Under the pieces are notes generated by a model that had not been told where the DNA came from, made no database searches, and saw only the letters and a program-made list of their open reading frames with translations. A program made the position numbers and the translations under genes. A stretch of 48,486 bases of DNA. Origin: a delta proteobacterium MLS_D. GTDB lineage: Bacteria > Desulfobacterota > Syntrophia > Syntrophales > UBA2210. Location of the stretch: positions 1-48,486 of the forward strand of contig LQBH01000006.1 of assembly GCA_002030015.1 (NCBI GenBank). The letters run 5' to 3'. Of this stretch, positions 1-48,486 are shown in pieces. Each line of letters opens with the position of its first letter. The stretch's first letter is position 1.

Positions 1-26
1 TTTCTTTCGAAACGGGGTATTCGGTC

Positions 27-593
27 GTGAAACGAATCTCATCAAGAACGAGAAACTACATCGTTCTTCTGGTCCTCATGATGGGCTTCTGGCTGCTGTT
101 GAGCGGCCACTACGACTCGTTTCATATTACGCTGGGCGTCATATCCGTCCTGCTCGTGGCATGGCTCGACAGCAAACTCCTGAGCCGGCGTTTCTTTCCC
201 GCCGGCGAAAAACCTCCCCGGCTCCGCATTATACGGCTGCATTTTCTGTATTTTCCCTGGTTGCTGTGGCAAATCATTATAGCGGCCCTCCAGGTCGCCT
301 ACGCGATCATGATGCCCCACAGGACCATGAATGTCTCTCTTCTTCGATTCAGGACAAAACTTCCGTCCATAACGGCGAAGGTGATTCTCGGAAATTCCAT
401 CACGCTGACCCCCGGTACGCTGACCCTCGATATCGACGGAGATGAGTTTCTCGTCCATTCGCTTACCGACAGCTCGGCCGAGGGGATCCTGAACGGTGAC
501 TTTCCGGATCACGTGGGAAGCCTTTTCCACGGATCGCAGTCGAAAGGGATGACAACCGAAATGGAAGTTATCACGTCGGCGGGCGGTCTCTGA
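27..593 (+). CDS. mrpE: Na+/H+ antiporter subunit MrpE (MnhE) family
   Basis: The 188-residue product is a membrane subunit of an Mrp-type multisubunit cation/proton antiporter. The N-terminus has two hydrophobic stretches (about residues 10-27 and 32-48) around an HYDSFHITLGV segment. Near residues 120-145 it has the TLTPGTLTLDIDGDEFLVHSL-like block typical of MrpE. The start is GTG at 27, and only 26 bases of the window lie upstream, so the operon probably begins outside. The stop codon shares one base with the next start. Family assignment is firm. The coupling ion and whether the complex is a stand-alone antiporter or part of a larger oxidoreductase cannot be told from this window. Confidence 0.88.
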   Translation: MKRISSRTRNYIVLLVLMMGFWLLLSGHYDSFHITLGVISVLLVAWLDSKLLSRRFFPAGEKPPRLRIIRLHFLYFPWLLWQIIIAALQVAYAIMMPHRTMNVSLLRFRTKLPSITAKVILGNSITLTPGTLTLDIDGDEFLVHSLTDSSAEGILNGDFPDHVGSLFHGSQSKGMTTEMEVITSAGGL

Positions 594-865
594 TGAATTC
601 TTTTTTTATCTATATATCAGTCATCCTGGCCATTATTATTCTTATCCCGTTCTATCGTATCTATAAGGGGCCGACCATCTATGACAGGATGCTCGGCGCC
701 GGCGCTATCGGAACAAAAACACTCGTCCTCATCTGCCTGATCGGGTTCATATACGGCAGGTTTGACATGTTTCTCGACATAACCCTCGCCTACGCCGTAC
801 TGAATTTTATCGGCGTCTTGGCTATCGCCAAATACCTGAACTCCATGAGAGGGAACAATGACTGA
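593..865 (+). CDS. mrpF: Na+/H+ antiporter subunit MrpF family
   Basis: A 90-residue protein with three predicted transmembrane helices and the MrpF-typical segment YKGPTIYDRMLGAGAIGTK at about residues 23-42. Length is normal for the family. It belongs to the small-subunit part of the Mrp antiporter in the cytoplasmic membrane. The start codon overlaps the mrpE stop by one base and its own end overlaps mrpG by eight bases, which indicates translational coupling within one operon. Confidence 0.88.
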   Translation: MNSFFIYISVILAIIILIPFYRIYKGPTIYDRMLGAGAIGTKTLVLICLIGFIYGRFDMFLDITLAYAVLNFIGVLAIAKYLNSMRGNND

Positions 866-1181
866 GATTCAAAACCTGGTAACGATCATCCTGGTCACCC
901 TGGGCACTTTCTTCATGTTTGTCGGAAGCTGGGGAATCGTCAGACTTCCCGACTTTTATTCCCGATCTCACGCGGTCAGCCTCAGCGATACACTGGGCAT
1001 TTTGCTCATTCTGGGCGGCCTCATGGTATACGAAGGATTCACCATCAACAGCGCGAAAATTTTTATAGCTCTTATTTTCATGGCCCACGCGAGCCCCACG
1101 GGGTCGCACGCCATAGCCCGGGCCGCCTTTCGAGGGGGCCTGAAGCCTCTGTTTACTCGAACGGAGAACAGGGAACAGTAG
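858..1181 (+). CDS. mrpG: Na+/H+ antiporter subunit MrpG family
   Basis: A 107-residue membrane protein with three hydrophobic helices. The hallmark of MrpG/MnhG is present: GSWGIVRLPDFYSRSHAVS at about residues 22-40, with the RLPDFYSRxHA core. It is a small structural subunit of the antiporter complex. It overlaps mrpF by eight bases and its stop codon directly abuts the next gene, so expression as part of one polycistron is likely. Confidence 0.88.
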   Translation: MTEIQNLVTIILVTLGTFFMFVGSWGIVRLPDFYSRSHAVSLSDTLGILLILGGLMVYEGFTINSAKIFIALIFMAHASPTGSHAIARAAFRGGLKPLFTRTENREQ

Positions 1182-1778
1182 ATGCACTGGGAACTTGAAA
1201 TAACACTCCTGATTTTCGGCGTCACGGCGGCGTGGCTCTCCATAGCCACCAGAAGCCTGCTGACATCGGCGGTGACCCTGACGGTGTTCAGTTTTCTCAT
1301 GGCGCTCTCTTTTGTCACCATGGGAGCGATCGACGTGGGGTTCACCGAGGCGGTGGTGGGCGCCGGCGTCACCGGTATTTTTATAATTATCGCCATTTTC
1401 AAGACGGCCCGGCCAAGCCCGGAAACATCCGGATCACGCTTCAGGGTAGCCAAGCTGGCGGTACTGTTCCTGTTCGGGGCATTGCTGATCTATGGATCGA
1501 CGGGTCTTCCGAACCGGGGAAACGCGAACACTCCCCTTAACCATGATCCGAGTGCCGCCGGTACCGTCAACGCGGCCTCCTATTACATTCAGAACGCTTA
1601 CGAGGACGCGGCGACACCCAACATGGTGACGGTTATTCTGGCCGATTACAGGGGTTACGATACGCTCGGCGAGGAAATCGTGATTCTCGCCGCGGGTCTG
1701 ATTTGTTTTCTGGTACTACGAACGACGAGGGAACGACGTGAAAGAGAGAGACGAAAGTCCGATCGTTTTAATCGTTAG
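1182..1778 (+). CDS. Fused MbhD/MbhE-like (MrpA C-terminal-type) antiporter subunit
   Basis: A 198-residue membrane protein. Residues about 1-85 match the MbhD/DUF4040 family, with conserved GFTEAVVGAGVTG. Residues about 90-190 match the MbhE-type segment, including ILADYRGYDTLGEEIVIL. In canonical Mrp complexes these two blocks are the C-terminal end of the large MrpA subunit. Here they form an independent small subunit, as in membrane-bound hydrogenase-related (Mbh) and some bacterial Mrp clusters. No MrpA N-terminal antiporter domain is joined to it; that role is presumably taken by one of the later MrpD-like proteins. The 3' end overlaps mrpB by 41 bases. Confidence 0.82.
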   Translation: MHWELEITLLIFGVTAAWLSIATRSLLTSAVTLTVFSFLMALSFVTMGAIDVGFTEAVVGAGVTGIFIIIAIFKTARPSPETSGSRFRVAKLAVLFLFGALLIYGSTGLPNRGNANTPLNHDPSAAGTVNAASYYIQNAYEDAATPNMVTVILADYRGYDTLGEEIVILAAGLICFLVLRTTRERRERERRKSDRFNR

Positions 1779-2190
1779 CAGGATACTCAGTCCCTTTATC
1801 ATGCTCTTCGGGGCCTACGTGATCGCCCACGGGCATTACAGTCCCGGCGGCGGGTTCCAGGGAGGAGCCATGCTGGCTTCGAGCGTGCTGCTGATCCGCC
1901 TCACAGCCGGAAGTCGTATCTCGGAATTGCAGTTCAAACGGGCGTGGGGGACGCCGCTCGGAATCGCCGGCGTCTCACTGTTTTTCGGCGTGGGTCTGGT
2001 CGCCGTCTTATTCGGCGGACAGTTTCTGAACCACGAATTCTTTCACCTGATTCCGGGAGTGACGGGTCCGATGCTTCGTTCTCTCAGCATCCTGGTTATC
2101 GAGGTCGGTGTGGGTCTCGCCGTCATGGGAATCCTGGTATCCATCTACGACGACCTGCTGGAAGAAGACGAACGGAGGGAGGATCTCTAG
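1738..2190 (+). CDS. mrpB: Na+/H+ antiporter subunit MrpB (MnhB) family
   Basis: A 150-residue protein with about four transmembrane helices. The MrpB signature HGHYSPGGGFQGGAMLAS is at about residues 29-46, followed by the conserved membrane helices. Translation begins at GTG 1738, inside the end of the preceding gene. The C-terminus is short and acidic (DDLLEEDERREDL). It follows the fused MbhD/E-like subunit as expected for Mrp/Mbh operons. Confidence 0.87.
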   Translation: MKERDESPIVLIVSRILSPFIMLFGAYVIAHGHYSPGGGFQGGAMLASSVLLIRLTAGSRISELQFKRAWGTPLGIAGVSLFFGVGLVAVLFGGQFLNHEFFHLIPGVTGPMLRSLSILVIEVGVGLAVMGILVSIYDDLLEEDERREDL

Positions 2191-2191
2191 C

Positions 2192-2563
2192 ATGGCGTTT
2201 TTTCTCGGCCATTACGCCTACTGGTTTATTATCGCGCTGCTCCTGATCGGGTTCTACGCCATAATTTTCAAGAGAAACCTGGTGAAACAGATCATCGGCC
2301 TGAGCATATTCCAGACATCCATTATTCTTTTCTGGGTGGCCAGCGCCGTCAAGTGGAACGCCACTGTTCCCATTTACGATCCCGCATTCCCCTTGGAAGA
2401 AACGGCAAACTATATCAACCCGCTGCCGCACACGCTGATGCTGACCGCGATCGTCGTCGGAGTGGCGACGCTGGGCGTTGCCTTCGCCCTCCTGATAACC
2501 ATTTACAAACATTATAAAACGCTCGACGAAGAAGAGCTGATAAAAGAAATGAAACGATGGTAG
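2192..2563 (+). CDS. mrpC: Na+/H+ antiporter subunit MrpC (NuoK-like)
   Basis: A 123-residue protein homologous to NuoK/MrpC: three transmembrane helices, a central NLVKQIIGLSIFQTSIILFW segment, and the C-terminal helix LTAIVVGVATLGVAFALLI. The chosen start is ATG 2192, two bases after the mrpB stop and preceded by GGAGGGAGGAT. A longer reading from 2108 would lie inside mrpB and lacks family similarity. The 3' end overlaps mrpD by seven bases. Confidence 0.87.
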   Translation: MAFFLGHYAYWFIIALLLIGFYAIIFKRNLVKQIIGLSIFQTSIILFWVASAVKWNATVPIYDPAFPLEETANYINPLPHTLMLTAIVVGVATLGVAFALLITIYKHYKTLDEEELIKEMKRW

Positions 2564-4068
2564 AAAACGCTCCTGTTCTCATTCCCGTAATCTACATGGC
2601 TGCCTGCATGCTTATCAGCCTGACGCGGCTGCGGTATCGATGGCTGGCCTATCCCATGGCCCTGGCGGCCACCGTCCTGGCGTCCGCGACGGCATTGGGA
2701 ATACTCTACCATGTCACGAGGCATGGATCTTTTAATTATTATTTCGGCGGGTGGGTTCCTCCCATCGGCATCGAGTACGTCATTGATCCGCTTTCCGCCT
2801 TCGTTCTCACGGTTATCAACATCGTGGCTGGTCTGGTCCTGTATCACTCCCTCAATGTAAACAGGCTTGAGCTGGGACGGAAGGTGGTTCCTTATTACGC
2901 CGTGGCGATGCTGCTCATGCTCGGTCTTAACGGCATCGTCCTGACGGGTGACTTCTTCAACCTCTTCGTGTTTCTTGAGATCTCCTCGCTTGCCTCCTAC
3001 GGGCTGATCGCCGTCGGAGAGCGTGGTTCGGCTTTCGCGGCGTTCCGTTACCTGATTCTCGGAACGGTGGGTGCCTCCTTTTATCTGCTCGGTCTCGGGT
3101 TTCTTCATCTGAACACGGGATCTCTCAACATGGCCGATCTCGCCGCGATTATTCCCAACCTGGAATTCGGCAAGGATCCGGCGATCGTTATCGCGCTGGT
3201 GATGATGACCGTGGGTATCTGCATCAAGATGGCCATCTTCCCGCTGCACGGCTGGTTGCCGGACGCGTACACGCTGGCGCCTTCCACATCGTCGGCACTT
3301 ATCGCGCCGATCGGGACCAAAGTCGCCTCCTACATCCTGATACGCACGCTGTTTTTCGTGTACGGCGTGGATCTCGTTACCGAGGGCATTCCCGTTACCA
3401 CCATTCTGGGATGGCTTTCGGCCATCGGTATTATCTACGGGTCCATACTGGCCATCGCCCAGAGCGAACTGAAGCGCATGCTCGCCTACAGCAGTATCGC
3501 CCAGATCGGCTACATCGGTCTGGGTATCAGCATGGCAAACCCGCTGGGATTTATCGGCGCCGTGCTTCACGTGCTGAACCACGCCTTCATGAAGGCCTGT
3601 CTCTTCCTCGTTGCGGCCAACCTACGGACGCAGGTTGGACATTCGGACATATCGCGGTTCGACGATTCCTACCGCGTAAAAATGCCCTGGACCATGGCGG
3701 CGTTTACCACCGCGGCCATTTCTATGGTCGGGCTGCCGCCGCTCGCGGGATTTTTCAGCAAGTGGTATCTCGCGCTGGCCACTATTGAAAATTCACAGTG
3801 GGTGTTTCTCGCGGTGATTCTCATAAGCAGTCTTTTAAACGCCGTGTATTTCTTCAGAGTAATCGAAAAAGTCTACATGAAATCCCCCTCCGGCGTCGCC
3901 GACGACGCCGGCGCGGGGAATGATCCGGCACAATTCGGCAGCGGCGAACCGACGTCTTCCATGGTGATTCCGGTACTGGTTTTCGCAGCGGCGCTGCTTC
4001 TGATCGGTATCTTCAACGCCCTGATCGTGACCACGCTGATTCAGCCGATGATGCCCCCGGGAATGTAA
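2557..4068 (+). CDS. mrpD: Na+/H+ antiporter subunit MrpD (NuoM/NuoN-like)
   Basis: A 503-residue polytopic membrane protein of the proton-conducting transporter family. It has about 14 helices, the conserved NGIVLTGDFFNLFVFLEISSL block near residues 127-148 with the helix-5 glutamate, and IKMAIFPLHGWLPDAYTLAP near residues 222-242 with the helix-7 lysine. It translocates ions in the Mrp complex. Seven bases overlap the mrpC end and a three-base gap precedes the next antiporter gene. Length and motifs are normal for MrpD. Confidence 0.9.
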   Translation: MVENAPVLIPVIYMAACMLISLTRLRYRWLAYPMALAATVLASATALGILYHVTRHGSFNYYFGGWVPPIGIEYVIDPLSAFVLTVINIVAGLVLYHSLNVNRLELGRKVVPYYAVAMLLMLGLNGIVLTGDFFNLFVFLEISSLASYGLIAVGERGSAFAAFRYLILGTVGASFYLLGLGFLHLNTGSLNMADLAAIIPNLEFGKDPAIVIALVMMTVGICIKMAIFPLHGWLPDAYTLAPSTSSALIAPIGTKVASYILIRTLFFVYGVDLVTEGIPVTTILGWLSAIGIIYGSILAIAQSELKRMLAYSSIAQIGYIGLGISMANPLGFIGAVLHVLNHAFMKACLFLVAANLRTQVGHSDISRFDDSYRVKMPWTMAAFTTAAISMVGLPPLAGFFSKWYLALATIENSQWVFLAVILISSLLNAVYFFRVIEKVYMKSPSGVADDAGAGNDPAQFGSGEPTSSMVIPVLVFAAALLLIGIFNALIVTTLIQPMMPPGM

Positions 4069-4071
4069 CGA

Positions 4072-5568
4072 ATGAACGATTTGACCTACGTTTCGCATAT
4101 TCCTCTTTTCGTGGTGCTCGTTTCAATGGCCGCCGTACCGTTGATCCTTGCCAGCTCGCGAAAGCCTAATCTCCGCGAAACCTGGACGCTGCTGGCCGCG
4201 GGCACCAAGTTTCTTCTGGTATTCTCGCTGCTTCCCGGCGCGCTGGAAGGCCGCAGCGCAGTGCTTCACCTGCTGGAAATCTCCCCCGGTGTGGACCTCG
4301 CCCTCAAGGCCGATCCCTTTGGTGTCTTCTTCGCCCTGATTTCGTCGAGCCTCTGGATATTCACGTCTTTTTACTCGATAGGGTACGTCAGGGGAAATAA
4401 CGAGCACAAACAGACTCGCTATTTCGCCAGTTTCGCCATGTGCCTTTCCGCAACCATGGGCATAGCCTTTTCGGCGAACCTGCTGACGTTCATCATTTTT
4501 TACGAAATATTGACCATTTCGACCTATCCGCTGGTCATTCACAAGGAAACGCCCGAGTCCATCAGCGGAGGTCGGCAGTACCTGCTGTACACGTTGACGG
4601 CGGGGCTGTTCCTCATCGCGGCGGCTGCCTGGACCTATCAGCTGACGGGAACGATGGACTTCAAGCCGGGCGGACTTTTTGCGGGAACCTCCTTCCCCGG
4701 CTCGACCATGACGGTGCTCTTTTTTCTCTTCCTGGCGGGAGTGGGCGTCAAGGCGGCCATCATGCCGCTGCACAGCTGGCTTCCCGTGGCCATGGTGGCT
4801 CCCACGCCTGTAAGCGCGTTGCTTCACGCCGTGGCGGTGGTCAAGTCCGGTGTTTTCGGAGTTATCCGCGTGGTGGGGTTCGTTTTCGGTCCCGAAGTGA
4901 TGGCCGCCTACGGCCTGAACATCATACTGGCCTCCTTCGCCGGAACGACGATTATCGTGGCGTCGCTCATCGCCTTCAGACAGGATAATCTCAAGAGGCG
5001 GCTTGCCTACTCGACGATAGGACATCTTTCCTACATCGTCCTGGGGGCGGCGCTGCTGTCGCCATCGGGGTTCACCGGCGGCATGTTGCATATCGCCACG
5101 CACGCCACCATGAAAATCACGCTCTTTTTCTGCGCCGGGGCCATATACGTGAACCTGCACCGTGAAAACATCAGCCAGCTCAACGGTATCGGAAAGATCA
5201 TGCCCTGGACCATGGGCGCTTTCGCCATCGGCTCGCTGGGGCTTGCGGGGGTTCCCCCCGTCAACGGTTTCGTCAGCAAGTGGTTCCTGGCCCTGGGCGC
5301 TCTCGAGGCCGACCACCTGGTCGTCCTCGGTATCTTTGTCCTCAGCGGGCTGCTGAACGCCGGTTATTTCTTCCCCATTGTTCATCGGGCATTTTTCCGC
5401 GAGGGCGAACACCTGGAAGGCCACGGAGAAGCGTCGGCTCTCATGGTGGTTCCCCTGGTCATCACGGCGGCGCTTTCGGTGCTTATCGGCATGCGTCCCG
5501 ACCTGTTCTTCCATTTTTATGAACTTGCCAGCCTGGTTGCCCGAAGTCTGACGGGAGGTCTGCTGTGA
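4072..5568 (+). CDS. Proton-translocating antiporter-type subunit (MrpA/NuoL/NuoM-like)
   Basis: A 498-residue polytopic membrane protein, the second of three antiporter-type subunits in this operon. Conserved features are LLTFIIFYEILTISTYPLV (helix-5 glutamate, about residues 140-158), VKAAIMPLHSWLPVAMVAP, and VSALLHAVAVVKSGVFGV, which is characteristic of NuoL/MrpA-N and Mbh-type channels. It may stand in for the missing N-terminal half of MrpA, since the MrpA C-terminal blocks are encoded separately at 1182-1778. The assignment to a specific subfamily is inference. The 3' end overlaps the following small gene by four bases (GTGA). Confidence 0.82.
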   Translation: MNDLTYVSHIPLFVVLVSMAAVPLILASSRKPNLRETWTLLAAGTKFLLVFSLLPGALEGRSAVLHLLEISPGVDLALKADPFGVFFALISSSLWIFTSFYSIGYVRGNNEHKQTRYFASFAMCLSATMGIAFSANLLTFIIFYEILTISTYPLVIHKETPESISGGRQYLLYTLTAGLFLIAAAAWTYQLTGTMDFKPGGLFAGTSFPGSTMTVLFFLFLAGVGVKAAIMPLHSWLPVAMVAPTPVSALLHAVAVVKSGVFGVIRVVGFVFGPEVMAAYGLNIILASFAGTTIIVASLIAFRQDNLKRRLAYSTIGHLSYIVLGAALLSPSGFTGGMLHIATHATMKITLFFCAGAIYVNLHRENISQLNGIGKIMPWTMGAFAIGSLGLAGVPPVNGFVSKWFLALGALEADHLVVLGIFVLSGLLNAGYFFPIVHRAFFREGEHLEGHGEASALMVVPLVITAALSVLIGMRPDLFFHFYELASLVARSLTGGLL

Positions 5569-5774
5569 AGCGCATACACTGGATACTGCTTGGCATTATA
5601 ACGGTTGTTTCTTTCGTGTTTGAAATGGCGCAGGAACCCCATCACTGGTGGGAGCGTATTCCAGGGTTCTACATTTATTTCGGTTTTATCGGCTGCGTGG
5701 CCATCATCGTGATTTCGAAGGCTCTGGGAAAGCGATTCATACAGAAAGACGAGGATTACTACGATGTTCGGTAG
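5565..5774 (+). CDS. Small membrane protein in the antiporter operon, unknown function
   Basis: A 69-residue protein with two hydrophobic helices (about residues 6-20 and 33-51) separated by EPHHWWERIPGF and ending in a charged tail (KDEDYYDVR). The start is GTG, overlapping the previous stop by four bases. Its stop lies eleven bases inside the next gene. The overlaps on both sides and the clear membrane topology support a real accessory subunit. I do not recognise a named family; no catalytic motif is visible. Confidence 0.75.
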   Translation: MKRIHWILLGIITVVSFVFEMAQEPHHWWERIPGFYIYFGFIGCVAIIVISKALGKRFIQKDEDYYDVR

Positions 5775-7488
5775 TCTCTGCCTGCCTCCATTCACCGCCA
5801 TGATCGCGGGAGCGTTGCTGCTGCCGTTTTTGCCGAAGTCTGTGCGCTCGGCGGCTTTTATCCTGTTTCCCCTGCTTTCACTGATAATCATCTGGACATC
5901 GCCCTTCGGTGAACTCCTGTCGGTCGGCTTTGCCGGCTACACGCTGATTCTGTCTGACGTGGACGCCCTGAGCAGGATCTTCGGAACAATATTTTCCCTG
6001 ATAGCTTTTATCGGCGGTATTTATGCCTTCAATCTGAAAGAAACCGCCCAGCAGGTCGCGGCGCTGCTTTACGCGGGCGGATCCCTGGGCGTGGTGTTCG
6101 CGGGAGATTATTTCACGCTTTTTATGTTCTGGGAACTCATGGCGGCCGCTTCCGTGTATCTTATCTGGGCACGGCGGACCAATGAAGCGGCAAAGGCGGG
6201 CATGCGGTATATCATTGTCCACCTGTTCGGCGGCGTACTCCTGTTATCGGGAATCCTGCTGCACCTTGCCTCGGGCGGCGGCCTCGAGATCGGACGGATC
6301 GCCCAGGATGGATCGCTGTCATCGTGGCTCATCCTGTTGGGTGTGGGACTTAACGCCGCGATCCCTCCCCTCCACGCGTGGCTCGCCGACGCCTATCCGC
6401 GGGCGACCGTGACGGGCGCCGTTTTCCTCAGCGCCTTCACCACGAAGACGGCGGTCTACGTCCTGATACGGATCTTTCCGGGGTGGGAAATTCTTATTTT
6501 CGCCGGCGTGATCATGGCGCTCTACGGCGTCGTCTATGCGGTGCTTGCCAATGACATACGCGAAATCCTCGCCTACCACATCATCAGCCAGGTCGGCTAC
6601 ATGGTGGCCGGCGTGGGCATCGGCACGGCCCTCGCCCTGAACGGTGCGGTGGCTCACGCCTTCTGCCACATTCTGTACAAGGCGCTCCTGTTCATGGGCG
6701 CCGGTGTTGCCCTTCATACCACGGGCACCAGCAAGCTTGCCGATCTCGGCGGGTTTGCCCGCTACCAGAAGGCTGCCGTTGCGCTCTATATGATCGGCGC
6801 TTTCTCCATTTCGGGTTTCCCGCTTTTCAACGGGTTTATCAGCAAATCGATGGTCATAAGCGCCGCCGGCGCGTCCCATTTAAACGCGGCCATGCTGCTG
6901 TTGCTGCTCGCCTCGGTAGGAACCTTTCTGCACACGGGGCTGAAACTTCCCTATTTCACCTGGTTCGGCGAAGACAAGGGCATCAGGCCATCGAAAACAC
7001 CACGGTCGATGTTGATTGCCATGGCGATAGCGGCGTTTTTCTGCACCCTTCTCGGGGTCGCTCCCTCGATTCTTTACGCCTATCTGCCCTTTGACGCGAC
7101 GTTCCATCCCTACACGATTCCCCACCTTGTTGAAACAGTGCAGATTCTCACCTTCACGTTCATCGGGTTCTGGGTCCTGCGGGGCAAGCTGGCGGGAGAC
7201 TACACCATAGCGATCGACACCGACTGGTTCTACCGAAGGCCGAAAACACTGGTCTGGACGGTCTTCGTGGGCTGGGTGAACGACTTTTTCGACGCCGCGG
7301 AACGAACGGCGATGAACACGGCCCACGCCGTTGCCGCCATGAGCAAGAATCCCGCCCGGTACGTTATATACGACGGCTCCGACGACCCCGCCTATTCCCC
7401 CGCGCGTTACCGGCAACCGGTCTCGGCGATTATCCTGTGTGTCCTGGTAAGTTTCATCATTTTCGCCCTGGCGGGCATCTTTACCTGA
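5764..7488 (+). CDS. Proton-translocating antiporter-type subunit (MrpD/NuoM-like), third copy
   Basis: A 574-residue polytopic membrane protein. It has FAGDYFTLFMFWELMAAAS (helix-5 glutamate, about residues 116-134), LNAAIPPLHAWLADAYPRAT, and ILAYHIISQVGYMVAGVG. After the normal antiporter core of about 470 residues it carries a C-terminal extension (TDWFYRRPKTLVWTVFVG) that is membrane-proximal and then re-enters the membrane. It is the last gene of the antiporter operon, followed by a terminator. Three antiporter-type subunits in one complex suggests a higher ion-per-cycle capacity or association with an oxidoreductase module; this is inference. Confidence 0.82.
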   Translation: MFGSLCLPPFTAMIAGALLLPFLPKSVRSAAFILFPLLSLIIIWTSPFGELLSVGFAGYTLILSDVDALSRIFGTIFSLIAFIGGIYAFNLKETAQQVAALLYAGGSLGVVFAGDYFTLFMFWELMAAASVYLIWARRTNEAAKAGMRYIIVHLFGGVLLLSGILLHLASGGGLEIGRIAQDGSLSSWLILLGVGLNAAIPPLHAWLADAYPRATVTGAVFLSAFTTKTAVYVLIRIFPGWEILIFAGVIMALYGVVYAVLANDIREILAYHIISQVGYMVAGVGIGTALALNGAVAHAFCHILYKALLFMGAGVALHTTGTSKLADLGGFARYQKAAVALYMIGAFSISGFPLFNGFISKSMVISAAGASHLNAAMLLLLLASVGTFLHTGLKLPYFTWFGEDKGIRPSKTPRSMLIAMAIAAFFCTLLGVAPSILYAYLPFDATFHPYTIPHLVETVQILTFTFIGFWVLRGKLAGDYTIAIDTDWFYRRPKTLVWTVFVGWVNDFFDAAERTAMNTAHAVAAMSKNPARYVIYDGSDDPAYSPARYRQPVSAIILCVLVSFIIFALAGIFT

Positions 7489-7525
7489 TCCACCTGATAA
7501 AAAATTCAAGAAGACGAGCCGCCAC

Positions 7526-7551
7526 CGCCCCGTGTTGTCACGGGGCGTTTT
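7526..7551 (+). terminator. Rho-independent terminator of the antiporter operon
   Basis: A perfect 9-bp stem, CGCCCCGTG (7526-7534) pairing with CACGGGGCG (7539-7547), with a TTGT loop and followed by TTTT (7548-7551). It lies 37 bases after the stop of the last antiporter gene and before the dinB promoter, so it separates the two transcription units. Confidence 0.85.
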
Positions 7552-7572
7552 CGCGAAGAGATCGTTTTCCCG

Positions 7573-7601
7573 TTGACAATAGAACGATTGTTCTACTATA
7601 A
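7573..7601 (+). promoter_or_regulatory. Sigma-70-type promoter of dinB
   Basis: A perfect -35 hexamer TTGACA (7573-7578) is followed after 17 bases by CTATAA (7596-7601) as the best -10; TATAAG one base later is an alternative. It is 33 bases upstream of the dinB start and downstream of a terminator. The LexA-like operator lies within its spacer. Confidence 0.65.
7581..7594 (+). promoter_or_regulatory. LexA-like SOS operator in the dinB promoter
   Basis: AGAACGATTGTTCT has dyad symmetry in its outer arms (AGAAC-N4-GTTCT). It fits the GAAC-N4-GTTC LexA/DinR box known from Firmicutes and Actinobacteria rather than the E. coli CTGT-N8-ACAG form. It sits between the -35 and -10 hexamers, where a bound repressor would block RNA polymerase. 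The downstream gene is a Y-family polymerase, a classic SOS gene. The operator identity is inferred from sequence; no lexA gene is in the window. Confidence 0.7.
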
Positions 7602-7633
7602 GAAATATAACGACCTCATTGAAATGACGACGC

Positions 7634-8959
7634 ATGGAACGCTTCTTCTCTTCTCATTCATGGCCCCGGGCCATCATTCATATCGACGCCGACGCCTTTT
7701 TCACCTCCTGCGAAGAGGCGGTTCACCCGGAACTCCGGGGCAGGCCCGTCGTCACGGGCGGAGAACGGGGCATCGTGGCCTGCGCCAGCTACACCGCCAA
7801 GCGGCTGGGCGTCGCGCGGGGCGTTCCGCTTCACCGGGCCCGGGTTATCTGTCCCGACCTGGTCGTTCTTCCTTCCGATTATGAAACCTACAGCCTCTTC
7901 TCGCGTCGGATGTTCGCGATCCTGCGCCGCTTTACGCCCCAGGTTGAAGAATATTCAATCGACGAGGCCTTCGCCGACGTAACCGGCATGCGGCGGGTGC
8001 TCCGGGGATCCTATGAAAGGATAGCCGAAACCATCAAGAACACCGTGGCCCGTGAACTGGGCCTGAGCGTTTCCCTGGGTCTCAGCGTCAGCAAAGTACT
8101 CGCGAAAATCGCCTCGAAGTATCAGAAACCCGACGGCATAACCGTCGTGCCGGGCGGCGCCATCGAATCGTTCCTGGCGAACCTTCCGGTGGAGGCGGTC
8201 TGGGGCATTGGGCACGCCACGAGCAACTACCTGAACAAAATTACTATTCGGACGGCTTTGGATTTCGCCTCTCTTTCCGAAGCGCGGGTGAAACGCGAAT
8301 TTCACAAGCCATTGAGAGACATCTGGAGCGAACTCAGGGGCGATTCAGTCTATCCTGTCATCCCCGCGGAAAAAAGCCGTTACGCGTCGATCTCCAAGAC
8401 AAAAACCTTCGCTCCCGCCCGCCGCGATCCCGATTACCTGTTCGCTCAGTTGTTCCGAAATCTCGAGTCAGCCTGCATCAAGGCGCGCCGGTACCGGCTT
8501 TCTCCCCGTAGAATCGCGCTTTTTCTCAAAACACAGGATTTCCGGGTCTCCGGAACTGACGCCCGGCTGAACCGGCCTTCAGCCCTGCCCCTCGAGTACA
8601 CCGATCTCATCGAGGAACTGTTCCGTGAACTGTACAAGCCTGGAATCCGCTATCGTTCGACGGGCGTGGTTCTTCTCGACCTTGTTCCGGACACTACCGT
8701 CCAGTACGATCTTTTCGAAGACACCCTGCGAGCCGAACGTGTGAAACGGCTCTACACGGCCGCGGACCATCTTGCCGGAAAGTTCGGCAAGCACACCGTC
8801 TACCTGGGAGGTTCCCACCCGTTGCAGCGCCAGGGAACGGGGAAACGGGGAAACCCCACGGCGCGTGCGGCGACCCGCCTGCCGGGTGAAACCGCCAGAA
8901 AACACCTGGGATTCGCCCTTTTTTACCTGGCGGAAACGGACGATGAGGAAACGGAGTAA
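7634..8959 (+). CDS. dinB: DNA polymerase IV (Y-family translesion polymerase)
   Basis: A 441-residue error-prone polymerase that copies past DNA lesions. The palm aspartate is in IIHIDADAFFTSCEEAV (Asp18), and the second acidic pair is in YSIDEAF (Asp110, Glu111). Helix-hairpin-helix DNA-binding sequence follows (VSKVLAKIASKYQKPDG, then AVWGIGHATSNYL). A QYDLF clamp-binding-like motif occurs near residue 357, followed by a C-terminal extension of roughly 80 residues, longer than in E. coli DinB. The gene is monocistronic, behind a TTGACA promoter with an embedded LexA-like operator, so DNA-damage induction is likely. Confidence 0.92.
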   Translation: MERFFSSHSWPRAIIHIDADAFFTSCEEAVHPELRGRPVVTGGERGIVACASYTAKRLGVARGVPLHRARVICPDLVVLPSDYETYSLFSRRMFAILRRFTPQVEEYSIDEAFADVTGMRRVLRGSYERIAETIKNTVARELGLSVSLGLSVSKVLAKIASKYQKPDGITVVPGGAIESFLANLPVEAVWGIGHATSNYLNKITIRTALDFASLSEARVKREFHKPLRDIWSELRGDSVYPVIPAEKSRYASISKTKTFAPARRDPDYLFAQLFRNLESACIKARRYRLSPRRIALFLKTQDFRVSGTDARLNRPSALPLEYTDLIEELFRELYKPGIRYRSTGVVLLDLVPDTTVQYDLFEDTLRAERVKRLYTAADHLAGKFGKHTVYLGGSHPLQRQGTGKRGNPTARAATRLPGETARKHLGFALFYLAETDDEETE

Positions 8960-8993
8960 CTCGTCCTTCCGCAGACCAACCGATTCAGGACTT

Positions 8994-9529
8994 CCCAAAT
9001 CCGCGATTGGTTTAGCCTGTTCATGGTACGGACAGTTCAACACCCTGTTAATTCGGCACTATATGTGCTGTCCAATGAACATTCAGACCACACCATCAAA
9101 GATGCTGCAATGACAGATCAAGCTGAATCATCCATGAACCACCCCACCTCGAAAGAGGAAGCACCCCCTCCCCTTCATCCCCTCCCTCCAGGGGAGGGGA
9201 AAAAACTTTTTACGGGATCAGCACATCTCTTCAGGAAGAGGGAAAATACGATATGAACTGCCCCTCCGGAAAGGTGAACTACCCGGGGCGATTCGGTCAC
9301 GCAAAAGTCTCAAGATGGAATCACCCTCTCCCTTCAAGGGAGATGGCTAGGGTGAGTGGTGAAAGAATAATGTTATTACAGGTCGTTAAATATCCCCTTC
9401 CCTCCGGGGGAGGGGACAGAGAAAATGCGGCCCATCGCCATAGCCTCCAGCTTCTTTATTATATTCTTCGACTTTTTATAGTGATGACTCGATAACGTGT
9501 TCTACAGAAAAGCAATCGCGGATTTTGGG
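8994..9529 (+). mobile_element. MITE-like element, copy 1 (536 bp, TIRs, 7-bp direct repeats)
   Basis: The stretch is bounded by inverted ends: CCCAAATCCGCGATTG (8994-9009) and CAATCGCGGATTTTGGG (9513-9529), complementary except for one extra base. Immediately outside, AGGACTT occurs at 8987-8993 and again at 9530-9536, which fits a 7-bp target duplication. No convincing gene lies inside, so it would be non-autonomous. The first ~210 bp and the last ~80 bp are clearly related to 30496-31047. Internal structure includes a hairpin CCCCTCCC/GGGAGGGG (9179-9199) and a second palindromic unit around 9322-9360 with CACCCT/AGGGTG arms. It fills most of the dinB-cupin gap (8960-9632); nothing else is seen there except a TTGACA hexamer at 9544-9549. 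Confidence 0.75.
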
Positions 9530-9632
9530 AGGACTTTCCTTCCTTGACAGTTTTGAACGCTTCCTGTTACTCTGCGTCGATCTTGCGCCGTAGCGGTGAC
9601 AGAGTGGCATTGAACCGGGAGAAAAAACCATC

Positions 9633-10301
9633 ATGGACGACAAACCAAAGAAACTCGACGATTTCTGCCGGGACTGCTCGGAGGGACTTGCCGGTCTTGA
9701 GGACAACGACGCGCGCATTGCTTTCGTGACATCCATTTTCGAGCCGCTGCTTGCAGACACGCCGCTTTTCAGGGAAATTCTTGAAAACGTGCTTGAAGGA
9801 CACCCTTACCCTGATGTCCGACATCCCACCATGTTCGACAACGAGTTGATACTCCATCTCGATCCTGCGGGCAGGTTTTCCCTGCGTATGTTTCTCTGGC
9901 CGCCCGGAAGTTTCGATCCGGTCCATGATCACAATTCGTGGGGTGTTATCGGACCCGTTAATGGCAGACTCAAGGTCCGTGACTTCCGGCACCGCGATGA
10001 AGACGACGCCGCTCCCGGATATTTCACCGGTGTCATGGAAATCGGGCGCCGCATCATCCTGCCGGGCATGTCCTACCGGGTTCTTCCCCTGAACGAGGGT
10101 ATCCACCAGACGGGAAACCCCACCGATGCAACGGTGATCCAGGTGAGCATATACGGCAAGAAACAAAGTGACAGACCGTACATTAATATTTATGACGAAG
10201 CGTCGGGAAGAATATACCCGTTGTACAGCCCCCCGGTGCGGAAACGCATGCTTGCAGAACTGGCCCTGGAAGCACTGGCAGCAGAAATACCGTCGACCTG
10301 A
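9633..10301 (+). CDS. Cysteine-dioxygenase-like cupin (thiol dioxygenase family candidate)
   Basis: A 222-residue protein of the double-stranded beta-helix (cupin) superfamily, close to the cysteine dioxygenase type I group. The metal-binding pair is seen in PVHDHNSWGVIGPVNG (His-x-His, about residues 98-100), and a third histidine in LNEGIHQTGNP (about residue 153), the 3-His facial triad expected for a non-haem iron dioxygenase. It would oxidise a thiol such as cysteine to a sulfinate; the exact substrate cannot be read from the sequence. It stands alone between a mobile-like element and the convergent atp operon. A TTGACA at 9544-9549 may be its -35, though no good -10 follows. Confidence 0.72.
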   Translation: MDDKPKKLDDFCRDCSEGLAGLEDNDARIAFVTSIFEPLLADTPLFREILENVLEGHPYPDVRHPTMFDNELILHLDPAGRFSLRMFLWPPGSFDPVHDHNSWGVIGPVNGRLKVRDFRHRDEDDAAPGYFTGVMEIGRRIILPGMSYRVLPLNEGIHQTGNPTDATVIQVSIYGKKQSDRPYINIYDEASGRIYPLYSPPVRKRMLAELALEALAAEIPST

Positions 10302-10321
10302 ATTCTCGCGACGGCACGCCA

Positions 10322-10362
10322 CAAAAAACCGGCGGTGAAAGTTTCTCTTTCGTTACCGCCGG
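10322..10362 (-). terminator. Rho-independent terminator of the atp operon
   Basis: Read on the minus strand, an 8-bp GC stem CCGGCGGT/ACCGCCGG (10355-10362 with 10329-10336) is extended by a CTTTC/GAAAG inner helix across a 3-base bulge. It is followed by six T residues (10328-10323). It lies 33 bases beyond the atpC stop. The hairpin may also stop plus-strand transcripts from the convergent cupin gene, but no T-run follows on that side. Confidence 0.8.
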
Positions 10363-10395
10363 CATTCGCGATTGATTCCGCTTTCTTGTTCCCGT

Positions 10396-10803
10396 TCAGC
10401 CTTTTTCCGAAACCTTGAGCCTGATATCGGCCATTTCCAGCTCTGCCTGGAGTTTCTCGACCTCACTGTCGTCCTTTGCGAGACCGGCCAGCTTATTCTC
10501 CACTTCTTCTTTCCGCCGTTTTACCTTGTCAGCGTCGATCCTGTCCGATCGCTCGCACGTTTCGACGAGAAGCGTCACCCGTTCGCTCGTCACCTCGGCG
10601 TACCCTTCGCCGACGGCGTAAAAGAGTTCCCTTCCGCCTCGGTGAAAATGCAGTTCTCCGGGTCTTACGGCGCTGAGCATCGGGGCGTGACCTATCAGAA
10701 CGCCGAAGGCACCCTCTTCACCGGGAATATATACATCCTCGACTTCTTTGCCGAATACCATCTCTTCAGGCGTCACGATTTCGAGCATCAACTCATCAGC
10801 CAT
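10396..10803 (-). CDS. atpC: ATP synthase F1 epsilon subunit
   Basis: A 135-residue protein: an N-terminal beta-sandwich (MLEIVTPEEMVFGKEVEDVYIPGEEGAFGVL) with the GHAPMLSAVRPGEL signature, and a C-terminal helical hairpin rich in charged residues (DADKVKRRKEEVENKL). It links the rotor to the catalytic head and regulates ATPase activity. It is the last gene of the operon, 24 bases after atpD, and is followed by a terminator. Confidence 0.93.
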   Translation of the reverse strand: MADELMLEIVTPEEMVFGKEVEDVYIPGEEGAFGVLIGHAPMLSAVRPGELHFHRGGRELFYAVGEGYAEVTSERVTLLVETCERSDRIDADKVKRRKEEVENKLAGLAKDDSEVEKLQAELEMADIRLKVSEKG

Positions 10804-10827
10804 GAATACGTCCTCCCACCGGCTTTC

Positions 10828-12267
<1,440 letters not shown>

Positions 12268-12289
12268 TTATTATTTTTTTCATTCCGGG

Positions 12290-13165
12290 CTATGATGATT
12301 TCGCCAACGCTTCCGTGCCGCCCACGATATCCATGAGTTCGGCGGTGATGGCTGCCTGCCGCGCCTTGTTGAATTGCAGGGTCAGGTTTTCTATCATCTC
12401 CTCGCAGCTGCTCGACGCGTTTTCCATGGCCACCATTCGTGCGCCGTGCTCCCCGGCGGACGTTTCCAGAAGGCCGTTAAATATCTGCACCTTGATGTAC
12501 ATGGGGATGAGGCGCGCAAAAAGCACTTCATCCGACGGCTCGTATATGTAATCGCCGAAAACGGATTCACCCTCGTTCAGGTCTTCTGCCACAAGTGGGA
12601 GCAGACGGACTATTTTCGGTTTCTGGGATGCCACGTTCTTGAATTCATTATAAATTATGTACAGCTCATCGTATTCGGCTTCTTCAAAGGAAAAAATCAC
12701 CTCGTTTCCGATCTCGACGGCGAGATCCATGGTGAATTTTCCGAGCACGTCAATGTAGTGCCCCGCCATGGTCGTCCTGCGCCTGAAGTGGTCCCTTCCC
12801 TTTTTACCCACAGCCACGAGGGAAATCTCTTTCTCTTCTCTTTTCAGGGAACGTGTGAATTCCTCGGCGGCCTTGATCACGTTCGTGTTGAACCCGCCGC
12901 ACAGCCCCTTGTCCGACGTCATGAGTATGATTTTTACACGTTTCGGCTCCCGGATGGCCAGAAGCGGGTTTGCGCTGGACTGCATCTCCGAAGCCAGGCT
13001 CTGAAGAACTTCCATCACCTTGGACGCGTAGGGCCGGAAATTTTCCATGCGCGTCTGGGCGTTCTTGAGCTTCGAGGCCGCCACCATGTTCATCGCCCTG
13101 GTAATCTGCTTCGTCTTCTCGACGGCCTGGGTTTTTCTCCTGATATCCCTTAATGATTCAGCCAT
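12290..13165 (-). CDS. atpG: ATP synthase F1 gamma subunit
   Basis: The 291-residue central-stalk rotor subunit. The N-terminal helix (LRDIRRKTQAVEKTKQITRAMNMVAASKL) and C-terminal helix (RQAAITAELMDIVGGTEAL) are the conserved coiled-coil that rotates inside the alpha/beta ring. The middle holds the Rossmann-like domain with SDKGLCGGFN (about residues 83-92). It begins 44 bases after atpA behind an AAGGAGAG ribosome-binding site. Confidence 0.95.
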   Translation of the reverse strand: MAESLRDIRRKTQAVEKTKQITRAMNMVAASKLKNAQTRMENFRPYASKVMEVLQSLASEMQSSANPLLAIREPKRVKIILMTSDKGLCGGFNTNVIKAAEEFTRSLKREEKEISLVAVGKKGRDHFRRRTTMAGHYIDVLGKFTMDLAVEIGNEVIFSFEEAEYDELYIIYNEFKNVASQKPKIVRLLPLVAEDLNEGESVFGDYIYEPSDEVLFARLIPMYIKVQIFNGLLETSAGEHGARMVAMENASSSCEEMIENLTLQFNKARQAAITAELMDIVGGTEALAKSS

Positions 13166-13209
13166 TACTACATGCTCTCCTTATCACGGACGGCGCGTCG
13201 CCCCTGTTT

Positions 13210-14724
13210 TCAGGCCGCCGCGAAAACCGTATCAAACGCTGCCAGTATTTCTCTCAGCTTCGTCTCTATCTCGTCGTCGATCACCTGTTTTTCTTCCAGC
13301 TGGGAGAGAATCGTTTCATGTTTACTGGCAATGAAGCTCAGAAGCTGAGTTTCGTAGTCCCCGATCTGGTCCACCTCGTGTTTGTCGAGGTATCCACGGA
13401 CCGCCGCGTAGAGAACGACTACTTCCTGCGCCAGTGTCATGGGACGATACTGCGGCTGCTTCAGGATTTCCACGAGACGGGCGCCGCGCTCAAGCTGCGC
13501 CTGAGTTGCCTTGTCAAGATCGCTGCCGAACTGCGCGAAGGAAGCCAGTTCACGGTACTGGGCCAGGTCCAGTTTCATCGTTCCGGCCACCTGCTTCATG
13601 GCCTTGACCTGCGCAGCGCCGCCCACGCGGGAAACGGAAAGCCCCACATTGATGGCCGGCCTTACGCCCGAATAAAAGAGATCGGGTTCGAGGTAAACCT
13701 GCCCGTCGGTAATGGAAATAACGTTCGTTGGAATAAAGGCCGACACGTCTCCCGCCTGTGTTTCAATGATGGGGAGAGCCGTCAGGGATCCGGCGCCCAG
13801 GTCGTCGTTCAGCTTGGCGGCCCGTTCCAGCAGGCGGGAGTGATTATAGAAAATGTCACCAGGAAAAGCCTCACGGCCGGGCGGACGCCTGAGGAGCAGT
13901 GAGATCTGACGGTACGCCACAGCCTGTTTCGACAGATCATCGTATATAATAAGGGCGTCCTGGCCGTTATCTCTGAAATATTCGCCTATACTGCATCCGG
14001 CAAAAGCGGCGATGTACTGGAGCGTCCCGGGATCGCTGGCGGAAGCCGATACGACGCAGGTATAATCCATTGCGTCGTTCTGACGCAACGACTCGACGAC
14101 CTGCGCCACGGTAGACTTTTTCTGGCCGATAGCCACGTAAATGCATTTGACGCCGGTGGTCTTCTGCCTGATGATTGCGTCGACACAGATTGCCGTTTTC
14201 CCGATCTGCCGATCACCAATGATCAATTCGCGCTGCCCTCTGCCGATGGGCGTCATGGCGTCGATCGCCTTGAGACCGGTGTACATCGGTTGATTGACTG
14301 GCTGACGTTGAATAACACCCGGCGCCACCATTTCGATGAGTCGGAATTCCTTCGCCTCGATTGGTCCCTTGCCGTCAAGAGGCTGTCCCGTCGCATCGAT
14401 GACACGGCCCAGAACCTCCTCGCCGATGGGAATCTGGGCGATCTTCGATGTCCTCTTGACAATGTCACCTTCCTTGATATGGGTATCGTTACCCAGAATG
14501 GCCACGCCAACGTTGTCCCGTTCCAGGTTCAAGACCATTCCCAGAATTCCACCGGGAAATTCGAGAAGCTCCATGGCCATGGCGTTTTCCACGCCGTAGA
14601 CTCTGGCGATGCCGTCCCCGACCGAAAGTACCGTGCCGGTTTCGCTTATATCAAGCTTTCTCTCGTATTCCTTGATCTGTTTCGAGATTATCTGAGTTAT
14701 TTCTTCCGCCCTGATCGCCTGCAT
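13210..14724 (-). CDS. atpA: ATP synthase F1 alpha subunit
   Basis: The 504-residue regulatory subunit of the F1 hexamer. The Walker A is GDRQIGKTA (about residues 169-177); [31 protein letters not shown] covers the Walker B and the catalytic-site region. The N-terminus ([14 protein letters not shown]) is the delta-contacting helix. The start codon directly abuts the atpH stop, so translation is probably coupled. Confidence 0.97.
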
Positions 14725-15270
14725 CTACATCTCCTCCCTTATGAGTTCCCTTATACTCGCCAGTTGCGTCTTGACGCTTCCGTCATAGAGGGTGTCTCCC
14801 ACGGCGATGACAACACCGCCCAGAAGTGAACGATCGTCTTCAACGGTCATTTCCACGTTCTTTCCGGTCATTTCCGCGAGACGCGCCGTCAGTTTATCCA
14901 CTGTTTCCCCGGTGAGGGGGAAGGCGCTTTTCACTTTCACGCGCACCTTGTTCATGAGTTCATCCAGGTAGTTTCTGAAACAGGCCTCCACTTCGAGAAG
15001 AATATCTATCCGCCGTTTATCGACAAGAAGATTCAGGAAATTCGCCGTCATGCCCGATATTTTCATCTTGGCGAGTATTTCATTCAGGACGGCTTTCTTT
15101 TCTTGCGCATCGAAAATCGGATTGGCGAAAAATTCCAGGAGGTTTCTATTGTCCCGCAGTGTCCGTGAAAAGCTCGACAGCTCGTTGTATATCTCTTCAA
15201 CCGCGCCTTCTTCGGAGGCGAGCTGGAAGAGTGCCCTGGCGTATCGCTTCGCAATTTCGCTTCCAATCAA
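14725..15270 (-). CDS. atpH: ATP synthase F1 delta subunit (OSCP)
   Basis: A 181-residue peripheral-stalk subunit that joins the b stalk to the top of F1. The N-terminal helical domain includes AKRYARALFQLASEEGAVEEI (about residues 7-27), and the C-terminal domain has VEMTVEDDRSLLGGVVIAVGDTLYDGSVK, the usual OSCP ending. It overlaps atpF by four bases and abuts atpA. Length is normal. Confidence 0.93.
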   Translation of the reverse strand: MIGSEIAKRYARALFQLASEEGAVEEIYNELSSFSRTLRDNRNLLEFFANPIFDAQEKKAVLNEILAKMKISGMTANFLNLLVDKRRIDILLEVEACFRNYLDELMNKVRVKVKSAFPLTGETVDKLTARLAEMTGKNVEMTVEDDRSLLGGVVIAVGDTLYDGSVKTQLASIRELIREEM

Positions 15271-15830
15271 TTTCGGGTCACCATCCTGTTCAAGAAATCG
15301 TTGACCATCGCTTCATGGTCTTTTTCGCTGATGTTCTCTCTGAGTAGTTCCTCGGCCATTTCAACCGACAGTTTCGTTGCTTCTTCCTTGAGATCGGAAA
15401 CGGCCTTTTTAAATTCCTGGTCAATCCGCGCCCCGGCGTCTTCCTTCATCTTCTCGGCCGTCGTCTCGGCGGCCCGAATAATTTTTTCTTTATCGGCGGC
15501 ACCCTGGGCCCGTATCATCTCTGAAATTTCCCTGATCTCCTCGGAAGCCTTCTCGAGGCGCTCGTTGTATTCTTCGAGCTTTTCCCGCGCCTCGTCGCGC
15601 AGGCGCTCCGCCTCTTCAATGGATAGTTTTATTTCCTCGCGGCGTCCGACGAAATAGCCCCGGATCGCCCTGTTGCCGAGCAGGTAAATAACCACGGCGA
15701 AAACAGAGAAGTTAAAAAACCGCCATGCTAAATTCATCATCTGTCCGCCGTGGCCGTCTCCTTCGCCGGATGCGAAGGCTACACCGGCCGAGAAAAGCAC
15801 CACCAGGAAGGCTGCGATGACGTGTCTCAT
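15267..15830 (-). CDS. atpF: ATP synthase Fo b subunit with signal-peptide-like N-terminus
   Basis: A 187-residue stalk subunit. Residues 1-21 look like a cleavable signal peptide (MRHVIAAFLVVLFSAGVAFA followed by SGEGDGHGG), preceding the membrane helix (about 35-52). A long charged coiled coil follows. An added N-terminal signal segment is seen in several deltaproteobacterial AtpF proteins; whether it is cleaved is unknown. The start overlaps the atpF' stop by four bases (ATGA), and its end overlaps atpH by four. Confidence 0.88.
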   Translation of the reverse strand: MRHVIAAFLVVLFSAGVAFASGEGDGHGGQMMNLAWRFFNFSVFAVVIYLLGNRAIRGYFVGRREEIKLSIEEAERLRDEAREKLEEYNERLEKASEEIREISEMIRAQGAADKEKIIRAAETTAEKMKEDAGARIDQEFKKAVSDLKEEATKLSVEMAEELLRENISEKDHEAMVNDFLNRMVTRN

Positions 15831-16255
15831 TGAACGCTCCTTCCCAGGACCTTTTCGGATATCTCAAGCGCGATATGCCGCGTCTGCCGGTGCAACACCT
15901 GCCGCGCCTCTTCCTTTTCGGCGGCCACCTTGGTCTTGAATCCCTGGATCATCTCGCCGACTTCCGCGCGCGCCTGTCCGATAATTTCGGTGGCCTTTTC
16001 GGTCCCTTCGTTCTTGATAGCTTCCCGCTGCTCCATGGCTTCCGCCCTGGCCCGGCGAAGATGCTCCTCATAATCGGCCACCTTCCCCTGAACTGTTTCG
16101 TCAAGTTCACGTACTTCCTCGTTGGCGTCATCAATCCGCTTCTGACGGCTATCCATAATTTTCATAATGGGCTTGTACAGAATTATATTGAGAACAAACA
16201 TCAGGACAAGGAAATTAACGACCTGGATCAGGAGAGTTTTGTCAACCTCGATCAT
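15827..16255 (-). CDS. atpF': ATP synthase Fo b' subunit
   Basis: A 142-residue second stalk subunit: one N-terminal membrane helix (LLIQVVNFLVLMFVLNIILYKPIMKIM) and a charged coiled coil. The start is placed at ATG 16255, preceded by GAGGTGG; a start five codons upstream is possible but has no better site. It is the first gene of the atp cluster here. No a (atpB) or c (atpE) gene adjoins, so the Fo channel genes must be elsewhere. Confidence 0.87.
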   Translation of the reverse strand: MIEVDKTLLIQVVNFLVLMFVLNIILYKPIMKIMDSRQKRIDDANEEVRELDETVQGKVADYEEHLRRARAEAMEQREAIKNEGTEKATEIIGQARAEVGEMIQGFKTKVAAEKEEARQVLHRQTRHIALEISEKVLGRSVQ

Positions 16256-16351
16256 CCTACCACCTCGCATCGAAACACCCGGAACCGGGAGTTGTATCGT
16301 GATTGAACCTCAATGAGCGGACCAGCGGACTACGGTGAACAAATGCGAGCT

Positions 16352-16381
16352 GTACTAACCACATGTCATTTTGGATGTCAA
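16352..16381 (-). promoter_or_regulatory. Candidate promoter of the atp operon
   Basis: A perfect minus-strand TTGACA (16381-16376) is followed after 18 bases by TAGTAC (16357-16352), a poor -10. It lies about 100 bases upstream of atpF' in the 181-base gap from the shape genes. The -35 match is convincing; the -10 is weak. Confidence 0.4.
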
Positions 16382-16436
16382 GTATTTTTTGACCGACGGT
16401 CACCGGGAAGGTGAGCGGCGAAAAGCAGTGATACCG

Positions 16437-17153
16437 CTACTCGTCAATGAAATAGTCCTTAAAAAAGAGGAGATCCCCTTCGGATGAAAAAATCCACACG
16501 GAAATACAATATGATCCCGTCATGTTCACATCGGTGAAATGCCCCCGTACTGTCTTGAAACGGGCTATATTAAAGGGATCGCCCTCTTCGATGTTCCGGG
16601 GCATGCCCGCGGACAGTGAGGTTGAAGGAAAGATCTGCCACGTATCTGAATCAAGATAATGCGGCCGGTATACGACAAAGACAAATCCGGATTTCATTTC
16701 ACCCAACGGATCGGTGTTTCTCAAAACAAACCTGAAACGGATGGTCGTGTCAACCGCTTCACGTTTGACTTCGAAATTGTCGATGGTGATATCATCTCCG
16801 TACCATTCAGCCGATACCGCGGATGCTTCTTCCTCCCTTTCTTCGTCGAAGTTCCGCAATACCAGCTGCATCGTCTCCTCCAGCTCGCGAACTTTCTCCG
16901 TCAGGTCCCGGTTCAGGTCACGGTGGAACGCAAGGGACCGGCCGGCGCTTTCGAGCTGTTGTTCCAGTTGATCCCGGGCCGCTTTCAGCTCCAGGTCGTG
17001 AAAGTAAAGCATGGCGCCGCCGACCGCAAGAATCCCGACGAACAAAATAATAAGTACTCTGAACAGTCTTCTCCTGATCTGAAAAGACGCGGTTGGTCCG
17101 TTATCGGCTATCAGGATAAGCGTCCAGTCCCTGTTTTTTTTTCGTGCAGCCAT
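16437..17153 (-). CDS. Single-pass membrane coiled-coil protein with C-terminal beta domain, unknown function
   Basis: A 238-residue protein. Order: a basic cytoplasmic N-terminus (MAARKKNRDW) with LILIADNGPTASFQIRRRLF, one transmembrane helix (about residues 30-50), a coiled coil with leucine heptads (about 50-105, LKAARDQLEQQLESAGR and LTEKVRELEETMQLVL), then a predicted beta-rich domain (about 120-238). The N-terminal half resembles the membrane-anchor and coiled-coil part of bactofilin-associated M23 peptidases, but no HxxxD or HxH zinc motif follows. The start at 17153 is preceded by AGGACGG, 28 bases after the L,D-transpeptidase stop; a longer reading would overlap that gene. It is probably co-transcribed with the shape genes. 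A 9-A tract occurs at codons 4-7. Confidence 0.72.
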   Translation of the reverse strand: MAARKKNRDWTLILIADNGPTASFQIRRRLFRVLIILFVGILAVGGAMLYFHDLELKAARDQLEQQLESAGRSLAFHRDLNRDLTEKVRELEETMQLVLRNFDEEREEEASAVSAEWYGDDITIDNFEVKREAVDTTIRFRFVLRNTDPLGEMKSGFVFVVYRPHYLDSDTWQIFPSTSLSAGMPRNIEEGDPFNIARFKTVRGHFTDVNMTGSYCISVWIFSSEGDLLFFKDYFIDE

Positions 17154-17181
17154 TATCGATTCCGTCCTGTTTCCGGGAAGA

Positions 17182-18507
17182 TCACGATGCTTTCCACGTC
17201 TCGCGACAAATCTTCCAGCGACCGTCATCCTTCTTCAGGTAGAGCGTCTTGATTCCTTCATCGCTGTGAATCGATGATTGATAAAGCTGGTGAAACGAAA
17301 CCCTCGACCGCTTCGAACCGGGAGTGATTTCGAGATCACCGATGGTGATCGTGATGTTCTTGTTTTTTGAACCTATTCTCTTTTTATACGCGATCCAGCC
17401 GGCGCGGTCCATACCGTTGCTTCTGAAATCACGGGCGTAAAAAGAGGCATACTGCCGCATGTCGCCCGATTGCCAGCTTACGCGCCAGCGTTCAATCATG
17501 TCGCTGACGTCCGCGTAGATAGAAATCATGGCATCCATGATCGCCAGTTGTTCGCCCAGTTGATCCGCCGAGGACGGGTGCTGAAGGACATCTCCCGATA
17601 TGATCCAGTCCTTTCCGTTCCTGCCCAGAAAGAGTACCCGGTGACCGCATGACCATGAACGGTCCCGGTACGAAACGACCTGGTCGAAGATAACGGCCGC
17701 ATGGCCCTCATGCTTGAGAATGGAAACGTTCTCGATATTAAAAGACGCCTCTATACCCCGGGACTTCCAGTCTTCGATCTTTTCCACGATTTTTTTGAGG
17801 CTTTCGTCGTCGACAAGGGTTCTGTTCTCGTACATGGACGCCAGCTCATCGATATGCCCCGCCCTGAACTGTTCGAGCCACCTGTCCACGAGAGCCGTGA
17901 GTTCCCGTCTTGCCATGAGTGCTGCGTCTCCGCTTACCCATTGCACGCGATTCAGTATAATGACGGGGGTTTTGTTCAGCTCAATGAATTCAGCGAGCCG
18001 ACGGATATTCCCGTCTGCAAGAACCACGCATCCGTTCGACTGGAACGGGGACAGGTCAGTGTCGGTTCCGTGTATCCAGATGTTGCACCCGGTCCTGCCT
18101 TTTCGGGAATCCACGAAATTGGGATAATTCAGGTTGAAGGCCAGGGCGCCGTACGTAGCAGACAACTCACGTTCGCTGAACCGGTCGGTGGCAAAATAAA
18201 TTCCTTCAGGGGTTTTTCCGTCACCGGCCGCCTCTTTCGATCCGCCGTTCATGCCGGTGGAACAGGGAGCCGTGAAAATCAATTCCATGCCTCTACCGTT
18301 ATGGTGAAACACATGCAGTTGCTGCTGACTTTTATCGACGACAACGGCGTAGCTCGCTCCCAATTTAACGATAGGCGCCGGAAAACTGCCGCGATCGTTC
18401 GCAGAGGGATCCGCCGCAACGGCCGTAACGGTCGCCGGGATCGGCGTAAGTAAAATGACCCCCGGAAAAAGTAACAACGCCACGAAAAATCTTATTATTT
18501 TCGTCAT
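17182..18507 (-). CDS. YkuD-family L,D-transpeptidase/carboxypeptidase with tandem NTF2-like domains (Csd6-like)
   Basis: A 441-residue secreted protein with a signal peptide (about residues 1-31). The YkuD catalytic domain (about 50-188) has His146 in IWIHGTDTD and the nucleophile Cys160 in QSNGCVVL; the usual SHGC is SNGC here. Two NTF2/SnoaL-like domains follow (about 200-315 and 330-441; the second has IERWRVSWQSGDMRQYASFY), as in the Csd6 (Cds6) group. In Helicobacter, Csd6 is an L,D-carboxypeptidase that trims peptidoglycan tetrapeptides and sets helical shape. Trimming versus cross-linking cannot be decided from sequence. It is downstream of the M14 peptidase gene and ends just before the coiled-coil membrane protein gene. 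Confidence 0.82.
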   Translation of the reverse strand: MTKIIRFFVALLLFPGVILLTPIPATVTAVAADPSANDRGSFPAPIVKLGASYAVVVDKSQQQLHVFHHNGRGMELIFTAPCSTGMNGGSKEAAGDGKTPEGIYFATDRFSERELSATYGALAFNLNYPNFVDSRKGRTGCNIWIHGTDTDLSPFQSNGCVVLADGNIRRLAEFIELNKTPVIILNRVQWVSGDAALMARRELTALVDRWLEQFRAGHIDELASMYENRTLVDDESLKKIVEKIEDWKSRGIEASFNIENVSILKHEGHAAVIFDQVVSYRDRSWSCGHRVLFLGRNGKDWIISGDVLQHPSSADQLGEQLAIMDAMISIYADVSDMIERWRVSWQSGDMRQYASFYARDFRSNGMDRAGWIAYKKRIGSKNKNITITIGDLEITPGSKRSRVSFHQLYQSSIHSDEGIKTLYLKKDDGRWKICRETWKAS

Positions 18508-18878
18508 GCGCTCCTCACTCTTTCACCTTTTCAATTTGCAGCCGGCCGGCGTAGAAACTTCCAAGACACTCCGGGTGCATTGTTACAGATTCTCGATGTG
18601 ATGCTGTTTTTTTAAAACGATAATCGGCACTTTCGATAACAAAAACACCCATTACTGTCAACTCCCCTGCAGTTTCCACGATCCGTTTCCGCGTCGACAC
18701 GTGCCGACACCGACCGGGCAGAAGCCTATGCAATAATAATGCCGAAATGCCCTGAAATGGCATTGTATCCACCGGCAACGCGTGGCCCATGAGCCGCCGA
18801 CGCAGCATTTCCGTCGGCAGCCGGTGGCCGGCCGATAAAAAGGTCATGGCTTCACATTTTTTTAAAAACCCCGAATCG
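18508..18878 (-). other. 371-base gap between the M14 and YkuD genes with possible promoter
   Basis: No convincing gene was found. Visible structure: an imperfect palindrome with AATGCC (18738-18743) and GGCATT (18759-18764) arms; a hairpin with GCCGACG/CGTCGGC arms around 18797-18820; and on the minus strand a perfect TTGACA (18661-18656) with TATCGA 17 bases later (18638-18633), a weak -10. It may give the YkuD gene its own promoter apart from the mre-mrd transcript. Confidence 0.35.
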
Positions 18879-19877
18879 TCACTTGCCGAAAAACTCCTGC
18901 TGCAATTCTTCACTGTCCTCTTCGACCCATGTCTCGTCGGTGCCCGGTTCGATCGGCACGGTGTCGATGAGCCAGCGCACCAGGTCCCGCCACATGGCGG
19001 ATATTTCTTTGTCCGTCGGCATTCTACCCGACGAAGCAAGTTCGACCGTGACGACGGGAATACCGCATTTCATACCGGCATAATTGCCGAGAGTTCCGGG
19101 AAAATTACCGAGTTTCCTTAATGCGAGCGAACCAAGCGCCGAGGCGGGTCGTCCCGGGCCGTCGTGATCGACCAGGTTCAGCGGCGCATGCAACGAAATA
19201 ACAGCGTGGGGCTTGAATCGATGTATGAGGTCGACGAGAAACCTCGCCTCCGGTTCACTCATGGGATACGGCCCCGGATAATAGCGTGGATCGCCCTCCA
19301 CTGCTTCGACCCAGCGCGTGTATCCGATTTCACGCCACAGGGGCGAGGGCATATTCCTGTTGAGATCGACGCCGCGTTCGTTTGTCCGCGTGGACTGTTC
19401 CCGCAGCAGGCCGTCGGGATTCAGCAGCGGAACGAAGATCCAGTGAAAAAGACCGGAATGGTGAATATCGAGAATCCGCATCCAGTGGAACACGACGCTG
19501 ACGGAGGCATATTCATCACCGTGAGTGCCTCCGATCACAAGGACCCTTGCCCGGGGCGAACGCCGTTCCAGCGGCGGGTATTCTTTTACGAGGATCGGTA
19601 TGCCCCGCACCGAATACGATCCCGAGCACACGATCCCGTCTGCAAGGCAATCATTACGATTGACGCTGGCCAGCTTGCCGGCGATACGTTCACAGGTTTC
19701 ATCTCGACTTATCGTTTCCCTGCCGCTTTCGGCGGCTCGGGATCCCGGAACGGCGCACAAACATGCCGACATGAGAAGTGCGAAGACAATCAGGCGGCCG
19801 TGACGACGGCGATTCACTGTGCTCACTGTACAAAACCTGTCCCTGATAAACGGTGGAATATACCGTCGATTTATCAT
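18879..19877 (-). CDS. M14-family zinc carboxypeptidase (peptidoglycan DL-carboxypeptidase type)
   Basis: A 332-residue exported metallopeptidase. The N-terminus carries a hydrophobic export segment (about residues 28-48, ending GSRA). Zinc ligands are His119 and Glu122 in IGGTHGDEYASV and His230 in VISLHAPLN. The substrate-binding segment ERGVDLNRNM (Arg174) and catalytic Glu279 in VVTVELASSG are present. M14 enzymes of this type (MpaA, Csd4/Pgp1) cut peptidoglycan stem peptides. The start overlaps the bactofilin stop (ATGA), which fixes the 5' end and suggests coupled expression. The substrate here is inferred from the neighbouring bactofilin and YkuD genes. Confidence 0.86.
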   Translation of the reverse strand: MINRRYIPPFIRDRFCTVSTVNRRRHGRLIVFALLMSACLCAVPGSRAAESGRETISRDETCERIAGKLASVNRNDCLADGIVCSGSYSVRGIPILVKEYPPLERRSPRARVLVIGGTHGDEYASVSVVFHWMRILDIHHSGLFHWIFVPLLNPDGLLREQSTRTNERGVDLNRNMPSPLWREIGYTRWVEAVEGDPRYYPGPYPMSEPEARFLVDLIHRFKPHAVISLHAPLNLVDHDGPGRPASALGSLALRKLGNFPGTLGNYAGMKCGIPVVTVELASSGRMPTDKEISAMWRDLVRWLIDTVPIEPGTDETWVEEDSEELQQEFFGK

Positions 19878-20242
19878 ATTTCTTTATCGCTCCGGTCTTC
19901 TGCGCTTTCATCGGTGCCCATCGCGCACCGTCCTTCAAAGAAGGCGCCCTCGCCCACGACCAGGCGCTGAGTTCTTACGGTTCCCGTGAAAGACCCCGTT
20001 TCAGTGATCTCGGTCCGGTCTTTTATCTCCATCGTGCCTTTTACGGCGCCCGCTATCTGTATGCGGTCAACGGTGATGGTGGCTTCTATGGACGCATCCT
20101 TCCCGACCACAAGCGTTCCCGTTCCCCAGATTTCCCCCGTGAACCGGCCGTCGATTCGAACGGAACCACTGATACACAGCTTGCCGCCGAATTCCGTCTC
20201 CTTGCCGAGAAACGCCTTGATTTCGTCGCTTTTCTTTTTCAC
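19874..20242 (-). CDS. Bactofilin (DUF583, polymer-forming cytoskeletal protein)
   Basis: A 122-residue protein with the repetitive beta-helix of bactofilins: KAFLGKETEFGGKLCISGSVRIDGRFTGEI near the N-terminus, then GTLVVGKDASIEATITVDRIQIAGAVKGTM repeats. Bactofilins polymerise without nucleotide and recruit peptidoglycan enzymes to set local wall curvature (CcmA in Helicobacter). The preferred start is GTG 20242, nine bases after AGGAAGGG; starts at 20251 (ATG) and 20269 (GTG) remain possible. Its stop overlaps the M14 gene start; rodA lies 68 bases upstream. Confidence 0.88.
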   Translation of the reverse strand: MKKKSDEIKAFLGKETEFGGKLCISGSVRIDGRFTGEIWGTGTLVVGKDASIEATITVDRIQIAGAVKGTMEIKDRTEITETGSFTGTVRTQRLVVGEGAFFEGRCAMGTDESAEDRSDKEI

Positions 20243-20310
20243 GTTTACCATCCCTTCCTTTCTTTTCACCCGGTCTTTCCGTTCAAAACGGCCCGCTTCA
20301 GGACCGGCGT

Positions 20311-21420
20311 TCAGGATTTAAGAACAAACCGGCGCATGCTGATATTCATCAGCAGACCCGCGGCCATCATGAGAACGACAAGGCATGAGCCGCCATAACT
20401 CATTAACGGCAGCGGGATCCCGACGACTGGCAGAACGCCCAGGATCATACCGATATTTATAAAAACACCCCAGAAAAAAATCATCGTCGCACCGAAGGCC
20501 AGCAGGACGCCGGAAAAATCCCGCGCCCGGCGGCCGATATTGAGACTCCACAAAATCAGCGACAAAAACAGCAAAAGAACGAAAACTACGCCCACGAACC
20601 CCCATTCCTCGGCGAAAACGGAAAAAACGAAATCCGTCTGCTGCTCCGGCAGAAACTTCAACTGGCTCTGTGTTCCCTTCAGGTACCCCTTCCCCAGGAG
20701 CCCGCCCGACCCGACGGCGATTATGGATTGAATGATGTGGTAGCCGGCGCCCAGGGGATCGCGTTCCGGGTTTATAAGCATGATCAGCCGTTCTTTCTGG
20801 TAATCTTTCATGGCGAACCACAGTACGGGAAGCAGGGCAATGCCCGCGACACACATTTCGACGAAGGCCCGCATTCTTATTCCGGCGAAAAGAATAATGG
20901 AAACGAAGAGCAGAACAAGAAACAGGGCCGTCCCGAGGTCCGGCTGTTTTAATATGAGCAGCGCGGGAAGCATCACTATCAGAAAGGGCCCCAGTAATGC
21001 CGGCAGGCTGAAGGCGGTACCGACGTTCCGCTCATCGATATATTTCGTCAGCGCCAGAATCATAGTGAGTTTGACCAGTTCCGAAGGCTGAAAGGAAAAC
21101 CCCCCCAGGACGAGCCAGCGCTGGGAACCGTGGGTTATCTCGCCGTATACGAAAAGCAGCGCCAGAAGCGCGACGGAGATGCCGTACAGGACATAACCAT
21201 AGCGTACGATAAGCCGGTAGTCGACAGCGAAGCACAGTATCATGGCGACAAGACCCAGTCCTATCCAGTACAACTGTTTCAGATAGAACGCCGTCGTGTT
21301 TCCGTTGCTCACGCTGGAACAGGCGCTGTAGAGATTCACCAGCCCCACGGCGCACAGCGACAGTATCAGCAGGGGAATCACCCAATCGAAGTTAATCAGC
21401 ACCCGCCTGTCTATTTTCAT
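20311..21420 (-). CDS. rodA: RodA peptidoglycan glycosyltransferase (SEDS family)
   Basis: A 369-residue polytopic SEDS protein of about ten helices. Conserved segments are GSQRWLVLGGFSFQPSELVKL (extracellular loop with the catalytic-region WxxxG...QPSE, about residues 94-114), KQPDLGTAL (about 159-167) and VGIPLPLMSYGGSCLV near the C-terminus. It polymerises lipid II glycan strands for cell elongation with PBP2. The start overlaps the mrdA stop by four bases, as expected for a mrdA-rodA pair. Confidence 0.95.
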   Translation of the reverse strand: MKIDRRVLINFDWVIPLLILSLCAVGLVNLYSACSSVSNGNTTAFYLKQLYWIGLGLVAMILCFAVDYRLIVRYGYVLYGISVALLALLFVYGEITHGSQRWLVLGGFSFQPSELVKLTMILALTKYIDERNVGTAFSLPALLGPFLIVMLPALLILKQPDLGTALFLVLLFVSIILFAGIRMRAFVEMCVAGIALLPVLWFAMKDYQKERLIMLINPERDPLGAGYHIIQSIIAVGSGGLLGKGYLKGTQSQLKFLPEQQTDFVFSVFAEEWGFVGVVFVLLLFLSLILWSLNIGRRARDFSGVLLAFGATMIFFWGVFINIGMILGVLPVVGIPLPLMSYGGSCLVVLMMAAGLLMNISMRRFVLKS

Positions 21421-23303
21421 GATTCACCACCGGGCGTCCCGCCGTCAACCGCCGACACATCCACCGGCGGTCTGTGTTCCATGTACCAGTCGACGATTTT
21501 TCTCGCGATGGGAGCGGCCGCCGAACCGCCGTGGCCTCCGTGTTCCGCGACGACCATGACCGTGATGCGGGGATCGTCGTAAGGAACAGAGCAGACGAAA
21601 AGTGCGTGATCCCTGAATCGAAAGGGAGTTTCAGTTTTTTCGCTCTCCTCATCATCATCGTCGGGCATGGAGATAACCTGGGCAGTTCCCGTCTTTCCGA
21701 AAACATCCCGTTCTTCTCTCCGCAACGCGCGCCCGGTTCCCCTCGGTTCGTTGACCGCACCGTAAAGCGCCTTCTTGAGCCGATCAAGGTGCCCCTGGCT
21801 CAGGGGCAGATGGCCCTGTGTGCGAGCCGGAAACACCTCGAGCACTTCTCCGGAAGACGATTCAATCTGCCGAATAATTCGGGGCTTATAAAGCGTTCCT
21901 CCGTTGGCTATGGCGGAAAACGCCCTGGCCAGTTGCAGCGGCGTCGCGTTCAGAAAACCCTGCCCAATGGACACGGACACCGTTTCCCCCCGCTGCCAAG
22001 GCTCGCCGAACCGTTCACGCTTCCATGCGCTCGTGGGGACCAGTCCTCCCCTCTCTCCCGGCATATCGATTCCCGTCGGAACGCCCAGGCCGAACTGGAC
22101 CGCGTATTCCGCAATGTCGTCAATACCCAGCTGGAGACCGAGCGTGTAAAAAAACACGTCACAGGATTGAACAATCGCCTGGTGCAAGTCAAGGGCGCCG
22201 TGACCCTCTCTCTTCCAGCAGCGGAAATCGCGGTCGCCCAACGTGATCGCACCCCTGCAGAAAATTGTTTCATCACCCGTTATGAGTCCCCGGTCCAGTG
22301 AGGCCGCGGCGATGATCAGTTTAAAAAGGGACGCGGGGGGGTACAGGCCCGAAACGGCCCTGTTCTTGAACGGCGCCATGGAATCGGTACTGAATTTTTC
22401 CCAGTCCATGGCGTTGATGCCCCGGTTGAACAGATTGGAATCAAACGAGGGCTTGCTTACCATGGCCAGAATGGAACCGTCGCTGGGATCCATGACAACG
22501 ACGGCTCCCGCCGGCTTGTCGAACGAGTCCCAGCAGACCTGCTGCAGGTCCCTGTCGAGTGTCGTAACGACGTTGCATCCCGGTTTCGGATCAATACGGG
22601 CCAGCACGTCAATAACCTGGCCCGCCACATTTACTTCAACCTGCGCGCCGCCGCTTTTTCCTCTGAGCCGCCGGTCCATGACCTTCTCGATACCGGCCTT
22701 GCCGACGAGAGAGCCTGAACGATATTCCCGGTACGTCGGCGACAACAGTTCATTCAGGCTGATTTCACCCACATATCCCAGCACGTGGGCCAAGGCGGGT
22801 CCCATTGTGTAGTTTCTCACCGGCACCACGTCAATGATTATCCCCGGCAACATTGTTGAATTCATCTCCACGAGTGCCAGCTTGTCCCATGTAACGTCCC
22901 GTTCGAGCGTCACCGGCAGAAACCGTTTCCGCACCATGGGTGGATCGGGGACGCCGGTGTAGGCGATGTTCCGTTCTTCATAGAGATTCCTCAGCGAGGC
23001 AATCACACCATCGACCGATCCCGCCTCATCAGGAATCAGCGCGATATCGAATGAAGCGTTGTTGTCGACAAGAATATTCCTCTGTGAATCAAGGATCAAT
23101 CCTCTGAGCGGTTTTATTTCCTGGACGCGGATACGGTTGTTTTCCGAGCGTTCACGCAGTTCTCCGCCTTTAAGCACCTGTAGATACCAGACTCGCCCCA
23201 GGAGCAGGAAAAAAGCAAAAAAAACGATGCACCCGGCGACAACGAAGCGGCCCCGGAAATCCGAAGGTTCCTGCCTGTTGAGTTTACCGTGACGATTCGC
23301 CAT
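21417..23303 (-). CDS. mrdA: Penicillin-binding protein 2 (elongasome transpeptidase)
   Basis: A 628-residue class B PBP. Order: a short cytoplasmic N-terminus, one membrane helix (about residues 20-38), a pedestal domain with ENNRIRVQEIKPLRGLILD, then the transpeptidase domain. Active-site motifs: SLFK with Ser325 and Lys328 in YPPASLFKLI, SCD in VQSCDVFFY, and KTG in VFGKTGTAQV. It cross-links peptidoglycan during elongation with RodA. The start at ATG 23303 is preceded by GAGGT and overlaps mreD by 20 bases; a longer reading would lie inside mreD. Confidence 0.94.
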   Translation of the reverse strand: MANRHGKLNRQEPSDFRGRFVVAGCIVFFAFFLLLGRVWYLQVLKGGELRERSENNRIRVQEIKPLRGLILDSQRNILVDNNASFDIALIPDEAGSVDGVIASLRNLYEERNIAYTGVPDPPMVRKRFLPVTLERDVTWDKLALVEMNSTMLPGIIIDVVPVRNYTMGPALAHVLGYVGEISLNELLSPTYREYRSGSLVGKAGIEKVMDRRLRGKSGGAQVEVNVAGQVIDVLARIDPKPGCNVVTTLDRDLQQVCWDSFDKPAGAVVVMDPSDGSILAMVSKPSFDSNLFNRGINAMDWEKFSTDSMAPFKNRAVSGLYPPASLFKLIIAAASLDRGLITGDETIFCRGAITLGDRDFRCWKREGHGALDLHQAIVQSCDVFFYTLGLQLGIDDIAEYAVQFGLGVPTGIDMPGERGGLVPTSAWKRERFGEPWQRGETVSVSIGQGFLNATPLQLARAFSAIANGGTLYKPRIIRQIESSSGEVLEVFPARTQGHLPLSQGHLDRLKKALYGAVNEPRGTGRALRREERDVFGKTGTAQVISMPDDDDEESEKTETPFRFRDHALFVCSVPYDDPRITVMVVAEHGGHGGSAAAPIARKIVDWYMEHRPPVDVSAVDGGTPGGES

Positions 23304-23781
23304 GCGCCGAGACCTCGATTTTTTTAAACAAGGCGAAAAACAGCGGTGTGGTGAGCGCGAGCAGGACCGCATTATAAACGGTCACATCCATTCCGTCAAA
23401 AGACAGGGGGACGCCGGCGGTCCAACGGGACAAAGCGACGATAACCACTGCCTGGCCGAGCGCGCAAAGAAAAGCGGCCGACATGATCATGATGGCTCCC
23501 TCACCGTACACCTTGAATGAAACCATCCTGGCCACCAGAAAAACCAGGATATAGAAAAACGTGTAAAAACAGGGAACGGTTCCGGTCAGGGTATCCATGA
23601 CAAACCCGAACACGACGACCAGTGCCGCGCCGCGGATCATTCCGAGGTGGAATCCCGCGTACAGTGCGATGACCAGCGAAACCTCAAGTCTCACCGCACC
23701 CCGCGACAGCATGTCCGCAAGCGTGGTCTGTAACACGACGCATACCAGTGCCGCCGGCGGCAGCATCATATAATACATCAT
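23284..23781 (-). CDS. mreD: Rod-shape-determining protein MreD
   Basis: A 165-residue integral membrane protein with about five helices, identified by hydrophobic pattern, size and position between mreC and mrdA. It overlaps mreC by four bases at its 5' end. It is a membrane component of the elongasome that partners MreC. Sequence conservation in MreD is low, so synteny is the main support. Confidence 0.88.
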   Translation of the reverse strand: MMYYMMLPPAALVCVVLQTTLADMLSRGAVRLEVSLVIALYAGFHLGMIRGAALVVVFGFVMDTLTGTVPCFYTFFYILVFLVARMVSFKVYGEGAIMIMSAAFLCALGQAVVIVALSRWTAGVPLSFDGMDVTVYNAVLLALTTPLFFALFKKIEVSAHGESSR

Positions 23782-24623
23782 CGCCGGTCGTCCTCACTGG
23801 AGTTTTCCGTTCCCGTCACGATCACCAGCACTTCTTCGACCTTTCCTACGTTCGCCGTCGGCCTGACCCGCACATCCTGAAAAAGCTCGTTCGGACCCCT
23901 TGAAACCTGAATGACTGTTCCCAGCCGCATGCCCTTCGGAAAACCGCCGGCCAGGCCCGACGTCACCACGGTATCTCCTTCGCGCACTGATTCGCTTCGG
24001 GGCACATATTTCAAAGTGCAATCGCCTTCACGGTGACCCTGAAGAATACCCCGCGCCCGCGTCTCCCGAACGTAAGCGTCGATACGGCAGTTGAAGTCGT
24101 TAATCAGCAAAACCTTTGCCGCGTTCCACGACACGTCCGTCACTTTTCCCACGACACCTTCGGCCGAAAGAACGGGAGAACCGACCAGCACACCATGCCG
24201 GCTTCCCCTGTCGATTACGAAGGATTTGAAAAGAGACGCCCGTTCCCGTGATATGACCCGGGCGGTCACCGTGGAAAAGGAAACCTCTCTCTTCAGGCCG
24301 AGGAGCGACAGCAGTCGCTGATTCTCAATGCGTATTTCGTCGCTTCGGCTCAGCTCCGCCTCAAGCAAAGAAACACGCCGCCGCAATATCCTGTTTTCCT
24401 CTTCCAGCCCCACCAGAAAAAGGTAGCGTTCCCAGGTGTTCCGGAAACCCTCGAAAGCCGCAGTGAACACGCGCTGCAGGGGCGACGCCGTTTCAAGGAC
24501 CACCTGCCGCAGAAAACCTGTCTCGTCCTTCTCCCGAGGCAGAGAGAAAAAAACGAATGTCGCGAAGACTGCCGCGATGGCAAAAAGAAAAACGGGTGTC
24601 TGGTGTTTTTTGAGAAAGGTCAT
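23778..24623 (-). CDS. mreC: Rod-shape-determining protein MreC
   Basis: A 281-residue bitopic protein: a membrane helix at about residues 10-29, a coiled coil (about 65-110, EEENRILRRRVSLLEAELS), and the periplasmic beta-barrel domain with VTARVISRERASLFKSFVIDRGS, PVLSAEGVVGKVTDV and VPRSESVREGDTVVTSGL. MreC activates PBP2/RodA from the periplasm. A 211-base stretch without a gene separates it from mreB; I see no clear promoter or terminator there. Confidence 0.93.
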   Translation of the reverse strand: MTFLKKHQTPVFLFAIAAVFATFVFFSLPREKDETGFLRQVVLETASPLQRVFTAAFEGFRNTWERYLFLVGLEEENRILRRRVSLLEAELSRSDEIRIENQRLLSLLGLKREVSFSTVTARVISRERASLFKSFVIDRGSRHGVLVGSPVLSAEGVVGKVTDVSWNAAKVLLINDFNCRIDAYVRETRARGILQGHREGDCTLKYVPRSESVREGDTVVTSGLAGGFPKGMRLGTVIQVSRGPNELFQDVRVRPTANVGKVEEVLVIVTGTENSSEDDRR

Positions 24624-24834
24624 GCTGTACCGGATCGTGACGCAACCAGCATCATTATTTCCCGGATCCGGGCACGACGGAGGCGCCTCACTGGTTTCAC
24701 TTCACTATTTCGATCAACGGCCGGGAACGGGACACGCCGTTTGTGGTATCCCGTTCCGGACGATACCGGCCTCGGCGCCGCCCGACATTATCCGTAACAG
24801 TGGTGGAACCGGGCGGAAGCAGCGGGGACATCCA

Positions 24835-26090
<1,256 letters not shown>

Positions 26091-27713
26091 ATGCTGGCCT
26101 TGATGCGAAAACATGCCAGAAACTGGCTGATGAAAGCCATCCTCGGCATCATCATTCTTGTCTTTATTTTCTACTTTGGATCGATGCGGGGCGGCAAGGA
26201 AACTGAAAAAATCGCGTCCATCGACGGAATTAAGATCACGCGAAACGAATACCTTCGCGAGTACAGGCAGTTGGTTGACTTCTATCGGCAGCGTTACGGC
26301 GCGAGCCTGTCGGACGAAGTCCTCGGAATGCTCAACCTGAAGCAACGGGTCTATGATGCCCTGATCGACCGGGCGGTCGTTCTCGCCAAGGCTGATGAAC
26401 TGAACCTGGACGTGAGCGACGGCGAAGTGCAACAGGCCGTTTTTTCACAACCGCAGTTCCAGCGAAACGGCGTGTTCGATCCCGACGCCTACGAGCGGGC
26501 GCTGCGATTTCAGGGAATAACGCCGGAAGATTTCGAGACCCGGCAGCGAAAAGAGCTGAAAATTGAGAAACTCGAACGCCTTATCAAGGAATCGGTCAAG
26601 GTGGCTGAGTTCGAGGCATATGACTTTTACCGGTTTCAGAACCAGGAACTGAAGATCGCCTACGTCTGTATCGACCCGCTCGATTTCGTGGACGAACCCT
26701 CTCCCTCCGATGAAGATCTTCGCACGTACCTGCAGGAAAACGCCGAGCAGTTTCGCATCCCCCGGCAGGTGAAGCTCCGCTACATCAGGTTTCCCGCTTC
26801 GAATTACGAAGATCCGTCATCCATCACGGACGACATGATCGAAGATTTTTATTACGCCAACCGCGAGGATTTTAAAAAACCCGGCGAAGATGATGAAAGC
26901 GATACTTTTTTACCCATCGCCGAGGTTCGCGACCGCATCGTGTCGAGCATTGCCGAAACCAGGGCGCTTGATAAAGCATATCGGGAGGCGAAAACGGCCC
27001 ATGATTTCATCTATCAACACGAAAATTTCGAGGAATTTGCCGCGAAGCATGATCTTGTCATCAACGAAACGGGCTTTTTCTCTCGAGATACCCTGCCGGA
27101 TGAACTGGCTGCGGTTGAAAACCTTGACCAATGGGCCTTCGACCTCGCCATGGAAGAAATGACCCCCGTCCTTTCCGATGACCGGGCCCACTATCTCTTT
27201 GTACGTGCCGAAGAGCAGCCGGAACGCCTGCCGGAACTGGACGAAACGAGGGTAACTGTCGAAGAAAGCTGGCGCTTTCAGGAATCGCTCAGGCTGGCGA
27301 GCGCACAAGCGGATGACATGCTTGAACAACTCCGAAACGGCGAAACGACTATCGAGGCCCTGGCGGAACAAGAAAAGAACCTGAGCGTCGGAACAACGGA
27401 TTTCTTCGTCCCGGGCGACGAAATCCCCGAAATCGGTTACTCAGACGAACTCGCCGAAGCGTTTTTTACGCTGTCCGAAAAAAACCCGCTGGCCGACGAT
27501 GTCTTCTTCGTGGACGGAAAATTTTATCTTGCTGCGCTGAAGGAACGGAAACCGATTGACGAAAAGGACTGGGAGGAACAAAAAGACGCCGTCACGGCCG
27601 CTCTGCTGGATGCGAAAAAAGAACAATTTTTCCAGTCCTGGCTCGCGGAAACCAGGGCTTCGATGCTGGCATCAGAGCGGATAACAATAAATATCGGGCT
27701 GGAAAACCTGTAA
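26091..27713 (+). CDS. PpiD/SurA-like periplasmic chaperone, apparently without parvulin domain
   Basis: A 540-residue membrane-anchored protein: short basic N-terminus, membrane helix (about residues 15-30), then a SurA_N-type chaperone domain (IASIDGIKITRNEYLREYRQ, RVYDALIDRAVVLAKADEL; about 40-190) and a helical region. In PpiD proteins a parvulin rotamase domain (ARHILI...) usually follows a sequence like FYYANREDFKKP. Here that point (about residue 263) runs into an acidic linker and then FLPIAEVRDRIVSSI, which normally follows the parvulin domain. It probably assists folding of exported proteins without isomerase activity. A second ATG at codon 5 (26103) is an alternative start. It is divergent from mreB. 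Confidence 0.8.
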   Translation: MLALMRKHARNWLMKAILGIIILVFIFYFGSMRGGKETEKIASIDGIKITRNEYLREYRQLVDFYRQRYGASLSDEVLGMLNLKQRVYDALIDRAVVLAKADELNLDVSDGEVQQAVFSQPQFQRNGVFDPDAYERALRFQGITPEDFETRQRKELKIEKLERLIKESVKVAEFEAYDFYRFQNQELKIAYVCIDPLDFVDEPSPSDEDLRTYLQENAEQFRIPRQVKLRYIRFPASNYEDPSSITDDMIEDFYYANREDFKKPGEDDESDTFLPIAEVRDRIVSSIAETRALDKAYREAKTAHDFIYQHENFEEFAAKHDLVINETGFFSRDTLPDELAAVENLDQWAFDLAMEEMTPVLSDDRAHYLFVRAEEQPERLPELDETRVTVEESWRFQESLRLASAQADDMLEQLRNGETTIEALAEQEKNLSVGTTDFFVPGDEIPEIGYSDELAEAFFTLSEKNPLADDVFFVDGKFYLAALKERKPIDEKDWEEQKDAVTAALLDAKKEQFFQSWLAETRASMLASERITINIGLENL

Positions 27714-27715
27714 GC

Positions 27716-27747
27716 AAAAAGAGGCCGGCGGCCACTCCGTCAGCCTC
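27716..27747 (-). terminator. Candidate rho-independent terminator after the 27746 gene
   Basis: On the minus strand, GAGGC (27747-27743) and GCCTC (27725-27721) pair, with an inner CGG/CCG helix across a 3-base bulge, followed by TTTTT (27720-27716). The stem overlaps the stop codon of the small minus-strand gene and lies in the 32-base gap to the convergent PpiD-like gene. Confidence 0.55.
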
Positions 27748-28090
27748 ATGAAACGGGATCGAGGGAAGACGACGGGTGCCGGAACGTGCCGAAAAACTCC
27801 TGAACCGTCTTTATCACCGCCGCCTTTTCTTGCGGCTGTATATCCTCTTCAAAAATAAACTCCAAAAGATAGCCGACTTCGTATTCGACGGCCGACGTCC
27901 GATACTCCCTGACCTCCGACACCTCCACGTTTTTCAGCTTCTGAAAGGCGGCCCCTGAAAAAAGCTCGTTTCCGCCGAGAGCAAGATCGACGGCCTCCTT
28001 CGCGTCATGTTCGTTCTCCAGGACGACTTCGATCCCTTCCATCCGGCGTATGGCCTGGACGATCTGATCCCGCTCCACACGTATTTTCAT
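27746..28090 (-). CDS. Hypothetical protein, 114 residues
   Basis: No family recognised. The product starts MKIRVERDQIVQAIRRMEGIE and is acidic, soluble and predicted mixed alpha/beta with no membrane helix or signal peptide. The start is preceded by GAGGATAAGCG. It is the gene downstream of elbB on the same strand, 120 bases away, across a gap with a CCAGGG/CCCTGG hairpin (28179-28196). A terminator follows. Codon use looks like that of its neighbours. Confidence 0.65.
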   Translation of the reverse strand: MKIRVERDQIVQAIRRMEGIEVVLENEHDAKEAVDLALGGNELFSGAAFQKLKNVEVSEVREYRTSAVEYEVGYLLEFIFEEDIQPQEKAAVIKTVQEFFGTFRHPSSSLDPVS

Positions 28091-28210
28091 CGCTTATCCT
28101 CTTTACCCTCTCTTGCGGGGAACGCGTTGTTTCCGTTCGTCCGGCCCCGGCGACATGATGAAAAGAAGCGGTTCCTCTCCAGGGCGAATTCCCTGGGGAC
28201 AGGATACTTC

Positions 28211-28873
28211 TCAACCCATCATCGCCATCACTTCCTTCACCAGCTGTTCGATGCCCTCCCCCACCCGTGATATGGTCGGACCCACCATGTAGGCGGGCGT
28301 GGTGACGATTCTGTTTTTGCCGTCGATGACGGCGCCGTCCACGCTGCATGTCACGTGGCGCGCGCCCATTTCCTCGATGGCACTCGCAACCGGTGAATCG
28401 CCTGCTCCGGTCGTCAACTCCGGTGTGAACCTGCCGAGCACCCGCGCGGCGATGACCGGTGCGATGCACATGAAGGCCAGCGGCTTCTTTCGCCCGTGCA
28501 TATCAAGAATGAGCTCTTCCACCTCCCGCAATACAGTGCAATCGCTTCCCGCAACAGCAAAATCGCAGAGGTTTTTCGCCGCCCCGAAGCCACCCGGAAA
28601 AATCAGGGCGTCCAGGTCATCGGCCGTGACATCGGCCAGCCGGCGGATTTCACCACGTGCAAGCCGTGCCGATTCAACGAAAATATCGCGGGTTTCCGAC
28701 ATGGGCCGATTGACCGCGTGATCGACCACGTCATGCTGATTTCCGCCGGGAGCCATGCAGACAACATCGGCGCCGACTCGATCCAGAAAATAGAGAGTCA
28801 GCGTTGCCTCATAGATTTCCGACCCGTCGAAGACGCCGCATCCTGACAAAACAACTCCGACTTTCCCAGCCAT
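28211..28873 (-). CDS. elbB: ElbB-type DJ-1/PfpI-superfamily protein (glyoxalase-like)
   Basis: A 220-residue protein with opening KVGVVLSGCGVFDGSEIYEA, characteristic of ElbB (isoprenoid biosynthesis protein with amidotransferase-like domain). The nucleophile-elbow cysteine is in PLAFMCIAPVIAARVLG, and LIFPGGFGAAKNLCDFA is conserved. E. coli ElbB is about the same length and has glyoxalase III-type activity in vitro; the physiological role is unclear. The start at ATG 28873 follows AAAGGAGG; an upstream in-frame start lacks family similarity. Confidence 0.86.
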   Translation of the reverse strand: MAGKVGVVLSGCGVFDGSEIYEATLTLYFLDRVGADVVCMAPGGNQHDVVDHAVNRPMSETRDIFVESARLARGEIRRLADVTADDLDALIFPGGFGAAKNLCDFAVAGSDCTVLREVEELILDMHGRKKPLAFMCIAPVIAARVLGRFTPELTTGAGDSPVASAIEEMGARHVTCSVDGAVIDGKNRIVTTPAYMVGPTISRVGEGIEQLVKEVMAMMG

Positions 28874-28997
28874 ATCGTGCCTCCTTTCCGGGACCGCGTG
28901 CAACCCGCCGGATGGCGCGGTGCCTGTTTCCCCCATACTACTGTTCCATCGTACCTGCCCGGCGCCGTCGCCGCCGGCTGGGTCGGGATCCCCGGTT

Positions 28998-30377
28998 TTA
29001 TTCGATCCGGTAACGTTTCAGCTTTTCCACGTAGGTCGTTCGGTTGAGGTTGAGAAGCTTCGCAGCCTTGTTTTTTACCCCGCCCGATTTTCTCAGCGCC
29101 TTCAGAAGCAGGTCCCGCTCGAACTGGTCGATGAGAGATGTTATGTTCAAACCCTCGTCGGGAATGTGAATACTCGGCGGTGACGCGCCGTCATGGCTAA
29201 CGGCCCGGCGGATTTTCTCGGGCAGATCCTGTTCGTCGATTATGCCCTCACCCTTCATAACCACGAGCATTTCTATGATGTTTTGAAGCTCGCGCACGTT
29301 TCCCGGCCAGTGATAATGAAGCATCAATTCAACGGCCCGGTCGCTTACTCCTTCGATACGTTTTTTGTTCGATTTCCTAAAAACATTGATGAAATGATTG
29401 ATTAACGAAGGTATGTCTTCCTTCCGTTCCCGCAGCGGCGGCAGGGCAATGGGAATCACGTTGATCCGGTAAAAAAGGTCTTCCCGAAAACGTTTTTCCT
29501 TGACGGCCTTTTCCAGGTCCTGGTTCGTGGCGGTGATGATGCGTACATCGGCGTCGATTGTCTGCGTGCCGCCAATTCGCTCGAACTGTCTTTCCTGGAT
29601 TACCCGAAGCAGCTTTACTTGCAGCGAAGGGCTCATATCGCCTATTTCGTCGAGAAAGATAGATCCACGCTGGGCGAGTTCGAACCTGCCCGTCCTGCTT
29701 CGAACGGCGCCGGTAAACGCCCCTTTCTCGTGGCCGAACATCTCACTCTCCAGCAATTCTTCCGGGATTGCGCCGCAATTAACGGTCACAAGCGGAAAGG
29801 ACTGCCGTTCGCTGTTGAAGTGGAGGGCCCGGGCCACAAGTTCCTTGCCCGTACCGCTTTCACCATAGATGATGACGGTGCTGTCGGTTTCCGCGACTTT
29901 CCTGACGGCATCGAAAACCTCCCTCATACCGCTGCTCAGGCCGATCATACGGCCGAAATCGTATTTGTCGTGCAGCTGGTCCTTCAGAGATTCGTTTTCT
30001 TCCCGAAGGCGGGCTAATGACAACGCCCTTTCCACGGACAGATGGACACGGTCGGGTTTGAGAGGCTTGGTAATATAATCGTAGGCGCCCAGTTTCATGG
30101 CCTCGACGGCGCTGCTGACGGATGCGTAGCCGGTGACGACAATCACGACTACGTCGGAATCCTGTTCCTTGAGGCGCTTGAGAAGCTCCATACCGTCGAG
30201 GCGGGGCATTTTCAGGTCGGTAATCACCAGGTCGTACGTACCGTCCGAAAATACCCTCAGCGCCTCTTCCCCGTCACCGGCCACGTCGACGCGACCGGCG
30301 TCCGGTGAAAGCATTTCGAAGAGGTTCTCCCGGTTGATCGCGTTATCATCGACGACAAGGATTCTGGGCTTTCTCAT
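28998..30377 (-). CDS. Sigma-54-dependent response regulator (FlrC/FleR/NtrC type)
   Basis: A 459-residue three-domain activator. Receiver (about residues 5-118) with LVVDDN and the phosphorylated Asp in LVITDLKMP; AAA+ domain (about 140-370) with Walker A GESGTGKE, the sigma-54 contact loop GAFTGA and Walker B SIFLDEIGDM; C-terminal Fis helix-turn-helix with NKAAKLLNLNRTTYVEKLKR. The NRTTxVEKLK ending is common in flagellar regulators FleQ/FlrA/FlrC. The start is ATG 30377, or GTG three codons upstream; neither has an ideal ribosome site. No cognate kinase is adjacent. Control of flagellar genes is inference, supported by the nearby sigma-54 and sigma-28 sites. Confidence 0.88.
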   Translation of the reverse strand: MRKPRILVVDDNAINRENLFEMLSPDAGRVDVAGDGEEALRVFSDGTYDLVITDLKMPRLDGMELLKRLKEQDSDVVVIVVTGYASVSSAVEAMKLGAYDYITKPLKPDRVHLSVERALSLARLREENESLKDQLHDKYDFGRMIGLSSGMREVFDAVRKVAETDSTVIIYGESGTGKELVARALHFNSERQSFPLVTVNCGAIPEELLESEMFGHEKGAFTGAVRSRTGRFELAQRGSIFLDEIGDMSPSLQVKLLRVIQERQFERIGGTQTIDADVRIITATNQDLEKAVKEKRFREDLFYRINVIPIALPPLRERKEDIPSLINHFINVFRKSNKKRIEGVSDRAVELMLHYHWPGNVRELQNIIEMLVVMKGEGIIDEQDLPEKIRRAVSHDGASPPSIHIPDEGLNITSLIDQFERDLLLKALRKSGGVKNKAAKLLNLNRTTYVEKLKRYRIE

Positions 30378-30495
30378 CTGCTCCACACCCCGCGCGCCGG
30401 CCTGAAGGAGAGAAGAACGGTGGTCGTGCCTGCGGAACCTTCCAGTCAGGATAATGTAAACAAAATATTACTAATAGTCAACCATAAAGACCTCC

Positions 30496-31047
30496 GGCGC
30501 AATCCGCGGTTAGCTTAGCCTGTTCGTGGTACAGACAGTTAAACGCCCAGTTAATGCGGTACGATACGTGCTGTCCGATACACATTCAGACCGGACCATC
30601 AAGGGTGCGGCAATGACAGAACAAGCTGAAGCACCATGAACCGTTCCACCTCGAACGAGAAACAGTCTACCGGGTGGAGCCACCCCCTCCCCTTCATCCC
30701 CTCCCTCCAGGGGAGGGGAAACGATCGTGTTCGGCTTCTTCCTGCCCGGTCTATCCTTCGACAAGCCTATCCTGAGCTATGCCGAAGGGCTCTGCCCTGG
30801 CGGGCACGTGAGCGCGAACGGTTTTCCGCAGATCCGTTCGTCCTCGTGTGCCCTTTAGGGTAGAGCTTGTCGAAGGATGAACGTCTTCCTGGTCGCCTGC
30901 CCGTACTTAGACACGAACTCTCCTGAGCCCCGTCGATGGCCAAACGTCCGTACCATCTCTGTTATATCCTTCGACTGTGCATACTGAAACGTTGCATATT
31001 GATGACCCGATATCTTGCTCTGAAGACAATCAATCGCGGATTGTGGG
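30496..31047 (+). mobile_element. MITE-like element, copy 2 (about 552 bp)
   Basis: Related to 8994-9529 along its first ~220 bp (shared landmarks TTAGCCTGTTC, GTGCTGTCC, ACATTCAGACC, CAATGACAGA, CTTCATCCCCTCCCTCCAGG) and its last ~90 bp (CCTTCGACT, TGATGACCCGATA, CAATCGCGGATT). The right end is CAATCGCGGATTGTGGG (31031-31047); the left end CAATCCGCGGTT (30500-30511) is its inverse with one mismatch, but the outermost four bases have diverged to GGCG. GACCTCC flanks both sides (30489-30495, 31048-31054); the match extends to 12 bases, GACCTCCGGCGC. The middle differs from copy 1 and contains a long inverted repeat. No gene inside is credible. It occupies most of the 30378-31176 gap. Confidence 0.72.
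30753..30878. repeat. Nested inverted repeat inside MITE-like copy 2
   Basis: Outer arms ATCCTTCGACAAGC (30753-30766) and GCTTGTCGAAGGAT (30865-30878) are perfect 14-base complements. Within them are GGGCAC/GTGCCC (30802-30807, 30848-30853) and CGAACGG/CCGTTCG (30815-30821, 30834-30840). This forms a long cruciform or hairpin. It is absent from copy 1, so it looks like a separate palindromic intergenic repeat inserted in, or exchanged into, the element. Confidence 0.7.
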
Positions 31048-31098
31048 GACCTCCGGCGCCCCGCCGACGCAGGCGCTCGGGCGTATCATAAAAATAAT

Positions 31099-31126
31099 TA
31101 AAGTAACGGACGGGACCTGCCGATAG
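31099..31126 (+). promoter_or_regulatory. Candidate sigma-28 (FliA) promoter
   Basis: TAAAGTAA (31099-31106) and GCCGATAG (31119-31126) match the FliA consensus TAAAGTTT and GCCGATAA at six and seven of eight positions. The spacer is 12 bases, one longer than the usual 11. It lies 51 bases upstream of the small gene at 31177 and just outside the right end of the MITE-like element. Confidence 0.45.
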
Positions 31127-31176
31127 AGGAGTTAAAGAACCGTCCACGTTGATCAGCAAGCAAGAAAGGTTCGGCC

Positions 31177-31389
31177 GTGACAATTTCCTCGTACCGGATT
31201 GACACCGTGCTGCGAGTCTACACGCGGCAGAATAACGCGAAAACCGCGCCTTCCGGAGCGAGGAAGGGAGCCGGCGACCCCTATCAGGACAAGGTGACTC
31301 TCGGTGGGAACGGCGACAGGAACGACGCCCTTGAGAAAATTTCCTACAGCCTGCTCGACATCCTGCTCAGCGCCGGAAACAAGCAATGA
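31177..31389 (+). CDS. Small protein coupled to the HD-GYP regulator, possibly flagellum-associated
   Basis: A 70-residue protein, MTISSYRIDTVLRVYTRQNN at the N-terminus, then a low-complexity basic middle and a C-terminal amphipathic helix (DALEKISYSLLDILLSAG). The SYRIDxVLxVYxxQ opening recalls small proteins found near flagellar or signalling genes in Desulfobacterota, and a remote FlgM-like role is conceivable, but I cannot assign a family. The start is GTG behind AAAGG; the stop overlaps the next start by four bases (ATGA), which supports a real, coupled gene. Confidence 0.65.
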   Translation: MTISSYRIDTVLRVYTRQNNAKTAPSGARKGAGDPYQDKVTLGGNGDRNDALEKISYSLLDILLSAGNKQ

Positions 31390-32906
31390 CGGTCGCTACG
31401 GAAGAACAGCCTATCGGTGACCTGAAATCAATTCTCGTGGTCGATGACGACGAGACGACACGGGGCGTCATCATCGACGCGTTGCGTGAGAGCGGATACT
31501 TCAACACAAGAGAAGTCGAAAACGGGCTCCAGGCGCTGTCTCTTCTCAACACCTCATCCTTCGATCTGATTATCAGTGATCTGAAAATGCCGGGAATGAG
31601 CGGACTTGAACTGCTCGCCCGCATCAAGCATCTCGATTTTTCCACACCCGTTATTATCATCACCGGCTACCCCACCATCGACCTGACGGTTTCCGCCATG
31701 AAGGAAGGCGCCGTTGACTTTCTGACGAAACCTTTTAAAATCGACGACCTCATTTTCAAGGTCAATCTGTATCTTCAGGAACGATCTCTGCTTTCGGAAG
31801 GAGATCGGGACGAACGGGAAACGAAGTGGAAACTCGATGAAAAGATTCGCGAACTTTCGACGATCAGGCTTATCGGCGAACGGATCGATCAGCGCCGGGG
31901 TCTTGCAGGCGACGACATGTTCGATGAAATCGTCAAGCTTTCCCTGGCGTTAACAAAGGGTAAAACGGGGCTCATCGTCCTGGTCGACGAAACCAATAAA
32001 CGTTTCTTCAACAAGAGCATCTGCCACAGCAGCCGCCACAACGGGACCGACACCGACGACGTGCTGGCGGCACGGCTGACTCCCTTTTTCCGCGAAACCG
32101 TTTCAAGCCGGTTGCCGCTTCTCATCAACGGCGACCACGGTCTTCGTTCAGACGATTCTCTTATCGCCGTTCCCCTCACGATACGGGGCAGCAAGATATT
32201 CGGTATTCTCGCGGTCTTCAGCGGTGACGGAACGACGATCTTCACGCGGAAGGACCTGACACATGTCCAAAATCTCGCAGAGCGGGCATCACTGTACCTG
32301 GAAAATACCATCCTCTATGAGAGTCTTTTCGGCAGCATCATGAATACCTTTGAATCGCTTATTCATTCCATTCACGCGCGCGACAACTATACGGAGCGGC
32401 ATTCCCGTTCCGTCACGCACCTGTCGGTGCTGACGGCGGAGGCCATGGGATGCTCCGACTATGAAATCGAATCACTCCGTATCTCCGCCCATCTCCACGA
32501 CATCGGCAAAATCGCCGTGCCGGACCATATTCTTCTGAAGCCCGCCCCGCTCAACGATGACGAATACCGCATCATCCAGACCCATGCCGAGGCCGGGGAA
32601 GACATCCTCAAGTCCATCGCCCTGTTCGACAGGGAGCGAACAATCGTCCGTCATCACCACGAGCGATGGGACGGCCGGGGGTATCCCGACGGACTGGCGC
32701 GGAATGAAATTCCCTTACTCGCTCGGATTCTCTCCGTCGCGGACACGTTTGACGCCATGACCAGCGATCGACCCTACCGAAAAGCCCTGCCCCCGGCCGT
32801 CGCCGTGGAGGAACTACGGAACAACCGCTGGAAGCAACTGGACGGGACCGCCGTAGACGCCTTTCTGTCCGCTCTTGAAACCGCACGACAGCCTTCAAAA
32901 CATTAA
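31386..32906 (+). CDS. Response regulator with GAF and HD-GYP domains (cyclic-di-GMP phosphodiesterase)
   Basis: A 506-residue protein. Receiver (about residues 15-130) with SILVVDDDE, the acceptor Asp in LIISDLKMPGMSG and KPF; a GAF-like domain (about 155-305); then HD-GYP (about 320-500) with HDIGK at His371-Asp372 in SAHLHDIGKIAVP and HHERWDGRGYPDGL about 60 residues later. The HD-GYP signature is complete, so hydrolysis of cyclic-di-GMP is expected. No kinase is adjacent on this strand. It is translationally coupled to the small upstream gene. Confidence 0.9.
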   Translation: MTVATEEQPIGDLKSILVVDDDETTRGVIIDALRESGYFNTREVENGLQALSLLNTSSFDLIISDLKMPGMSGLELLARIKHLDFSTPVIIITGYPTIDLTVSAMKEGAVDFLTKPFKIDDLIFKVNLYLQERSLLSEGDRDERETKWKLDEKIRELSTIRLIGERIDQRRGLAGDDMFDEIVKLSLALTKGKTGLIVLVDETNKRFFNKSICHSSRHNGTDTDDVLAARLTPFFRETVSSRLPLLINGDHGLRSDDSLIAVPLTIRGSKIFGILAVFSGDGTTIFTRKDLTHVQNLAERASLYLENTILYESLFGSIMNTFESLIHSIHARDNYTERHSRSVTHLSVLTAEAMGCSDYEIESLRISAHLHDIGKIAVPDHILLKPAPLNDDEYRIIQTHAEAGEDILKSIALFDRERTIVRHHHERWDGRGYPDGLARNEIPLLARILSVADTFDAMTSDRPYRKALPPAVAVEELRNNRWKQLDGTAVDAFLSALETARQPSKH

Positions 32907-32942
32907 TTTCCTTCTTAAGTCGTTTCCCGGCGCACATTTTTC

Positions 32943-32958
32943 TGGCACGCATACTGCA
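32943..32958 (+). promoter_or_regulatory. Sigma-54 (RpoN) promoter upstream of the PilZ gene
   Basis: TGGCACGCATACTGCA carries the -24 GG (32944-32945) and -12 GC (32956-32957) with exactly ten bases between them, and the TGGCACG half matches the consensus fully. It lies in the 265-base gap between the HD-GYP gene and the PilZ gene, leaving a leader of about 200 bases. The leader also holds a short dispersed-repeat-like segment (about 33085-33127, GGATCAAGCCTGGAATGACA) and no gene. Confidence 0.65.
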
Positions 32959-33171
32959 TGTATTTCCACAAGATCACGAGTTCGGATGAAGGACGACTTT
33001 TGCAGAACTCACAAAACCGGCAATTTCGTCATACACCCTTATGGATACTGTAAGTCGGCATCCAGTGCTTGAAACGCTTTCCGGATTTCCCCTCAAGGGT
33101 ACCGTGCCGGATCAAGCCTGGAATGACAGAAAAAGAAATAATGTAACGATCTCGAAGGAAAGGCGCGAGCA

Positions 33172-33939
33172 ATGGAAACGACTCCTCCGGCCAGGGGATC
33201 AAAGGTCGAACTGAGTTTCGGGTGCGAAAACAAGATGGTGTCCGCCACAGCCGTCGTCGCGGCCATCGACGGAGACCGCCTCGTCCTCGATATTGACGGA
33301 AGCGACAATACTATGACGCCCGAACCGGGAACGGACATTTACCTGCTGAAAGGCGGCGGCCTTTACACCATCCTCGAATCGAAACACTTTCCGCGCATCA
33401 CCGTTGAAAAGGTCCATGAGCGTCTGCACGCCCGCGTCGACGATATCATGACAGTGGGATACAGGCGGGTGCAAGCCCGGGATTATCCGGGGGGTGAAGA
33501 ACAGGCGCAGATGATTCTTCGGGACGTGTTCGGCGACATACAGCATGTTCCCGACGTGGAAAACGTTACGCCGGCCATGCTCTACCATCTCCTTTATCAG
33601 CTCAATCTGAAAGTTGACCGTCTTATGGACATGGCCGATCTGCGGCGTGACGAATCGTTCCGTCTTTCCGACCTGGAACGCGTCAATATAAGCGCGTCGG
33701 GAATCCGTTTCACGATGCCCGAAAAACCTGATCCGGACGAGATCATCGCGCTCAGGCTCGATCTTCCCCTGGAAACCGTCACCCGTCTCGAGACACTCGG
33801 CACGGTGGCTTCAGCTACGCCGGACGAAAAGGGAAACGGCTACAGGGTTTCAATCGCCTTTACAGACCTGCCCGAAGACATGAAAGAAACCATTACGCGG
33901 TACGTCTTCAGAAAACAGCGCGAGCTGCTTCGGCGGTGA
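33172..33939 (+). CDS. PilZ-type cyclic-di-GMP effector (flagellar-brake-like)
   Basis: A 255-residue soluble protein. The N-terminal part (about residues 1-95) is a YcgR-N-like beta domain (VELSFGCENKMVSATAVVAAI). Residues about 165-255 are PilZ-like with the N-x-S-x-x-G motif in VNISASGIRFTMPE. An arginine cluster that could be the RxxxR part is less clear (HARVDDIMTVGYRRV, about 84-98). Proteins of this layout bind cyclic-di-GMP and slow flagella or alter adhesion. The gene has its own sigma-54 promoter. PilZ membership is fairly secure; ligand binding is inferred. Confidence 0.74.
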   Translation: METTPPARGSKVELSFGCENKMVSATAVVAAIDGDRLVLDIDGSDNTMTPEPGTDIYLLKGGGLYTILESKHFPRITVEKVHERLHARVDDIMTVGYRRVQARDYPGGEEQAQMILRDVFGDIQHVPDVENVTPAMLYHLLYQLNLKVDRLMDMADLRRDESFRLSDLERVNISASGIRFTMPEKPDPDEIIALRLDLPLETVTRLETLGTVASATPDEKGNGYRVSIAFTDLPEDMKETITRYVFRKQRELLRR

Positions 33940-33951
33940 ACCGAGCAGCTC
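33922..33951. terminator. Hairpin across the PilZ gene stop, possible bidirectional terminator
   Basis: GAGCTGCT (33922-33929) pairs with AGCAGCTC (33944-33951), extended by CGG/CCG past a one-base bulge, around a 7-base loop containing the stop codon. It lies between two convergent genes. No T-run follows on either strand, so termination is plausible but not certain. Confidence 0.4.
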
Positions 33952-33968
33952 CGGTCGCGCCATTCGCA

Positions 33969-34970
33969 TCACGTCCGCGTGCCGGTATCGTCGGTGTCTC
34001 CGGCTGTTATATGACGGTACGACACGACTGAACCCTCAAAAGAACGGTCTTCCCCGAACAGGGGCATCTCGCGCCGGTATACCCGCCGGACCGTTCCCCG
34101 TGCCGACACCAGTTCCGCCTCGCCTTCCCGGGGTGTCTCTTTCTCCGTGAAAACATCATGGTCGTCTGAACGGTCTTCCTCTTTCCCGGAAAGGAAGTGT
34201 GACGCGAAGCGGCCGATGAGGTGCGCTCTTTCGCTTTCCAGCATGTCGCACATCGCTTCGTTACAGTCCACGATCCTGCCCCGGGCGTCAAGAATCTCCA
34301 TGCCTTCGAAGGCCGATTCAAAAAGAAGGCGGTATCCCTTCATGGCCTCGATTTCACGGTCTTTTCCGCGAAACATGCCGTACAGATAAAAACTTTCCAC
34401 GGCGTTCGCCGTGGTGAGCAGAAGAAGCGACAACAACGAGAGATGTATGTCGGAAATCCGACGTGTGTCGGCGATGGTACCCACGAACATGCCCCTCGTC
34501 CGCGATCGTGTGGAAAGAACGTGCAGCACGAACCGTCGGTCCTTTGATCGCGACGTGACGACAACGGGGCGTTTCTCGCGAACTGCCCAGGCGAAAACTC
34601 CGGAGTCTATCAGGAATTCCGTCTCATCCTTTGCGTAACGCGTCATCTCAACGGGTTGTGTCCGCACATGCTCGAAATCATTATTTTCTTCGTTTACCAG
34701 GTAGAAGGTGAACGCTTCGAAAGGTATCAGGGCCGCCAGTTTTGCTTCCGCGTCGTCAAGAATCGGGAAAACCGACTTCAGCTGGTTGACGCTTTCACGG
34801 CAGTCGCCCAGCGAGGTTGCCAGTTCAAGAGTATCCAGGATAAAGCGGCTGGATTCCTCGAAATAACGGAGCCGTTTCTCCAAGTACCGGGTCGAGGAAT
34901 TCCCGCCGTAGCCCCCGTCACGATCCGGGGAAGAAATATGCTGTGACGTCGTCGATTTGTCTGTCCACAT
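33969..34970 (-). CDS. GAF-PAS sensor protein without an output domain
   Basis: A 333-residue protein: a coiled region (about residues 28-70), a GAF-like domain (about 80-200, LIPFEAFTFYLVNEENNDF, FAWAVREKRPVVVTSR), and a PAS domain (about 215-320, LLFESAFEGMEILDARGRIVDCNEAMCDML). No kinase, GGDEF, EAL or methyl-accepting domain follows. It may modulate a partner protein. Its 5' end overlaps the HDOD gene by 53 bases; no ribosome site is obvious before ATG 34970, so the start is provisional (TTG near 34883 is an alternative). Expression is probably coupled to the HDOD gene. Confidence 0.72.
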   Translation of the reverse strand: MWTDKSTTSQHISSPDRDGGYGGNSSTRYLEKRLRYFEESSRFILDTLELATSLGDCRESVNQLKSVFPILDDAEAKLAALIPFEAFTFYLVNEENNDFEHVRTQPVEMTRYAKDETEFLIDSGVFAWAVREKRPVVVTSRSKDRRFVLHVLSTRSRTRGMFVGTIADTRRISDIHLSLLSLLLLTTANAVESFYLYGMFRGKDREIEAMKGYRLLFESAFEGMEILDARGRIVDCNEAMCDMLESERAHLIGRFASHFLSGKEEDRSDDHDVFTEKETPREGEAELVSARGTVRRVYRREMPLFGEDRSFEGSVVSYRHITAGDTDDTGTRT

Positions 34971-36168
34971 GATCGATAATCACCGTCAATAAGTTTTCTG
35001 AAATATCCAGTAAATCCCAGGCATCTTCATCGAGGGGCGGTACGAAAAATTCGCCGCTCGAACCCTTTTCCATGACGTGAGCGATAATATCCGCCAGGTG
35101 CACGATGGCCGTTTCCAAGCGGTTGTAGGAATTTCCGGGAGCATGGTGATAGCGTATCGTCGCTTCGAGCAGAAAGGGAAGCTTCCACCGCTCGGCCATA
35201 AGAGCTCCAATGCCGGCGTGATCGATATCCAGCATGTCCTTTTCCACCTCGTTAAGTAATCTCGATTCACGACGGGCGGCGAAAAGGACCCGCCTCGAGT
35301 GCTCCGGCCACAGGCGGTACATGAGCAGCCGGCCTATGTCGTGAAGGAGGCCCGCCACGAACAGACGCTCCGTGTTCTGTATCTGCTTGTAACCCGCGAT
35401 TATTCTCGCCGCGATGCCGCAGGCCAGGCTGTGTCGCCAGAATTCCCGCATGTCGATGTGACGGGCGGGAATGCGGTCGAAAATTTTGATGACGCTGATA
35501 CCAAACACGAGCGACGTCAGTTGTTTCGTACCCACGATGGCGACGGCTCTCGACACCGTGTCTATCTTCGAAACAAACCCGTAGAAGGCGCTGTTGACGA
35601 TGCCGAGCAGTTGCGAGGTCAGTGCCGTATCCTTGCCGACGACATCGGCTATATCGCCGGCCGAACTGTTCGGATTCATGATAGTCTCATTTATGCGGTC
35701 GAACACGGCGGGAAGCGTCGGCAGGCGCAGCCCGAACTCCGACAGCCTGCCCAGGTTGATCGGCTCCAGGGGAACGTTGCCTTCCACCGCCTCCGCGTCG
35801 TCATCGCCGATAACCGAAAATCGGCCTCCCGGAAGACCCTGTTCAATGGCGCGCGCCTTGCGCAGGGAGGAAAGATTTTCCAGTTCCCGCATGGCCCGGT
35901 GCTTCGTCCCGGCGTGAAGAAACCGGTATTCGTTCAAGCGACGGGCGGCCGCCAGCGCCGCAGGATCAACGTCATTCCGCCCGGCATCGAAAGAGGGAGC
36001 TTCCTCGCCTTCGATCTCGGCCTCCACTATCCCCCAGGCCTTGCACAACCGTATGGAACGTTCCGTCAGCGCGGCTCCCGCCGGCAGGAGGAAACGACCG
36101 TCACAATTGATCACGTCTGAAGCGAGAATCATTTCAGGCGTCAGGTCCGCTATTTTCATCCGTTTCAT
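34918..36168 (-). CDS. HDOD-domain signalling protein
   Basis: A 416-residue protein. The N-terminal ~60 residues (MKIADLTPEMILASDVINCDGRFLLPAG) resemble the regulatory module found before HD domains. Residues about 130-330 are HDOD, with LPTLPAVFDRINETIMNP, DTALTSQLLGIVNSAFYG, SRAVAIVGTKQLTSLV and GLLHDIGRLL. HDOD proteins lack full HD-GYP catalytic sets and act as signalling scaffolds, often with chemotaxis or c-di-GMP genes. The start is ATG 36168, with ATG three codons later possible. It is divergent from the single-receiver gene. Confidence 0.86.
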   Translation of the reverse strand: MKRMKIADLTPEMILASDVINCDGRFLLPAGAALTERSIRLCKAWGIVEAEIEGEEAPSFDAGRNDVDPAALAAARRLNEYRFLHAGTKHRAMRELENLSSLRKARAIEQGLPGGRFSVIGDDDAEAVEGNVPLEPINLGRLSEFGLRLPTLPAVFDRINETIMNPNSSAGDIADVVGKDTALTSQLLGIVNSAFYGFVSKIDTVSRAVAIVGTKQLTSLVFGISVIKIFDRIPARHIDMREFWRHSLACGIAARIIAGYKQIQNTERLFVAGLLHDIGRLLMYRLWPEHSRRVLFAARRESRLLNEVEKDMLDIDHAGIGALMAERWKLPFLLEATIRYHHAPGNSYNRLETAIVHLADIIAHVMEKGSSGEFFVPPLDEDAWDLLDISENLLTVIIDHVDRQIDDVTAYFFPGS

Positions 36169-36323
36169 GCCTGCCGCCTCCCGCCGCCCCGAATGAATTC
36201 CGGCCTGGTCGATTGATTCTTTTGAAATTTCGGTCTCGATGATATATGAAGATTCTTCAGGAAAATTAAACGCCCCGTTGAATCGGTCGGCGTCGGCGGC
36301 CGCCGTTGAAGGAGGAAAAATCG

Positions 36324-36731
36324 ATGATCAGGAATATTCCACCGACAGACAGGATACTCGTCGTTGACGACGAAGCGTCCATACGGAATCTGTTCGAAGA
36401 AATCGGCAACGAGGCCGGGTATACCGTGTACACGGCGGCGGGAGCGGAAGAGGGCCTGGCCCTGCTTGAACAAAATGACATCAACGTTATTTTTCTTGAC
36501 CTGAAACTGTTCGGAATGAACGGCATCGAGTTGTGCCGACGCATCCGGAGCGAGAAACCGCTGGCGATCATCTACGCCATGACCGGCTGGTCGGGGCTTT
36601 ACGAGGTCGAGGAATGCCGCGAAGCGGGATTCGACGATTTCTTCAAAAAGCCTGTCTCCGCCGATTTCATAACCCGGCGAGTCGAAGATGCCTTCGAAAA
36701 AATCAGCCGCTGGACAGACCGCGGATTCTGA
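36324..36731 (+). CDS. Single-domain response regulator
   Basis: A 135-residue stand-alone receiver: RILVVDDEAS, acceptor Asp in VIFLDLKLFGMNG, AMTG for the switch Ser/Thr, and KKP for the conserved Lys. There is no output domain. The start at ATG 36324 follows AAGGAGG by eight bases; an upstream in-frame TTG would place the Shine-Dalgarno inside the coding sequence. The gene converges with the hybrid kinase gene, leaving four bases between stops, so the two may be regulated together but are not co-transcribed. Confidence 0.85.
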   Translation: MIRNIPPTDRILVVDDEASIRNLFEEIGNEAGYTVYTAAGAEEGLALLEQNDINVIFLDLKLFGMNGIELCRRIRSEKPLAIIYAMTGWSGLYEVEECREAGFDDFFKKPVSADFITRRVEDAFEKISRWTDRGF

Positions 36732-36735
36732 TACT

Positions 36736-38319
36736 TCAGGCCTGTTTGTTTTCACCCAGGACCTCCTCGATCTTCTTTTCCAGATTTTCCAGAACAAACG
36801 GTTTCTGAACAAAGGCCCGGCATCCCTCTTTCAGCAGCTCCATGGCCCCTCCCTCTATACTGAAGCCCGACAGAAGAATCACCCTGACCTCCGACTCGAT
36901 TTCCTTTAATCCCCGGTACGTCTCGGCGCCGGACATACCCGGCATGATAAGGTCCAGAAGCACCAGGTCGATTTCTTCCGACGAGCTACTGTAAATTTCC
37001 AGGGCCTCGCGGCCGCTCGAGGCTGCTATAACCCGGTAACCGCAGGACTCAAGCAACTCGCGGTTCACCTCCAGCACAACCTCTTCATCATCAACGACAA
37101 GAATCGTGGCGCGGTTCGTTTCTTCCCCGCGGTGTGGCGAAGAAGTTTCTTCCTTCCGCTCCGCCTGCTCGGAAGCGGGAAGGTACACATCAAAACGGGA
37201 ACCCTGACCCGGCCGGCTTGTCACGTCGATTGCCCCGCCGTAGGCACGCACGATGCCATACGCGGACGGAAGTCCGAGTCCGGTGCCCCCACCCCCGTCA
37301 CGGGTCGTGAAAAAGGGATCGAATATACGTCTCACAACGGACTCGTCCATGCCGATTCCCGTATCGGTTATCGAAAGACGGACATAGGGACCCGGCACGA
37401 TTCCAAGAAAGGGAATACGCTCGTCGTCATCGGAAAAATCGACATTGGCCGTTTCAATAAAGAGATCGCCGCCTCCCGGCATGGCCTGGCCCGCGTTGAC
37501 CAGAAGGTTCATCAGAACCTGTTCGAGCTGTCCCCGGTCGGCCATGACGATCCTGAGATCCCGCCACAAATCACGGTGAATGGTGATTTCACGGTTAAAA
37601 CGCTCCACCATGAGCGAGGTGCCGGCCGCGAGTTCGTTGAGATCGATCGGCAGAACATCGTAGCAGGCGGTCCCTGAGAATCCCAGCAGTTGGGCCGTCA
37701 GCGAAACGCCGTTTCGTACGAGTTCCTGAATCTTTTTGATTTTTTCAGCGACAACCGGCGATGCGTCCCGTCCCATGAGAGCCAGCGATGCATAACCCTG
37801 AATGCCCATAAGCAGGTTGTTAAAATCGTGCGCGATTCCTTCGGCCAGCGTCCCCAGGGCTTCAAGTTTCTGGGACTGCACCAGTTGAGTTTCCAGGCGA
37901 ACCTGGTGCGTCATGTCCCGCAGTACTGCCAGCGTGGCGGGTACGCCTTCCCATTCAGCGACGGCGGCCTTCATGTGCACCCATACTTCGCCTCCTTCCT
38001 TCGACAACACGCGGAAGGAACATCCGGCCGGCGCTTCTTCACCCCTGTTTCGAAGCATGCAGTATTCATGGGTGGCAAGGCGGTCGTCGGGATGGACAAA
38101 ACGAAGGGGCGGAACGTTTTGTAACTCTTCCGGCGCATAGCCCGTCAATTGCTCGATCATGCCGTTTACATACAAAACGCCGTTGTCGCGGAAAGCGGCG
38201 ATGATGTCGGGAGCCCGTTCCAGGAGCAGGCGATGTCCGCCGTCCGTGCATTCATCCACGGCCGGCATATCATCGCGTTTTTCCGACATTCCACTTTTTT
38301 GCTCAGGTTTTCCGGTCAT
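36736..38319 (-). CDS. PAS hybrid histidine kinase with C-terminal receiver
   Basis: A 527-residue cytoplasmic hybrid kinase. Order: PAS (about residues 25-145, LYVNGMIEQLTGYAPEEL), dimerisation/phosphoacceptor region with LGTLAEGIAHDFNNLLMG (His at about 168), HATPase (N box MNLLVNAGQAMPGG, G1 ITDTGIGM, G2 GTGLGLPSAYG), and a receiver (about 405-520, ILVVDDEEVV, acceptor Asp in LVLLDLIMPGMSG, KPF). The AHDFNNLL box is typical of kinases acting via phosphorelay. ATG 38319 or GTG two codons earlier can start it. It lies 74 bases downstream of cheX on the same strand and may belong to the end of the chemotaxis transcript. Confidence 0.88.
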   Translation of the reverse strand: MTGKPEQKSGMSEKRDDMPAVDECTDGGHRLLLERAPDIIAAFRDNGVLYVNGMIEQLTGYAPEELQNVPPLRFVHPDDRLATHEYCMLRNRGEEAPAGCSFRVLSKEGGEVWVHMKAAVAEWEGVPATLAVLRDMTHQVRLETQLVQSQKLEALGTLAEGIAHDFNNLLMGIQGYASLALMGRDASPVVAEKIKKIQELVRNGVSLTAQLLGFSGTACYDVLPIDLNELAAGTSLMVERFNREITIHRDLWRDLRIVMADRGQLEQVLMNLLVNAGQAMPGGGDLFIETANVDFSDDDERIPFLGIVPGPYVRLSITDTGIGMDESVVRRIFDPFFTTRDGGGGTGLGLPSAYGIVRAYGGAIDVTSRPGQGSRFDVYLPASEQAERKEETSSPHRGEETNRATILVVDDEEVVLEVNRELLESCGYRVIAASSGREALEIYSSSSEEIDLVLLDLIMPGMSGAETYRGLKEIESEVRVILLSGFSIEGGAMELLKEGCRAFVQKPFVLENLEKKIEEVLGENKQA

Positions 38320-38393
38320 CGTCACACTCTCATCCGTGACTGCCGCCGTCCCGGCGAGACTTCTTCATGTTCCGCCGCAAGCTTCCCGTTTCT

Positions 38394-38870
38394 CTATCCT
38401 GAATTGGAGTCTTTCATCATGCACACATCCGCCACGAAGGGGCCGTGATCTGTCCCAAATGGAATGATGATACTGGGACCGCCGAGGACATGGTTCACCG
38501 TGTGTCCCCCGCCCGTCACCACCGTGGGAATCGCCGCCGACAGGTGAATGCCCATGACGTCGAGCCGCTGCCGGGCTGCCCCCGACACCATGTTGGTAAG
38601 CTCGCCCACGGCATCGGCAATGTCGCCGTTGACCTGCGTGATTTCCTCGCCCAGCATGTTCGAAACGATCCGAAGAATACAGCCCTCGCTGAAGCTCAGC
38701 GCGAACGAACCCCTGACCGCGCCGGCGATGCCGATGATCCCCGTAATGTCCCCCTTCGCCGCATTGTCCCGCTTGAGATAAGGCTTCCCCGGCCGGGCGT
38801 CGATAAAGGCCATCGTCTTCACCACGTGCAGCGTCCCTTCAAGAAAAGGGTTTACGTATTGAACATCCAT
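38394..38870 (-). CDS. cheX: Chemotaxis phosphatase CheX
   Basis: A 158-residue CheC/CheX-family protein. The catalytic ExxN motif is Glu90 and Asn93 in AVGELTNMVSG; a second acidic/Asn motif as in CheC is absent, which fits CheX. It dephosphorylates CheY-P. The start at ATG 38870 follows GGGGAGAG. It lies 29 bases after cheY in the operon, and no CheZ is seen, so this is probably the main CheY-P phosphatase together with the second CheX-like protein. Confidence 0.82.
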   Translation of the reverse strand: MDVQYVNPFLEGTLHVVKTMAFIDARPGKPYLKRDNAAKGDITGIIGIAGAVRGSFALSFSEGCILRIVSNMLGEEITQVNGDIADAVGELTNMVSGAARQRLDVMGIHLSAAIPTVVTGGGHTVNHVLGGPSIIIPFGTDHGPFVADVCMMKDSNSG

Positions 38871-38899
38871 GTCTCTCCCCTGTGCGCCGACGGACGGTC

Positions 38900-39283
38900 T
38901 TAACCGCACTTCTTCTCGATCTGACCGATCTTCTCGCTCAAAACATCCGCCGTAAACGGTTTCACTATGTAGTTGTCAACTCCGGCCTTCACTGCCTCGA
39001 CCACGTTGTCTTTCAATGTTTCAGCCGTCACCATCAAGAAGGGCGTCTTCGACAGGGACCCGTCGGCCCGGACCTGCTTTAATAACTCCAGGCCGCTCAT
39101 GTTGGGCATGTTCCAGTCTGAAATAACAAAATCTATTTTCTGGCTTCGAAGCACTTCGAGCGCCGCCACGCCGTCCTCGGCTTCCACGATGTTCTCGTAC
39201 CCCAATTGCTTGAGCAGGTTCCTGATCACTTTCCGCATCGTCGAAAAATCGTCGACGACCAATACTTTGCCCGCCTTGTCCAT
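38900..39283 (-). CDS. cheY: Chemotaxis response regulator CheY
   Basis: A 127-residue single receiver: [18 protein letters not shown], acceptor Asp56 in [13 protein letters not shown], switch Thr in LMVTAE and Lys in IVKPF. The [17 protein letters not shown] opening is typical of flagellar-motor CheY proteins. The start at ATG 39283 follows GGAGG. It is 34 bases downstream of cheA, the classic cheA-cheY neighbourhood. Confidence 0.92.
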
Positions 39284-39317
39284 GTTCCCGTTCCTCCGTG
39301 CCCTGTCGATTCCGGCG

Positions 39318-41519
39318 TCATACAGCCGTCGTTTCTTCGAGTTCGAAAAGACCCTCGGGATCAAGAATAAGCCCGACGCTGCCGTCTCCCAGGATGGCGC
39401 CGCCCGAAATTCCCTTGAGCCCTCCGAAATTTCCTCCCAGCGATTTTATGACAACCTCGCCTTTTTCAAGCACTTCATCAACCAGGATGCACTTCGACCG
39501 CCCTCCCGCGTCGACCACCACCACCAGGGCATCCCAGGGATCGCGGTACAGCGGCTCTACGGAAAATATATCGTAAAGGCGGAGAAGCGGCAGCAGCTCT
39601 CCCATGACGTCGAGCATTTCGCCCTTTCCAGCAACATTCGTGTAATGTTCCCGCGTGGGGCGGATAAGACGCCGTATGGCCGTGGCGGGAATAATGTATT
39701 TTTCATTTCCCACGCGCACCATCATGCCGTCGATAATCGCCATAGTCAGCGGGAAAAAAGCGGCGAAGGTGCTTCCTTCTCCTTTCGCGCTCCTCATCTC
39801 GATCTTTCCTCGAAGTTTTTCCACGGCCTGTTTCACCACATCCATGCCGACCCCGCGTCCCGACACGTCGGTGACCTTTTCGGCCGTTGAAAACCCGGGC
39901 ATGAAAATCAGCTTGAAGATATCCTGTTCCCCCATGTCGTCTGTTTCGCTTACCAACCCCCGTTCGACAGCCTTGCGAAAAATTCCTTCGACATTGAGGC
40001 CACGGCCGTCGTCGCTTATTTCTATCACGATGCTCCCGCCCTTATGGTAAGCACTGAGCTTGACGGTCCCCCGTTCAGACTTTCCTTTCGACGTCCGTTC
40101 TTCTCCCTTTTCGAGGCCGTGGTCGACGGCATTGCGCACCATGTGCACGAGGGGATTGTAAATTTCTTCAACCATGTTCCGGTCTATTTCGGTTTCTTCC
40201 CCTTCCATAGCGACAACCACGTCCTTCCCGGCATCTTTCGCGAGATCGCGCACCAGCCGCGCCATCCGCTGGAATGTCTGCCGTATGGGAACCATGCGAA
40301 GACTGGTGGATGTCCGCTGAAGCTCCGACGTAATGCTCGAAAGCTGGGCCAGGTCGCTCATGAGCTTGCGGTCAGCCGAATCCAGCCGCACCAGGTTCTG
40401 TTTGATCATCGTCTGGGTTATAACCAGCTCGCCGATCATATCGACGAAATCATCGAGTTTCTTGACATCCACACGGACGGTGCTTGTCTCTATCACCTGT
40501 TTCGACTGTTTGCGAAGGGCTGAAAGCACGTGTTTCGGCGTGGCCTTTCCCTCGCCGATAAGGGTCTCCCCGATCTTCCTCTTTTCGTCGGTTTTCTTCT
40601 GCAGGGTCTCTTCCAGGATATCCTCGGAAATAACGCCGTCATCAATAAGAATTTTCCCCAGTTTCCTGACGGATTCTTTTTCGTACCCACCCATTTCTCC
40701 GGAATCAACCCCGGCTATCTTTTCACGCAACGAGGCAAGGTCGGGGAAAAGCGGCCGGATCCGGTCGCCTTCCAGCACTTCGCTCAGGCTGCCGATCATT
40801 ACTTTCAGGGTATCAGCGCCCTCGAGGATTATATCGATAATCTGCGAGTCCACGGAAATTTCGCCGTTTCTGGCCCGGTCCAGAAGCGTTTCGAGTTCAT
40901 GAGCGATATCACGGATTTCCGTCAGGTCGAGAAAGCTGGATACACCCTTTATTGAATGAAAGGGCCTGAAAACGGCGTTGATGCACTCCTTGTCGTCAGG
41001 GTTCTGCTCAAGGTTGAGAATGTTTATTTCGATTTCACCGATATACTCAAGGCTTTCAGTGATGAAGTCGCGCATGAGCGATTCATCCTGAATCACGAAT
41101 TCCTGTTTACCGCTTTCTGTTTCCGCTTCTTCTTCGGCGGCGGTCTTCCCGCCCGGCAGTGACGCTTCGCTTTCCCGGGGAACAACCGCCTCCACGACGT
41201 CGCCTTCTCCCGCCTCATCAACGTCTTCAGCACCCGCGGCATCGCGGACCATGTCCTGCATCTCCGATATCCCGCGGGTAAAACGTTCCGTCCCCTCGGC
41301 CGGTCCGATCCGCTCGAGCACGATGTCCTCAAGAAGATTCTTCAGTTCGCCCGCCGCTCCGGCCAACGGCTTCATTTCTCGTTTATCGGCCTCCGCGATA
41401 AGTTCCTCCATTGCGTTCAGCAGCTTTCCCGCAGCGGGGATGTCTATGGCATCGCCGTCGAGCATCAGGAAACCCGCGGCGAGACCGTCGATGAGCGCTT
41501 CAACCCTGTCCTGTTGCAT
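39318..41519 (-). CDS. cheA: Chemotaxis histidine kinase CheA with T2SSE-N-like insertion
   Basis: A 733-residue kinase. Order: an N-terminal helical region (1-90), an acidic linker, Hpt P1 domain with phosphoacceptor His188 in [17 protein letters not shown], a segment at about 286-336 resembling the GspE/MshE N-terminal module ([20 protein letters not shown] and [19 protein letters not shown]), dimerisation P3 (about 350-410), ATP-binding P4 ([30 protein letters not shown]), and CheW-like P5. The normal P2 CheY-binding domain is not evident; the inserted module occupies that position. It phosphorylates CheY and CheB on receptor signals. The start abuts cheB. Confidence 0.93.
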
Positions 41520-41521
41520 AA

Positions 41522-43044
<1,523 letters not shown>

Positions 43045-43460
43045 ATCCTCCGTCCTCCTCAATACCGACAATTTCGCACAACACCGTTCGGCACTCTTCA
43101 GGAAGGAACGGCTTTTTCAAATATCCCCGCGCTCCGAAACTGAAAGCCTCTCTGACGCGTTCCTCGTTTCCCTCGGTGGAAACCACCGCCACCGGTATCA
43201 TGCGCAGAAGGTCGTCCTCTTTCATCTTCGCGAGCAACTCGATGCCGTTCATTCGCGGCATATTTATGTCCGTGATAACCAGGTCCACCCATTGCCCGGC
43301 CATAACCGAGAGTGCCTCCGTGCCGTCGGACGCCTCGAAGCACCGATCCACTTCGAAACCGGACATGGTCACGACTTTTTTTATGACGGCCCGCATGGAG
43401 AACGAGTCATCGACTATCAAAACATTAAACGACATGAACAGCACGTTCCCTTCCCGGCGT

Positions 43461-43943
43461 TCACAAGATCTTGTTGTATCCCCCGGCATTCGAAACGGAG
43501 GTTGTTCCCGTGGACATATCGAGCCGCACGGTGCGGTCGAAATTTCCACCCGTATCTTCGCCGTCAATGAACACCTTGTTTTTCCAGAATATTTTTCTCG
43601 CGGCGGCGATATTCCTGTGTCCGATTCTGAACCGGTTCTCGCGGTCCAGTATGGCGGCGCCGCCGATGATTTTTACGGTCATCCGTCGTTTGTCCGCCCC
43701 CAGCCTGTAACAGCTCTTGAAGAGCAGGGGGATTCCCGTGTCGGCGAACATGGCGGGCCGAAGCTCAGCCTTCCTCGGATCCATCGATGATTCGGCCAGC
43801 ATGAAATGAAGCATCCCCCCCACGCATGCTCGGGAGTCGAACACCACTACGGCCAGACAGGATCCGAGGGCGTACGTCACGAGTAAGTCTTCCCGGCTGT
43901 TTGATATCTTCAAGTCAGCTACGCCAACGATGATCTGCGCCAT
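43461..43943 (-). CDS. cheD: Chemoreceptor glutamine deamidase CheD
   Basis: A 160-residue protein. The catalytic Cys29 is in TYALGSCLAVVVFD and His46 in GGMLHFMLAES; GGAAIL and the later N-terminal-beta-sheet motifs match CheD. It deamidates receptor glutamines and in other systems is modulated by CheC/CheX-type phosphatases. The start is ATG 43943, five bases past the cheR stop. Confidence 0.9.
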   Translation of the reverse strand: MAQIIVGVADLKISNSREDLLVTYALGSCLAVVVFDSRACVGGMLHFMLAESSMDPRKAELRPAMFADTGIPLLFKSCYRLGADKRRMTVKIIGGAAILDRENRFRIGHRNIAAARKIFWKNKVFIDGEDTGGNFDRTVRLDMSTGTTSVSNAGGYNKIL

Positions 43944-43947
43944 GATG

Positions 43948-44778
43948 CTACCTTCGATACACGCTCGGCACAATATAACGAAAACGATGTTTCAACCCGG
44001 TCAGCCCCTCGGAATGTCCCACGAACAGGTAACCTCCCGGGCGCAGGCAGTCGTAGAACCTGTCAATCAGCGCCTGCTGGGTCGGCGTGTCGAAGTAGAT
44101 CATTACGTTCCTGCAGAAAATGACATCAAAGGTCTCGCTGAAAACAGTAGAATCCTTGAGATTGAATCTCATGAACCGGACCATTTCCGTTATATCGCTT
44201 TTCACGCGGTACTGCCCGTTGCGCGATCCTGTTCCTCGAAGAAAATATTTGCGCAGAAGAGGTTGAGAAATATTCCTTATTTTGTTCTCGTCATAAATGG
44301 CTGTTACGGCCTTCCTCAACACCTTCGTCGATATATCGGTTGCCAGAATTTTTACGTCGTCGTTCCGTCCCGCCAGGGCCTCCTGAACCACGATGGCCAG
44401 GGTGTAGGGCTCCTCCCCGGTGGAACAACCAGCCGACCAGAAGCGAAGCGTAAGTTTTTTTTTCGAAGTCGCCATGTCCTTCAGGATTTCCGTCAGCCGT
44501 TCGAAGTGAGCGGGTTCGCGGAAAAAGCTTGTCAGATTCGTGGAAAGAGAGTCGATCATCTCCACCAGTTCGTCCGTGCCCTCGTCGGTCATGACAAACT
44601 TAAAATAGTCTGAAAAAGAACTGAATTCCCCCTGCCGGAGGCGTTTGCCGAGACGCGCCTTCACCAGTTCCCGTTTCCCGTCGTGAAGATTAATGCCGCA
44701 AAACTCGTACACGAAGCGGCTGATCTTCTCGAAGTCGGCATTCCGCAGCTCGAAGCTGCCCGTCACATCGCCGTTCAT
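43948..44778 (-). CDS. cheR: Chemotaxis protein methyltransferase CheR
   Basis: A 276-residue SAM-dependent methyltransferase that methylates receptor glutamates. It has an N-terminal helical domain (about residues 10-70), then STNLTSFFREPAHFERL, the SAM site RFWSAGCSTGEEPYTLA (about 113-129) and DVIFCRNVMIYFD. Length and motifs are typical. It lies 24 bases after the mcp end. Confidence 0.94.
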   Translation of the reverse strand: MNGDVTGSFELRNADFEKISRFVYEFCGINLHDGKRELVKARLGKRLRQGEFSSFSDYFKFVMTDEGTDELVEMIDSLSTNLTSFFREPAHFERLTEILKDMATSKKKLTLRFWSAGCSTGEEPYTLAIVVQEALAGRNDDVKILATDISTKVLRKAVTAIYDENKIRNISQPLLRKYFLRGTGSRNGQYRVKSDITEMVRFMRFNLKDSTVFSETFDVIFCRNVMIYFDTPTQQALIDRFYDCLRPGGYLFVGHSEGLTGLKHRFRYIVPSVYRR

Positions 44779-44802
44779 GATTCTATTTCCCGCCGATATC
44801 TG

Positions 44803-46814
44803 TCACGACCGTTTACCCGATCCCGACTCCTTGTGAGAATACTCATGCCGTTTCGAAGCCTCGAGAAGCGGTGTTCCATCAACTTTACTGTTTCCCTGTC
44901 TCCGCGCAGCGTCGGAATGCCCGGCCCGCTTTCCACCGTTTTCCGAGTAGGCGCCGTTCGCTCCTTCCACCAGCAGGACCAGGTCGCCCACTATTGATTG
45001 CAGGCCGGCGGCCTGGGATGACATTTCCTCGGACGCGGAGGCGCTCTCTTCCGCGTTGGCCGCCGTCTGTTGCGTGACCCGGTCCATTTCGGCCATCGCC
45101 CGGTTGATCTGTTCGATCCCCTGGGCCTGCTCCTGTGACGCCGCGGCGATTTCGCCTATCAGGTCCCGTATCTTCGCGGAAATCTCCGCATTCCGCTCGA
45201 ACGCCTCGTTTGTTTCGCCGTTGAGCCGCTCACCCTCGCGGACCGACTTCACCGTTGTTTCTATCAGCTCGCCCGTGTTTTTCGCCGCCTCGGCGGAACG
45301 AATGGCAAGGTTCCTGACCTCTTCCGCCACCACGGCGAACCCCCCGCTCCCGCTTCGCCCGCGCGGGCCGCCTCGACGGCGGCGTTCAGCGCTAGCAGGT
45401 TGGTCTGAAAAGCGATCTCGTCTATGGTCTTGATGATTTTGTGAGTTTCGTCCGAATTGACGCCGATTTCCCTTATCGCGCCGGTCATCTTTTCCAGCTT
45501 GCCGCCCACTTCAGAGACCACGCCCGCGGCTTCCGACATGAGGGCGTCGGCCTGCCGCGCGTTGTCTGCGTTCTGCTTCGTCATGGATGAGAGTTCCTCC
45601 AGTGATGCCGATGTCTCCTCGATAGACGACGCCTGTTCCGAGGCGCCCTCAGCCAGCTGATGACTCGAGGTGGACACGTGCACCGATCCATCATTGACCT
45701 CGTGCGCCGTGGAACCGAGCGTGTCTATGACGCGCCTGACGGGCCGCGCCAGCGAATTCGCCAGAATGAGGGTCACGGGCAGAATCAAGATCAGCAGAAC
45801 GATCGCCGTGACCGCGATTATCTTGACGATCTGTGCCGTATTTGCCGCGGCAACGGCGCGGGAATAGAGAACGGAAACCGAACCGGCCGTTGTCCCGTCA
45901 TTCGTGAGAGGAAGCACACCCTGAAAATAACGTCCCTCATCGAGTGAGATTTCGTTCAACAGGATTTCGCGGTTTCGCGATCCGGCGTCGACGGTCTCCC
46001 GGAACGCTTCCTCCGACCGCAACGTCCGATATTCGTCCATCGTACCCACGGTGCGCGTTTCTCCCGCGAATACGCCAACTTCCGTTCCGGTCAATCGTGC
46101 GATTTTTTCGGCAAACGCCCCATTCAGGTGTCTGACGGCCACGACGACACCCGACCGCTCCTGTCTCAGGGTTTCCGTCTTCACGTCGTATTCGCTGGCC
46201 GTCGTGGGAATCAGGGCGGCCACGCAGAGCTCGCCGGCGATGGTTCGGTATTCGATAACAGGCGCGTCGGGCATGGTCCCGGTAAACAGCGCATCCATCT
46301 CCAGGCCGGGATCATCCCGCGTCTTTTTCCATTCGTCATGTGATTCTCCGCCGTCGACGCGATACTCCGCGCCCGTGTAGTACCCGGCGAGACGGTCGCC
46401 GCCGTCTTTTTCGGCGATAAAGGCGATAAGTCCACCGTCGCCGCTGTAAGCAGCGATTCTCCAGAGTTTCCCCAGGACAGCCAGGTTTTTGAGATTGTCC
46501 ACGATCCGCTCATATTCGTGTCGAAGCAGGTCGTTGCCGCCGTCACCGATGGACTGGTTTTTCGCGATATACTTGATGTATTCTCCCAGTTCTCCCGCCG
46601 TGACCGTCTGCCCGATCTGTTCGAGAAGTCCCGTTTCCTGTTCCGCCAGGTCGTTATCCACAATCGCGAGCGACCGGGCGACCGTTGCAAACGAAGCCGC
46701 ACTGTTCTGGCGCGCCACCATGAAAGACACCACCAGCGTAGTACTGAGCATCACAAAAAGCACCAGGGCGAGGGCCCCGGCGGCCAACTTGTTTCTCAGG
46801 CTTATCTTTCTCAT
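44803..46814 (-). CDS. Methyl-accepting chemotaxis protein, interrupted by a frameshift at a C6 tract
   Basis: A transmembrane receptor of about 670 residues if the frame is restored. Part one (46814 to about 45345) has a membrane helix (about residues 7-32), a dCache-like periplasmic domain (about 45-320), a second helix (329-355) and the signalling hairpin up to [20 protein letters not shown]. The reading frame is then lost. The expected continuation [21 protein letters not shown] appears in another frame, running to 44803. The break coincides with six C residues (45340-45345; six G on the coding strand), where four or seven would keep the frame. This may be a sequencing or assembly indel, or a real or phase-variable mutation. 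No NWETF-like CheR tether is seen at the C-terminus. The signalled ligand is unknown. Confidence 0.85.
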
Positions 46815-46876
46815 TCCAACGATCGTCCTTTCTCCTGGTATCACGCCGCCTTGTGAAGCACTCCGGCAAAGTCCCG

Positions 46877-47404
46877 TCAATGTTGCTGCCGCGACAGGGC
46901 CCCGATGGCGGCCACCTCGTCGGCCGCCATGACTCTGTCGATATCGAGCAGGATTTTTACGTCGTCCTTAATTTTCGCCATGCCCATGATAAAACCCGTG
47001 CTCAGGCGCGCGCCGAAGGACGGCGTATCCTCTACGTCTTCATTCCTGACATTGAGAACCTCCGAAACGGAATCGACGACGATGCCCGTCATGATCCGCT
47101 TTCCCCGCTCATCAGGTATATCGATCACGATGATGCAGGTGCGTTCGTCGTATTCCTGTCGTTCCATGCCGAACTTGAGTCTCAGATCAATGACGGGTAT
47201 CACTTTTCCCCGCAGGTTGATCACCCCCTTCACGAACTCGGGCGTCTGGGGAACAGGAGTAATGTTCATGATGCCGATAATCTCCTTTACCTTGAGAATC
47301 TCGACACCGTATTCCTCGCCGCAGAGTTCGAAGGTCAGGTACTTTCCTTCCTTCGCGCCGCCGGCCTTCACGTCGTTCCCGGTTACTCTTTCTTCGGTCT
47401 GCAT
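46877..47404 (-). CDS. cheW: Chemotaxis coupling protein CheW
   Basis: A 175-residue adaptor linking receptors to CheA. It has [51 protein letters not shown] and [13 protein letters not shown], the CheW core. The start at ATG 47404 follows AGGAGGAAG. It precedes the mcp by 62 bases. Confidence 0.93.
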
Positions 47405-47463
47405 TGGTACTTCCTCCTCGCGTTATTTGTGTTTCGGATGTTCGGTTATCGACAGTACCGCCT

Positions 47464-48093
47464 TCAGGACGACAGGCGTTTCGCAAGGGTGTCGCGAATA
47501 TCGCCGACGGCGGCGGGTTTTTTCAGAAGAACCGCCCCCAGCGCATTCAAATTTTCCTGGCAATCCCGGGCGCAGCGACCCGGATCTTTCGCCAGGCAGA
47601 CAACCGCCACATCATGAAAAATCGACTTAATTGTTAGAGCAAACTCCATGCCGTCGTCTCCCGCGTCGATTCCGTCCAGGATGAGCAGGTCCGGCCGCTG
47701 CCCGTCGATCCCGATCGCCGCCGAAAGGCTGTCAGAAAATGTCATGACCGCGTATCGACCGTCCGCTTCACCCGTACCGAGGACCTCCTCGATACCAGCC
47801 AGGACGACCGGATCATCGGACACGGACACGACCAGTTTCCGTTCACGGTCGGCGGCGGAACGCTTCGCCGCCGCGGAGCGGGACCGCTCCACGCGTCGGT
47901 AAATGTCCCAGAACACGCCGCCCGACATACCGAATTCTTCCACGAGTCGGCGTATCTCGCCGGCGGGTATCTTGAAATGTTTGCCGATTTCGCAAGCTGA
48001 AACCCGGCCCTCCTTGATCCACCGGTAAACCGTGACCCGATTTACCTTAAATATGTCGGCGACTTCCGTCGTTGAAAATAAAAGTTTTTCCAC
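47464..48093 (-). CDS. HTH (excisionase/MerR-type)-receiver-like protein heading the chemotaxis operon
   Basis: A 209-residue protein. Residues about 5-55 form a helix-turn-helix of the excisionase/HTH_17 type (LFSTTEVADIFKVNRVTVYRWIKEGRVSA). Residues about 88-205 look like a receiver: KLVVSVSDD, an Asp in DLLILDGIDAG, VVCLAKD and LLKKPA. The chosen start is GTG 48093 with CAGGAG seven bases upstream; a longer reading crosses the sigma-28 promoter. As first gene after that promoter it may be an autoregulator of the operon; the DNA target is unknown. Confidence 0.8.
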   Translation of the reverse strand: MEKLLFSTTEVADIFKVNRVTVYRWIKEGRVSACEIGKHFKIPAGEIRRLVEEFGMSGGVFWDIYRRVERSRSAAAKRSAADRERKLVVSVSDDPVVLAGIEEVLGTGEADGRYAVMTFSDSLSAAIGIDGQRPDLLILDGIDAGDDGMEFALTIKSIFHDVAVVCLAKDPGRCARDCQENLNALGAVLLKKPAAVGDIRDTLAKRLSS

Positions 48094-48165
48094 GTTCAAA
48101 CTCCTGAGGCGCCTGCACCGCGCCCGTGATGTAACACATTCATCCCTTGAAACAGTCGAACCTGA

Positions 48166-48192
48166 TAATCGGCGGAGAAACAAAAAACTTGA
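48166..48192 (-). promoter_or_regulatory. Sigma-28 (FliA) promoter of the chemotaxis operon
   Basis: On the minus strand, -35 TCAAGTTT (48192-48185) and -10 GCCGATTA (48173-48166) each match the FliA consensus (TAAAGTTT, GCCGATAA) at seven of eight positions, with the exact 11-base spacer. It is 73 bases upstream of the GTG start of the HTH-receiver gene. The rest of the gap up to 48344 shows no gene and no other clear signal. Confidence 0.75.
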
Positions 48193-48344
48193 GGAAAAAA
48201 ACGCTCTTCCGTAAAACACCCGGAAAAGACAAATACGCCGTCGCAGATACAGGAGAACGTTATTGCACGAACAAGTGAAAATCAGTCATTGGCATGTCGG
48301 GTCGTCAATCATTTGACAGTACTGGACACCTCTCGTATTCAAAA

Positions 48345-48486
48345 TCAGCCTTCCATAAGCTCACGATATATTCCGTCCATCAAGACGCCCACCGAAGAAT
48401 AATCATGAACCCGCATACACCAGGCGTAACTTTCCCGGCTTAGCGATTCACTTTCGTGAAGATCACGAAGACACTCGCTCAAAGAT
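48345..48486 (-). CDS. Partial gene, C-terminal 46 residues, possibly a glycosyltransferase
   Basis: Only the end of a minus-strand gene is in the window: 46 codons and a TGA at 48347-48345; the 5' part lies beyond the right edge. The fragment (SLSECLRDLHESESLSRESY, then AWCMRVHDYSSVGVLMDGIY near the end) has the look of a family 1 glycosyltransferase C-terminus, where a W-x-x-V-x-x-x-Y-x-x-L pattern is common. That assignment is weak. Confidence 0.45.
   Translation of the reverse strand, partial: SLSECLRDLHESESLSRESYAWCMRVHDYSSVGVLMDGIYRELMEG

Follow-up and report, generated by a model that had tools for sequence, protein, structure and literature searches.

MITE-type elements with putative IS1380-type ends lie at a fixed distance from predicted promoters in delta proteobacterium MLS_D and its relatives

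The stretch of contig LQBH01000006.1 analyzed here (the window, 48,486 nucleotides) holds two copies, E1 and E2, of a short repeat without genes. These copies very probably belong to a MITE-type family on whose ends a DDE transposase of the IS1380 type acts in trans and whose insertion is in register with promoters. The insertions keep a fixed register to predicted promoters, they do so in either orientation of the element, and the predicted promoters were present before the element arrived. The features of both copies are listed in Table 1.

Table 1. Coordinates of the two element copies and their adjoining features in the window
Feature	Position	Strand	Remarks
E1, focal MITE copy, left to right end	8994..9529	+	536 bp
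E1 target duplication, left copy AGGACTT	8987..8993	.	Sequence
E1 left terminal inverted repeat (TIR) CCCAAATCCGCGATTG	8994..9009	+	Sequence, TIR pattern search
E1 left subterminal domain, conserved	9010..9129	+	Common to about 20 full-length copies
E1 variable interior, GC-rich REP-like palindromes (e.g. 9178-9199, 9395-9416)	9157..9416	.	
E1 right subterminal domain, conserved	9420..9512	+	Right-end similarity search
E1 right TIR CAATCGCGGATTTTGGG	9513..9529	-	Sequence, TIR pattern search
E1 target duplication, right copy AGGACTT	9530..9536	.	Sequence
E1-adjacent predicted sigma-70-like promoter	9544..9572	+	TTGACA 9544-9549, 17-nt spacer, TTACTC 9567-9572
E2, second MITE copy	30497..31047	+	Left end GCGCAATCCGCGGTT, right end CAATCGCGGATTGTGGG
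E2 target duplication GACCTCCG, left	30489..30496	.	Sequence
E2 target duplication GACCTCCG, right	31048..31055	.	Sequence
E2-adjacent predicted sigma-70-like promoter	30453..30481	-	TTGACT 30481-30476, 17-nt spacer, TACATT 30458-30453

Structure, copy number and mobility of the family

The left neighbor of E1 is a gene for a DinB/UmuC-type polymerase (7634-8959, Pfam IMS), and the right neighbor is a 222-aa gene without Pfam match (9633-10301). A preliminary description had proposed inverted ends of 16-17 bp with a 7-bp duplication directly outside them, and this is what the element has: the ends are near-perfect inverted repeats (CCCRAAATCCGCGATTG) bracketed by two copies of AGGACTT and, taken as 23-nt arms (8991-9013 and 9509-9531), are 87% complementary. 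The interior had been described as gene-free with GC-rich palindromic units. The palindromes are present, no ORF of at least 100 aa is contained in E1, and a 113-aa frame (8772-9113, plus strand) and a 154-aa frame (8579-9043, minus strand) only overlap its left end. The second copy that had been reported, E2, was also recovered, with its duplication on both sides. Its left end has GCGC in place of the expected CCCA, and because CCC(A) was lost there, the GACCTCCG repeat can be extended to the 12-bp GACCTCCGGCGC (30489-30500 and 31048-31059).

Similarity among copies in the left subterminal domain stops at a fixed point, past which the copies differ in the set of GC-rich palindromes that follows, these being of the CCCTCCCTCCAGGGGAGGGG type, the TTCGACAGGCTCAGG type and the GGATACCGG-TTCGCCGGTATGACG type. 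Inside the two MITEs of the window, REP-like palindrome families (CCCTCCCTCCAGGGGAGGGG, TTCGACAGGCTCAGG and GGATACCGG..CCGGTATGACG) are found at 9157-9416 and 30676-30880. The CCCTCCCTCCAGGGGAGGGG type also forms tandem-like clusters on contigs of the same genome (G000) that are free of TIRs (C19, C42, C44, C54 and C55), and is therefore an independent REP-like repeat. The palindromic interior may have been captured from such genome-resident repeats as passive cargo. Elements of a genome from another family of the phylum (G191) contain yet other palindromes.

About 20-25 copies are present in the MLS_D genome, which is 96% complete at 2.5 Mb in 70 contigs; copy numbers are much higher in two congeners. 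A search for the TIR pattern gave 16 matches in this genome and none for the reversed pattern; with at most one mismatch, 42 sites were found, against zero for the reversed control. The further copies that the preliminary description proposed to look for were located by similarity as well, the left ~136 bp of E1 matching about 24 places in the genome (80-92% identity) and the right ~110 bp matching 22. Two further congeners have one TIR match each, and the left domain is absent from 14 other genomes of the family of MLS_D. The exact left end, with the same element layout, is found on public contig DSBH01000157 from a 'Deltaproteobacteria bacterium' MAG.

Several side observations concern the range of forms. 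In G007 a minimal element of ~50 bp (L115, G007:C56:46570-46620) consists of little more than two TIRs that face each other, bracketed by TGCAAG on both sides. In four genomes from other families of the phylum (G191, G259, G337 and G189) there are 9-34 exact TIR ends each (loci L300-L304, L313-L316, L321-L349 and L355-L363), the interiors being different, and this kind of element is therefore widespread. At contig ends in G005, unrelated sequence breaks into two copies: an AT-rich stretch in L118 (G005:C87:1-120) and, beside the TIR, the end of an ORF in L119 (G005:C9:1-120). These interruptions are perhaps nested insertions.

Mobility is documented by target duplications and empty sites. Perfect duplications of 5-8 bp flank 14 of the 30 copies for which both borders are available, compared with 1.25% of mismatched border pairs, which served as chance control. 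Duplications were counted from fixed TIR anchors and the modal length is 6 bp, after an ambiguous third C/G was assigned to the element; about half of the copies have no readable duplication. The joined flanks of the MLS_D insertions were searched against four congeners, and for six insertions, E1 and E2 among them, this gave a continuous orthologous site without the element. The E1 site, the empty allele in a relative that had been suggested as a check, is on G006:C184 and has one diverged target copy and the promoter. The E2 site is on G005:C46, where the promoter can be aligned. Small indels have accumulated in the empty sites, and in some of them the single target copy can therefore not be read. 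In contrast to the empty G005 site, G006 has an element beside the same promoter at nearly the position of E2. The short length, TIRs, lack of a transposase gene, target duplications, empty sites and dispersed copies support the assignment of the family to MITEs. Together with the same ends on transposase-bearing relatives, they bear out the earlier reading of a non-autonomous family.

Position of the insertions relative to predicted promoters

Among 97 distinct flanks, 22 have the motif TTGAC at offset 14-15 outward from the TIR, and no other offset has it more than once. Promoters were predicted from sequence with a two-box score against a sigma-70-like consensus (TTGACA-17-TATAAT, -10 box at 16-18 bp). 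A score of at least 8 out of 12 was reached at the register by 32 of 96 distinct flanks and by 0-4 at other offset pairs, and a shuffle control (500 shuffles) gave a mean of 2.0 and a maximum of 7. This main flank set excludes L162-L166, L173 and L178, which are TIR matches in distant genomes that resemble chance hits in genes. A promoter normally faces only one of the two ends; counted per insertion, the register therefore holds for roughly two thirds. Roughly a third of the copies have no recognisable promoter.

Both copies in the window follow the register. The predicted promoter by E1 starts 14 nt from the element end and reads into the gene at 9633-10301; that by E2 starts 15 nt from the end and reads into a minus-strand gene (28998-30386) encoding a sigma-54 activator response regulator. 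The promoter adjoins the left end in 18 cases and the right end in 11, and one MLS_D copy (C46:107603) has promoter boxes at register distance on both sides, i.e. divergent promoters. ORFs lie downstream of the predicted promoters flanking the MLS_D copies, and copies are intergenic where examined. The empty alleles keep the promoters, which therefore belong to the target and not to the element.

The register is present at all six ends examined in G117, G118 and G138. A second flank set from other families, gathered after the register had been fixed (mainly from G189, G191, G238, G259, G287, G320, G337 and G437), has 28 of 71 flanks at offset 14-15 and 2-10 elsewhere, the background being higher in these AT-rich genomes. 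The fixed placement at ~14 bp suggests that either promoter DNA or the transcription machinery guides the transposase.

Candidate transposase

No IS1380 gene was found in the MLS_D genome by PF13701 profile search or protein search, no transposase was found inside any copy of the genus (the unpaired TIRs of G000, G005 and G006 were examined), and the viral contigs searched for the transposase gave no match. As no such transposase with these TIRs was found in the genus, the partner was deduced from relatives. A class-wide TIR search found in G138 two TIRs, one perfect and one with three mismatches, and between them 1.09 kb that include a decayed IS1380 transposase. Its ATG is ~116 nt inside the element, and its two pieces match NCBIfam IS1380 NF033539 with E = 6e-27 and 7e-10. 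A Candidatus Methylocalor plasmid harbors, inside the same TIRs, an IS1380-type gene (54% identity) that is split by another transposase. In G138, G113, G189 and the Methylocalor plasmid, the IS1380 gene starts 105-125 nt inside the same TIR. An IS1380-type gene is associated with one end only of the same TIRs in G113, G139, G189, G287 and G437; in G139, G287 and G437 the gene pieces adjoin the other end. Contigs of G189 stop inside copies, and an intact transposase N-terminus is present on them. The G117 and G118 contigs, whose ends were followed as a possible intact IS, also break inside the element. Transposase-bearing elements with the same ends, which the preliminary description suggested looking for, thus exist in other lineages but were not found in the genus of MLS_D. 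The genes found are mostly decayed or truncated, and assembly gave no autonomous element that is both complete and intact.

The same TIR pattern is seen in IS1380 copies of other sequence from the class, CCCAGATTCCGCAATAG being an example. From these sequence associations we conclude that the element ends are probably of the IS1380 type. The association between TIR and transposase was preferred to guesses of an IS family based on nothing but the TIR letters. The elements share with the IS1380 family, e.g. IS1247, the TIR pattern CC-N-RAATCC, and the transposases of related elements with the same TIRs match NF033539/PF13701. However, the elements described here are non-autonomous, and their modal target duplication is 6 bp, whereas that of IS1247 is 5 bp (PMC3281130); standard membership of IS1380 is therefore not claimed. 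Two IS1380 copies examined in this work have duplications of 4-5 bp. The promoter register also sets the present elements apart, since it is absent at four IS1380 copies with other TIRs. Promoter targeting would therefore be at best a property of one lineage, and an IS1380-wide habit is unsupported.

Mechanism, alternatives and significance

In the mechanism we propose, an IS1380-type DDE transposase would act in trans on the MITE ends and would select promoter DNA, either directly or through promoter-bound RNA polymerase. The element end lies ~14 bp upstream of the -35 box of the predicted promoter, which reads away from it, and either end can take this place. Copies would land around position -50, and therefore neither the gene nor the core promoter would be broken. 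A more specific version, on which our judgement is evenly divided, is that a transposase of the IS1380 lineage steers its own elements and the MITEs to -50 via promoter-bound RNA polymerase, a habit that would be independently evolved and non-Mutator.

A possible alternative, although we would not expect it to hold, is that the transposase reads only TTGAC at a fixed spacing and that promoters are struck merely as carriers of the motif. TTG is indeed the most conserved part of the register. However, a -10 box at ~17 bp is also present, even at ends with a weak -35 box, such as TGCATA-17-TATAAT at G000:C69 and TTGCAT-17-TATCGT at G000:C5. That two boxes are found together, even beside a weak -35, favors the promoter complex as the probable target.

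In bacteria, promoter-registered insertion is known from the Mutator-like elements TnGBS, ISLre2 and part of ISKra4. Their insertion sites lie 15-17 bp upstream of sigma-A promoters, and an analogy to yeast Ty3 has been drawn (Guerillot et al. 2014, PMC3942029). The TnGBS/ISLre2/ISKra4 elements (p-MULT 3 and 4) resemble the present family in the short, constant distance (15-17 bp, and 16 bp from IR-right) and in near-symmetric inverted repeats that let either end face the promoter (PMC3942029). They differ in the transposase superfamily, the distance here being ~14 bp and the genes found with the TIRs being of the IS1380 type, while the elements of this genus are gene-less. That ISLre2 or ISKra4 mobilises the family and the IS1380 genes are bystanders is improbable, although those families have such a target habit (PMC3942029) and the genus of MLS_D lacks an intact partner. 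The IS1380 genes start at a similar distance inside the same TIR in several lineages, and similar TIRs border other IS1380 copies of the class. Furthermore, ISLre2 and ISKra4 produce 8-bp target duplications, with which the 6-bp duplication is at odds.

It is very unlikely that insertion is random and that purifying selection alone has spared intergenic copies close to promoters. The intergenic location of the copies agrees with it, and insertions in genes would be lost, but a peak 2 bp wide at a single offset is not easily made by selection. Finally, the GC-rich internal palindromes could fold, but a transcription terminator or part of a structured RNA is ruled out for practical purposes by the empty sites, and the target duplications, the lack of an Rfam match for the element and the sharing of ends with transposase-bearing elements also speak against the ends being a mere terminator part.

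The family resembles Correia elements and other intergenic bacterial MITEs in being short, gene-less, intergenic and multi-copy with TIRs (PMC10969869). However, Correia elements carry their own promoter, while the elements described here have a variable REP-like cargo and take up a fixed register to a host promoter that was already in place. No report of promoter-registered insertion for IS1380-type ends was found in the literature searched, in which few subscription papers were covered. With a second transposase lineage showing the promoter habit, the manner in which promoters are read, by DNA motif or by contact with the polymerase, becomes testable by comparison. The element ends mark likely sigma-70 promoters in unstudied lineages with near base-pair precision, and placement at about -50 can swap the upstream regulatory DNA of many genes while leaving the genes unbroken.
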